From an uncultured Fidelibacterota bacterium (GTDB taxonomy: Bacteria > Fidelibacterota > Marinisomatia > Marinisomatales > UBA1611), in NCBI GenBank assembly GCA_902559415.1, contig CACEHW010000005.1, positions 1 through 46,051 on the forward strand: a stretch of DNA of 46,051 bases, written 5' to 3'. The stretch's first letter is position 1. Every line of letters starts with the position of its first letter. Both the position numbers and the translations under genes were made by a program. The notes below the pieces were generated by a model. The model ran no database searches, was not told the origin of the DNA, and worked only from the letters and a program-made list of their open reading frames with translations. Positions 1 through 46,051 of this stretch are shown here, piece after piece.

Positions 1-2293
1 GAACCTCATCTCCATAAAATGCCTGCCTAACTTGCCTAGCTAATGAAGCCATTGTAATTCCATAGTTTTGAGCCTCCGGGCGCAAATTAAGTTTGATTTC
101 ATCCTTACCCGCGCTAAATGAATCTTTTATATCAAATACCCCAGCGTATGTTTGCAATTTATCCTTCAAGATAGTAGTTACGTCCTTCAAATCGTCTCTA
201 TTGACACTAGATAATTGAATCTCAATCGGGGCACCAGTGGTAAATAAATCAGAATCAAATGTTATTTGTTTAACCCCAGGAATTGGACCAGTTAACTCTC
301 TCCATATTCTTGATATATCCACAGTACTTATTGACCTTTCCTCTCCAGGTGCAAGTTCTATAACACACTCAGCAAGATGAGATCCAAAAAAAGAAGCATC
401 TAAGTTGCCCGGCCCTCTGGCAGACTGAGTTTTTATCGGTTGATCGCCAGCTGTGGAAACCATATTTATGAATACTTTATTATCTGGATATAATACCTCT
501 AATGAATCTTTAAGTCTATATGCAGATTTTTCAACTTGCTCTAAACCAGATTTTGTTAAGGATACCGGAGTCCCTTCAGGATATTCTACGCCCGCTATAA
601 CTATATCAGCTTCAAGAGGTGGGAAGAAATTAAATCGTATAAATCCACTTGCCACAAGACCAACAGTTAAAACAAAAATTGATATTGATATTGCAACTGT
701 ATTCCCTCTATTTCTTAAAGCTAATTCTAAAAAAGGGATATAACGATTTTTTATAAAGCTTTGTAACCGATTATGTATACTTAATTGTATTTTAGACCAC
801 CAAGCTAAAAATTTATTTTCTTTTTTCTTTTCATCTAACTTCATATGAGCTAAATGAGCAGGCAAAATTGTTAAAGATTCGATTAATGAAAACATCAATA
901 CAACAATGGTCACTACAGGTATGATTTTCCATATTTTCCCTGTGGCACCTTCAACAAGTATCATTGGTGAGAATGTAACCATCGTGGTAAGTACAGCAAA
1001 TATCACAGGCTTTGCAACTTGATATGCTCCCTCTAAAGCAGCATCCACACCACTAAGGCCTCTTTTCAAGTGAATATGAATATTTTCTCCAACAACAATA
1101 GCGTCATCCACAACAATCCCAAGAACAAGAATAAATGTGAATAGAGATATCATGTTTATAGATACATCAAATAATGGAAGCAACCAAAATCCTCCCATAA
1201 ATGATATTGGAATCCCAAGAGAAACCCACGCCGCTAACTTTGGCTTTAAAAATAAAGCAAGGACTATTAATACAAGAGTTAAACCCAAATATGCATTTTC
1301 TGTAAGTAGTTCAATTCTTCCTTTTAATATTACTGACTCATCTTTCATGGTAGTTAAAGAAATCCCTGGAGGCATTAAAGGATTTTTTTTCTTAATATAT
1401 TTGTGAACCTCTTCAGCAATATCAAGAGCATTCTGCTCTCCTGTCCTATAAACTCTAATTAATAATGCAGGCTCTCTATTAAATTTTATATCATATTCTA
1501 CATCTTGAAACCCATCATCGATTTCAGCAATATCTCTAAGCAAAACAGTGGAACCATCAGATAAAGATAAAACCGGAATAATACCAAATTCATCGCCAGT
1601 ATAAGCTTGGCCCTTTGAGCGTATTAAAATTTCACCATCATAAGTTTCAATTGCACCACCTGGTACATCCATAGATGATGTTCGAATTTTATTAGCTATA
1701 TAATCAAATGATATTCCATATTTTTGAAGAGTTTTTTCAGATACTTCAATTGATATTTCTCTAGGCTTTTTCCCTAACCTAGTTTGGGTGATATTTGGTA
1801 ATTCACTGACTTCATCTCGAACTTTTTCTGCAATATTAAGCAGGCTTACCTCATCAACATAACCGTGCACTGCAATTGTTATAACTTCAGGCTGACCATC
1901 AAAACTTTTAATAGTCGCTTTCTCTGCATCATCGGGGAAAGAAGTAATTGCATCTACTTGAGCTTTAACTTCGTCCTTAACTTCATCTATATCGTAACCA
2001 TTTTCTACTTCTATATTAATTGAGCCGTAACCTTCATTTGAAGAACTAGTAATTCTTTTTAATCCGTTTATTCCTTGGACTTGCTCTTCAACTTTAACGC
2101 ATATTGATTCTTCAATATCCTCAGGAGACGCTCCCGGATATACTACGGAGACATTTATAATAGGAATCGTTATGTCTGGAAAAACTTCCATCCTTAATCT
2201 AGAGAGAGTAAAAATCCCAGCAATAATTATAAAGACCATCAACAAGTTTGCTGCAACGGTATTTAAAATGAACCATCGAATAATATTTTTCAT
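1..2293 (-). CDS. RND efflux transporter permease, AcrB/HAE1 type; partial, C-terminus beyond left edge
   Basis: Open frame read by hand on the minus strand from ATG at 2293 (MKNIIRWFILNTVAANLLMVFIIIAGIFTLSRLRMEVFPDITIPIINVSVVYPGASPEDIEESI...) to position 1. Absent from the ORF track because it runs off the window. Adjacent MFP and OMF genes. Confidence 0.93.
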   Translation of the reverse strand, partial: MKNIIRWFILNTVAANLLMVFIIIAGIFTLSRLRMEVFPDITIPIINVSVVYPGASPEDIEESICVKVEEQVQGINGLKRITSSSNEGYGSINIEVENGYDIDEVKDEVKAQVDAITSFPDDAEKATIKSFDGQPEVITIAVHGYVDEVSLLNIAEKVRDEVSELPNITQTRLGKKPREISIEVSEKTLQKYGISFDYIANKIRTSSMDVPGGAIETYDGEILIRSKGQAYTGDEFGIIPVLSLSDGSTVLLRDIAEIDDGFQDVEYDIKFNREPALLIRVYRTGEQNALDIAEEVHKYIKKKNPLMPPGISLTTMKDESVILKGRIELLTENAYLGLTLVLIVLALFLKPKLAAWVSLGIPISFMGGFWLLPLFDVSINMISLFTFILVLGIVVDDAIVVGENIHIHLKRGLSGVDAALEGAYQVAKPVIFAVLTTMVTFSPMILVEGATGKIWKIIPVVTIVVLMFSLIESLTILPAHLAHMKLDEKKKENKFLAWWSKIQLSIHNRLQSFIKNRYIPFLELALRNRGNTVAISISIFVLTVGLVASGFIRFNFFPPLEADIVIAGVEYPEGTPVSLTKSGLEQVEKSAYRLKDSLEVLYPDNKVFINMVSTAGDQPIKTQSARGPGNLDASFFGSHLAECVIELAPGEERSISTVDISRIWRELTGPIPGVKQITFDSDLFTTGAPIEIQLSSVNRDDLKDVTTILKDKLQTYAGVFDIKDSFSAGKDEIKLNLRPEAQNYGITMASLARQVRQAFYGDEV

Positions 2294-2297
2294 AAAA

Positions 2298-3428
2298 CTA
2301 ATTCTCTCTTACAGGCATACCATCAACATATGAATCTAACCTAGTAACTAAAACGCGATCATTCTTGTTTAAACCATCTGCTATGAAAGCAAGATCATCT
2401 TCATACCTTATCACTTCTACTGATTTTTTTCGAAGATAATTCTTTTCTACTACCCAAATCATATCATTTTTCACTGCGCTTCTAGGAACGACAGTGATAT
2501 TTTTAAATGATAGTCCATCAATTTCAGCATTTACAAACATACCTACTTTTAATTTTTTATTCATCTTATTCATAGGTATAGTAGCAATCACAGAAATCAT
2601 TCTGGTTTTAGGATCAATCTGGGATTCTGAACGAACAATATATCCATTTGCTTGAAAAGTATCACCCCCGTAACTAGTTGTTAACAATACACTAGGTCGA
2701 TTACTTTCTGAAAGAGTTGTCCCATCTAGGGGAATACCTAAAAAGGGAATATCCTTGTCAGCCACAGGCAATCTCACTTCATAATTTAAAGTATTGTAGA
2801 TGTCTGCAATCCTTGAGCCGGGGACTAAGTTAGCACCTATATCAACCATTTTTTTTCTTACTCGCCCATCAAATGGTGCAATAACTTCAGTTCTTTTTAA
2901 ATTCCTTTTAGATTGTTCGTAAGCCGCTTCTGCTGCAGCTAGCACTGCTCTGGCTTGAGCTAGTTGAGGCTCTCTTAATGTCAAACTTGAAGCATCACCT
3001 TTCCCAACTCTTTTCCACTCAATATTCGCTAGATTGGCTTCAGCCTCTTCTCTTTCAAGAGCAAGCCTAGCTTGAAACAAGCTAGACTCTCTTGATATTA
3101 AAGCGAGTTCATAGTCCCTCTTTTCAATCTTCATTAGTGTATCACCAATGCTAAATCCTGCACCATCTAAAAACTTTGTAGATATCCACTCAACCTTTCC
3201 ACTTACTTCAGAGGTTATAATAATTTCATGTTCAGGCCTTATTGTACCTTGAGAATTTATTTTTGCTTTAACTTCTGAAGGATAAGCTGCCATAGTTTCT
3301 ACAACCTGTGGTATAACATTAGGCTTTTGGAATTCTGCTTCAGGTTTCAACTTGATCATTAAAGTAAAAACTACTATGCTAGAAAACACAATAAGGAAAG
3401 GAGTGAGTTTTTTAAAATTTATATTCAT
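2298..3428 (-). CDS. RND efflux periplasmic adaptor (membrane fusion protein)
   Basis: N-terminal TM, biotinyl-lipoyl-like and hairpin regions (GRVRKKMVDIGANLVPGSRIADI); between RND and OMF genes. Confidence 0.92.
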   Translation of the reverse strand: MNINFKKLTPFLIVFSSIVVFTLMIKLKPEAEFQKPNVIPQVVETMAAYPSEVKAKINSQGTIRPEHEIIITSEVSGKVEWISTKFLDGAGFSIGDTLMKIEKRDYELALISRESSLFQARLALEREEAEANLANIEWKRVGKGDASSLTLREPQLAQARAVLAAAEAAYEQSKRNLKRTEVIAPFDGRVRKKMVDIGANLVPGSRIADIYNTLNYEVRLPVADKDIPFLGIPLDGTTLSESNRPSVLLTTSYGGDTFQANGYIVRSESQIDPKTRMISVIATIPMNKMNKKLKVGMFVNAEIDGLSFKNITVVPRSAVKNDMIWVVEKNYLRKKSVEVIRYEDDLAFIADGLNKNDRVLVTRLDSYVDGMPVREN

Positions 3429-3445
3429 TTTTATCTCATTTTATT

Positions 3446-4876
3446 TTAAAAGTTTCCGCCAAATGCCAATAATAGATTAAGGCGTGTATCTATTTTGTTT
3501 TTCTTGGCAGTCAAAACTTGCGATCTTGCTAAAAACCACCTTTGCTGACTATCCATGACCGCAATTAAATCAACTAAGCCAGAATCATATCTTTCTCTAG
3601 AAAGTTTGTAGGCTGCTTCTGCTTGTTCAGCAGCATCAGTATACGCATTAAGAAGAATATCATTAGAGGTTTCTGCAAATAAAGTTTGTTCTACTTCTGA
3701 GTAGGCATTAATAATAACTTTTACTAAGTCCTGTTTGGCAATTTCCAATGTCTCATCTGCGATAATTTTATTTGCTCTAATACTCCCTCCCTGAAATAAT
3801 GGAAGACCTATTGATAAACCTTGAGACCATACCTGGTAATCATCATTCAATATATCACTTAACTCATTGGAGGAAGTTCCTGCAGAACTAGTGAGTATGA
3901 AGCTTGGCAAAAGAGAAGTAATTGACTCAGTTTTTCTATGAGAGGCAGCTTGTAGCTTAAGCAATGAAGACTTTATATCAGGCCTTCTATTTAAAATTTG
4001 AGATGGCACGCCAGTGCTAATACTAGGTAAGTTAGATGCTAGTGTACTACTTACTTTGTATGTGCCACTTGGATACTTACCCAGCAATGACTCTAATCTC
4101 CTATTAAATCTGAGATACGTTTGTTTTCTCATTTCCATCTGAGCTTTTGAGGACGCAACAGAAGATTTGGTTAATCTTAGATCTAACGAGGATCGTAAAC
4201 CTTTATCATACCTAGCAGATACCATATCTGCAAGTTCACTAACGCTACTGTAAGTCTCTTTTGATAACTCATATTGCTCTAAAGATTCAACAGTGGAAAA
4301 ATATATTTTTGCTAACTGGACTTTCATTGAAAAACTTAGAAATGAAAGGTCAGAAGAAATTGCTTCAAAATCTTTAATAGCGGCATTGGTACGATTAAAT
4401 ATTTTGCCCCATACATCAAGTTCCCACTGCATAGTTAGACTTAATCCAAAATTACTGGAACTAAAACTGGTAACTCCACCACCAGAGCCATTCGACTGGC
4501 TACTATCAGGTCCGCCTCCAAAAAAATCATCGGATAGACCAAATGCAGTCAAGTTTTGCTGTCTTGATGAACCACTCAAACCAAAATTAGCCGAAGGCAA
4601 TCGAATTGCTTTATTTATCTTCAGAACTTGCTTAGCAACATTTAATCTAGATACTAGCGTTTTTAGATCAGGATTATTTTCATTGAATTCAGCTAATACT
4701 TCAATAAAAGATGAATCATCAAAAGCATCCCACCATCCTCCTATAACTTCATAAGAATCAACCAATGAAATATCCCATGAAGTAGGTATAGAATCTGCTA
4801 TTGAGAAATCATTGGTAGTAAATTTTTCTGCACATGAGGAGAGCAGAATAGAAAGAATTATAGCGTAAATTTTCAT
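3446..4876 (-). CDS. TolC/NodT-type outer membrane efflux lipoprotein
   Basis: Lipobox-like LLSSCAEK; OMF repeats (RYDSGLVDLIAVMDSQQRWFLARSQVLTAK). Confidence 0.92.
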   Translation of the reverse strand: MKIYAIILSILLSSCAEKFTTNDFSIADSIPTSWDISLVDSYEVIGGWWDAFDDSSFIEVLAEFNENNPDLKTLVSRLNVAKQVLKINKAIRLPSANFGLSGSSRQQNLTAFGLSDDFFGGGPDSSQSNGSGGGVTSFSSSNFGLSLTMQWELDVWGKIFNRTNAAIKDFEAISSDLSFLSFSMKVQLAKIYFSTVESLEQYELSKETYSSVSELADMVSARYDKGLRSSLDLRLTKSSVASSKAQMEMRKQTYLRFNRRLESLLGKYPSGTYKVSSTLASNLPSISTGVPSQILNRRPDIKSSLLKLQAASHRKTESITSLLPSFILTSSAGTSSNELSDILNDDYQVWSQGLSIGLPLFQGGSIRANKIIADETLEIAKQDLVKVIINAYSEVEQTLFAETSNDILLNAYTDAAEQAEAAYKLSRERYDSGLVDLIAVMDSQQRWFLARSQVLTAKKNKIDTRLNLLLAFGGNF

Positions 4877-4910
4877 TAATTATTGGTTGCTGATTCAACT
4901 AGTTAAAAAA

Positions 4911-5360
4911 TTAATCAGCAGTTATATTTTTATATATTTTATTTAATACTGTTTTAAATAAATTAATTTCTTGGTCAGTGATACCTTTGCGTACTTCATT
5001 TGAGGTTTGTTCCATTATGGGCAACGAACTTTTCATCATCTCTTTACCTTTATTACTTAGGAACACTCTTTTTATCCTTTGATCTAATTGATCAGGAACT
5101 CGAACCATTAGGTTCCTTTTTTCAAGAGTATCAATTATCTTCGTTACACTAGTTTTATCTTTACCACAGTACTCAGCTATATCTTTTTGAGATATACCTT
5201 CAGTTTTCCAAACTGGCCCTAAAACCAACCACTGGTCTTGAGAAATATTTATCCCAGCACTTTGAGCATTTTGACCAAATTTTTTAGTGCACAACCTATC
5301 GACCTGTGATAATAACATTCCAATATCAATATCACTTTTTAGTTTTTTATTATTTGGCAT
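4911..5360 (-). CDS. MarR family transcriptional regulator
   Basis: MarR winged-helix signature (GISQKDIAEYCGKDKTSVTKIIDTLEKRNLMVRVPDQLDQRIKRVFLSNKGKEMM). Confidence 0.92.
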   Translation of the reverse strand: MPNNKKLKSDIDIGMLLSQVDRLCTKKFGQNAQSAGINISQDQWLVLGPVWKTEGISQKDIAEYCGKDKTSVTKIIDTLEKRNLMVRVPDQLDQRIKRVFLSNKGKEMMKSSLPIMEQTSNEVRKGITDQEINLFKTVLNKIYKNITAD

Positions 5361-5392
5361 AATATAAAATTAAAAATAAAATTGTTGCACAT

Positions 5393-6745
5393 TCAACTTT
5401 TATTCTGATTCTTTTCGATATAGCTTTTAACATTAAATTTTCTTTTACAACCATTAAAATTCATATAACGAACCTTTCCATATACCGGTCTTTCAAACCA
5501 AGCTCTATCATGAACGCCACCAATACTCCATGCTATCCCGGTATAGCCATTTGGATCTCTACCATCAATTTGATATTTATCATTTAATTCTATCGCTGTT
5601 TGCTGAGCTATTTCTGGGCTAGGACTCCATTCTAAAATTTTTTTTGCCCAGTACATCCTCATAAAACCATGCATCTTCCCTCTAATTATCATTTCATTTT
5701 GAGCTGCATTCCATAATTCGTCATGCGTTTCAGCAGATTCAAATTTTCCAGGAGAATATATAAAATCCCTCTCATCATTCCTGTGTTCATTTAATGTTTT
5801 CTGAGCCCAGAAATGAAATCCATCAAAAAAATCATAGTTTTTTTCATATAAACAAAAATTATCTGCTAACTCTCTCCTTACTATCATTTCTTCTAAAAAA
5901 GCCTCTTTGTCTTCAAATGGGAGTGTTGAATTTTTTATTTCAAAGGCAACTCTCTGTGGGGCAATTTGACCAAAATGAAAATACGGACTCATATTTGATA
6001 ATTTTTTAAGATTAGGATCATTTCTTTGCAAGTTATAATCAATTAAATGTGATTTTAATTTACTAAGATGAGTTTTTGCATTTATTTCACCTGGTTTAAT
6101 CCAATCAATTGGCTTTACGCTTTCATCTAGGTCTAACGATTTCAAAATTTTTCCCCAGAGAATATCCTTAGAACTATTCTTATTTTTAATTGGGTGCTTT
6201 TTTATTTTAGGGATTTCAGTTAAATATTCTGGGAGCAGCTTTTTTATTTTTGGTCTAATTGTATAGGCAGCAAACTCCTTTTTGTCTGATGTGATCCATG
6301 CTGGGATAATATTATGAGCGTCAACCTGGGAAATAGGAATCTGTGTATTTTCAAAAACTTTTTTTAAACGATTTTTATAAACTTTTAGCGGGCTAAAATC
6401 TGTAATTAAATGCCCAACTTTATTTTTTTCTATAAATTCAGGTAGTTTTATATATGTTGGCCCGAGTAATAAATGAAAATTTATATCTAAATCATCTAAT
6501 GTTTTTTCAACTTCTTGAAGACCTTTAAATAGAAAATCATACTGTCTTAAATTTGATTCTGAGTAATTATTATTAATGTTGAAACAAACTTCTAATGGAA
6601 CATTATTATCTATCGCTATTTTTTGAGCTTCAATCAATGCCCAGTTATCATTAGCTCTTTTATCTCTTACCATCCAATATAGGACAGACTTACCATTAAA
6701 AGACCCCTCTCTTAAATGGCGCATTCTTCCTAATGTACTGGTCAT
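5393..6745 (-). CDS. Class II CPD photolyase (deoxyribodipyrimidine photolyase)
   Basis: Class II motifs: SVLYWMVRDKRANDNWAL, RGKMHGFMRMYWAKKILEWSPSPEIAQQTAIELNDKYQIDGRDPNGYTGIAWSIGGVHDRAW. Confidence 0.95.
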   Translation of the reverse strand: MTSTLGRMRHLREGSFNGKSVLYWMVRDKRANDNWALIEAQKIAIDNNVPLEVCFNINNNYSESNLRQYDFLFKGLQEVEKTLDDLDINFHLLLGPTYIKLPEFIEKNKVGHLITDFSPLKVYKNRLKKVFENTQIPISQVDAHNIIPAWITSDKKEFAAYTIRPKIKKLLPEYLTEIPKIKKHPIKNKNSSKDILWGKILKSLDLDESVKPIDWIKPGEINAKTHLSKLKSHLIDYNLQRNDPNLKKLSNMSPYFHFGQIAPQRVAFEIKNSTLPFEDKEAFLEEMIVRRELADNFCLYEKNYDFFDGFHFWAQKTLNEHRNDERDFIYSPGKFESAETHDELWNAAQNEMIIRGKMHGFMRMYWAKKILEWSPSPEIAQQTAIELNDKYQIDGRDPNGYTGIAWSIGGVHDRAWFERPVYGKVRYMNFNGCKRKFNVKSYIEKNQNKS

Positions 6746-6762
6746 GGGGGAGGGTTACTTTA

Positions 6763-7644
6763 CTAAACGAGCTGTTTAAGCTCTTTGAAAGTGATGAAAG
6801 TTTTCTTTATTGTATTAGAAATATCTGGAAGCAACTCTATACCAAGTCCTCCAAAAATAACATCTACATCTAGCTTCTTTGCAGTTTTGTAAATGGATGT
6901 TACCATATCTGCTGTTTTCATAATATTATCGCCAACAACTGACATACAACATTGCATATTACATAAATAAAAAACGATTAAATCGATATTTTTGTTTTTT
7001 ATTACTTTATTTAAATCTCCTAACTCAGCATGAGAACCAGTGTTATAAACATTATATCCTCTGTGTCTAAGAATAACTTCAGACATAACAACTCCTAGAT
7101 CAGGAAGGTTATCTTCAAAATTTACACAAAGAGCTGATTTGCCATTAAAAGAACCATTTGGCTTATTATCATTTAATGATTCTGTAGCACGGGTGATAAT
7201 TTTTCTACTGATGAAAGCTTCTGCATGAGACAAATAATTTTCATGAAGAGCCTTCTCAACTATCATACTACCAGGATCTACAACCTCATCAAATAGAGTC
7301 TCAACATCTACGTTATTCATGTAAGAACCAGATATAATTGTCTTAACAGTAGATTCATCAGACTCGATACTGGAATTAGCTAGCTTATGACTTAATTCAG
7401 AGAAACTTTTTCTCTTGATTAATTCATATATTTTTTTATGTTCAAAGTTTTCTAAAGCAACATCGTCATTTTTTGAAGCTTTTTTATTTTCTTTATAGTA
7501 ATCACGAACATTCTGCATTGTGAATTTTCTATGCCCACCTGCAGTTTTATGACAGTTTATAGTGCCGTTGTCAGTCCATCTCTTAAGTGTTGAAATATTT
7601 ACACCTAAAATGTCTGATACTTCTTTTGAATTAAGATACTTCAT
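6763..7644 (-). CDS. MerR-family regulator with CarH/LitR-like C-terminal (B12-binding-like) domain
   Basis: MerR HTH (YLNSKEVSDILGVNISTLKRWTDNGTINCHKTAGGHRKF) followed by a helical-bundle-like and Rossmann-like domain (ALCVNFEDNLPDLGVVMSEVILRHRGYNVYNTGSHAELGDL...VDVIFGGLG). Confidence 0.88.
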   Translation of the reverse strand: MKYLNSKEVSDILGVNISTLKRWTDNGTINCHKTAGGHRKFTMQNVRDYYKENKKASKNDDVALENFEHKKIYELIKRKSFSELSHKLANSSIESDESTVKTIISGSYMNNVDVETLFDEVVDPGSMIVEKALHENYLSHAEAFISRKIITRATESLNDNKPNGSFNGKSALCVNFEDNLPDLGVVMSEVILRHRGYNVYNTGSHAELGDLNKVIKNKNIDLIVFYLCNMQCCMSVVGDNIMKTADMVTSIYKTAKKLDVDVIFGGLGIELLPDISNTIKKTFITFKELKQLV

Positions 7645-7683
7645 GATAGAGTGTAATAATAAAACGTATAAAAAATAAAGTTT

Positions 7684-7697
7684 TTTTTGAGCGTTTT
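7684..7697. promoter_or_regulatory. Shared 14-bp box TTTTTGAGCGTTTT (copy 1), divergent promoter region of the MerR regulator
   Basis: Identical 14-mer recurs at 11990-12003 in the other intergenic control region of the same locus. Confidence 0.5.
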
Positions 7698-7714
7698 GAA
7701 CTTTTTTTTATAAT
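7687..7714 (+). promoter_or_regulatory. Putative sigma70 promoter for 7757..8254: TTGAGC-N16-TATAAT
   Basis: -35 TTGAGC 7687-7692, -10 TATAAT 7709-7714; overlaps the shared box TTTTTGAGCGTTTT. Confidence 0.5.
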
Positions 7715-7756
7715 AAAGTATTTGAAAAATTATATAATGATTTTGTATAATCTAAA

Positions 7757-8254
7757 ATGAAATTAATTAATCAATTACTTTTACTTATTTTCTTCTCTAA
7801 TCAAGTTTTTGCTGAAAACGATTATGGCATTGAGAAAATGCCCCATTATGTATGGGACTCAGACTCCTCCAATGTTGGAAAAACAGAAATCTGGTTTCAA
7901 GATTGGACTGACTACACCAGATTATTTATTAAATCCATTAAAGACTCTAGCTCTATTGATAAACATCCTTATGCGAAAACTGATTATGATAAAGAATATT
8001 TAAATGCTAAAGAATATCAAAAGCCTAATTACATTCAACTTTTAGGAAATATTAAATGGACCAGTAATCAAAATTGGTCCGAGAATTATTCAAACAGCTT
8101 TGAATGGTATGTCGACAGAGATCAAAATTGGTACTACAACAACAAAAAACTTAGTGGCAGTGCAAAGATCTTGAAAGGCAAGTTATATCTTCAAATTAAA
8201 GATTATGACGATATAATTATAGATACCGTTTCTAGATACCGAAAATATAAATGA
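7757..8254 (+). CDS. Hypothetical secreted/periplasmic protein with signal peptide
   Basis: MKLINQLLLLIFFSNQVFA signal peptide; Trp/Tyr-rich mature region; no family recognised. Confidence 0.7.
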   Translation: MKLINQLLLLIFFSNQVFAENDYGIEKMPHYVWDSDSSNVGKTEIWFQDWTDYTRLFIKSIKDSSSIDKHPYAKTDYDKEYLNAKEYQKPNYIQLLGNIKWTSNQNWSENYSNSFEWYVDRDQNWYYNNKKLSGSAKILKGKLYLQIKDYDDIIIDTVSRYRKYK

Positions 8255-8385
8255 AAAAAACTAAGAAAGTTTCTTTTGTAGCTAAATATTTTTTTTCAGT
8301 CTTTATAAAATGGTCTATTATTGCAATTGTTATGATGGCAATAATCATTATACCTGTTTTATTGATTACTGCCTTTTCAAAATAA
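8251..8385 (+). CDS. 44-aa single-TM basic microprotein
   Basis: ATGA overlap with the upstream stop; translation MKKTKKVSFVAKYFFSVFIKWSIIAIVMMAIIIIPVLLITAFSK. Below the ORF-track length cutoff. Confidence 0.55.
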   Translation: MKKTKKVSFVAKYFFSVFIKWSIIAIVMMAIIIIPVLLITAFSK

Positions 8386-9861
8386 ACTTTTAGTAAAGTC
8401 TTCTGCCTCGGCACTTAGTCTTTTCTTTGTATCTATATCTTTTTTATCATACATCGCAACCATCATATTCATTCGAGGATTTTTTCTAAAAAAATCTCTA
8501 TTCCTATCCACAAATGACCAATAAAGAGAGTCCCAAGTAAAGCACCAGTCTCCTTTTTTATAATCACTCATTTTTAAAATATAATTACTACCACTTATGT
8601 ATGGCTTGGTAGCTAGTAGTCCGCCATCAGAAAATTGACTCATTCCATATACATTTGGGACCATAACCCAGTCGTAAGAATCAATAAACATTTCCATAAA
8701 CCATTTATAGACAGAATTTGGTTTTATACCTATTAATAGCATCATGTTACCTAAGATCATTAGTCGCTCAATATGATGAGCATAACCACTATTTAGACAT
8801 TTTTTAATAGTGTCATCTAAAGGTTCTATGCCTGTCGTTGCGTCATAAAATGATTTTGGCATTGATTTATTATAATTCCAAAAGTTTGAATTCCGTTGTT
8901 TAACACCGTCAGCAACATATATACCTCGCATAAATTCTCTCCAACCAATTATTTGCCTAATAAAGCCTTCAAGAGAGTTAAGTGGGATAGCATTATCTGA
9001 TGAAAAATCCAAAACTTGTTGAATGATATCATTTGGAGTGATTAATCCTATATTTAAATAAGGAGTGATAATACTATGGAAAAGTGTGGATTCATTTTTA
9101 ACAATTGCATCTTCATAAGATCCAAAATGAATTAATCGCTTTTCTAGAAATGAATGAAAAGAGCTCAATGCCTGACTTCTTGTAACAGGATAATTAAAAT
9201 TATCCATCATGCCAAGGTTATCATTATATGATGAGTTAATTAAATCTTTTGCTTTAGAAAGCTTATCATTTTGATAAATGATCTGAGAAATTTTTGGTGG
9301 CTCCATCGTTTTAGGAAAACGCTTTCTATTCTCATGATCAAAACTCCATTTACCACCAACAGGAGTCCCGTCATCCTTTAATAGAATGTTATATCTCTTA
9401 CGCTGTTTTTTGTAAAAGGCAGCCATAAAATGTGATTTTTTGTTGGTAAAATGATCAAAGACGTCTGATTCTTGAAGCATAAAACCTGGTGTATCATATT
9501 TATATGATTTTATAGATAAACTATTAATTGCATGGTCTAGTCTTTTTATGATTGTATAATCAACCGGGTCACAATAGTGAACTTCATTTATATTGTTTTT
9601 TTTAAAAAATGAATCAAAATAATTTTCTCCACTTAATTCTCTTTCAGTGACTAACTGGACATCATATCCCCTATCAATTAACTCGCTTTTATAGCTATCT
9701 GTGGAAAGAAGATGAAGAAGAATTTTATTTTTATGAAACCGTACGGGATATTTTTTATCTATAAAAAATAAAGGGTCTCTGATAATAAAGGTTTTACGAC
9801 TTTTTTTTAAGGCGTCTGAAGTCGAAAATAATTGGTGAGGGAAAATAATTGTAGCATCCAA
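8377..9861 (-). CDS. Cryptochrome/photolyase-related protein (FeS-BCP / (6-4) photolyase-like family)
   Basis: Family motifs GFIRQIIGWREFMRGIY, GYAHHIERLMILGNMMLL, WFMEMFIDSYDWVMVPNVYGMSQFSDGG, KPYISGSNYILKMSDY. Confidence 0.92.
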   Translation of the reverse strand: MDATIIFPHQLFSTSDALKKSRKTFIIRDPLFFIDKKYPVRFHKNKILLHLLSTDSYKSELIDRGYDVQLVTERELSGENYFDSFFKKNNINEVHYCDPVDYTIIKRLDHAINSLSIKSYKYDTPGFMLQESDVFDHFTNKKSHFMAAFYKKQRKRYNILLKDDGTPVGGKWSFDHENRKRFPKTMEPPKISQIIYQNDKLSKAKDLINSSYNDNLGMMDNFNYPVTRSQALSSFHSFLEKRLIHFGSYEDAIVKNESTLFHSIITPYLNIGLITPNDIIQQVLDFSSDNAIPLNSLEGFIRQIIGWREFMRGIYVADGVKQRNSNFWNYNKSMPKSFYDATTGIEPLDDTIKKCLNSGYAHHIERLMILGNMMLLIGIKPNSVYKWFMEMFIDSYDWVMVPNVYGMSQFSDGGLLATKPYISGSNYILKMSDYKKGDWCFTWDSLYWSFVDRNRDFFRKNPRMNMMVAMYDKKDIDTKKRLSAEAEDFTKSLF

Positions 9862-9887
9862 AGTTCAATACCTTTATACATTAATTA

Positions 9888-10427
9888 CTATAAACTTTGG
9901 ATAATCTCAGAACTAAGAGGACTGGTATTACTCCCAAAAGATTTAATTAAATTTCCATTCTCATCAATTAAATATTTATAAAAATTCCACTTGGGTTTTG
10001 AGTCATTCCACCCATTCAAATCACTATTTGTTAGCCACTTGTAAACAGGGTGAATTGGTTTCTTTCTAATATTTATTTTGCTCATCACTGGAAATTTTAT
10101 ACTATAGTTTGATTCACAAAACTGAGCAATTTGACTATCACTACCTGGCTCCTGAGATCCAAAATCATTGCAAGGAAAAGCAACAACCTGCAATTTATCA
10201 CCATGAGAATCTTGTAATTTTTGTAATTCTTTGTACTGTCTAGTGTATCCACAATATGACGCTACATTTACAATTAATATTTTTTTACCACTAAATTCTT
10301 TAAAAGACTTTTCTTCACCTAAAATATTTTTGAAATTAATATTGTAAAAATCTGAGGACATTATATCACCTTTTGTAAAAACTATATTGATAGTAAAAAG
10401 TATGTATAATAAAATGTTTTTCATCAT
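9888..10427 (-). CDS. Glutathione peroxidase family protein (Cys type) with N-terminal signal/TM
   Basis: VNVASYCGYTRQYKELQKL, FPCNDFGSQEPGSDSQIAQFC, KWNFYKYLIDENG. Confidence 0.92.
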   Translation of the reverse strand: MMKNILLYILFTINIVFTKGDIMSSDFYNINFKNILGEEKSFKEFSGKKILIVNVASYCGYTRQYKELQKLQDSHGDKLQVVAFPCNDFGSQEPGSDSQIAQFCESNYSIKFPVMSKINIRKKPIHPVYKWLTNSDLNGWNDSKPKWNFYKYLIDENGNLIKSFGSNTSPLSSEIIQSL

Positions 10428-10720
10428 TTTGGATATCTAATGAGTTCAAATTTATTGGAATCTGGAGATTCAACATAGACAGATTCTGATCCATCACGGT
10501 GCTTCACTGGAGTACCAAAGTCCTCAATATTCTCTCTTTTAATTGCGATATGAGGTGGGTGTTGATCTGGAACTACTAAGGCTAATTTTGTATTATCAAA
10601 TTTTAGTAAAGCCCAAGTATCATCTTCAAATTCAATTTCACATTTAAACATCTTTTTATACCAAAGTACAGAATCTTTGATTGAAGTGGTTTGGATTGCA
10701 ATATGGTCAATTTTATCCAT
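10424..10720 (-). CDS. VOC/glyoxalase superfamily protein
   Basis: DHIAIQTTSIKDSVLWYKKMFKCEIEFEDDTWALLKF...VYVESPDSNKFELI; 4-nt overlap with GPx. Confidence 0.85.
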   Translation of the reverse strand: MDKIDHIAIQTTSIKDSVLWYKKMFKCEIEFEDDTWALLKFDNTKLALVVPDQHPPHIAIKRENIEDFGTPVKHRDGSESVYVESPDSNKFELIRYPK

Positions 10721-10722
10721 TT

Positions 10723-11433
10723 CTAGCTCGCTATTTTAGTTGTTGAAAGTCCACCATCAATATTAATAACTGAACCTGTTACCCAACTAGTTTTATCGGC
10801 AATTAAGGGAATTACAAATTTTGAAACATTTTGTGGTGTTCCAACTCTACCAATGCTATGCATTTTTCTTGAAATTTCTAGAGACATGTCGTTAGAAAAA
10901 ATACTTTTAGATAAATTTGACTCAACTAAGCCCAAAGCAATAGCATTAACTCTTATATTGTTTTTCGAGTAAGTTGCTGCTGCAGATTTTACTAAGCCTT
11001 CTACACCAGCTTTTGCTGCAGCTATGGCTTCATGATTTACAAGACCAATGTTTGCAGCTGCTGAAGAAAAAAACAAAATGTTACCACCATTTTTTCTCAT
11101 TAGAGGAATAGTATTTTTTAAAATAAAGAACGATGATTTCAAATTGATATCAAGGGTGGCATCTAAATCTTCTTCTTTCGTTAAATGCGCTGGCTTTAAA
11201 AATATTGAACCAAGGCAATTAACAACAGAATCAATAGTTTCATATTGACCCTTAATAATTGAAAACAATTCATCTACAGAACTACTACCATTATAGCGCC
11301 ACTCAATTGAATCATGATCATGGACTTTTTCGCCAGAGCTAGATGTTATTATCAAATTCGTATCTGAGCCCTGTAGTTCTTCCACTATTGATGAACCAAT
11401 TGCTCCGGAACCGTTTATTATTAAAGTATTCAT
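10723..11433 (-). CDS. Short-chain dehydrogenase/reductase
   Basis: Rossmann start IINGSGAIGSSIVEEL; NNIRVNAIALGLVES; C-terminal GSVINIDGGLS. The usual YxxxK tyrosine is not evident (HEAIAAAKAGVEGL). Confidence 0.88.
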   Translation of the reverse strand: MNTLIINGSGAIGSSIVEELQGSDTNLIITSSSGEKVHDHDSIEWRYNGSSSVDELFSIIKGQYETIDSVVNCLGSIFLKPAHLTKEEDLDATLDINLKSSFFILKNTIPLMRKNGGNILFFSSAAANIGLVNHEAIAAAKAGVEGLVKSAAATYSKNNIRVNAIALGLVESNLSKSIFSNDMSLEISRKMHSIGRVGTPQNVSKFVIPLIADKTSWVTGSVINIDGGLSTTKIAS

Positions 11434-11445
11434 TTGGTTAAAATC

Positions 11446-11688
11446 TTACTGACAACAACTCGGACATGCTTCTTTCTCTTTACCATATCTTGGTACTTCA
11501 TCGTAGTATTTGATGGTAGTCTTACCATTGAATACGTGTTTTTGCCATACTATTCTACACAAATTACATACCTTTAATTCTCTATCTGCAACTTTACCAT
11601 CAAGGAAGTATCGGGTAGATTTTTTCTTTGGCTCTTTGCGCTTTTCTGTATTTTCTAATCCAGCAGCTACAGCTTGTAATATTGTCAT
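11446..11688 (-). CDS. Small Zn-ribbon-like protein
   Basis: Two Cys pairs: CNLC...CPSCC; Lys-rich N-terminus. Confidence 0.65.
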   Translation of the reverse strand: MTILQAVAAGLENTEKRKEPKKKSTRYFLDGKVADRELKVCNLCRIVWQKHVFNGKTTIKYYDEVPRYGKEKEACPSCCQ

Positions 11689-11690
11689 AA

Positions 11691-11951
11691 CTAGACTCCT
11701 TTAGTACTATTTATTTGATCTTTATCTGATGGTGAATTATATAATGCTTGGAAAAGCTTACCATCTTCAGATGTAATGCCTGACGAAACGCTCCATCCAG
11801 CTAACAACATTTTATCAACCGCAATTACTAAACTTGGTAGATGATGTTTTGAACAAGATAATATAGCATACCTAATTCCTTGATCAATTTCGACATACTC
11901 ACCAATTCGAGTATTTTTTACGTCTTTTTTAATACCATTATTAATTACCAT
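11691..11951 (-). CDS. Small hypothetical protein, possibly DUF1737-like
   Basis: RYAILSCSKHHLPSLVIAVDKMLLAGWSVSSGITSEDGKLFQALYN resembles the short DUF1737 pattern; preceded by a near-consensus promoter. Confidence 0.5.
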   Translation of the reverse strand: MVINNGIKKDVKNTRIGEYVEIDQGIRYAILSCSKHHLPSLVIAVDKMLLAGWSVSSGITSEDGKLFQALYNSPSDKDQINSTKGV

Positions 11952-11956
11952 GGCAT

Positions 11957-11986
11957 ATATTATTTAACCTAAATGGTAAATGTCAA
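11957..11986 (-). promoter_or_regulatory. Sigma70 promoter TTGACA-N18-TAATAT for the 11951->8377 operon
   Basis: Reverse complement of 11957-11986: TTGACATTTACCATTTAGGTTAAATAATAT. Confidence 0.65.
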
Positions 11987-11989
11987 GTA

Positions 11990-12013
11990 TTTTTGAGCGT
12001 TTTAAGCGTTTTT
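11990..12013. promoter_or_regulatory. Shared box (copy 2) with tandem AGCGTTTT units: TTTTTGAGCGTTTTAAGCGTTTTT
   Basis: Identical TTTTTGAGCGTTTT as at 7684-7697, just upstream of the -35 of the 11951 promoter; overlaps the 3' end of the desaturase gene. Confidence 0.5.
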
Positions 12014-12730
12014 TAGTCTGATTATTTTTATTTTGGAGAGAAATTTGGTTATAATATATCCAGGGTCAACCTCAAACCAACGTCTTGAAAACTTTAAATT
12101 CGTTGGCTTACTATGATGATTATTTTGGAATAATTCTCCCATCATTAAAAAATCAATAGGAAGTGTGTTTTTAGAGTTATCTATTGTTTTTTTATCGTTA
12201 GTATACCCGTAACGATGGCCACACCAATTGACGATTGAACCATGGAGAGGCCCCATAATAAAATGCACAGGTAACAATGCATACTGCCAACTAGCTGTTG
12301 TAAACTCAATGTATAATAAAGTATAAAACCCAATAAATGAAAGCCTTACTATCCAATTATCACCTAGCTTTTCTAATAAAGGCCATCTAGGAACGTCAAA
12401 ATCATAATTTGAATAATCTTTTTTGTTAAGTCTCACAGATTCATAATGTTTTATTGTGTTAAGATTCATCTTTATAATATTCTTGGAAAAAATTGGCGAA
12501 TGAGGATCTTTTTCGGTGTCACTATGTTTATGATGGAGCCTATGAAGAATAGCATATGCCCTAGGGTTTAAAAAAGAAGAGCCTTGGGTTAAAAATGTAA
12601 GAAAGAAAAAAATCTTTTCCCAAAAATTGGACATTGTAAACATTTGGTGAGACGCATAACGATGCAAGAAAACTGTCTGAAAAAATAGACTACTGTACCA
12701 ATGCGCTATAAAAATAAAAATTATGACCAT
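12002..12730 (-). CDS. Fatty acid desaturase, membrane di-iron type
   Basis: His boxes HRYASH, HRLHHKH, NNHH; hydrophobic segments. Confidence 0.9.
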   Translation of the reverse strand: MVIIFIFIAHWYSSLFFQTVFLHRYASHQMFTMSNFWEKIFFFLTFLTQGSSFLNPRAYAILHRLHHKHSDTEKDPHSPIFSKNIIKMNLNTIKHYESVRLNKKDYSNYDFDVPRWPLLEKLGDNWIVRLSFIGFYTLLYIEFTTASWQYALLPVHFIMGPLHGSIVNWCGHRYGYTNDKKTIDNSKNTLPIDFLMMGELFQNNHHSKPTNLKFSRRWFEVDPGYIITKFLSKIKIIRLKNA

Positions 12731-12745
12731 GTGTGATTATAATAT

Positions 12746-13786
12746 TTAATCGGAAGATTTTACAAACCTATAATGTGAGACGCCCCATTCTCTTCCATTA
12801 TCATAACCAAAGAGTACTTCACAAGCCATGAAAAATATCCGCCACCTTTGAAACCAAACTGAAGCATTATCCGCTCCATATGTTTCACTGAATATGGACA
12901 TAATTTCATTTTTATTGCTATCCATTTTATTAAGCCAAGCAAGAGAAGTTTTTTCATAATGCGAACCATTAAAACGCCAACTCATTTCAATGTTCAATTT
13001 TTTCTGAAAATACAAAAGTAATTGATGCGATGGCATAATACCTCCACTAAAAAAATTGCGTCCCATCCAATCTCCTTCACCATCCTCTGTAAAAGGATAA
13101 ACTAATGTTCTGTGAGTAAATATATGAATGAATAGCTTCCCACTAGGCTGAAGCCAACTAGATACTTTATCTAACAGTTGTTCGTAATTCCTCATGTGTT
13201 CAAACATTTCAACCGAAACAATCCTATCGAATTTCTCATCAATTGTAAACACATTCATATCTGCAGTAATTACCTTAACATTTTCCAAGCCTCTTTCTTG
13301 ACATTTTTTTTCAATAAATAGTCTTTGATCTTTGGAATTACTCACCGCAGTGATCTGACTTTTAGGATAATTTTCTGCCATATACAGTGTCAACGAACCC
13401 CACCCGCAACCAAGCTCAAGAATGCTATCGCCATTAGTGATTTCTGCCCTTTCAGCACTTAATTTGAGCATAGCAAATTCCGAATCATCTAGATTCGTAA
13501 CACCTTCAGGCCAATATCCAGAACTATATTTTAAATGCTTACCTAAAGCATTTACGAAAAAATCAGGTGGTACTTCATAATGCTGCTCATTTGCTTTATC
13601 AGGAACATAGGCGATTGAACTACCTTTCATCTCATTTACCCAATTTTGATGATGGGCTTCTACTTCGGAAACGGACCTAGATTTTTCCCATAAAAGTCTT
13701 TCTTTTTGCATTCTTCTTATACCGCTTCGAATCAAAAAGTCAGGCATAATTCCTTTTTCCGCGAAATCAATTAATTTTTTAATCAT
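12746..13786 (-). CDS. CFA-synthase superfamily SAM-dependent methyltransferase (short form)
   Basis: QHYEVPPDFFVNALGKHLKYSSGYW, SILELGCGWGSLTLYMAENYP, RIVSVEMFEHMRNY. Confidence 0.9.
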   Translation of the reverse strand: MIKKLIDFAEKGIMPDFLIRSGIRRMQKERLLWEKSRSVSEVEAHHQNWVNEMKGSSIAYVPDKANEQHYEVPPDFFVNALGKHLKYSSGYWPEGVTNLDDSEFAMLKLSAERAEITNGDSILELGCGWGSLTLYMAENYPKSQITAVSNSKDQRLFIEKKCQERGLENVKVITADMNVFTIDEKFDRIVSVEMFEHMRNYEQLLDKVSSWLQPSGKLFIHIFTHRTLVYPFTEDGEGDWMGRNFFSGGIMPSHQLLLYFQKKLNIEMSWRFNGSHYEKTSLAWLNKMDSNKNEIMSIFSETYGADNASVWFQRWRIFFMACEVLFGYDNGREWGVSHYRFVKSSD

Positions 13787-13794
13787 AGTTAATT

Positions 13795-15066
13795 CTAATA
13801 GTTTATTTGAATATTTTTATTTTCTGGTTTTGCCATTACAAGCTGTACATCACCAATGAATCTTTCTCTAAAACCCGCTTCGCAGTAGATAAAATAATAA
13901 TCCCACATCCTCAAAAATTCATCGCTATATCCCATTTCTTTTATTTTTTCAAACTCATCTTTGTATTTATCTCGCCACAATTTTAATGTATCAGCGTAAT
14001 ACTTAGTAATGTCCTCTAAATGTACCAAAGATAGATCAGTATTGGACTTAATGACAGAAAGCACATGATTAACAGATATTAAATTAGATCCAGGGAAAAT
14101 ATATTTTTTAATAAAGTCAACTGACTTTAAGTGGTTTTCAAAACCCTGCTCGTGATAGGTAATACCCTGAATTGCCATTATACCATTTGGTTTCAATAGC
14201 CTAGAGCAAGTTTCAAAAAAATTCTGAATGAAGTTGTAACCAACAGCTTCAATCATTTCTATAGAAACTAACTTATCATATTGGCCACTAAGAGACCTAT
14301 AATCCTCATTTAATAATGTAATCTTATCTTCCAACCCTTCAGCATTTATCAGATTAGAAACATATTCATGCTGTCTATTTGAAATAGTGGTTGTTGTAAC
14401 TTTACAACCATACTTTTTTGCAGCGTGAAAAGCGAAACTACCCCATCCTGTACCAATCTCGATTATGTGGTCATCCGCTTTTATATTAAGCTTCCTACAT
14501 ATCCGGTCTAGCTTCTCTATGGAAGCATCATACAACGATAAATTTTCTGGTTCAAAAACTGCACAGGAGTAGGTCATGCTTTTATCTAGCCATACCTGAA
14601 AAAATTCATTACTTAAATCATAATGGGCTACAATATTTTCTTTACTCCCAGATACAGTATTTCTTCGAGACCTATGAATCATCCTATTGATAGGATTTAA
14701 AAGCTTAGCAAAACCCCCTTCAAGACTTTTTTGAATTTCCTGATTTTTAATTACGATCTGTATGATTTTCACCATATCATCAGCATCCCAATATCCCGCA
14801 GAGTATGCCTCAGCTATTCCAAGGTCGCCACCACTTCCAGCCAATACGTAAAACTCATCAGAATAAACATGTGCCTCCACTTTCAATGAGGAATTTTCAT
14901 CACCAAATACAATGCGCTCCTTGCCCTCATTTAAAATTATACACCCATGCTTTATCTCTTTAAATTGAGATAAAAGTAATCTTCTAAATATTTTAACTAA
15001 TATTCCAGGCTTTTTATTTATGCTCGTATCAGACGCAGCTTGTTCTATTGAAAACTGTTTTGCCAT
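13795..15066 (-). CDS. Cyclopropane-fatty-acyl-phospholipid synthase family methyltransferase (COG2230)
   Basis: AHYDLSNEFFQVWLDKSMTYSCAVF, HIIEIGTGWGSFAFHAAKKYGC, KLVSIEMIEAVGYNF, YYFIYCEAGFRERFIGDVQLV. Confidence 0.93.
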   Translation of the reverse strand: MAKQFSIEQAASDTSINKKPGILVKIFRRLLLSQFKEIKHGCIILNEGKERIVFGDENSSLKVEAHVYSDEFYVLAGSGGDLGIAEAYSAGYWDADDMVKIIQIVIKNQEIQKSLEGGFAKLLNPINRMIHRSRRNTVSGSKENIVAHYDLSNEFFQVWLDKSMTYSCAVFEPENLSLYDASIEKLDRICRKLNIKADDHIIEIGTGWGSFAFHAAKKYGCKVTTTTISNRQHEYVSNLINAEGLEDKITLLNEDYRSLSGQYDKLVSIEMIEAVGYNFIQNFFETCSRLLKPNGIMAIQGITYHEQGFENHLKSVDFIKKYIFPGSNLISVNHVLSVIKSNTDLSLVHLEDITKYYADTLKLWRDKYKDEFEKIKEMGYSDEFLRMWDYYFIYCEAGFRERFIGDVQLVMAKPENKNIQINY

Positions 15067-15085
15067 TTAAATACTATCCTTAAAA

Positions 15086-15853
15086 CTAATTTTTTACTTT
15101 ACTTGGATGAATGAAGAAGGTTGCACCTCGAAGCCACAGAAAAAAGGCTTGCAAGTGGATCCAAAATACAACTCTGATCGTCATTAAAGGGTACTTAAAT
15201 ACTGAAAAAAACAAGCTTCTTTTATTTAGAATGCTTCTTTTTAAATTTAACGTAGCATCAAAAACTCTTTCGCCATCCTTATAATTTTTCATAAACACGC
15301 TAAGCTTATCCTCAGGACTACTAAACACCCAGTCATACATGTGGTCCATGTCCCAAAACGGTGAAACATGAAGCTCCTTTTTCATTTCAGATCTAATTTT
15401 ATTTTCTTGTTTATTGTTCGAGGCTCGCAACACATACGAAAACCTCTCTTTCCAAGGTGTGTTTGTTACTTCTGCTAGAATGAATTCGACTTTATGGTCA
15501 TCCTTATCAAAACAATAGTAAAAACTTACTGGATTAAAACAATATCCAAAATAGCGAAGATGAGCTAACATTCTAATTTTACCAATAGGTCTGGAGCCAG
15601 TCTTTCCCTCTACTGTATCTCTAATTGCTTTATCTAGAGACTTTGTTTCAATATTATGAAAATCTTTCCTATTAAATGATACTATAGCTGGCTTATTTAC
15701 ATTCCAAAAAAGAGATTTTTTCATTACGCTATCTAGATCATTAATATCCAAATAAAGCATAAAAATAGGATACGAAAACTCCCTTTTAAATGGTTTATAT
15801 CTACGATGTTTTACCAAACCAGTATAGATATAGTGACCTGTTGAAATGTTCAC
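15086..15853 (-). CDS. DUF1365 (COG3496) family protein
   Basis: YTGLVKHRRYKPFKREFSYPIFMLYLDINDL, RMLAHLRYFGYCFNPVSFYYCF, EVTNTPWKERFSYV. Confidence 0.92.
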   Translation of the reverse strand: MNISTGHYIYTGLVKHRRYKPFKREFSYPIFMLYLDINDLDSVMKKSLFWNVNKPAIVSFNRKDFHNIETKSLDKAIRDTVEGKTGSRPIGKIRMLAHLRYFGYCFNPVSFYYCFDKDDHKVEFILAEVTNTPWKERFSYVLRASNNKQENKIRSEMKKELHVSPFWDMDHMYDWVFSSPEDKLSVFMKNYKDGERVFDATLNLKRSILNKRSLFFSVFKYPLMTIRVVFWIHLQAFFLWLRGATFFIHPSKVKN

Positions 15854-17097
15854 AACACTTCTCCTAACTGTTCACATACATCTAAAGCGCTGATTACTCC
15901 ATCTTCATGAAACCCATTCCTCCAATACGCACCACAGTAATAGGTATTATTGATACCACTAATTTCATGTTTTCTTTTTTGAGCTTTGATAGAATCAACA
16001 GTAAACAAAGGATGGTGGTATGTTATTTTTTTAATTACCTTACTCTCATCAACAGAATTAAAATCATTTAAAGTCACACAAAAAGTTTCCTTTGCCTTGA
16101 TTGATTGAAGAATATTCATATTATATGTAAGCACGACCGGAGCACTGGGATCTCTATCTAGCTGATAATTCCAACTAGCCCATGCTAATTTTCTAGTTGG
16201 CAACACTGAAGAGTCTGTGTGAAGCATCACATCATTTTTTTGATATGGGAACGCTTGTAAAATTTCAGACTCTAATTCTGTTGGGTCTTCAAGCAAGTTA
16301 AGAGCTTGATCACTATGGGTGGCAAAAACGACTGCATCGAATTTTAATACTTCGTTTTCATTAGACAGAAATATCTCTACCCCTTCATTAGATCTAGAGA
16401 CTTTACTTATATGAGATGATAGATGGATTTTATCTTCAAAACCTTTTATTAATTTCTTGATGTATTGAGAAGAACCATTTTTTATGACCCACCATTTTGG
16501 CCTGTTTACTATTTCTAACATGCCATGATTATAAAAAAACTTAATAAAAAAATAAGCAGGCATATCTAGAACTTTGTTAGCTGGAGTAGACCATATTGCA
16601 GCTCCCATAGGAGTTATAAAGTAATGAATGAATTCTTCCGAGTAATTTTTTGACCTAAGATAATGTCCTAAGGTTATTGATGAATCCAATCCTGTGCCTG
16701 AAGCATCTGCCTCTTTTCCAAACTTATACATTTCATAAAGCATTCTCAAAAACCCAACTCGAAAAATATTTGACCTTTTTGCAAATAATGTGTTTAAAGA
16801 CTCACCAGAATATTCATAATCCTCGTTAATAGATTTTACACTGAAACCCATCGTAGATAACTGCCTTTCAACTCCAAGTTGATCCAAAAGTTTAATAAAA
16901 TTAGGATAGGTTCTCTCATTGTAAACGATGAAGCCAGTATCAACAGAATAATTATTATTATCTATTTCTATATGGTGAGTATGTGTGTGGCCTCCAATGT
17001 AATCATTAGCTTCATAGATAGAAATATCATGATTTCTATTAAGTAGATATCCGGCTGTCAGGCCTGATATACCTGAACCGATAATTGCAATTTTCAT
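15850..17097 (-). CDS. FAD-dependent amine-oxidase-like protein (COG2907)
   Basis: IAIIGSGISGLTAGYLLNRNHDISIYEANDYIGGHTHTH; C-terminal YYCGAYWRNGFHEDGVISALDVCEQLG; ATGA overlap with DUF1365. Confidence 0.93.
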   Translation of the reverse strand: MKIAIIGSGISGLTAGYLLNRNHDISIYEANDYIGGHTHTHHIEIDNNNYSVDTGFIVYNERTYPNFIKLLDQLGVERQLSTMGFSVKSINEDYEYSGESLNTLFAKRSNIFRVGFLRMLYEMYKFGKEADASGTGLDSSITLGHYLRSKNYSEEFIHYFITPMGAAIWSTPANKVLDMPAYFFIKFFYNHGMLEIVNRPKWWVIKNGSSQYIKKLIKGFEDKIHLSSHISKVSRSNEGVEIFLSNENEVLKFDAVVFATHSDQALNLLEDPTELESEILQAFPYQKNDVMLHTDSSVLPTRKLAWASWNYQLDRDPSAPVVLTYNMNILQSIKAKETFCVTLNDFNSVDESKVIKKITYHHPLFTVDSIKAQKRKHEISGINNTYYCGAYWRNGFHEDGVISALDVCEQLGEVL

Positions 17098-17127
17098 TTT
17101 TTTAAACTATATATTTAACGTGGAAAT

Positions 17128-17670
17128 CTAATCCCAGTTATGCTCAATCTTTTGAATCTGAGATACATCATAACCAACCTTTTCAAGTTTAGAGATTATG
17201 TTATCATAAATATTTTGATCTAAAACATGATCTCGAGCCATTATCCAAACATATTTTCTGCTAGGTATTCCAATTACAGTATAACTATAATCATCATCTA
17301 GATCGATAATTAAAAAAGGAGCCTTAAAAGGCCAGAGAAACTGCATGCGCCACTCAGCGTTTGTCTTGTCATTATAGATGAAGCCTGTTGGATTATACTT
17401 TTTTTCAGGACCTGTGCTTGATCCTTTTCTAAAAGTGAATGTGGTATTAATTCTCCCTCTTGAATCTAGCTCATATGATTCCACAGCGTTTACTGCACCT
17501 TTTTCTATAAATGTTGGTATGTTAGCTATAACATACCAATCCCCCATAAATCGTTCTAAATCTACAAAGTCAACCGTTTTTAACTCCCCAAACTCTTTTT
17601 CTCCCATATTTTCCTCACAACTAAAACAAATTAAAAAAGACAAAAAGGAGATAAGTATATACTTGTTCAT
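17128..17670 (-). CDS. Bacterial lipocalin (Blc-like) lipoprotein
   Basis: Lipobox LICFSC; FMGDWYVIANIP lipocalin GxW motif; YVWIMARDHVLDQNIY. Confidence 0.92.
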   Translation of the reverse strand: MNKYILISFLSFLICFSCEENMGEKEFGELKTVDFVDLERFMGDWYVIANIPTFIEKGAVNAVESYELDSRGRINTTFTFRKGSSTGPEKKYNPTGFIYNDKTNAEWRMQFLWPFKAPFLIIDLDDDYSYTVIGIPSRKYVWIMARDHVLDQNIYDNIISKLEKVGYDVSQIQKIEHNWD

Positions 17671-17674
17671 AATG

Positions 17675-18217
17675 TTATTTACCTAAACCCATTTTTTCAT
17701 TTATATAAAAAACCATCGGCATTGAAATCGCCCAAACTACTCCAATGATCAGCGCAGAAAATAATGTGCTGAGCTCGAAATATATTGCACCAAAACCTTT
17801 CCCTGTAAAGTAAGCGGCAGGACCAAATACACCTCCAGCAACAACCATTAAAATCCATTTATTTTGAAAAAATACCATGGAATGATTAACTGTAGCAGCA
17901 AAACCTGCCCACATTGCCGTAATCCACAAAGGTGCAATCGCAAGGTCATCTGAATAAGCGCCCGCATAAATGAAATATTTTGATAAAACTAATCCACTAT
18001 CAACGATTGTGCCTATTATTCCTATTATTATTATTAACTGTATTTCTTTAAAGTCTTTTATAAAAAAAACACCATGAGTGATGATAAATAATAACATCAA
18101 TAATGGGCCAATGTATGGCAGACCATTTGATGACCCTAGTATACATCCCCACCAACCTATGTAAAAGCCAACAATATTAATTATCATTTTTAATTTATCA
18201 TTCATAATATTAATCAA
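17675..18217 (-). CDS. DUF2878 family membrane protein
   Basis: Multi-TM; LAIAPLWITAMWAGFAATVNHSM. Confidence 0.82.
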   Translation of the reverse strand: MINIMNDKLKMIINIVGFYIGWWGCILGSSNGLPYIGPLLMLLFIITHGVFFIKDFKEIQLIIIIGIIGTIVDSGLVLSKYFIYAGAYSDDLAIAPLWITAMWAGFAATVNHSMVFFQNKWILMVVAGGVFGPAAYFTGKGFGAIYFELSTLFSALIIGVVWAISMPMVFYINEKMGLGK

Positions 18218-18876
18218 ATTTTACTGACCTTCTTGAACTTTGCTTTTACAGTTAACTTAACATCATCTGCTATTATTCTATCTCCCAAATCTGAGAACAA
18301 ACTCGCAGACCTGTACCTTACATCATATTTTGAGCGGTCAAAAATTAATTTTAAGTTAGTGTCATATGATAAGTTGTTTTCAATTACAGTACCTGTAAAT
18401 ATTATAGGATGGGTTCGTCCTTTTATTGTTAGATTGCCACTAAACTCAAAATTATTGCCACTAATATTTTTTCCAGAAATTAGATCTAAAACTGCCTCAG
18501 GATAATTCGCCACATCGAAGAAATCATCGCTCTTTAAATGTCCAATTAGTTTCTTATTTGTGCCTTCGTTTGTAAGGTCGAAGCACTTCATTGAATTTAG
18601 ATCTACGATAAACCTACCATTAACATCAGAGGTTTCAGAAATATCAATAGATCCACTAACTAATTGAACACTCCCATCGTGCCTAGCACCTCCTAGCCAC
18701 TCACATTCCCATAATACTTCACTAGAGCCTTCTATGGCATTATAATCGCCTGGATTTAGTTTAATTTCTTTTACGTTTAATATTTTACTCTCTTTACTAC
18801 TACTTTTATCTTTTGTTGAACATCCTGTGATAAGTAATAACCCGGTAATTAAATAGTTTATAATGATTGATCTCAT
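18214..18876 (-). CDS. YceI-like lipoprotein
   Basis: Lipobox LITGC; FDVANYPEAVLDL, GNLTIKGRTHPIIFTGTV. Confidence 0.87.
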   Translation of the reverse strand: MRSIIINYLITGLLLITGCSTKDKSSSKESKILNVKEIKLNPGDYNAIEGSSEVLWECEWLGGARHDGSVQLVSGSIDISETSDVNGRFIVDLNSMKCFDLTNEGTNKKLIGHLKSDDFFDVANYPEAVLDLISGKNISGNNFEFSGNLTIKGRTHPIIFTGTVIENNLSYDTNLKLIFDRSKYDVRYRSASLFSDLGDRIIADDVKLTVKAKFKKVSKI

Positions 18877-18887
18877 TTTTCTCCTTT

Positions 18888-19718
18888 TTACTTTGTCAAT
18901 ATACCTTCTTGGTAATCACTAAATGCCTTTAAAACCTCTGCTTTAGTATTCATTACAAATGGACCACCCCTAGCAACTGGCTCATTTAATTTTTCTCCCC
19001 CAACAATAATACATTTTAAATTAATTGAACTATCAACATACAAATTTATTTTCCCAGTATCACTGAATACTCCTAGTTGTCCAATATTTAAACCCTTATC
19101 GGCTATTCTAGCCTTACCATCATATATGTAAATAAAACTATTCCAATGATCATCCACAGAAATCTCTATATTATTTTTAGGTGAGAGCGAAATATCATAG
19201 TAAAACATTCCTGTGTGTGCTCGCCCAGGTCCTTTTATTCCGTTGATCTCACCACATATTACTTTGATATAACCACCAGGTATTTGGATTTCAGGGATGG
19301 ATTTAGCTGGTATGTCGTTGTATGAGGGATCAATCATTTTTAGGTTTTTTGGGAGATTCAACCAAAGCTGAAAACCCCTTGATAAGCCATCAGTTTGCTC
19401 AGGCATTTCACTATGGATTACGCCCTTTCCAGCGGTCATCCACTGCACAGATCCATCAGTTAAATACCCTTCATTACCAGCAGAGTCTTTATGTTTAAAT
19501 TTTCCATTCAGCATATAGGTAATAGTTTCGAAACCTCTATGAGGGTGGGGTGGGAACCCACCGATATAATCATTAGGGTCATCACTACCAAACTCGTCAA
19601 AAAGTAGAAATGGGTCAAGCATATTTAAATCTGGACCGCCAATAATTCTTCTTAGTTTGACACCGGCACCATCCGAGGTCTCTAGTCCTTCAATAATCTG
19701 AATGATTTCTCTACTCAT
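18888..19718 (-). CDS. Pirin family protein
   Basis: GGFPPHPHRGFETITYMLNGKFKHKDSAGNEGYLTDGSVQWMTAGKGVIHSEMP. Confidence 0.95.
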   Translation of the reverse strand: MSREIIQIIEGLETSDGAGVKLRRIIGGPDLNMLDPFLLFDEFGSDDPNDYIGGFPPHPHRGFETITYMLNGKFKHKDSAGNEGYLTDGSVQWMTAGKGVIHSEMPEQTDGLSRGFQLWLNLPKNLKMIDPSYNDIPAKSIPEIQIPGGYIKVICGEINGIKGPGRAHTGMFYYDISLSPKNNIEISVDDHWNSFIYIYDGKARIADKGLNIGQLGVFSDTGKINLYVDSSINLKCIIVGGEKLNEPVARGGPFVMNTKAEVLKAFSDYQEGILTK

Positions 19719-20317
19719 TTGGAAAATCTAACCATAATCTCATTGTGCCTAAACGGAGGTAAAACCCAAGGAGAATTATATTGGGCTACCATAAAATGCC
19801 CAATTTTTTTTAGACCTTGCTGAGATATCCAATTATCTAGTTTTTTTTGGAATTTCTTAACCCTACTTGCTGTCGCCCAACCTCCAAATGAAATTGTTGC
19901 AACGCTGTCAAGCTCGCGATCAACTATCTCCACGTTTGGGCTGTTTGGCTTTGGAAGTTTTATTTTATCATAAGCCTTAGGCATTACAAATGCTATTTCA
20001 TACGTCCCATTTGCGTCAACTGGGCTACCAGTAATTACTGGTGCTGTCATTGCAATTTCAACACTACCATCATTCCCACCAAAAATATAATTCGCAATTC
20101 TGCTAAACCCTCTACTAGTAGCTTCATTATAGTCAGAGCTTACTTGAGTTCTAGCCATTACCATTGGCGCATATTTTCTTATCTCGAATGAGCCACTTTT
20201 TTTAATCAGTTCATATTCTGGCGTTTCTAACATAGTATTTGACCCTCCCCACGCCATATTAAATCCAATGGCTACTGCTAAAATTATCACAAAAATTATT
20301 AAAGATTTATTCATCAT
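19715..20317 (-). CDS. SOUL-family heme-binding protein
   Basis: ETPEYELIKKSGSFEIRKYAPMVMART...IAMTAPVI...VAQYNSPWVLPPFRHNEIMV. Confidence 0.93.
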   Translation of the reverse strand: MMNKSLIIFVIILAVAIGFNMAWGGSNTMLETPEYELIKKSGSFEIRKYAPMVMARTQVSSDYNEATSRGFSRIANYIFGGNDGSVEIAMTAPVITGSPVDANGTYEIAFVMPKAYDKIKLPKPNSPNVEIVDRELDSVATISFGGWATASRVKKFQKKLDNWISQQGLKKIGHFMVAQYNSPWVLPPFRHNEIMVRFSK

Positions 20318-20326
20318 TATATCATT

Positions 20327-21319
20327 TTAAATATTATTAGCCAATTCAAGCAATGATTCTATATCTCCTACAACTTCAGTTGCGGCATAATCAGATTCAT
20401 CTTCGAATATTACTTGTTGATGCTCTTGAAGTTTAAACTTGACAGATGAATCTAAATGTTCTTCTACTTTTTCTACCATGTCAAGCTGATCAGGGGCATA
20501 GAGCATACCAGATTTTTTACCAATTATAATAGATATACTGAGAGTTAAATCTCTTTGCTTTAACACCCATTCAATTTCATCAGAATTCTTTTTTATATTT
20601 ACAATCTTAGCAGATCTGTATGTGGTAAACCTGTATAGTTTATCATTAATTAAAAGGCCAACTATAAATCCAGCAAAACGAGTTCCAAGTAAAGGTATTT
20701 TTGCAATGGAAGCAGATAAACTAACTTTTTCCTTTTTAAAATGATTTGCTTGAACCCATATCCAACTTTGAGGGAAGTTCCTACCCCAATCTTTTTCTAT
20801 ATATCCAAGACCACTATTAAAATTAATATTTTCTCCATTTAAACTTAATTCCCCTGAAAGGCTGTGATTCATACTTAAAATACCATGATAACACTCCATT
20901 ATTGGTAAATAACTATACCACCCCATGCAGCCGGGCTCTAGTAAAGTTACTGGCCAAGGTGTTGTCCCGCTAAAATTGACAGCACCTTTTATACTAAAAC
21001 GACTAGATTTGATATTTAAATTAATCTTATTTTTAGAAAAATGATTTTTACCAATCTTGGTATCATACGCATTCGTTTTAGATACAAAATGATCATATGA
21101 AAATCTTTCAAAGTGAACTTCACCGCTATTTCCATCAAAAATCATAATAAATGAAAATTTATTTTCAACTTCTCCACTCCTGTACATGCCAGGAATGATA
21201 ACGATTGACCTTTTCGTTTTGGAAACTAATTTATGATACCAACCTTCAAAATAAGGAGATCTTGAATCCATCCCATGAAAAGCTTCAGGGTGCTGTAACC
21301 CTTTAAACCACTTAATCAT
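20327..21319 (-). CDS. Tocopherol-cyclase-like protein
   Basis: YFEGWYHKLVSK, MECYHGILSMNHSLSGELSLNGENINF, GYIEKDWGRNFPQSWIWVQANHF. Confidence 0.78.
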   Translation of the reverse strand: MIKWFKGLQHPEAFHGMDSRSPYFEGWYHKLVSKTKRSIVIIPGMYRSGEVENKFSFIMIFDGNSGEVHFERFSYDHFVSKTNAYDTKIGKNHFSKNKINLNIKSSRFSIKGAVNFSGTTPWPVTLLEPGCMGWYSYLPIMECYHGILSMNHSLSGELSLNGENINFNSGLGYIEKDWGRNFPQSWIWVQANHFKKEKVSLSASIAKIPLLGTRFAGFIVGLLINDKLYRFTTYRSAKIVNIKKNSDEIEWVLKQRDLTLSISIIIGKKSGMLYAPDQLDMVEKVEEHLDSSVKFKLQEHQQVIFEDESDYAATEVVGDIESLLELANNI

Positions 21320-23511
21320 TTATGTTTTTTTGACATTTTGAAAGGGAAAATATATAACAACGCTGGCAGTAATGTGACATCGGTAATAAATGCTACAGTT
21401 AATGTAATAGCTGAAATAATTCCAAATTGAGAGGTAGGAATGAAATTAGAAACTGTAATTACCATAAAACCAGAAACCAGTACTATTGTAGAAGTAAGCA
21501 TAGCTAACCCAGTTGTCTCGATCGTATTGGATATTGCTATCTCCATATCTGAGTTTTTTTTCTTTTCTTGCCAAAACCTAAATAAAAAATGTAGTGAGTC
21601 ATCCACTGCTATACCTAAACAAATAGAAAATGTTATAGCAATTGGAGGCCTTATGGGTATACCCATGAACCCAAGATAACCAGCTGCAAAAACTATGGGT
21701 ATTAAATTTGGTAACATACTTATCAATCCCAAACGAAAAGATAAAAATAATAACCCCATGATTATACTAATGAAAATAAATGCTAATCCAAATCCACTGA
21801 AAAGGTCTAAGATAAGGTAATCATTTGTATTAAGAGCTACCGGCATTGTACCGGTAATAACGACAGATAACCAATCTGGAAAATTCTTTTTTGCATATGA
21901 CATTATTGAATCTCTAGCCTCATCTAGCTCATCAGATGATAGATCGGGCAACATTCCAGATATTCTAATTTTGTTCTCATCAAAGTTGATAAGAGTCTGC
22001 GTTTGATCTTGCGTTATCATATTTATCTGATCTAGCGTTTCTTGATCTGGAGGGAATTTCTCATCAGGATCAATCTCGTATAAAACCTCCTCTAAGACTC
22101 GTTGAATAGATATCCAATTTGATTCAGGAAACATCCTGTTTAATTGACTCTGAAAATCTTTAATATGACCCATAATCACTGAATTATGCATTGGCAAATC
22201 GATACCATCATCTTTTTCAATTATAATCTCCATTGGTAATATTCCACCAAACCAATGCTCTACATTTTTTAAATCTATATACAATGAGCTTTTAGGGTGA
22301 AGGTCAGATAACAATGAACTACCAGTGGTAACTTTTGAGGCACCTACTAAAAATATTGAGGTCAGTAATACAGATATAAAGATTACCTGTTTAGGTTTAC
22401 TTTTGACTAAGCTTGAGAAAATTTTTAAAAGTTTGATTCTCCTTATTTCTTTTTTATTCCTGTTTCTATTTAAAGCACTTTTCAATATAATTATCATGCT
22501 AGGTATAAATGTAAGAGTCAAGATATATGCAATGAATACTCCACTAGCTATAAATATCCCAAACTCTTGAACAATAGCAATGGATGAATACAGTAGTGCC
22601 AAAAAACCTATTGCAGTAGTAAGGCTAGTTAAAAATAATGCTACCCCCATATCATTCATAGAGAGTTTAAGAGCTTCTTTTATATCAATGTCTTTATCTA
22701 GGTAGATATTCAATCTTGAAAGAAAATGAATAGAGTCACTTACTCCAATTATAAAGAGTAAAGTAGGCACCATATACGTCATTACGTTTAATCCCTTACC
22801 TGTAATTGACATCAGCCCAAGTATCCAAATTGCTGTAATTAGTACAGTAACTAAAGGCAAAACCACAAATACCCAATTGCGAAACAATAGTGCAAGCGAG
22901 ATAACTAATATAAGAGCAACTGGTGGAATAAATTTTATATTGTCCTGAATCATGTAATCTACATATGTGTTTCTAACTACAGGAAGGCCAGAGAATGTCC
23001 AACCCCAATCATATTCAGAAGTAGTATTTTTCAAAAATTTAATTACATCAGCACGCTTACTGAATGTATTGTAATTATCTTTTAACGTAAGCCAAATAGC
23101 TCCATGGAGAGAATCTTTAGAAAACATATTTAACAATCTAGAAGAAATATGATCAAAGCCTGGATCATTTGAACTATTTTTCTTATCTTTTTTGATGTCT
23201 GCTAAGGATACTGACTCAATAAAAAAGCCACTTACTTTCATCTGGCCAACAACCGCAGATAAAGAATCTAAAAATTTGTTATTTAATGTGGCGGGATTCT
23301 TATGGACCAGTAAAAATACATTATCTTCCCTTGAAAATTCATTTTGGAAATCAAAGTACTGCTCTGTTTCTTGCTTATCCTTAGCGAAAAGTTGCTCTAT
23401 AGTAAAATCATAGGATAAATCAAAAATAGCTATGCAAAACAAGCTTGTTGTAATGCATATGGATAGAACTGTTTTTCTAGGATGATCTAATATCAGAGAA
23501 AAGATCTTCAT
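21316..23511 (-). CDS. MMPL/RND-superfamily exporter (predicted lipid/hydrophobe transporter)
   Basis: Two repeats with periplasmic loops; ILVISLALLFRNW..., FSICLGIAVDDSLHFLFRFWQE. Confidence 0.92.
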   Translation of the reverse strand: MKIFSLILDHPRKTVLSICITTSLFCIAIFDLSYDFTIEQLFAKDKQETEQYFDFQNEFSREDNVFLLVHKNPATLNNKFLDSLSAVVGQMKVSGFFIESVSLADIKKDKKNSSNDPGFDHISSRLLNMFSKDSLHGAIWLTLKDNYNTFSKRADVIKFLKNTTSEYDWGWTFSGLPVVRNTYVDYMIQDNIKFIPPVALILVISLALLFRNWVFVVLPLVTVLITAIWILGLMSITGKGLNVMTYMVPTLLFIIGVSDSIHFLSRLNIYLDKDIDIKEALKLSMNDMGVALFLTSLTTAIGFLALLYSSIAIVQEFGIFIASGVFIAYILTLTFIPSMIIILKSALNRNRNKKEIRRIKLLKIFSSLVKSKPKQVIFISVLLTSIFLVGASKVTTGSSLLSDLHPKSSLYIDLKNVEHWFGGILPMEIIIEKDDGIDLPMHNSVIMGHIKDFQSQLNRMFPESNWISIQRVLEEVLYEIDPDEKFPPDQETLDQINMITQDQTQTLINFDENKIRISGMLPDLSSDELDEARDSIMSYAKKNFPDWLSVVITGTMPVALNTNDYLILDLFSGFGLAFIFISIIMGLLFLSFRLGLISMLPNLIPIVFAAGYLGFMGIPIRPPIAITFSICLGIAVDDSLHFLFRFWQEKKKNSDMEIAISNTIETTGLAMLTSTIVLVSGFMVITVSNFIPTSQFGIISAITLTVAFITDVTLLPALLYIFPFKMSKKHK

Positions 23512-23568
23512 CAGAATAATATTTGGACCATTCTATTTTAGAAATAATTATATTTTTTGATATAATGC

Positions 23569-26500
23569 TTAATCAGCAAAAAGCATATCAATTATCATTG
23601 TTATATCAATGATATTCACAACCCCATCCATATTAATGTCAGCGGCTAGCATTTGATCTGTAGTTAAATCCCCATAGCCAAGAACGGATGAAACTGTAAG
23701 GACTACATCTAACACATTAATATTACTATCTTCATTTAAATCACCAAAGTCAATGTTTAAAGGAGGAATTGAACCTGGGGGAAAAATGATATTATCTAAC
23801 CATGCACAATCTTGTCCGGAGGATCCTGCATTATCCTTTTCGTAAACCCATCTAAAAGTGTGTAATCCTGGCGCAACCATAAAAGAATACTCTTCCCAAT
23901 CACTTTCCCCGCCAATAACAACCATCTGCTCGTTATCAATATAAAATGATAGATAATCATATATAGTCCCAGAATTACCTTGCTCGCTAGAGGCTTTAGC
24001 AAAAAAATTAATATAACCTTGATTTAAAACATTATATTCAACCGATATCTGAGAAGTTTGATTATTCCCAATTGATCCGCTTCTTATTGAAAAGTCGCCA
24101 TCAAAGACCTCTTGGTCTTGTATAAACCATTCGTTTTGTCCAGCAAACTGCCAATCATGACTTGAAAAACCTTCAGTCTCAAAATTATCCATTAACATTC
24201 CTATGTTAAGTGATATTGACATTAGAGCTTCATAATCAGTATTCAAGCTACCAATGTCGAGCCAAGCAATAGAAGAGTGACCAACAGGAGCATTTTCAGA
24301 AACATTAACATTAACATTAACTATAACTGATGAGCCTATATCCCAGTAATAAGCATTATCAGATGAAACATATTCTATAGATATATAATCATCATTTTCA
24401 TATACATCAAAAGTTGGATAATGAAGAGCAGCGCTGCCAGTGTTTTCGATAACCATTTGCATTGAAACACTTTCACCAGGATCTAGAGCACCATTTTCTC
24501 CATCAAAAATTGAGGATGATTCCATACTATACTCTGGAGCATTTGCTGTAAGTAAGATTGGATACTCCCAAGAATTCTCACTTTCTTCAATTAATAGAAT
24601 AAATTCAATCTCTTCTTGATTCAATACATTAGATGAAACTTCAAATTCAAAGGGGCCAGCCTCGAGTACTTGATCAGCTGCTACAGAATCTATGTTAACA
24701 GAGGAAGTTAAAACTATGGCATTGCTAGTCTGATTTATCAATGTTGCAGTGATAAAACCAGAAGTTTCAGTACCGACATTTTCAATCATAACTGATAAAG
24801 ATATTTGCTCAGCAAAATTCACTGATTCATCACTCTCACTTGAAAGTGAAAAATCATCCAAAAGCATGTATGAACCTTCAGGTGCAATTACATTAATTTC
24901 TGTTTCATACGGTATACTGTTGTATGAGGTTATTACTAAATCTAAGGAGCCAGGAACACTAGCAGGTTCGTTTAAATTTATCTGACAAATTCCATTTTCA
25001 TCTGCAGAAGAGACACCAAGGATATTACCGTCTTTGGTCAATGCAGCTACAGCTTCACTACTGTTTGTTTGTATTACTAGCTCTGAACTACCAAGAATGA
25101 TAACATTACTATGCGAAACATTGAGAGGCTGAGGATAATTTGACCTAACTTCAAAAGATGGATCTCCAAATGTATTCCAATAAAGCGTTTCTAGATCACC
25201 TTGGCTACCATAATTATCATTCATTTCCATGCAACCGTTGTAAGATAAACCACCGAAAGTTCTCTTAATGTTATTTTCATAAGACTCAATAAATATATCC
25301 ACCATTTCATCCTGACCATCCATCGGAGGATTCCAAGCTTGATTGACGGAGGCCATTAATGTTGCAATAGCACCTGTAGGTTGGCCGTCAGAGTCAGTTG
25401 CTCTTAACCAGGTCTCAGCAAAACAAGTTCCTATATGAAATTCTCCATTAACACATGCAACAGACCATATCCAAGGCCACATCCCGGTATTTGTTAAACT
25501 ATTTACGTTTGTATTGTTCATAGGGCAACCATTACCCCATGATCCATTAGAACCATGTCCAGTATAATTAATAATTGACAATCCATTATTGATAGCAACT
25601 TCACCTTCAGCTATTGTTCCACTAGGGTCATATACTTGCTCAATGTCTCCGTAATTATAATCAAGTAATTTTTGTCTGATTATGTCCATATGCTCATTAT
25701 CATATTCTCCATCGTCGCCAGGGCCTTCATTTGATGCAAAACCAGCTCCCTCTATATACCATGATCCATCATCGGTATCTGGATATCTTTCGTAGGTAAT
25801 AGTTCTATTTACCATTGTGTTTACATGACCAACTGTTTCAGCTGAAAATCTTCCAACAAACACATCTGGGTAATAATCCTGACTCGGAATAAAACCGTAA
25901 TATGTATCTGAGGGACTATTTGACCCTGCGCCTTCAGAAAAACGTGGAGATGGAACCTGAGCTATATCGCCAACTAAAAGCAAAAAATTAATACCATTAC
26001 TATAGTAGTAATTCTCAACAAATGTTTTTATATCAGCTGCGTCTCCAATTTCATTCACATCATATAATTCTACATGCATGCCTTTTTTAGTCTTCCAATC
26101 AATGAAAGGTTGCATTGCATCAATAAATGGACCATAGCATATTATCAACATGGCACCATTCTCATCCAAAGGAGTATAACGATCGTTTGTCGGAACATTA
26201 TTTAAAAAATGCCTACTATAAATTTCTTCCATCTCTCTTTCACCTCTATTTTTTGAGGGAATTCTTACGAGAGGATTATCAGTGCTTATACCATTAGCTT
26301 TCACCTTAACTATAATGTTAGTATGGACTCTAAGAGTCTTTCTTACAGGATTATATTGAAATGGTTGAAAAACAACTGCTTGCCCTCTTTTTGTTCTAAT
26401 TATGTAAGGACTTCTCAGATAAGATATGTTTTCTGGATAGAAAGAATTCTTGTAATATACTGAACCTTTTTTGAAAGGGATCGAACTAATATTTATATCC

Positions 26501-26865
26501 CTGGTTATGTTACCCTTAGATGGTGCTATACTTTCAATTTTTAGATCTACATAATCTGATGAAATAACCTCTAACTCCATTTTTGCTAAGTCTGGAACCT
26601 GGATAGAGGTTGTGAAGATAGGAAGATCCGGAGTCCCTTCTTTTAACATAGATACACCGCCAGGAGCAGTAATTATCAAACCATCTTTTGATGGTTCAAG
26701 AAAATAGCCAGAGAGCTCGAATGAAATTTCAGTTGATGATAAATCATTCGATTCAGAGGTGAATTGAGGTTCTCTGATGTCAGAAGAATTAACCTCTACC
26801 CACTGCTTAGCTTCAGATGAGCTAAGGAGGAAAACAGCAATTATTATTATAAATTGTTTTAACAT
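23569..26865 (-). CDS. Gingipain-type C25 cysteine peptidase with C-terminal dockerin-like domain
   Basis: Signal peptide; catalytic regions IINYTGHGSNGSWG and WIWSVACVNGEFHIGTCFAE; C-terminal GDLNEDSNINVLDVVLTVSSVL...AADINMDGVVNIIDITMIIDMLF. Confidence 0.92.
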   Translation of the reverse strand: MLKQFIIIIAVFLLSSSEAKQWVEVNSSDIREPQFTSESNDLSSTEISFELSGYFLEPSKDGLIITAPGGVSMLKEGTPDLPIFTTSIQVPDLAKMELEVISSDYVDLKIESIAPSKGNITRDINISSIPFKKGSVYYKNSFYPENISYLRSPYIIRTKRGQAVVFQPFQYNPVRKTLRVHTNIIVKVKANGISTDNPLVRIPSKNRGEREMEEIYSRHFLNNVPTNDRYTPLDENGAMLIICYGPFIDAMQPFIDWKTKKGMHVELYDVNEIGDAADIKTFVENYYYSNGINFLLLVGDIAQVPSPRFSEGAGSNSPSDTYYGFIPSQDYYPDVFVGRFSAETVGHVNTMVNRTITYERYPDTDDGSWYIEGAGFASNEGPGDDGEYDNEHMDIIRQKLLDYNYGDIEQVYDPSGTIAEGEVAINNGLSIINYTGHGSNGSWGNGCPMNNTNVNSLTNTGMWPWIWSVACVNGEFHIGTCFAETWLRATDSDGQPTGAIATLMASVNQAWNPPMDGQDEMVDIFIESYENNIKRTFGGLSYNGCMEMNDNYGSQGDLETLYWNTFGDPSFEVRSNYPQPLNVSHSNVIILGSSELVIQTNSSEAVAALTKDGNILGVSSADENGICQINLNEPASVPGSLDLVITSYNSIPYETEINVIAPEGSYMLLDDFSLSSESDESVNFAEQISLSVMIENVGTETSGFITATLINQTSNAIVLTSSVNIDSVAADQVLEAGPFEFEVSSNVLNQEEIEFILLIEESENSWEYPILLTANAPEYSMESSSIFDGENGALDPGESVSMQMVIENTGSAALHYPTFDVYENDDYISIEYVSSDNAYYWDIGSSVIVNVNVNVSENAPVGHSSIAWLDIGSLNTDYEALMSISLNIGMLMDNFETEGFSSHDWQFAGQNEWFIQDQEVFDGDFSIRSGSIGNNQTSQISVEYNVLNQGYINFFAKASSEQGNSGTIYDYLSFYIDNEQMVVIGGESDWEEYSFMVAPGLHTFRWVYEKDNAGSSGQDCAWLDNIIFPPGSIPPLNIDFGDLNEDSNINVLDVVLTVSSVLGYGDLTTDQMLAADINMDGVVNIIDITMIIDMLFAD

Positions 26866-26889
26866 ATATTAATAACGAAGATAAAGAAC

Positions 26890-27726
26890 TTAATACTCAA
26901 TACTAAACTTATTCCAAACCTTTATTTTTTCTTCATAAACAGCAATTTCATGCTTTTTTCCTCTTTTTTTCAGTCCATTTAAGTATATACTAATTTTACT
27001 TATTAACATTTGAATTGCATAATCTCTGTTTTCCTTTGATAGACCAGTTGACAACAAATACTCTAAAGCTTTTATCCTGTGATATTCAATCGAATCAACC
27101 GAATAAGATAGCTGACCTTGGTGGCCTCCGTGCTTAATAATTAAAGGCTCATCAATAAAAAACACTTCATATTTATCACAAATTCTTAACCATAATTCAT
27201 AATCCTCGCACACAACAAGATTTTCATTAAAAAAGCCTATCTCCTCAAAAATATTTTTATCAATTAAAACAGATGATGGAGATATTCTACACATATCAAG
27301 ACATTTTTTAAAAATATCCCCGCCATATTTTTTATGTTTTTTTTTCTGGTTTATTCTTTTGCCATTTTTTATCCATATCTCATTTGAATGAAAAAACTTA
27401 TAATCTGAGTTATTAGCAACAGCAGTAATCTGTTTTTCCAATTTATCATTTTTCCATTCATCATCAGAATCCAAAAAACAAATCCATTCTCCAGACGACA
27501 CTTTAATTCCAAAATTTCTAGCAGCACTTGCACCTTTATTTTTCTGTTTAATTAGTTTTAAAGAATCATATTTTTTTTTAACCATTGCCTCGGTACCATC
27601 ATTAGAGCCATCATCAACAATGATTATTTCAGAAGGTTTTATAGTTTGATTAATGACAGAATCAATTGATCTTTTGAGCAATTCTTTTCGATTATAGGTT
27701 GGAATCACAACAGAGATATTCATCAT
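26890..27726 (-). CDS. Glycosyltransferase family 2
   Basis: ISVVIPTYNRKELLKRSIDSVINQTIKPSEIIIVDDGSNDGT...ICFLDSDDEW. Confidence 0.93.
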   Translation of the reverse strand: MMNISVVIPTYNRKELLKRSIDSVINQTIKPSEIIIVDDGSNDGTEAMVKKKYDSLKLIKQKNKGASAARNFGIKVSSGEWICFLDSDDEWKNDKLEKQITAVANNSDYKFFHSNEIWIKNGKRINQKKKHKKYGGDIFKKCLDMCRISPSSVLIDKNIFEEIGFFNENLVVCEDYELWLRICDKYEVFFIDEPLIIKHGGHQGQLSYSVDSIEYHRIKALEYLLSTGLSKENRDYAIQMLISKISIYLNGLKKRGKKHEIAVYEEKIKVWNKFSIEY

Positions 27727-27741
27727 TAACTAAAACACTCT

Positions 27742-28683
27742 CTAGTTAGGTAAATTATCCATTATATATTCAACTATTACAAGATCTTGAAATGCTAAAC
27801 CAACAGACTTGAAAACTGTGTTGTTTCTGGAAATATCGATTAATTTTTCTTCATTTTTTGATGCTTCTCCAAGCTGCATGGAAATATGATCGAAGTCCCA
27901 ATTACTTTTTTCTTTAGCTTGAATTAAATCCCCCGCCTCTTTTTTACATGCTTCTAATGAGTCGACTATAATTTCCGAGGCATTAATTATATCACTATGT
28001 ATCTCTTTCATATTAGGCTTAAATGAACCTACAGCATTAATGTGAACTCCACTTTTTAAGACGCACAATTCAAATAGACTTTCTTTGGATGGTGTCGCAG
28101 TACATATTATGTCAATATTTTTTAAATCTTCTTGCTTCCCAGCGTAAGCATCAATTAAAAAAGAATTATTTATGTGATCTGAAAACTTTTTAGCTGATTT
28201 TATATTTCTACTATAAATGAAAACTTTCTTAATTGGACGACAGGAAATCACTGCTTCAACCTGAGTATTAGCCTGAACTCCTGTACCATAAACAGCTAAA
28301 GCTTCACTTTTAGGGTAAGAAAATAACTTAGTTGCTAGGCCAGATGCTGCTCCAGTTCTGATAGCTGTAATTGAATCTCCATCTAAGCTGGCTACCAAAA
28401 CACCAGTATTTGAATCAAAAACAAAAACTGAAGAATTAACCATTTTACTTTTTTTGTTTGATGAATCTTTATAAACAGTGACAACCTTTATTACAAAATA
28501 TTTACCATCCTTTCTATAACATGGCATAGTTAAAACCGTTGCTCCTCTGATATCCATCACTGACCTTTGAGGCATATGAAAAAGTCCATCATCAAAATCT
28601 GAAAAACCCTTGGAAACGCACTCTATCGCCTCAACCATTGAGACCGATGATTTTATTTTCTCACCACTAACCACTATCATCAA
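27742..28683 (-). CDS. Ornithine cyclodeaminase/mu-crystallin family; candidate delta1-pyrroline-2-carboxylate reductase
   Basis: GDSITAIRTGAASGLATKLFSYPKSEALAVYGTGVQANTQVEAV, CTATPSKESLFE, GVHINAVGSFKPNMKE; neighbours a T3LHypD-like gene. Confidence 0.88.
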   Translation of the reverse strand: MMIVVSGEKIKSSVSMVEAIECVSKGFSDFDDGLFHMPQRSVMDIRGATVLTMPCYRKDGKYFVIKVVTVYKDSSNKKSKMVNSSVFVFDSNTGVLVASLDGDSITAIRTGAASGLATKLFSYPKSEALAVYGTGVQANTQVEAVISCRPIKKVFIYSRNIKSAKKFSDHINNSFLIDAYAGKQEDLKNIDIICTATPSKESLFELCVLKSGVHINAVGSFKPNMKEIHSDIINASEIIVDSLEACKKEAGDLIQAKEKSNWDFDHISMQLGEASKNEEKLIDISRNNTVFKSVGLAFQDLVIVEYIMDNLPN

Positions 28684-28701
28684 ATAATACTTTTCATATT
28701 A

Positions 28702-29010
28702 TTACTCAGTAGTCTTCTCTTTATAACCACCATTTAAACTGTAAACATTTTCAAAACCAAGATTACAAAAATGCTGGGCAACATTTTGACTTGAGATTCC
28801 TTTATAGCAATAAACAAGAATGGTCTTTTTTCTATCTGTTTTTTCAATTACCTTATTAAAGTTTTGATTACTTAAATGAATTGCATTAGGATAGTGTGAA
28901 TCGCTGTAGGAAGCCTCATCTCTAATATCAAGAATTAAGGAATCTTCATCTTTAATTATATCTTTTGCATCATCTAATGAAATTATTTCAAAACTGCTAT
29001 TATCCATCAC
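28702..29010 (-). CDS. Rhodanese-like (GlpE-type) sulfurtransferase
   Basis: LILDIRDEASYSDSHYPNAIHLS..., VYCYKGISSQNVAQHFCNLGFENVYSLNGGY. Confidence 0.92.
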   Translation of the reverse strand: MMDNSSFEIISLDDAKDIIKDEDSLILDIRDEASYSDSHYPNAIHLSNQNFNKVIEKTDRKKTILVYCYKGISSQNVAQHFCNLGFENVYSLNGGYKEKTTE

Positions 29011-29026
29011 TAAATATCCTTAATTA

Positions 29027-29911
29027 CTAAAATAATTTTTCTGGGTATATACCACTTTGAATCAATTCTTTAATCTGATTTTTAACAAATGGTTTATCTT
29101 CAATGTATGTTACTCCAAACCATTTTGATCTTGTTTTTAAAACTTGAACTTTTTCAATATTTTTTTCAATTAGATCATTTACAACCGATGGAATTAAAAA
29201 TTCGCTTTTTAAATCTGATATGTTTTTATCTAAAAATTCACTAAACATTTTTCCTAAATAATCAAATAGGGAAGGCATAAACCCCCACATATTCATAGAT
29301 ACTAACTCATTGCCTAAAAGTGAAATATCGCGATCACATTCAATATTCCCAGCGCTATTTTTTTTAATTCCATGTGTTTCAACAACAGTTACTAATTCAT
29401 TTAAATTTTGTTCACAAATTCCACGAGAGACTGAACCATAATCAGAAAGTGTTTTATCTAACTGGAAGGCCGCCATTGCAAAACCACGCTTCACTGATGA
29501 ATAGTAATCACTAATAATTTTAAAAGACTCTCTCCCGTAAAAGTCATCTCCGTTAATTGCAGCAAATGGATCTGAAATTACATTTCTAGCAGCTAAAATT
29601 GCCTGACCTGTACCCCAAGGTTTAGACCTATCTTCTGGACAACTAAAAGAATCAGGCAAATCATGTAAATCTTGATATACAATTTCCACTTCAATTTTAT
29701 CTTGATACTTATTTGAGATTTTTTCTTTAAACTGTTTTTCAAAATCTTCCCGTATGATAAAAACTACTTTATTATATCCAGCTATAATTGCATCATATAC
29801 CGAAAAGTCTATGATTGTTTCACCACTTGGCCCAACTGCATCAAGTTGTTTTAATCCTCCATACCTTGATCCCATTCCAGCCGCCATCACCAATAATGTT
29901 ATATTTTTCAT
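29027..29911 (-). CDS. Sugar-phosphate nucleotidyltransferase family protein
   Basis: TLLVMAAGMGSRYGGLKQLDAVGPSGETIIDFSVYDAI; AINGDDFYG. Confidence 0.88.
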   Translation of the reverse strand: MKNITLLVMAAGMGSRYGGLKQLDAVGPSGETIIDFSVYDAIIAGYNKVVFIIREDFEKQFKEKISNKYQDKIEVEIVYQDLHDLPDSFSCPEDRSKPWGTGQAILAARNVISDPFAAINGDDFYGRESFKIISDYYSSVKRGFAMAAFQLDKTLSDYGSVSRGICEQNLNELVTVVETHGIKKNSAGNIECDRDISLLGNELVSMNMWGFMPSLFDYLGKMFSEFLDKNISDLKSEFLIPSVVNDLIEKNIEKVQVLKTRSKWFGVTYIEDKPFVKNQIKELIQSGIYPEKLF

Positions 29912-29968
29912 AAATTAATTACCTCTTCATTTTCTTGTATTGCAAAATATATGATTGAAAAAATCAAA

Positions 29969-31339
29969 TTAATAATCAGCATTTAGACCAAATATTGGTT
30001 TATTTTTCTCCCATTTCCCGCGAGTAAAATCTGGGAATTTGACTGGTGCGCTTCCTAACTTAATAGACTTTTCAGATAATGGACTTATTACGCTCATGCT
30101 AGCTGCATCATAAACATCCAGAGGAGGCCTCAAGCCTCTTTTTAGAGGTTCAACAAATGCATTTAGAATGAAAAAATCCATACCTCCATGTCCAGAATCA
30201 GCCGCGCGCTTTTCAAACTTTTTCCATAACGGGTGATCATATTGTTTTAAATATTCCTTATCTGATTCCCAGCGATGCTCTTCTTTACTGAGCCCTTGAA
30301 CATAAATAGAATTATTGTCTACCATCCACAATCCCTCAGTGCCTTGTACACGGAAATTCAGACTATATGGTCTCGGCGAGCTAGTATCATGGTTTAGTAC
30401 CACTGTCTGCCCATTAGAACATTTTATTACAGAGGTCACAATATCACCAAGCTTAAATTTGACGTTTGCATTAGTGTGCGCCTTCCCGCCTTGATCAATG
30501 ATATACTTATGCAATCCTCTAGATTGCGATGCTGTAGAGGTCATATGAACGAATCTATTTCCTCTATTAATGTCTAACATTGTATGAATAGGTCCTATCC
30601 CATGCGTAGGGTATAAATCACCATTTCTATCAATAGAGTGTTGCGTTCTCCACTTAGATTCACTGTAACCTTTTTCATTAAATTCGAATCCACCACCATA
30701 AGGCTGCTTCCCATTATTGAACTTTACCTCCCTAAGATCGTGCTGATATCCACCCTGACAATGTAATAGCTCTCCAAAAACACCATTCCTTACCATATTT
30801 AATACTGCCATTACATCTCGACGATAACAAACATTTTCCATGAGCATACAGTGTTTTTCTTCTTTTTCACTTACATTAACTAAGTCCCAAAGATCTTTGA
30901 TTTTCAAAGCCGCAGGACATTCAACTCCTACGTGTTTTCCCTGCTTCATTGCAGCAACAGCCATAGGATAATGCCATTCCCATGGGGTAGCAATATAGAC
31001 AGCATCTAGATCATCTCTTTGTACAAGATTTAAAAAATCATGCTGCCCATTTTTATACACATCTGGTGGCTTACCACCTACTTTTTTAATTATGTTAAGC
31101 GTCTTATGAATCATTCCAGAGTCAATGTCACAAATAGCTTTTATATCAACATCATTCCTAAGTAAGCATAGGTTGGTCATCCATTGCCCTCTTAAGCCTG
31201 TACCGATTACACCTAATCTTAAATTTGGAACCTTTTTAGTTGAAGCACTTATTCTTGAGGGCATAAGCGCTAATGAAGCACCTGCAAGAGCAGACTGTTT
31301 AATAAAATTTCTACGATTTATTTTTTTATATTCCATCAT
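29969..31339 (-). CDS. Tat-exported Gfo/Idh/MocA oxidoreductase-fold protein, GH109-like (alpha-N-acetylgalactosaminidase family)
   Basis: Twin-Arg NRRNFIKQSALAGASLALMPSRISA; LGVIGTGLRGQWM; MENVCYRRDVMAVLNMVRNGVFGELLHCQGGYQHDLRE; NGDLYPTHGIGPIHTMLDINRGNRF. Confidence 0.85.
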   Translation of the reverse strand: MMEYKKINRRNFIKQSALAGASLALMPSRISASTKKVPNLRLGVIGTGLRGQWMTNLCLLRNDVDIKAICDIDSGMIHKTLNIIKKVGGKPPDVYKNGQHDFLNLVQRDDLDAVYIATPWEWHYPMAVAAMKQGKHVGVECPAALKIKDLWDLVNVSEKEEKHCMLMENVCYRRDVMAVLNMVRNGVFGELLHCQGGYQHDLREVKFNNGKQPYGGGFEFNEKGYSESKWRTQHSIDRNGDLYPTHGIGPIHTMLDINRGNRFVHMTSTASQSRGLHKYIIDQGGKAHTNANVKFKLGDIVTSVIKCSNGQTVVLNHDTSSPRPYSLNFRVQGTEGLWMVDNNSIYVQGLSKEEHRWESDKEYLKQYDHPLWKKFEKRAADSGHGGMDFFILNAFVEPLKRGLRPPLDVYDAASMSVISPLSEKSIKLGSAPVKFPDFTRGKWEKNKPIFGLNADY

Positions 31340-31343
31340 ATAA

Positions 31344-32384
31344 TTACCTTAACATAAATCCCTGCCCAATATCATCATCAGGGTCTATCCAAAAAGTATT
31401 TTTCCCTACAATGTTAGCAGTCCCCTCAACTTCAGTTATAATTGCATTTAATGAACCGAGTTTAGTTTCTCTAAGGACTGAGACTTTGAAGGTAGAACCT
31501 AAAATACTTTCTATAGCCACAGTCTCATTTAACTTTATTTCACCTCTTTTAAAATGAACAGCTGCTCGAGCGCTAACGCCAGTGCCGGTGGGGCTTCTAT
31601 CTACTTCCCCATTAGCGAAAACACATACATTTCTACTATGATTATTTTTATCAAGAGGTTCAAAGGTAAATATAGTACCATACAAAAAATTCATGTCATT
31701 TATGGTAGGGTGTTCAATTTTTGTTTCTCTAGTAATACTATTTTTTATATCCATACCAACATCAATGAATTCCCCAATAGTTGAATCACTACTTAAACCT
31801 AAATTGCTTCCATTAACAATAGCATAATAAGCACCGCCAAATGCTAAATCATAATTTATCAAACCAAGTTTTGGAGTAGAAATTTCAGCATCTAATTTTT
31901 CTACATATGAAGGAACATTAATGAATCGAACAGAATTAACTTTTTTATTTTTTGTTTTAACAAATGCTTTTATTGTACCTGATGGCACATCCATATTAAT
32001 CTCAGTTTCAGGCTCATTTAATTTTATAACACCTGTTTCAACAAGTACCTTAGAAATAGCTATAACAGCATGACCACAACCAGTAGAATATCCTTCATTA
32101 TGCATAAAAATAACTCCAAAATCTGAATTTTTTTTATCTGGTTCAACTATAATTGCCCCATACATATCAGCATGTCCACGAGGCTCTAACATTATTGCTT
32201 TTCTAACATGATCAAATTTTTTCATCATATGGTTTCGTTTTTTCAATACTGTCTCCCCTTTTAAAAAAGGGATACCACTAATAACTATTCTTAAAGGCTC
32301 TCCTTCAGTATGGGCATCAATAGTTTTTATTTCTAACCATTTATTTTTTGGTGACCATTTTGATATAGTTGAAATATCAATCAT
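31344..32384 (-). CDS. Proline racemase superfamily; probable trans-3-hydroxy-L-proline dehydratase
   Basis: EGYSTGCGHAVIAISK (Cys kept) and DRSPTGTGVSAR (second Cys replaced by Thr), as in L3HYPDH-type enzymes. Confidence 0.87.
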   Translation of the reverse strand: MIDISTISKWSPKNKWLEIKTIDAHTEGEPLRIVISGIPFLKGETVLKKRNHMMKKFDHVRKAIMLEPRGHADMYGAIIVEPDKKNSDFGVIFMHNEGYSTGCGHAVIAISKVLVETGVIKLNEPETEINMDVPSGTIKAFVKTKNKKVNSVRFINVPSYVEKLDAEISTPKLGLINYDLAFGGAYYAIVNGSNLGLSSDSTIGEFIDVGMDIKNSITRETKIEHPTINDMNFLYGTIFTFEPLDKNNHSRNVCVFANGEVDRSPTGTGVSARAAVHFKRGEIKLNETVAIESILGSTFKVSVLRETKLGSLNAIITEVEGTANIVGKNTFWIDPDDDIGQGFMLR

Positions 32385-32394
32385 GTTTTTATGA

Positions 32395-33990
32395 TTATGA
32401 AGCAGCTAATGATAAAAGAATATATATTGCAACTGTAGCTAAGACTATAGCCATAGATGCATCTTTTGCTTTAGACCAAGGTGTCATATCTACAGGTGCA
32501 GGATCACGTTCATCACTTTTTTCAATTTCTTTTTGAGTCTTTGGATTTAAATATCCAATAAGTAGCATCACCATTATTGACCAAGTAAAGCTAATAAAAT
32601 ACATGTGAAGCCAATGCAAATTTTCTACTGGGAAAAATACAAAATATGCATAAGATACAAATCCCACAATCATTCCAATTTTTGCACCTATAGCTGGGAT
32701 ATGCTTTGTAAGAATCCCTAATAAAAAGATAGCTATAATTGGTACACTATATATGCCATTCACTTTTTGGAGGTATTGAAAAATAGAATCTAACTGTGCT
32801 AGCATGGGTGCAATTAAAATTGAAGCAATAGCAAGGATAATTCCAAATTTTTTACCTACATTAACAATATCTATTTCTGATGCTGTCTCATTTATGTAAC
32901 CCTTGTAAAATTGTAAAGAGAATAAAGTTGAAGCACTATTTAGAGCGCTATTGAATGAGCTTAAAATAGACCCCATTAAAACAGCTGCAAATAACCCTAA
33001 TGACCAGTCAGGTAATACATGTCTCACAACAGCACCATAAACTTGGTCTTGTTTTTCAATGATTAGATCAGGCATGTGAAGAGCAATAATACCTGGTAAA
33101 CATAGCATTAAAGGGCCAACTAACTTCATTGCAGATGCAAATAGTACACCCTTTTGACCTTCAGCTAAACTTTTTGCTGCCATAGCTCTTTGCACAATCA
33201 CCTGATTAGTTGACCAGTAAAAAATTTGAATAAACATCATACCGGTTAATAAGGTTGGCCATGGGACAGAGACTTGCTTGCCGTCCAAATTATCTTGAGT
33301 CAAAACTCTCAAATATTCTGGATTTTCATTTCCAAGGATTGATAAACCCTCAAAAAAAGAACCATCACCAAGCGAAACTAAAGCTAATATAGGAATCGTA
33401 AGGCCACCAATAAGTAATCCTATCCCATTTAATGTGTCGCTAACAGCTACAGATTTTAATCCTCCAAAAATGGCATAAGAACTTCCTAATAAACCTATAG
33501 CAGCAGCTACAACCCAAATAGAAATATTAAGATCAAACATTGTTATCAATGCAAGAGATCCCGTGTAAAGAACCACTGGAAGTAAAACAGTAACATATCC
33601 AAAAAGAAATAAACCTGAAACCATACTCCTGGTCATTTTATCAAAACGCTTTTCTAAAAATGCAGGAGTAGTTGTAAAGCCACTAGCTAGGTATGTTGGT
33701 AAAAAAAGTAATGCTGTTGCGATCATAGCAAAGGCAGCTAACGCTTCCCACGCAATTCCGACTAAAGCTTTATCTCCAAATACATCACCATTTAAACCAA
33801 CTAATTGTTCAGTAGATAAATTTGTCAATAATAATGACCCAGCAACTACAGGCCACGCTAAAGCTCTACCGCCAGTGAAATATTCTTCAGTCGCACTATT
33901 AGATTTTTTCATTTTAGAAACGATATAATAAGTAAAAAAAGCTACAGATATTGTCGCTGCAAAAAATGAAACTAATGAAATAGTATTCAT
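32395..33990 (-). CDS. Sodium:solute symporter (SSS/SGLT-like)
   Basis: EEYFTGGRALAWPVVAGSLLLTNLSTEQLVGLNGDVFG; about 14 TM; SSILSSFNSALNSASTLFS. Confidence 0.92.
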   Translation of the reverse strand: MNTISLVSFFAATISVAFFTYYIVSKMKKSNSATEEYFTGGRALAWPVVAGSLLLTNLSTEQLVGLNGDVFGDKALVGIAWEALAAFAMIATALLFLPTYLASGFTTTPAFLEKRFDKMTRSMVSGLFLFGYVTVLLPVVLYTGSLALITMFDLNISIWVVAAAIGLLGSSYAIFGGLKSVAVSDTLNGIGLLIGGLTIPILALVSLGDGSFFEGLSILGNENPEYLRVLTQDNLDGKQVSVPWPTLLTGMMFIQIFYWSTNQVIVQRAMAAKSLAEGQKGVLFASAMKLVGPLMLCLPGIIALHMPDLIIEKQDQVYGAVVRHVLPDWSLGLFAAVLMGSILSSFNSALNSASTLFSLQFYKGYINETASEIDIVNVGKKFGIILAIASILIAPMLAQLDSIFQYLQKVNGIYSVPIIAIFLLGILTKHIPAIGAKIGMIVGFVSYAYFVFFPVENLHWLHMYFISFTWSIMVMLLIGYLNPKTQKEIEKSDERDPAPVDMTPWSKAKDASMAIVLATVAIYILLSLAAS

Positions 33991-34004
33991 ATTAATCCCT
34001 CATG

Positions 34005-37190
<3,186 letters not shown>

Positions 37191-37225
37191 CTAAGATAAT
37201 AATTTGAGAATTGAAGGATTAAGAT

Positions 37226-38095
37226 TCAGCAATGCCATCTATCAAATACCTTAGCAAATTTCATGGCAGATTTTGAATTCATATTAAAGTATAAAGACGG
37301 CTCAATTAATTCTACTTCCATTAAAAGAAATTGATCATTATTACGTACAACATCTATTCTAGAATATAGACATGCCATAGGTAGATTTTTTATTACTTTT
37401 AAACCAAAATCAACTAAAGAATTTTCGGGTGAATTAATTGATTTAAGGATACCACCATGCTCTTCTTGGACTCTAAAATCTCCAGCTTTTGGAGTTTTCA
37501 ACAAAACATGACTTAAAACATTTCCAAAGAATATTAACGAATATTCACCCTCAATCTTAATATTTTCTATAAACGGCTGAACTAAATACTCTTTATTCTT
37601 AAAAACATTTGTTAAAAAAACCCTGTTGTCGTCAATCGAGGACTCTTCTAATATAAAAGTATCATCAGCGTTTGCACTGACAGACGGCTTTATTATTAAT
37701 TTATTGGTTCCAAAACTTAAAAAACACTCTTTGATACTTTTATAATCAAATATATCAAAAATTTTAGTAGGGATAATAGCAATATCCTTCTTCCCTAATT
37801 CCTTTAGGTAATTTTTATTTATATTCCATTTAACCACGCTTAGTGGATTGTAAAGTTTTGCCTTAGATTTACTAATCTTAGCTAATGTTTTAAAAAAAAG
37901 CTTTTCTTTTTGCTGATAATCCCAAGTAGAACGAATGATAACAGCATCAAAATCATCCCAGTGTACTGATTTAGACTCCCAAGGAACAAATATACACTCC
38001 CATCCTAATAGATTAAAGGGTTCAATAATAAGATCATCATAAGATTCAAAATTTGATAAATCTTCCATTGTTAAAAGAGCACATTTTTTATTCAA
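37226..38095 (-). CDS. ATP-grasp domain protein
   Basis: DAVIIRSTWDYQQK, NKLIIKPSVSANADDTFIL, YLVQPFIENIKIEGEYSLIFF, ACLYSRIDVVRNNDQFLLMEVELIEPSLYF. Confidence 0.82.
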   Translation of the reverse strand: MNKKCALLTMEDLSNFESYDDLIIEPFNLLGWECIFVPWESKSVHWDDFDAVIIRSTWDYQQKEKLFFKTLAKISKSKAKLYNPLSVVKWNINKNYLKELGKKDIAIIPTKIFDIFDYKSIKECFLSFGTNKLIIKPSVSANADDTFILEESSIDDNRVFLTNVFKNKEYLVQPFIENIKIEGEYSLIFFGNVLSHVLLKTPKAGDFRVQEEHGGILKSINSPENSLVDFGLKVIKNLPMACLYSRIDVVRNNDQFLLMEVELIEPSLYFNMNSKSAMKFAKVFDRWHC

Positions 38096-38368
38096 ATAAA
38101 TATCCTTTTACGCAATCAATTATTTTTAAAACCATAATAATTAAATTTTATATAAAATCTAATAATTAACATATAGAATTAATTGTTTGTAAAAAAACAA
38201 AACAAATATTTGATTGAGTTATTAAAACTGTATTAAAAGGTTACATGTTTTACAAAAAATAATTAATTAAAAATTAATTTCGCTATCATATTAAAATTAT
38301 TTTTGTAACATAATTAAACAATGAAGTGTTTAGAAAAATAGCATGTAATAAATTGATACATTTTATTA

Positions 38369-38396
38369 TTGCTGTGTATCATTTTGTTATTATATT
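38369..38396 (+). promoter_or_regulatory. Putative sigma70 promoter TTGCTG-N16-TATATT upstream of the pilus cluster
   Basis: -35 38369-38374, -10 38391-38396, about 80 nt before the first start codon. Confidence 0.4.
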
Positions 38397-38416
38397 CTAG
38401 CTAACCGAGGTAAGTA

Positions 38417-38436
38417 GCATAGTAGCGGAACTATGC
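38417..38436 (+). other. Perfect 7-bp hairpin GCATAGT-AGCGGA-ACTATGC in the 5' leader of the pilus cluster
   Basis: Exact inverted repeat, 6-nt loop, between the putative promoter and the first ORF. Confidence 0.45.
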
Positions 38437-38474
38437 AAATAATCTAATTATGTTAAAGAACGGGTTTAATAGTT

Positions 38475-38867
38475 ATGCCTGAATCATTGCCACAGCCAAT
38501 TTTAATTGTTGATAGTGATGAACAATCAGTTGATCATATATCATCAGGATTGAAAGCCAATGGCTATTTAGTTATCACCGCTCCTGATGGATATGATGGA
38601 TATGTAAGAGCAAAAAAAGAAGCACCCAATGTAATAATAGCTAATGACCTACTCCCATATGTTAGTGGTTTTAAACTATCTAAATTAATTAAGTGTGATG
38701 ATAGACATGCTGATACAAAAATTATAATCATGAGTAATACAACAGGATCTGCAATTGATAAAATGTTCAAGCAAAGTAATGCTGATAAAATGCTTGAGAA
38801 ACCGTTCCAATTAAAAGATATAATGGAAATACTAGAAGAAAATAAAAAACCGAATGATGCTAGCTAA
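38475..38867 (+). CDS. Stand-alone receiver-domain protein with degenerate phosphosite
   Basis: ILIVDSDEQSVDHISSGLKANGYLVITAPDGYDGY...VIIANDLLPYVSGFKLSKLI...MLEKPF. Confidence 0.9.
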   Translation: MPESLPQPILIVDSDEQSVDHISSGLKANGYLVITAPDGYDGYVRAKKEAPNVIIANDLLPYVSGFKLSKLIKCDDRHADTKIIIMSNTTGSAIDKMFKQSNADKMLEKPFQLKDIMEILEENKKPNDAS

Positions 38868-39678
38868 AGAGCTTTATCCATTTATGCAAGTATATGCCTT
38901 AATTATTGGTTTAGCCGTAGGCAGTTTTTTGAATGTGATCATATATAGATTGCCAAATAATAAATCAATAGTTAAACCCAGATCAAAATGTACAAAATGT
39001 GACTCTCAAATTGCGTGGTATGATAATGTACCAGTTTTAAGCTACATAGCACTGCTTGGAAAATGTAGAAAATGTAAAAATCCTATCAGCATTAGATACC
39101 CTTTAATTGAATTTATTTGTGGAATGATGACGCTAATGCTTTTAAATATCTATGGCCCATCTTTTGAGTTCATTGTGATGATACTTATAAGTTATATGTT
39201 AATTGCAATTACATTTATTGATGTTGATTACTTCATCATTCCAAATGAATTTATTATTTTTGGGTTTATAATTTCCATAATCTCTCACAGTTTTAAACTT
39301 TTACCAATCACAGTAGTACAAGGATTTTTCGGTTCCCTAACCTATGGAGGGATGCTGTTTATTATGGGAGCTATGGGCACATTTATTTTTAAGAAAGAGG
39401 CCTTGGGTTTTGGCGATATTAAACTTGGTTTAGTTCTTGGGTCTTTTCTAGGTATTGAGCTTTCTTTATTAGCTTTATTTTTTAGTTTCATCTTTGGCGG
39501 AATAATGAGTATCATACTTTTAATTGCTAAAGAAGTTGGTGATGACCACATGATACCATTTGGCCCTTCTATCGCAGCAGCAACCTTATTAACTATTTTA
39601 ACTAAGACAATTGGAGGGGGAAATCACATTATCAACTGGTATTTTACGACTATGTGGAATGGAGAGTACTTCTTCTAA
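38854..39678 (+). CDS. pilD: Prepilin peptidase (PilD/GspO)
   Basis: Zn-Cys motif CTKCDSQIAWYDNVPVLSYIALLGKCRKCKNPISIRYPLIE; FIDVDYFIIPNE and GFGDIKLGLVLG aspartates. Confidence 0.95.
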   Translation: MMLAKELYPFMQVYALIIGLAVGSFLNVIIYRLPNNKSIVKPRSKCTKCDSQIAWYDNVPVLSYIALLGKCRKCKNPISIRYPLIEFICGMMTLMLLNIYGPSFEFIVMILISYMLIAITFIDVDYFIIPNEFIIFGFIISIISHSFKLLPITVVQGFFGSLTYGGMLFIMGAMGTFIFKKEALGFGDIKLGLVLGSFLGIELSLLALFFSFIFGGIMSIILLIAKEVGDDHMIPFGPSIAAATLLTILTKTIGGGNHIINWYFTTMWNGEYFF

Positions 39679-41333
39679 TGGCAATAACTAGAAAAAAGAA
39701 TTTAGGGCTCCTATTAATCGAAGCTGGTATTATCGAACCTGAACAGCTTGAGCAAGCCTTACTTAAACAATCAAAAGAAATTAACAGTGGTTATATTGGC
39801 GACATTTTAATAGGTGCAGGCCTTATTGATGAAAAAACAAGAAATCGTTTTCTAAGTCAACAGCTCCATATCCCAACTATCGAACTAGGACATTTTGATG
39901 TTGACAAATCCGTTCTTGGTATGATTCCTGAGCGAATTGTAAGAGAATACAACGTACTACCAATTTTCAATCTTAATAATACTATTAATGTTGCAATTAC
40001 TGACCCAATAGACCCTGAGCCAATAAATGCAGCGAGAAATGCATCAGGTCTTAAAGCAGAACCGATAATAGTAACAGCTAATGAGCTACAATCTGCTATT
40101 GATATTTATTATGGGATGTCAACCCTTAGTGGCTTTGAAGATGAGAATATTGATATAGATGATATAGATGATACCCGAATCGTTCAGCTTGTAGATAATA
40201 TAATTGAAAACAGTGCGAAGTATAGAGCGAGTGACATACATATAGAAACTAGAGAAACAGATATTAGGGTTCGATTCAGGATTGATGGAAAACTAGTAGA
40301 TTTTCAAACCCTTCCAGTTTCAATTGCAACCCCTCTTACATCAAGAATTAAAATTATGGGCAATATGGATATCGCTGAGTCTAGACGGCCACAAGATGGT
40401 AGGATTCTATTTGAAATGAATGATGATCGGCTAGACCTTCGTGTTTCAACATACCCTACTTTATATGGAGAAAAGTCAGTACTAAGATTATTGAATATAT
40501 CTGACGCAATGCATGACCTTGACGGTCTAGGATTTGAAAAAGGTATACTAAAAAGATTTGAAGATATGTTAATAGGGGGTGAAGGAATAATCCTAGTATC
40601 CGGACCAACAGGTAGTGGCAAAACAACTACTCTATACTCAACTTTGAATAAAATGGATAATCCTGATGTAAATATTGTGACAATTGAAGACCCGATAGAA
40701 TATGATTTAGATAATATAAACCAAGCACAGGTAAATAGAAGATCTGGTGTGACCTTTGCTTCAGCTCTAAGGGCAATACTAAGACAAGATCCGGATATTA
40801 TCATGGTTGGAGAGGTACGAGATGAAGAAACTGTAGAGCTTGCTATCAGAGCCGCGCTTACAGGGCATTTAGTTTTTAGTACTATTCACACGAATGACTC
40901 AGCTGCTGGTTTCACTAGGCTTTTAAACTGGGGTATGGAGCCATTCTTAATTACTTCGACAGTGAAAGGTATATTAGCACAAAGGCTGGTTAGAAAACTT
41001 TGTAAAGAATGTCGTGAAAAACATATGGTTGAACCATCCGAACTAGAACCGTTTGGTCTTGAAGCTGATGAACCAATGGAATTTTACAAAGCAGTAGGCT
41101 GTTTAAGTTGTCGCAATACAGGATACCAAGGTCGCGTAGGCCTCTTTGAACTCATCAGAATGAATAATCAAATTGCAGATTTAGTCATGGAACAAAAACC
41201 TGGCCATGTTATTCGTGAAAAAGCTATTGAACTTGGAATGTTTTCTCTACTGCATGATGGTCTAATAAAGGCTCAGCGAGGGGATACCTCTCTCCAAGAA
41301 ATCTTAGAAACACTAGGTACAGAAAAGATATAG
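39678..41333 (+). CDS. pilB: Type IV pilus/T2SS assembly ATPase (PilB/GspE); start probably the TAATG at 39678, not 39654
   Basis: ILVSGPTGSGKTTTLYSTLNK, RAILRQDPDIIMVGEVRDEETVELAIRAALTGHLVFSTIHTNDS, tetracysteine CKEC...CLSC; start MAITRKKNLGLLLIEAGII overlaps the pilD stop. Confidence 0.94.
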   Translation: MAITRKKNLGLLLIEAGIIEPEQLEQALLKQSKEINSGYIGDILIGAGLIDEKTRNRFLSQQLHIPTIELGHFDVDKSVLGMIPERIVREYNVLPIFNLNNTINVAITDPIDPEPINAARNASGLKAEPIIVTANELQSAIDIYYGMSTLSGFEDENIDIDDIDDTRIVQLVDNIIENSAKYRASDIHIETRETDIRVRFRIDGKLVDFQTLPVSIATPLTSRIKIMGNMDIAESRRPQDGRILFEMNDDRLDLRVSTYPTLYGEKSVLRLLNISDAMHDLDGLGFEKGILKRFEDMLIGGEGIILVSGPTGSGKTTTLYSTLNKMDNPDVNIVTIEDPIEYDLDNINQAQVNRRSGVTFASALRAILRQDPDIIMVGEVRDEETVELAIRAALTGHLVFSTIHTNDSAAGFTRLLNWGMEPFLITSTVKGILAQRLVRKLCKECREKHMVEPSELEPFGLEADEPMEFYKAVGCLSCRNTGYQGRVGLFELIRMNNQIADLVMEQKPGHVIREKAIELGMFSLLHDGLIKAQRGDTSLQEILETLGTEKI

Positions 41334-41335
41334 CA

Positions 41336-42799
41336 ATGGACCCAATTTTATATGTAGGAGATTCATTTGATATTAAACAAGTATTAAATGAATCTGGTAA
41401 AAAGATTGATGCTGTACAGAACGGTATGATTGCATTAAATGCATTATCGGATAGCGAAAATAAGTATAGTGCTGTGATAATTGAGGATCAGCTACCACTA
41501 ATGGACCCAAGCAATTTAATTAAACAATTAGAGCATTACAGTAAAACGCCAATCATTGCAATTGTTAGATCTGATAAAAGAAGATCTGAAATATTAACTG
41601 ATTTTGAAAATGGTCTATCAGGCTGGTTTGAACCAAAAGGGTCATCTATTGAGCATTTTAATGACCTGCTCGATAGTTGTTATACATTTATCAATTTTAG
41701 CAGAGCTCTTAATAAAAACCAGCGATTACAGGTTAACTCTCATGGTCTAGGTACAATTTTAGGTGTTTCCGATTCTATGCAAAAAATTTATACATTGCTT
41801 CTTCAAATTCAAGAAAAGGATGTAATAACTATTCTTTATGGTGAAAGTGGAACAGGAAAAAACCTCACAGCAAAATTTATGCATGACACAAGCAAAAGAA
41901 GTAAAAAACCTCTTATTTCAGTTAATTGTCCTGCTATTCCTTCTGAATTATTAGAAAGTGAATTGTTTGGGCATGAAAAAGGATCTTTTACCGGCGCTGA
42001 TGAAAAAAAGGACGGTAAATTTTTAGTTGCCAATGGCGGTACCATATTCCTAGATGAGATTGGAGATATGAGCACCTCTCTCCAAGCTAAAATATTAAGA
42101 GTATTAGAAAGTGGTGAAATTGAAAGAGTCGGTGGAGCTGAAACTCATATTGTTAATGTGAGAGTTATTTCTGCAACGAACCAAGATTTAAACGAAAAAA
42201 TTAAAGAAGGAAAATTTAGAGAAGATTTATTCCATCGGATTAATGTTTTCCCTGTTACGTTACCTCCTTTAAGAGAGAGGAAAGTTGATATTCCTCTTCT
42301 AACATATGCAATATTTAAAGCTCTAAAAAAGAAACACAATTTAAACGTTTCCTATATCGCCCCTAAGGCAATTGACCGATTGATAGATTACTCATGGCCA
42401 GGCAATGTTAGGGAACTGGAGAATACTCTGGAAAGAGCACTTCTAATTTGCAATAATAAATATTTAACCGAAAAAGACCTTGGTGCTGTACTTGATGAAA
42501 AAGAAGAAGTAATTGAATCGCAAAAAGAATCAGAACCCATTCAGACTATAGCAGATGAGCAACAGCAAGAAACCATAAAACCAGAATTTGAAAAAGCTGA
42601 TGGTTTATCTGATGATTTAAATAATGAAAAAATTGAAACTCCTAAGATAGCCACTCTCAAAGAAATTGAAATGGAAGCAATCAAATCAAGCGTTGAAAGA
42701 AATAAATGGAATATGACTACGACTGCAGAAGAACTAGGAATAAGTCGTATGACCCTTTACAGAAAGCTAGAACAATATGGCCTCAGAGGCAAAGAATAG
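41336..42799 (+). CDS. NtrC-family sigma54-dependent activator with degenerate receiver
   Basis: AAA+ GESGTGKNLTAKFMH, ELFGHEKGSFTGADEKKDGKF, GGTIFLDEIGDMS, WPGNVRELENTLERALL; Fis-type HTH TTTAEELGISRMTLYRKLEQYGL. Confidence 0.93.
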   Translation: MDPILYVGDSFDIKQVLNESGKKIDAVQNGMIALNALSDSENKYSAVIIEDQLPLMDPSNLIKQLEHYSKTPIIAIVRSDKRRSEILTDFENGLSGWFEPKGSSIEHFNDLLDSCYTFINFSRALNKNQRLQVNSHGLGTILGVSDSMQKIYTLLLQIQEKDVITILYGESGTGKNLTAKFMHDTSKRSKKPLISVNCPAIPSELLESELFGHEKGSFTGADEKKDGKFLVANGGTIFLDEIGDMSTSLQAKILRVLESGEIERVGGAETHIVNVRVISATNQDLNEKIKEGKFREDLFHRINVFPVTLPPLRERKVDIPLLTYAIFKALKKKHNLNVSYIAPKAIDRLIDYSWPGNVRELENTLERALLICNNKYLTEKDLGAVLDEKEEVIESQKESEPIQTIADEQQQETIKPEFEKADGLSDDLNNEKIETPKIATLKEIEMEAIKSSVERNKWNMTTTAEELGISRMTLYRKLEQYGLRGKE

Positions 42800-44030
42800 T
42801 AATAAAGTAGAAATATTTTCCTATATAGCTAGAGATAAAAAGTCCTCAGTTGTAAAAGGAGAAATAAAAGCTGTTCAAGAGAGAATGGTTTTAGATCAGC
42901 TGAAAAAAATGGGCCTTGATCCAATATCTATTACTGTTAAAAAAATATCAGTCTTTGAAAAATTAGATATTAATGTTTTTGATAGTGTCCCTCCTGATGC
43001 AATATATAATTTTTCTAGACAACTATCTGTAATGTTAAAAGCAGGGGTACCATTGATAGATGCCCTAGAATCCATGCTATCAAAAACAATAAATCCTCTG
43101 TTAAATAAAACAGTCGAGAAAATAATAGAAGATATATCAGCTGGTTCTTCTCTTTCTGGAGCAATAGAAAAGCACCCTAAAGTTTTTGATACAATGTATA
43201 TTAACATAATAAGAGCTGGTGAAAGTTCAGGAGTACTTGAAACAGTACTTTTTAAACTTGCTGACTTTATTAGTTATGACCTCCAGTTAAGAAATGGAAT
43301 TAAACAAGCAATACGCTATCCAATGATTGTAATAGGAATTACTGTAACAGTTGGTTTTTATGCTGTTGCTTTTATTCTTCCAAGGTTTTCAGTTCTTTTT
43401 AATCAAACCGGAATTGAACTTCCACTGCCAACAAGAATTTTACTTGGAATTGATAATTTTCTTCAAAATTATTCTAGCTTTCTTGTTTTAGGAATTGCAG
43501 TACTTGCAGGATTATTCTTCCAACTCAAAAGAACTGAAAAAGGCGCTATTGCCTGGGATAAATTCAAAATTAATGCTCCTGTTTTTGGAAAGATATTTAA
43601 AAATATGGCTATATCTAGATTTTGCCATGTCCTTGAAACTCTTAACAGGACGGGTGTACCAATTTTAGAATCATTAACAATATCTTCAAGAAGTACAGGA
43701 AATAGTTATGTAAAACATAAATTAGCGAATACTAAGTCAGATGTAGGGCTAGGTCATAAAATAGCTCAATCACTTGATAAGTACGGCTCAGACATTTTTG
43801 AAGCTCAACAGATAAAAATGATTCAAGTTGGTGAAGAAGCTGCTTCACTAGATGATATGCTTGCTGAAATAGCGATCATGGTTGATAATGAAACACAGAC
43901 AAGAGTTAGAACTCTAACATCAACATTAGAGCCTATTATTACAGTGATAATGGGTGCAATGATTCTCATACTTGCATTATCTATTTTCTTACCGATTTGG
44001 GATATGTATGAGTCACTTGCAAACAATTAA
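42777..44030 (+). CDS. pilC: Type IV pilus/T2SS inner-membrane platform protein (PilC/GspF)
   Basis: FSRQLSVMLKAGVPLIDALESML, IRAGESSGVLETVLFKLADF, VGEEAASLDDMLAEIA, LTSTLEPIITVIMGAMILILALSIFLPIWDM. Confidence 0.94.
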   Translation: MASEAKNSNKVEIFSYIARDKKSSVVKGEIKAVQERMVLDQLKKMGLDPISITVKKISVFEKLDINVFDSVPPDAIYNFSRQLSVMLKAGVPLIDALESMLSKTINPLLNKTVEKIIEDISAGSSLSGAIEKHPKVFDTMYINIIRAGESSGVLETVLFKLADFISYDLQLRNGIKQAIRYPMIVIGITVTVGFYAVAFILPRFSVLFNQTGIELPLPTRILLGIDNFLQNYSSFLVLGIAVLAGLFFQLKRTEKGAIAWDKFKINAPVFGKIFKNMAISRFCHVLETLNRTGVPILESLTISSRSTGNSYVKHKLANTKSDVGLGHKIAQSLDKYGSDIFEAQQIKMIQVGEEAASLDDMLAEIAIMVDNETQTRVRTLTSTLEPIITVIMGAMILILALSIFLPIWDMYESLANN

Positions 44031-44127
44031 AGTTAAAATTTGATTAAATTAAATAATCTTAATAGCATATTAAGTTTTGTATTAAATTATTTTAGATAAA
44101 GTTATATAAACATTTAAAGGATTAACT

Positions 44128-45138
44128 ATGTCAATTTGGGTCGTTCGAGGCGGAAAATTTGGAGAATATGAAAACCGCTTTTTAAATGAAGATAAAGTAT
44201 ACTTAACTAGAGATGGTTTTAAAACCGATCTAAATAAAATTTCTGAGCAAGTAGAACTAAGAACAGTTCTTGATGATTTTTATCCTACTCAGCCCTCATC
44301 CAAACTATCAAGCTGGTCCGATCAGATATGGGATTTTGCTCATACCGTGCAGCAAAAAGATTGGATAGTGCTCCCTAGTAAATTAAGTCCAGTTCTACAT
44401 GTAGGTGAAATTACTGGAGGATATAATTACGAAAAAACAGGTAGAGACCCGTATTATCATTCAAGAGAAATAAAATGGATCGAGAAAGATATCCCCAGAG
44501 GATATTTCCCAACAGAAATTTTATATCAACTAGGTGGATTTAAAGATGTATTCAATGTTGATGGTGTTGAAAAAGTTTTTCATACAATGGCAGATAATGA
44601 TTGGGCACCAACAAAAGATGATGATGCTGGTTATGAGCAAATGAATGAGCTAGTTGCTCTTCTGCAAGAGATATCTAGGGATCAGATCGCTCAATTAATT
44701 AGAACAAAGTTTAAAGGCCATCGATTAGCAAAACTCGTAAAGGCTATTATGGAGGCAAAGGGGTATACTACGCATATGGGGTCTTCAGATGAATCAGGAT
44801 CTGATCTAGATATACTTGCAGCAAAAGGTGGAATGGGCTTTGATAATGATTCTAGAATATGTATTCAAGTTAGAGCAGATGATGTACCCGTGGCTACCCT
44901 TGACAAATTTTTAGGAACAATGAACGATGTTGGTGCAAATTATGGTTTGTTAGTAGCCTGGGGCGGATTTAAAAGCAATGTGGAGCAAGAGAGATCAAAT
45001 GAGTTTTTTAAAGTACGACTATGGAACCAAAATGATCTAATTGACCAAGTCTTATCCCACTATGAAGAATTAGATAACTACATCATTGGTGAAATACCGT
45101 TAAAATCATTTTGGACAATTGCATCTGATCTGGATTAA
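44128..45138 (+). CDS. COG4127-like Mrr-type restriction endonuclease-fold protein
   Basis: SIWVVRGGKFGEYENRFL, FKGHRLAKLVKAIMEAKGYTTHMGSSDESGSDLDILAAKGGMGFDNDSRICIQVRADDVPV, NYGLLVAWGGFKSNV. Confidence 0.85.
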   Translation: MSIWVVRGGKFGEYENRFLNEDKVYLTRDGFKTDLNKISEQVELRTVLDDFYPTQPSSKLSSWSDQIWDFAHTVQQKDWIVLPSKLSPVLHVGEITGGYNYEKTGRDPYYHSREIKWIEKDIPRGYFPTEILYQLGGFKDVFNVDGVEKVFHTMADNDWAPTKDDDAGYEQMNELVALLQEISRDQIAQLIRTKFKGHRLAKLVKAIMEAKGYTTHMGSSDESGSDLDILAAKGGMGFDNDSRICIQVRADDVPVATLDKFLGTMNDVGANYGLLVAWGGFKSNVEQERSNEFFKVRLWNQNDLIDQVLSHYEELDNYIIGEIPLKSFWTIASDLD

Positions 45139-45265
45139 TATTTGTATCAGAGTGTTACATATTGTATAGATTTGCTGATTTATCATTGTAAGTGAAATAG
45201 TATTATAATTGAATAAAATTTTATTTTTAGAGGAAAGTATAAAATATTTAAATTATTTTGGTATA

Positions 45266-45282
45266 TTGGCATAGATATTGTT
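45266..45282 (+). promoter_or_regulatory. Putative sigma54 (-24/-12) promoter TTGGCATAGATATTGTT upstream of the pilin gene
   Basis: Matches YTGGCACGRNNNTTGCW with GG and G(C/T) elements at the required 10-nt gap; 42 nt before ATG 45325. Confidence 0.65.
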
Positions 45283-45324
45283 AATATATATAAAAGTGCA
45301 CAATTTTAAACTTAAGGAAACATT

Positions 45325-45993
45325 ATGATACGTTTTAAAACAATAAAGAAAAAATTTAAAAGTATAAAGGGTAACTCACTTGCTGAGTTTGCTGTGACAA
45401 CTGCAATGATGGCTACTCTTGCCACTACAGCAGCTCCTAGATTCTCAGGGATTGGTGAGGGCGCAAAAGAGAAAAAAACTCTATCTGAGATTGATAAAAT
45501 TGTCATCGCATCTTCAAACTTTTTCAATAACAAGGTTACCACTGAAGGTCGTGGAAGATTTCCTGGTCAAGAGAAGTATGACGTACAGATTGGTGGATAC
45601 GCCAGTGAGATACAGCTACTTACCGTTATAGGCGATGACGCAGCAGAAGAAACTTCTTTTAATGGCTATGACAATGCAGAGGGATCTAATTGGAGATCAA
45701 TTTTTGGTACCACTGATGCAAGTGCCGGTATATCAGATGGAAGCAATGTAGTAAACGATGACGGCTCACTTATTGGGCACGATGAGTTTTTAGCTGAGTT
45801 TGCGAATAATGCTATTAAAAGTCCATATCAGGATGGTCACTATATATATATAGTACTTCCTGGTGGGGTTGACTATGTTGACCCAGATGGAGACGGGACA
45901 TATGTCAAAGTTGACTGTAATGATTGTTCACCTATTTTATACGTTGCTGACAATGAAGACCCTTCAAAACTATTTAAAAAGTATCAGCCCTAA
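45325..45993 (+). CDS. Type IV pilin / pseudopilin-like protein with divergent N-terminus and EF-hand-like loop
   Basis: KKKFKSIKG^NSLAEFAVTTAMMATLATTAAPRF: basic leader, Gly(-1), Glu5, Pro22; DPDGDGTYVKVD near the C-terminus. Confidence 0.75.
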   Translation: MIRFKTIKKKFKSIKGNSLAEFAVTTAMMATLATTAAPRFSGIGEGAKEKKTLSEIDKIVIASSNFFNNKVTTEGRGRFPGQEKYDVQIGGYASEIQLLTVIGDDAAEETSFNGYDNAEGSNWRSIFGTTDASAGISDGSNVVNDDGSLIGHDEFLAEFANNAIKSPYQDGHYIYIVLPGGVDYVDPDGDGTYVKVDCNDCSPILYVADNEDPSKLFKKYQP

Positions 45994-46022
45994 TTCACTC
46001 AGAAATATTAAATTAATTATTT

Positions 46023-46051
46023 AAAAGCCTCGAATAATCGAGGCTTTTTTT
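46023..46051 (+). terminator. Rho-independent terminator
   Basis: AAAAGCCTCGA-ATAA-TCGAGGCTTTTTTT: GC-containing perfect stem with T-tract, downstream of the pilin gene. Confidence 0.93.

Follow-up and report, generated by a model that had tools for sequence, protein, structure and literature searches.

The gene considered here raises the question of what a CarH-type regulator beside two photolyase genes could sense once the residues that hold its light-sensitive cofactor have been replaced. CarH keeps its targets repressed in darkness, and photolysis of AdoCbl breaks up its tetramer (PMC8156234), while class II LitR is B12-less and slaved to LOV proteins, and classes IV-V are unexplained (PMC9758184). 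The window, namely, the whole stretch of 46,051 nucleotides that was analysed, belongs to an uncultured Fidelibacterota bacterium. The initial annotation described a CarH/LitR-like regulator at 6763-7644 that appeared to have lost its B12 photosensor residues and might respond to redox, metal or a partner photoreceptor.

The open reading frame at 6763-7644 is real and encodes a CarH-derived protein of 293 aa; its coordinates stand, and its strand is corrected to minus because the plus strand over the same interval contains many stops. A MerR-type helix-turn-helix occupies residues 3-53 (7486-7638, minus strand; Pfam HTH_17, 8.6e-9; MerR_1, 4.4e-7), a four-helix bundle residues 67-158 (7171-7446, minus; AF2 model and alignments) and a B12-binding domain residues 171-273, the last being below the Pfam threshold (24.6 bits vs a cut-off of 32.1). 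The AF2 model (pLDDT 84.3) had the full-length Thermus CarH (TtCarH, 5c8f) as its best PDB match, with other B12 photoreceptors and AppA also among the fold matches. The modelled fold is that of CarH, comprising a MerR helix-turn-helix, a bundle and a B12 fold.

The residues that define the photosensor are replaced. In the loop NFEDNLPDLG (residues 175-184; 7093-7122, minus), P181 was aligned on the cobalt-ligating His of the E/DxHx2G motif in 3/3 alignments (phmmer to 8jbs, a profile to MtaC 2i2x and hhalign to 22 canonical relatives), in agreement with the earlier reading of EDNLPDLG; Pro was present here in 23/23 clade members vs His in 44/44 canonical relatives. An alternative cobalt-ligand His was looked for and none was found within residues 141-193 of the translation; thus, a heme His near this position is also absent. 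The profile-profile alignment to the 22 canonical relatives by hhalign (E 1e-56) matched the Trp of Wx9EH to L133 and its Glu-His to A143-F144 in an ungapped register, and the reported loss of the bundle motif is therefore upheld with the register shifted by one residue. The Gx41SxV/T motif after strand beta3 of CarH is likewise replaced, by CNMQCC with eight additional residues, and H140 of the bundle is fixed in the window's sub-lineage. The claimed loss of the photosensor residues is confirmed at the His, Trp and Glu-His positions, and because the positions that define CarH carry other residues, which are fixed throughout the clade, loss of the CarH-type AdoCbl-light mechanism is strongly supported at the sequence level. 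AdoCbl binding by this regulator in the CarH manner would be very unlikely. Lineage-wide loss of B12 use was rejected, as metH was detected in 53/61 relatives, although not in the window's own incomplete genome; B12 use persists in the relatives, and the change is therefore specific to the regulator.

The Cys cluster first noticed as YLCNMQCCMS is also real. CNMQCC (C228-N-M-Q-C232-C233, residues 228-233; 6946-6963, minus) lies in an 8-residue beta3-alpha3 insertion; the hhalign gap at this loop was exactly 8, and the spacing from G203 to G265 was 62 residues in 22/23 clade members and 63 in the other, vs 54 in 39/41 measurable canonical relatives. P181, E177, D178, D182, C228, Q231 and C232 were identical in 23/23 clade members, the window included, and C233 in 22/23, the remaining member having an ambiguous X. 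Neither the Pro at the His position nor the insertion was found in the canonical CarH-type relatives (0/44), and the cluster is far beyond chance. The 23 members of this Marinimicrobia clade included orthologues 54-86% identical to the window protein, hosted by Candidatus Marinimicrobia (SAR406; GTDB Fidelibacterota) and by one MAG labelled Flavobacteriaceae, which may be misassigned; the search was queried with HTH peptides, and members in other phyla may be missed. The 44 canonical relatives came from Marinimicrobia, Calditrichota, KSB1, Ignavibacteria, Myxococcota and others, and fit the published definition of CarH (Wx9EH, His, Ser of SxT, GG; PMC8156234) except for the Gly of ExHx2G. C173 was rejected as a clade marker and as part of a new site, given that Cys occurs there in 26/44 canonical relatives too. 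Whole-gene pairwise dN/dS within the genus was 0.013-0.045 where dS was calculable, several comparisons being saturated. Plain decay of the pocket was rejected because clade-wide invariance and low dN/dS, as expected under purifying selection, indicate a pocket that is conserved in a new form.

A phylum-wide search with fetched regions revealed a second sub-lineage of seven proteins from one family of another order in the same class. These proteins carry Pro in place of the His, Leu in place of the Trp and the CxxQCC insertion as well, and keep the Glu-His; other pocket residues differ between the two sub-lineages despite the common Pro, Leu and CxxQCC. Both sub-lineages formed one group against canonical members in the tree (support 100/99). 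H140, H205 and Glu-His loss were discarded as markers of the variant since not every protein of the second sub-lineage shows them. The minimum common to both sub-lineages is therefore Pro, Leu and CxxQCC, and the Glu-His was lost later or separately. From these comparisons, we infer that Pro, Leu and CxxQCC define the variant, which is proposed as the CxxQCC clade; the window regulator carries both the Pro at the cobalt His and the CxxQCC beta3-alpha3 insertion. In another CarH-like group (L102, L109, L111 and L114), the B12 residues are degenerate and the Cys insertion is absent. Loss of the B12 site in CarH-like proteins probably happened more than once. A class-wide search centred on the genome of L067 gave no recognisable class II/IV LitR but turned up further CarH-like proteins that are degenerate and have no Cys motif (L102 and L114 among them), and no class II/IV LitR sequences were found among the viral contigs or plasmids searched.

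Both photolyase genes reported beside the regulator were identified. A class II CPD photolyase lies 17 bp downstream (5393-6745, minus; TIGR00591, 587.7 bits over a cut-off of 550) and is likely co-transcribed with the regulator. The other gene (8377-9861, minus; PF04244) encodes a photolyase-related protein of the DPRP/PhrB-CryB family. Aligned to the (6-4) photolyase PhrB (5kcm), this DPRP shows no Fe-S cluster cysteines: the C..C segment that follows SDY is missing, and Leu stands opposite an upstream Cys of PhrB. The SDY segment is likewise short in the DPRP of relatives wherever readable, and the window protein would be a natural Fe-S-less member of the PhrB-like proteins. A divergent ORF of 165 aa (7757-8254, plus) has no Pfam match, and its relatives also lie near operators. 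Further upstream, an ORF of 80 aa (11446-11688, minus) resembles by eye the operator targets of relatives (CxxC...CPxC); together with L125, L139 and L141 it belongs to a set of 80-95 aa ORFs that follow operators and carry paired CxxC/CPxC, with no Pfam family for the one tested.

An operator-like 9-bp direct repeat recurs at these loci, with the consensus AACGCTCAT-AACGCTCA from 70 sites, and a repeat close to GCTCA(T/A)AACGCTCA was present upstream of 22/22 orthologues examined. The window contains AAAAGTTCAAAACGCTCAAAA before the regulator-photolyase pair (7685-7705, minus; PWM score 22.2) and AAACGCTTAAAACGCTCAAAA at 11991-12011 (minus; PWM score 24.2), and shuffled windows scored at most 9.7. 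The second site lies 4 bp before the -35 box of a sigma70-like promoter, TTGACA-N16-AATAAT (11959-11986, minus; 11/12), the joint best-scoring promoter-like site in 5300-12800, and is followed by small ORFs, SDR, VOC, GPx and DPRP in that order. Gene order points to two operons, regulator-photolyase and small ORFs-SDR-VOC-GPx-DPRP. For CTCAWAACGCTCA, 31 matches were listed in 61 genomes vs at most 2 for the reversed-pattern control (sign test against one control match, 8e-9, with independence overstated as the genomes are related). Co-occurrence of sites with a detected Cys-type regulator in the window's family was modest (7/11 vs 5/22, Fisher p 0.03), and at least one apparent absence is a contig end, the contig of G025 stopping inside DPRP. 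A perfect operator-like site elsewhere in the window's own genome (L154:2874; contig C4:19877) is situated between two minus-strand ORFs and has no obvious target on its own strand. Several of the distal sites (L123, L132, L134 and L145-L149) share by eye CAAATAGATT or TGTCAAA-like words approximately 45 bp downstream, not a CTTGACA box; these words are possibly a second promoter type.

The location and conservation of the 9-bp repeat suggest that the regulator binds it. The same type of repeat was found upstream of canonical B12-type regulators (L015, L016, L017, L040, L059 and others), and G045, which has a canonical regulator, carries sites at the regulator's own gene and at a DUF2878-CFA operon; the second sub-lineage has TGCACGTTT-TGCACG with the same 9-bp period. 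Sites in relatives precede rhodopsin (L026 and L028), an FAD-binding photolyase-type protein (L123), VOC/SDR/GPx genes and DUF2878-lipocalin-amine oxidase-DUF1365-CFA operons of the CFA/furan-lipid type. The repeat lies about 125 bp upstream of the rhodopsin genes at L026:6107 and L028:6093, and the sites suggest that some Marinimicrobia include proteorhodopsin in this regulon. In gene content, the candidate set resembles photo-oxidative regulons elsewhere, namely, those of PplR (PMC9758184) and of sigmaE-ChrR, the latter with furan fatty acids (PMC6852236). A RudS-type protein (2-thiouracil desulfurase and DUF1722; L150:15023-16012) is encoded three genes downstream of a canonical CarH-type regulator, an arrangement that fits the light-operon link of such proteins (PMC11417400), and an ORF in L190 is similar-looking. 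We infer that the DNA recognition architecture and the targets persisted while the sensor changed. The initial phrase "appears to have lost" was thus an understatement: the loss stands, but the pocket has taken on a new, conserved form, with the DNA target and regulon apparently retained.

What replaced AdoCbl as the input was then considered. Among 61 relatives, no NCRFLQ-type motif was found in a LOV-like coding frame when exact matches were sought (the window's own genome being 65% complete), and all 9 motif matches lie in short non-LOV frames, by which LOV was rejected as the partner; no BLUF gene was found in the same 61. The known class II LitR-LOV route therefore looks unlikely. A ChrR-type cupin was present in 2/61 relatives, neither in the window's family. 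TRTAYA-N12-TRTAYA with at most two mismatches gave 39 matches vs 52.8 expected, and the LitR box TGTACA-N12-TGTACA is not enriched in the window.

The Cys loop is favoured as a direct sensor of oxidants made by light, or of metal or redox state, because AdoCbl is unlikely, no LOV or BLUF gene was found in the relatives, ChrR-type cupins are nearly absent and the gene set is of the photo-oxidative type. On balance, we lean evenly between accepting and doubting that the protein is a CarH-derived repressor whose corrin pocket was rebuilt as a thiol/metal, possibly heme, sensor of redox or photo-oxidation, with both the cofactor and the direction of regulation putative. The regulator with its rebuilt AdoCbl site would bind the 9-bp direct repeats beside the -35 box of photoprotection promoters, those of regulator-photolyase and of the operon leading to DPRP, and would presumably repress them in the quiet state. 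Where the corrin pocket used to be, the three Cys may, less surely, form a thiol switch or a metal/Fe-S site that light-generated oxidants (singlet oxygen and peroxides) would modify, whereupon the regulator would lose its oligomer or its grip on DNA and the photolyase and lipid-protection genes would be induced. However, activation is also conceivable for sites that precede a complete -35/-10 promoter, the three Cys by themselves may have a structural role, and model confidence within the sensor fold is lowest at the Cys loop (residues 231-240, mean pLDDT 64). The original proposal of a signal other than AdoCbl and light is strongly supported as regards the loss of that mechanism, and the invariant CxxQCC would favour its redox or metal option. 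The broader claim, that the 8-residue CxxQCC insertion marks a new sensor class of the CarH/LitR family in which a thiol/metal (Fe-S, Zn) or heme site reads photo-oxidation directly and governs genes for photolyase, rhodopsin and membrane-lipid protection via the ancestral operator, is tentative and somewhat less probable than its denial.

The main alternative, which we consider unlikely, is that the regulator itself is blind and is released by a separate photoreceptor, perhaps the adjacent DPRP/cryptochrome-like protein. PmlR2-PmSB-LOV provides a precedent (PMC9758184), DPRP adjoins the regulator in most loci, and CryB of the same PhrB/CryB family influences light- and singlet-oxygen-dependent gene expression in R. 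sphaeroides (PMC3320616). However, neither a LOV motif in a LOV-like frame nor BLUF was found in the 61 relatives, no DPRP neighbour was detected at the Cys-type loci L030, L032 and L035, and the fixed CxxQCC at the cofactor pocket is left unexplained. The partner photoreceptor of the initial annotation looks unlikely as LOV or BLUF, given the 61 relatives, and may be a cryptochrome-type protein, the adjacent DPRP. A somewhat weaker candidate is a SCHIC-like sensor whose pocket holds heme, as in AppA, or another tetrapyrrole through Cys or His ligands. The AppA SCHIC domain has a longer, eight-residue beta3-alpha3 loop and Leu for the cap Trp (PMC9144470), matching the eight extra residues and L133 of the regulator; AppA is among the fold matches, and a gene of the SOUL heme-binding type regularly lies near the regulator. 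This reading is weakened by the position of the AppA His, two positions from the cobalt His, in a region where the regulator has none (residues 141-193), and by H140 and H205 not being universal in the second sub-lineage. It is improbable that the sensor domain serves solely as a CarA-like oligomerisation scaffold, with induction via an antirepressor, for instance one equivalent to CarS. CarA has no Wx9EH, works independently of B12 and has its repression lifted by CarS (PMC8156234), but an invariant CxxQCC insertion shared by the two sub-lineages is not what a mere scaffold would predict. Least probable is an unusual binding of AdoCbl or another corrinoid without a His ligand (base-on or Cys-ligated), for although the CarH fold is retained and relatives use B12, other residues occupy the Trp, His and Ser-x-Thr positions alike, and the 8-residue insertion falls in the tail-binding loop.

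With direct sensing by the Cys loop as the preferred reading, the locus appears to record a natural sensor swap, in which lineages of one phylum place either a B12-photoreceptor-type or a B12-free Cys-loop regulator over one common DNA element and a light-stress regulon that is largely unchanged. It offers a concrete candidate operator and regulon for the light response of uncultured SAR406/Marinimicrobia, proteorhodopsin promoters included, and the three cysteines make the question of what B12-less LitR classes sense directly testable. In the papers searched, no description was found of the CxxQCC insertion, of a sensor change over a shared operator or of CarH work in Marinimicrobia. B12-less LitR regulators of photolyase genes are already known (PMC9758184; VCA0056, PMC5241685). 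Classes II and IV were compared by published description, so the CxxQCC variant may overlap with an existing LitR class, and this possible overlap is the main limit on its putative novelty.

Compared with CarH and class I LitR, the regulator shares the MerR helix-turn-helix, helical bundle and B12 Rossmann fold, a direct-repeat operator near the -35 box and light-related targets; it differs in the His-to-Pro change, the lost Wx9EH, the CxxQCC insertion in place of SxT and a repeat period of 9 bp, against 11 bp in the published account of CarH (PMC8156234). Class II LitR (PmlR2/PplR of Pseudomonas) is likewise a B12-less LitR-family repressor of photolyase, cryptochrome and lipid genes (PMC9758184), whereas, by description, its LOV partner has no counterpart found here and its operator, TGTACA-N12-TGTACA or TGTA(C/T)A, is different. 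The MerR protein VCA0056 of V. cholerae is similar by description, as it adjoins phr VCA0057 and is needed with ChrR for the blue-light response (PMC5241685). CarA of M. xanthus is also a CarH relative working without B12 (PMC8156234), but it keeps the canonical cobalt-binding motif and has no Cys insertion described. The closest structural precedent is the AppA SCHIC domain, a repurposed B12-type domain with a longer beta3-alpha3 loop and a Trp-to-Leu cap (PMC9144470); AppA keeps its heme His and is not a DNA-binding MerR protein, whereas the regulator is without a His in that loop.
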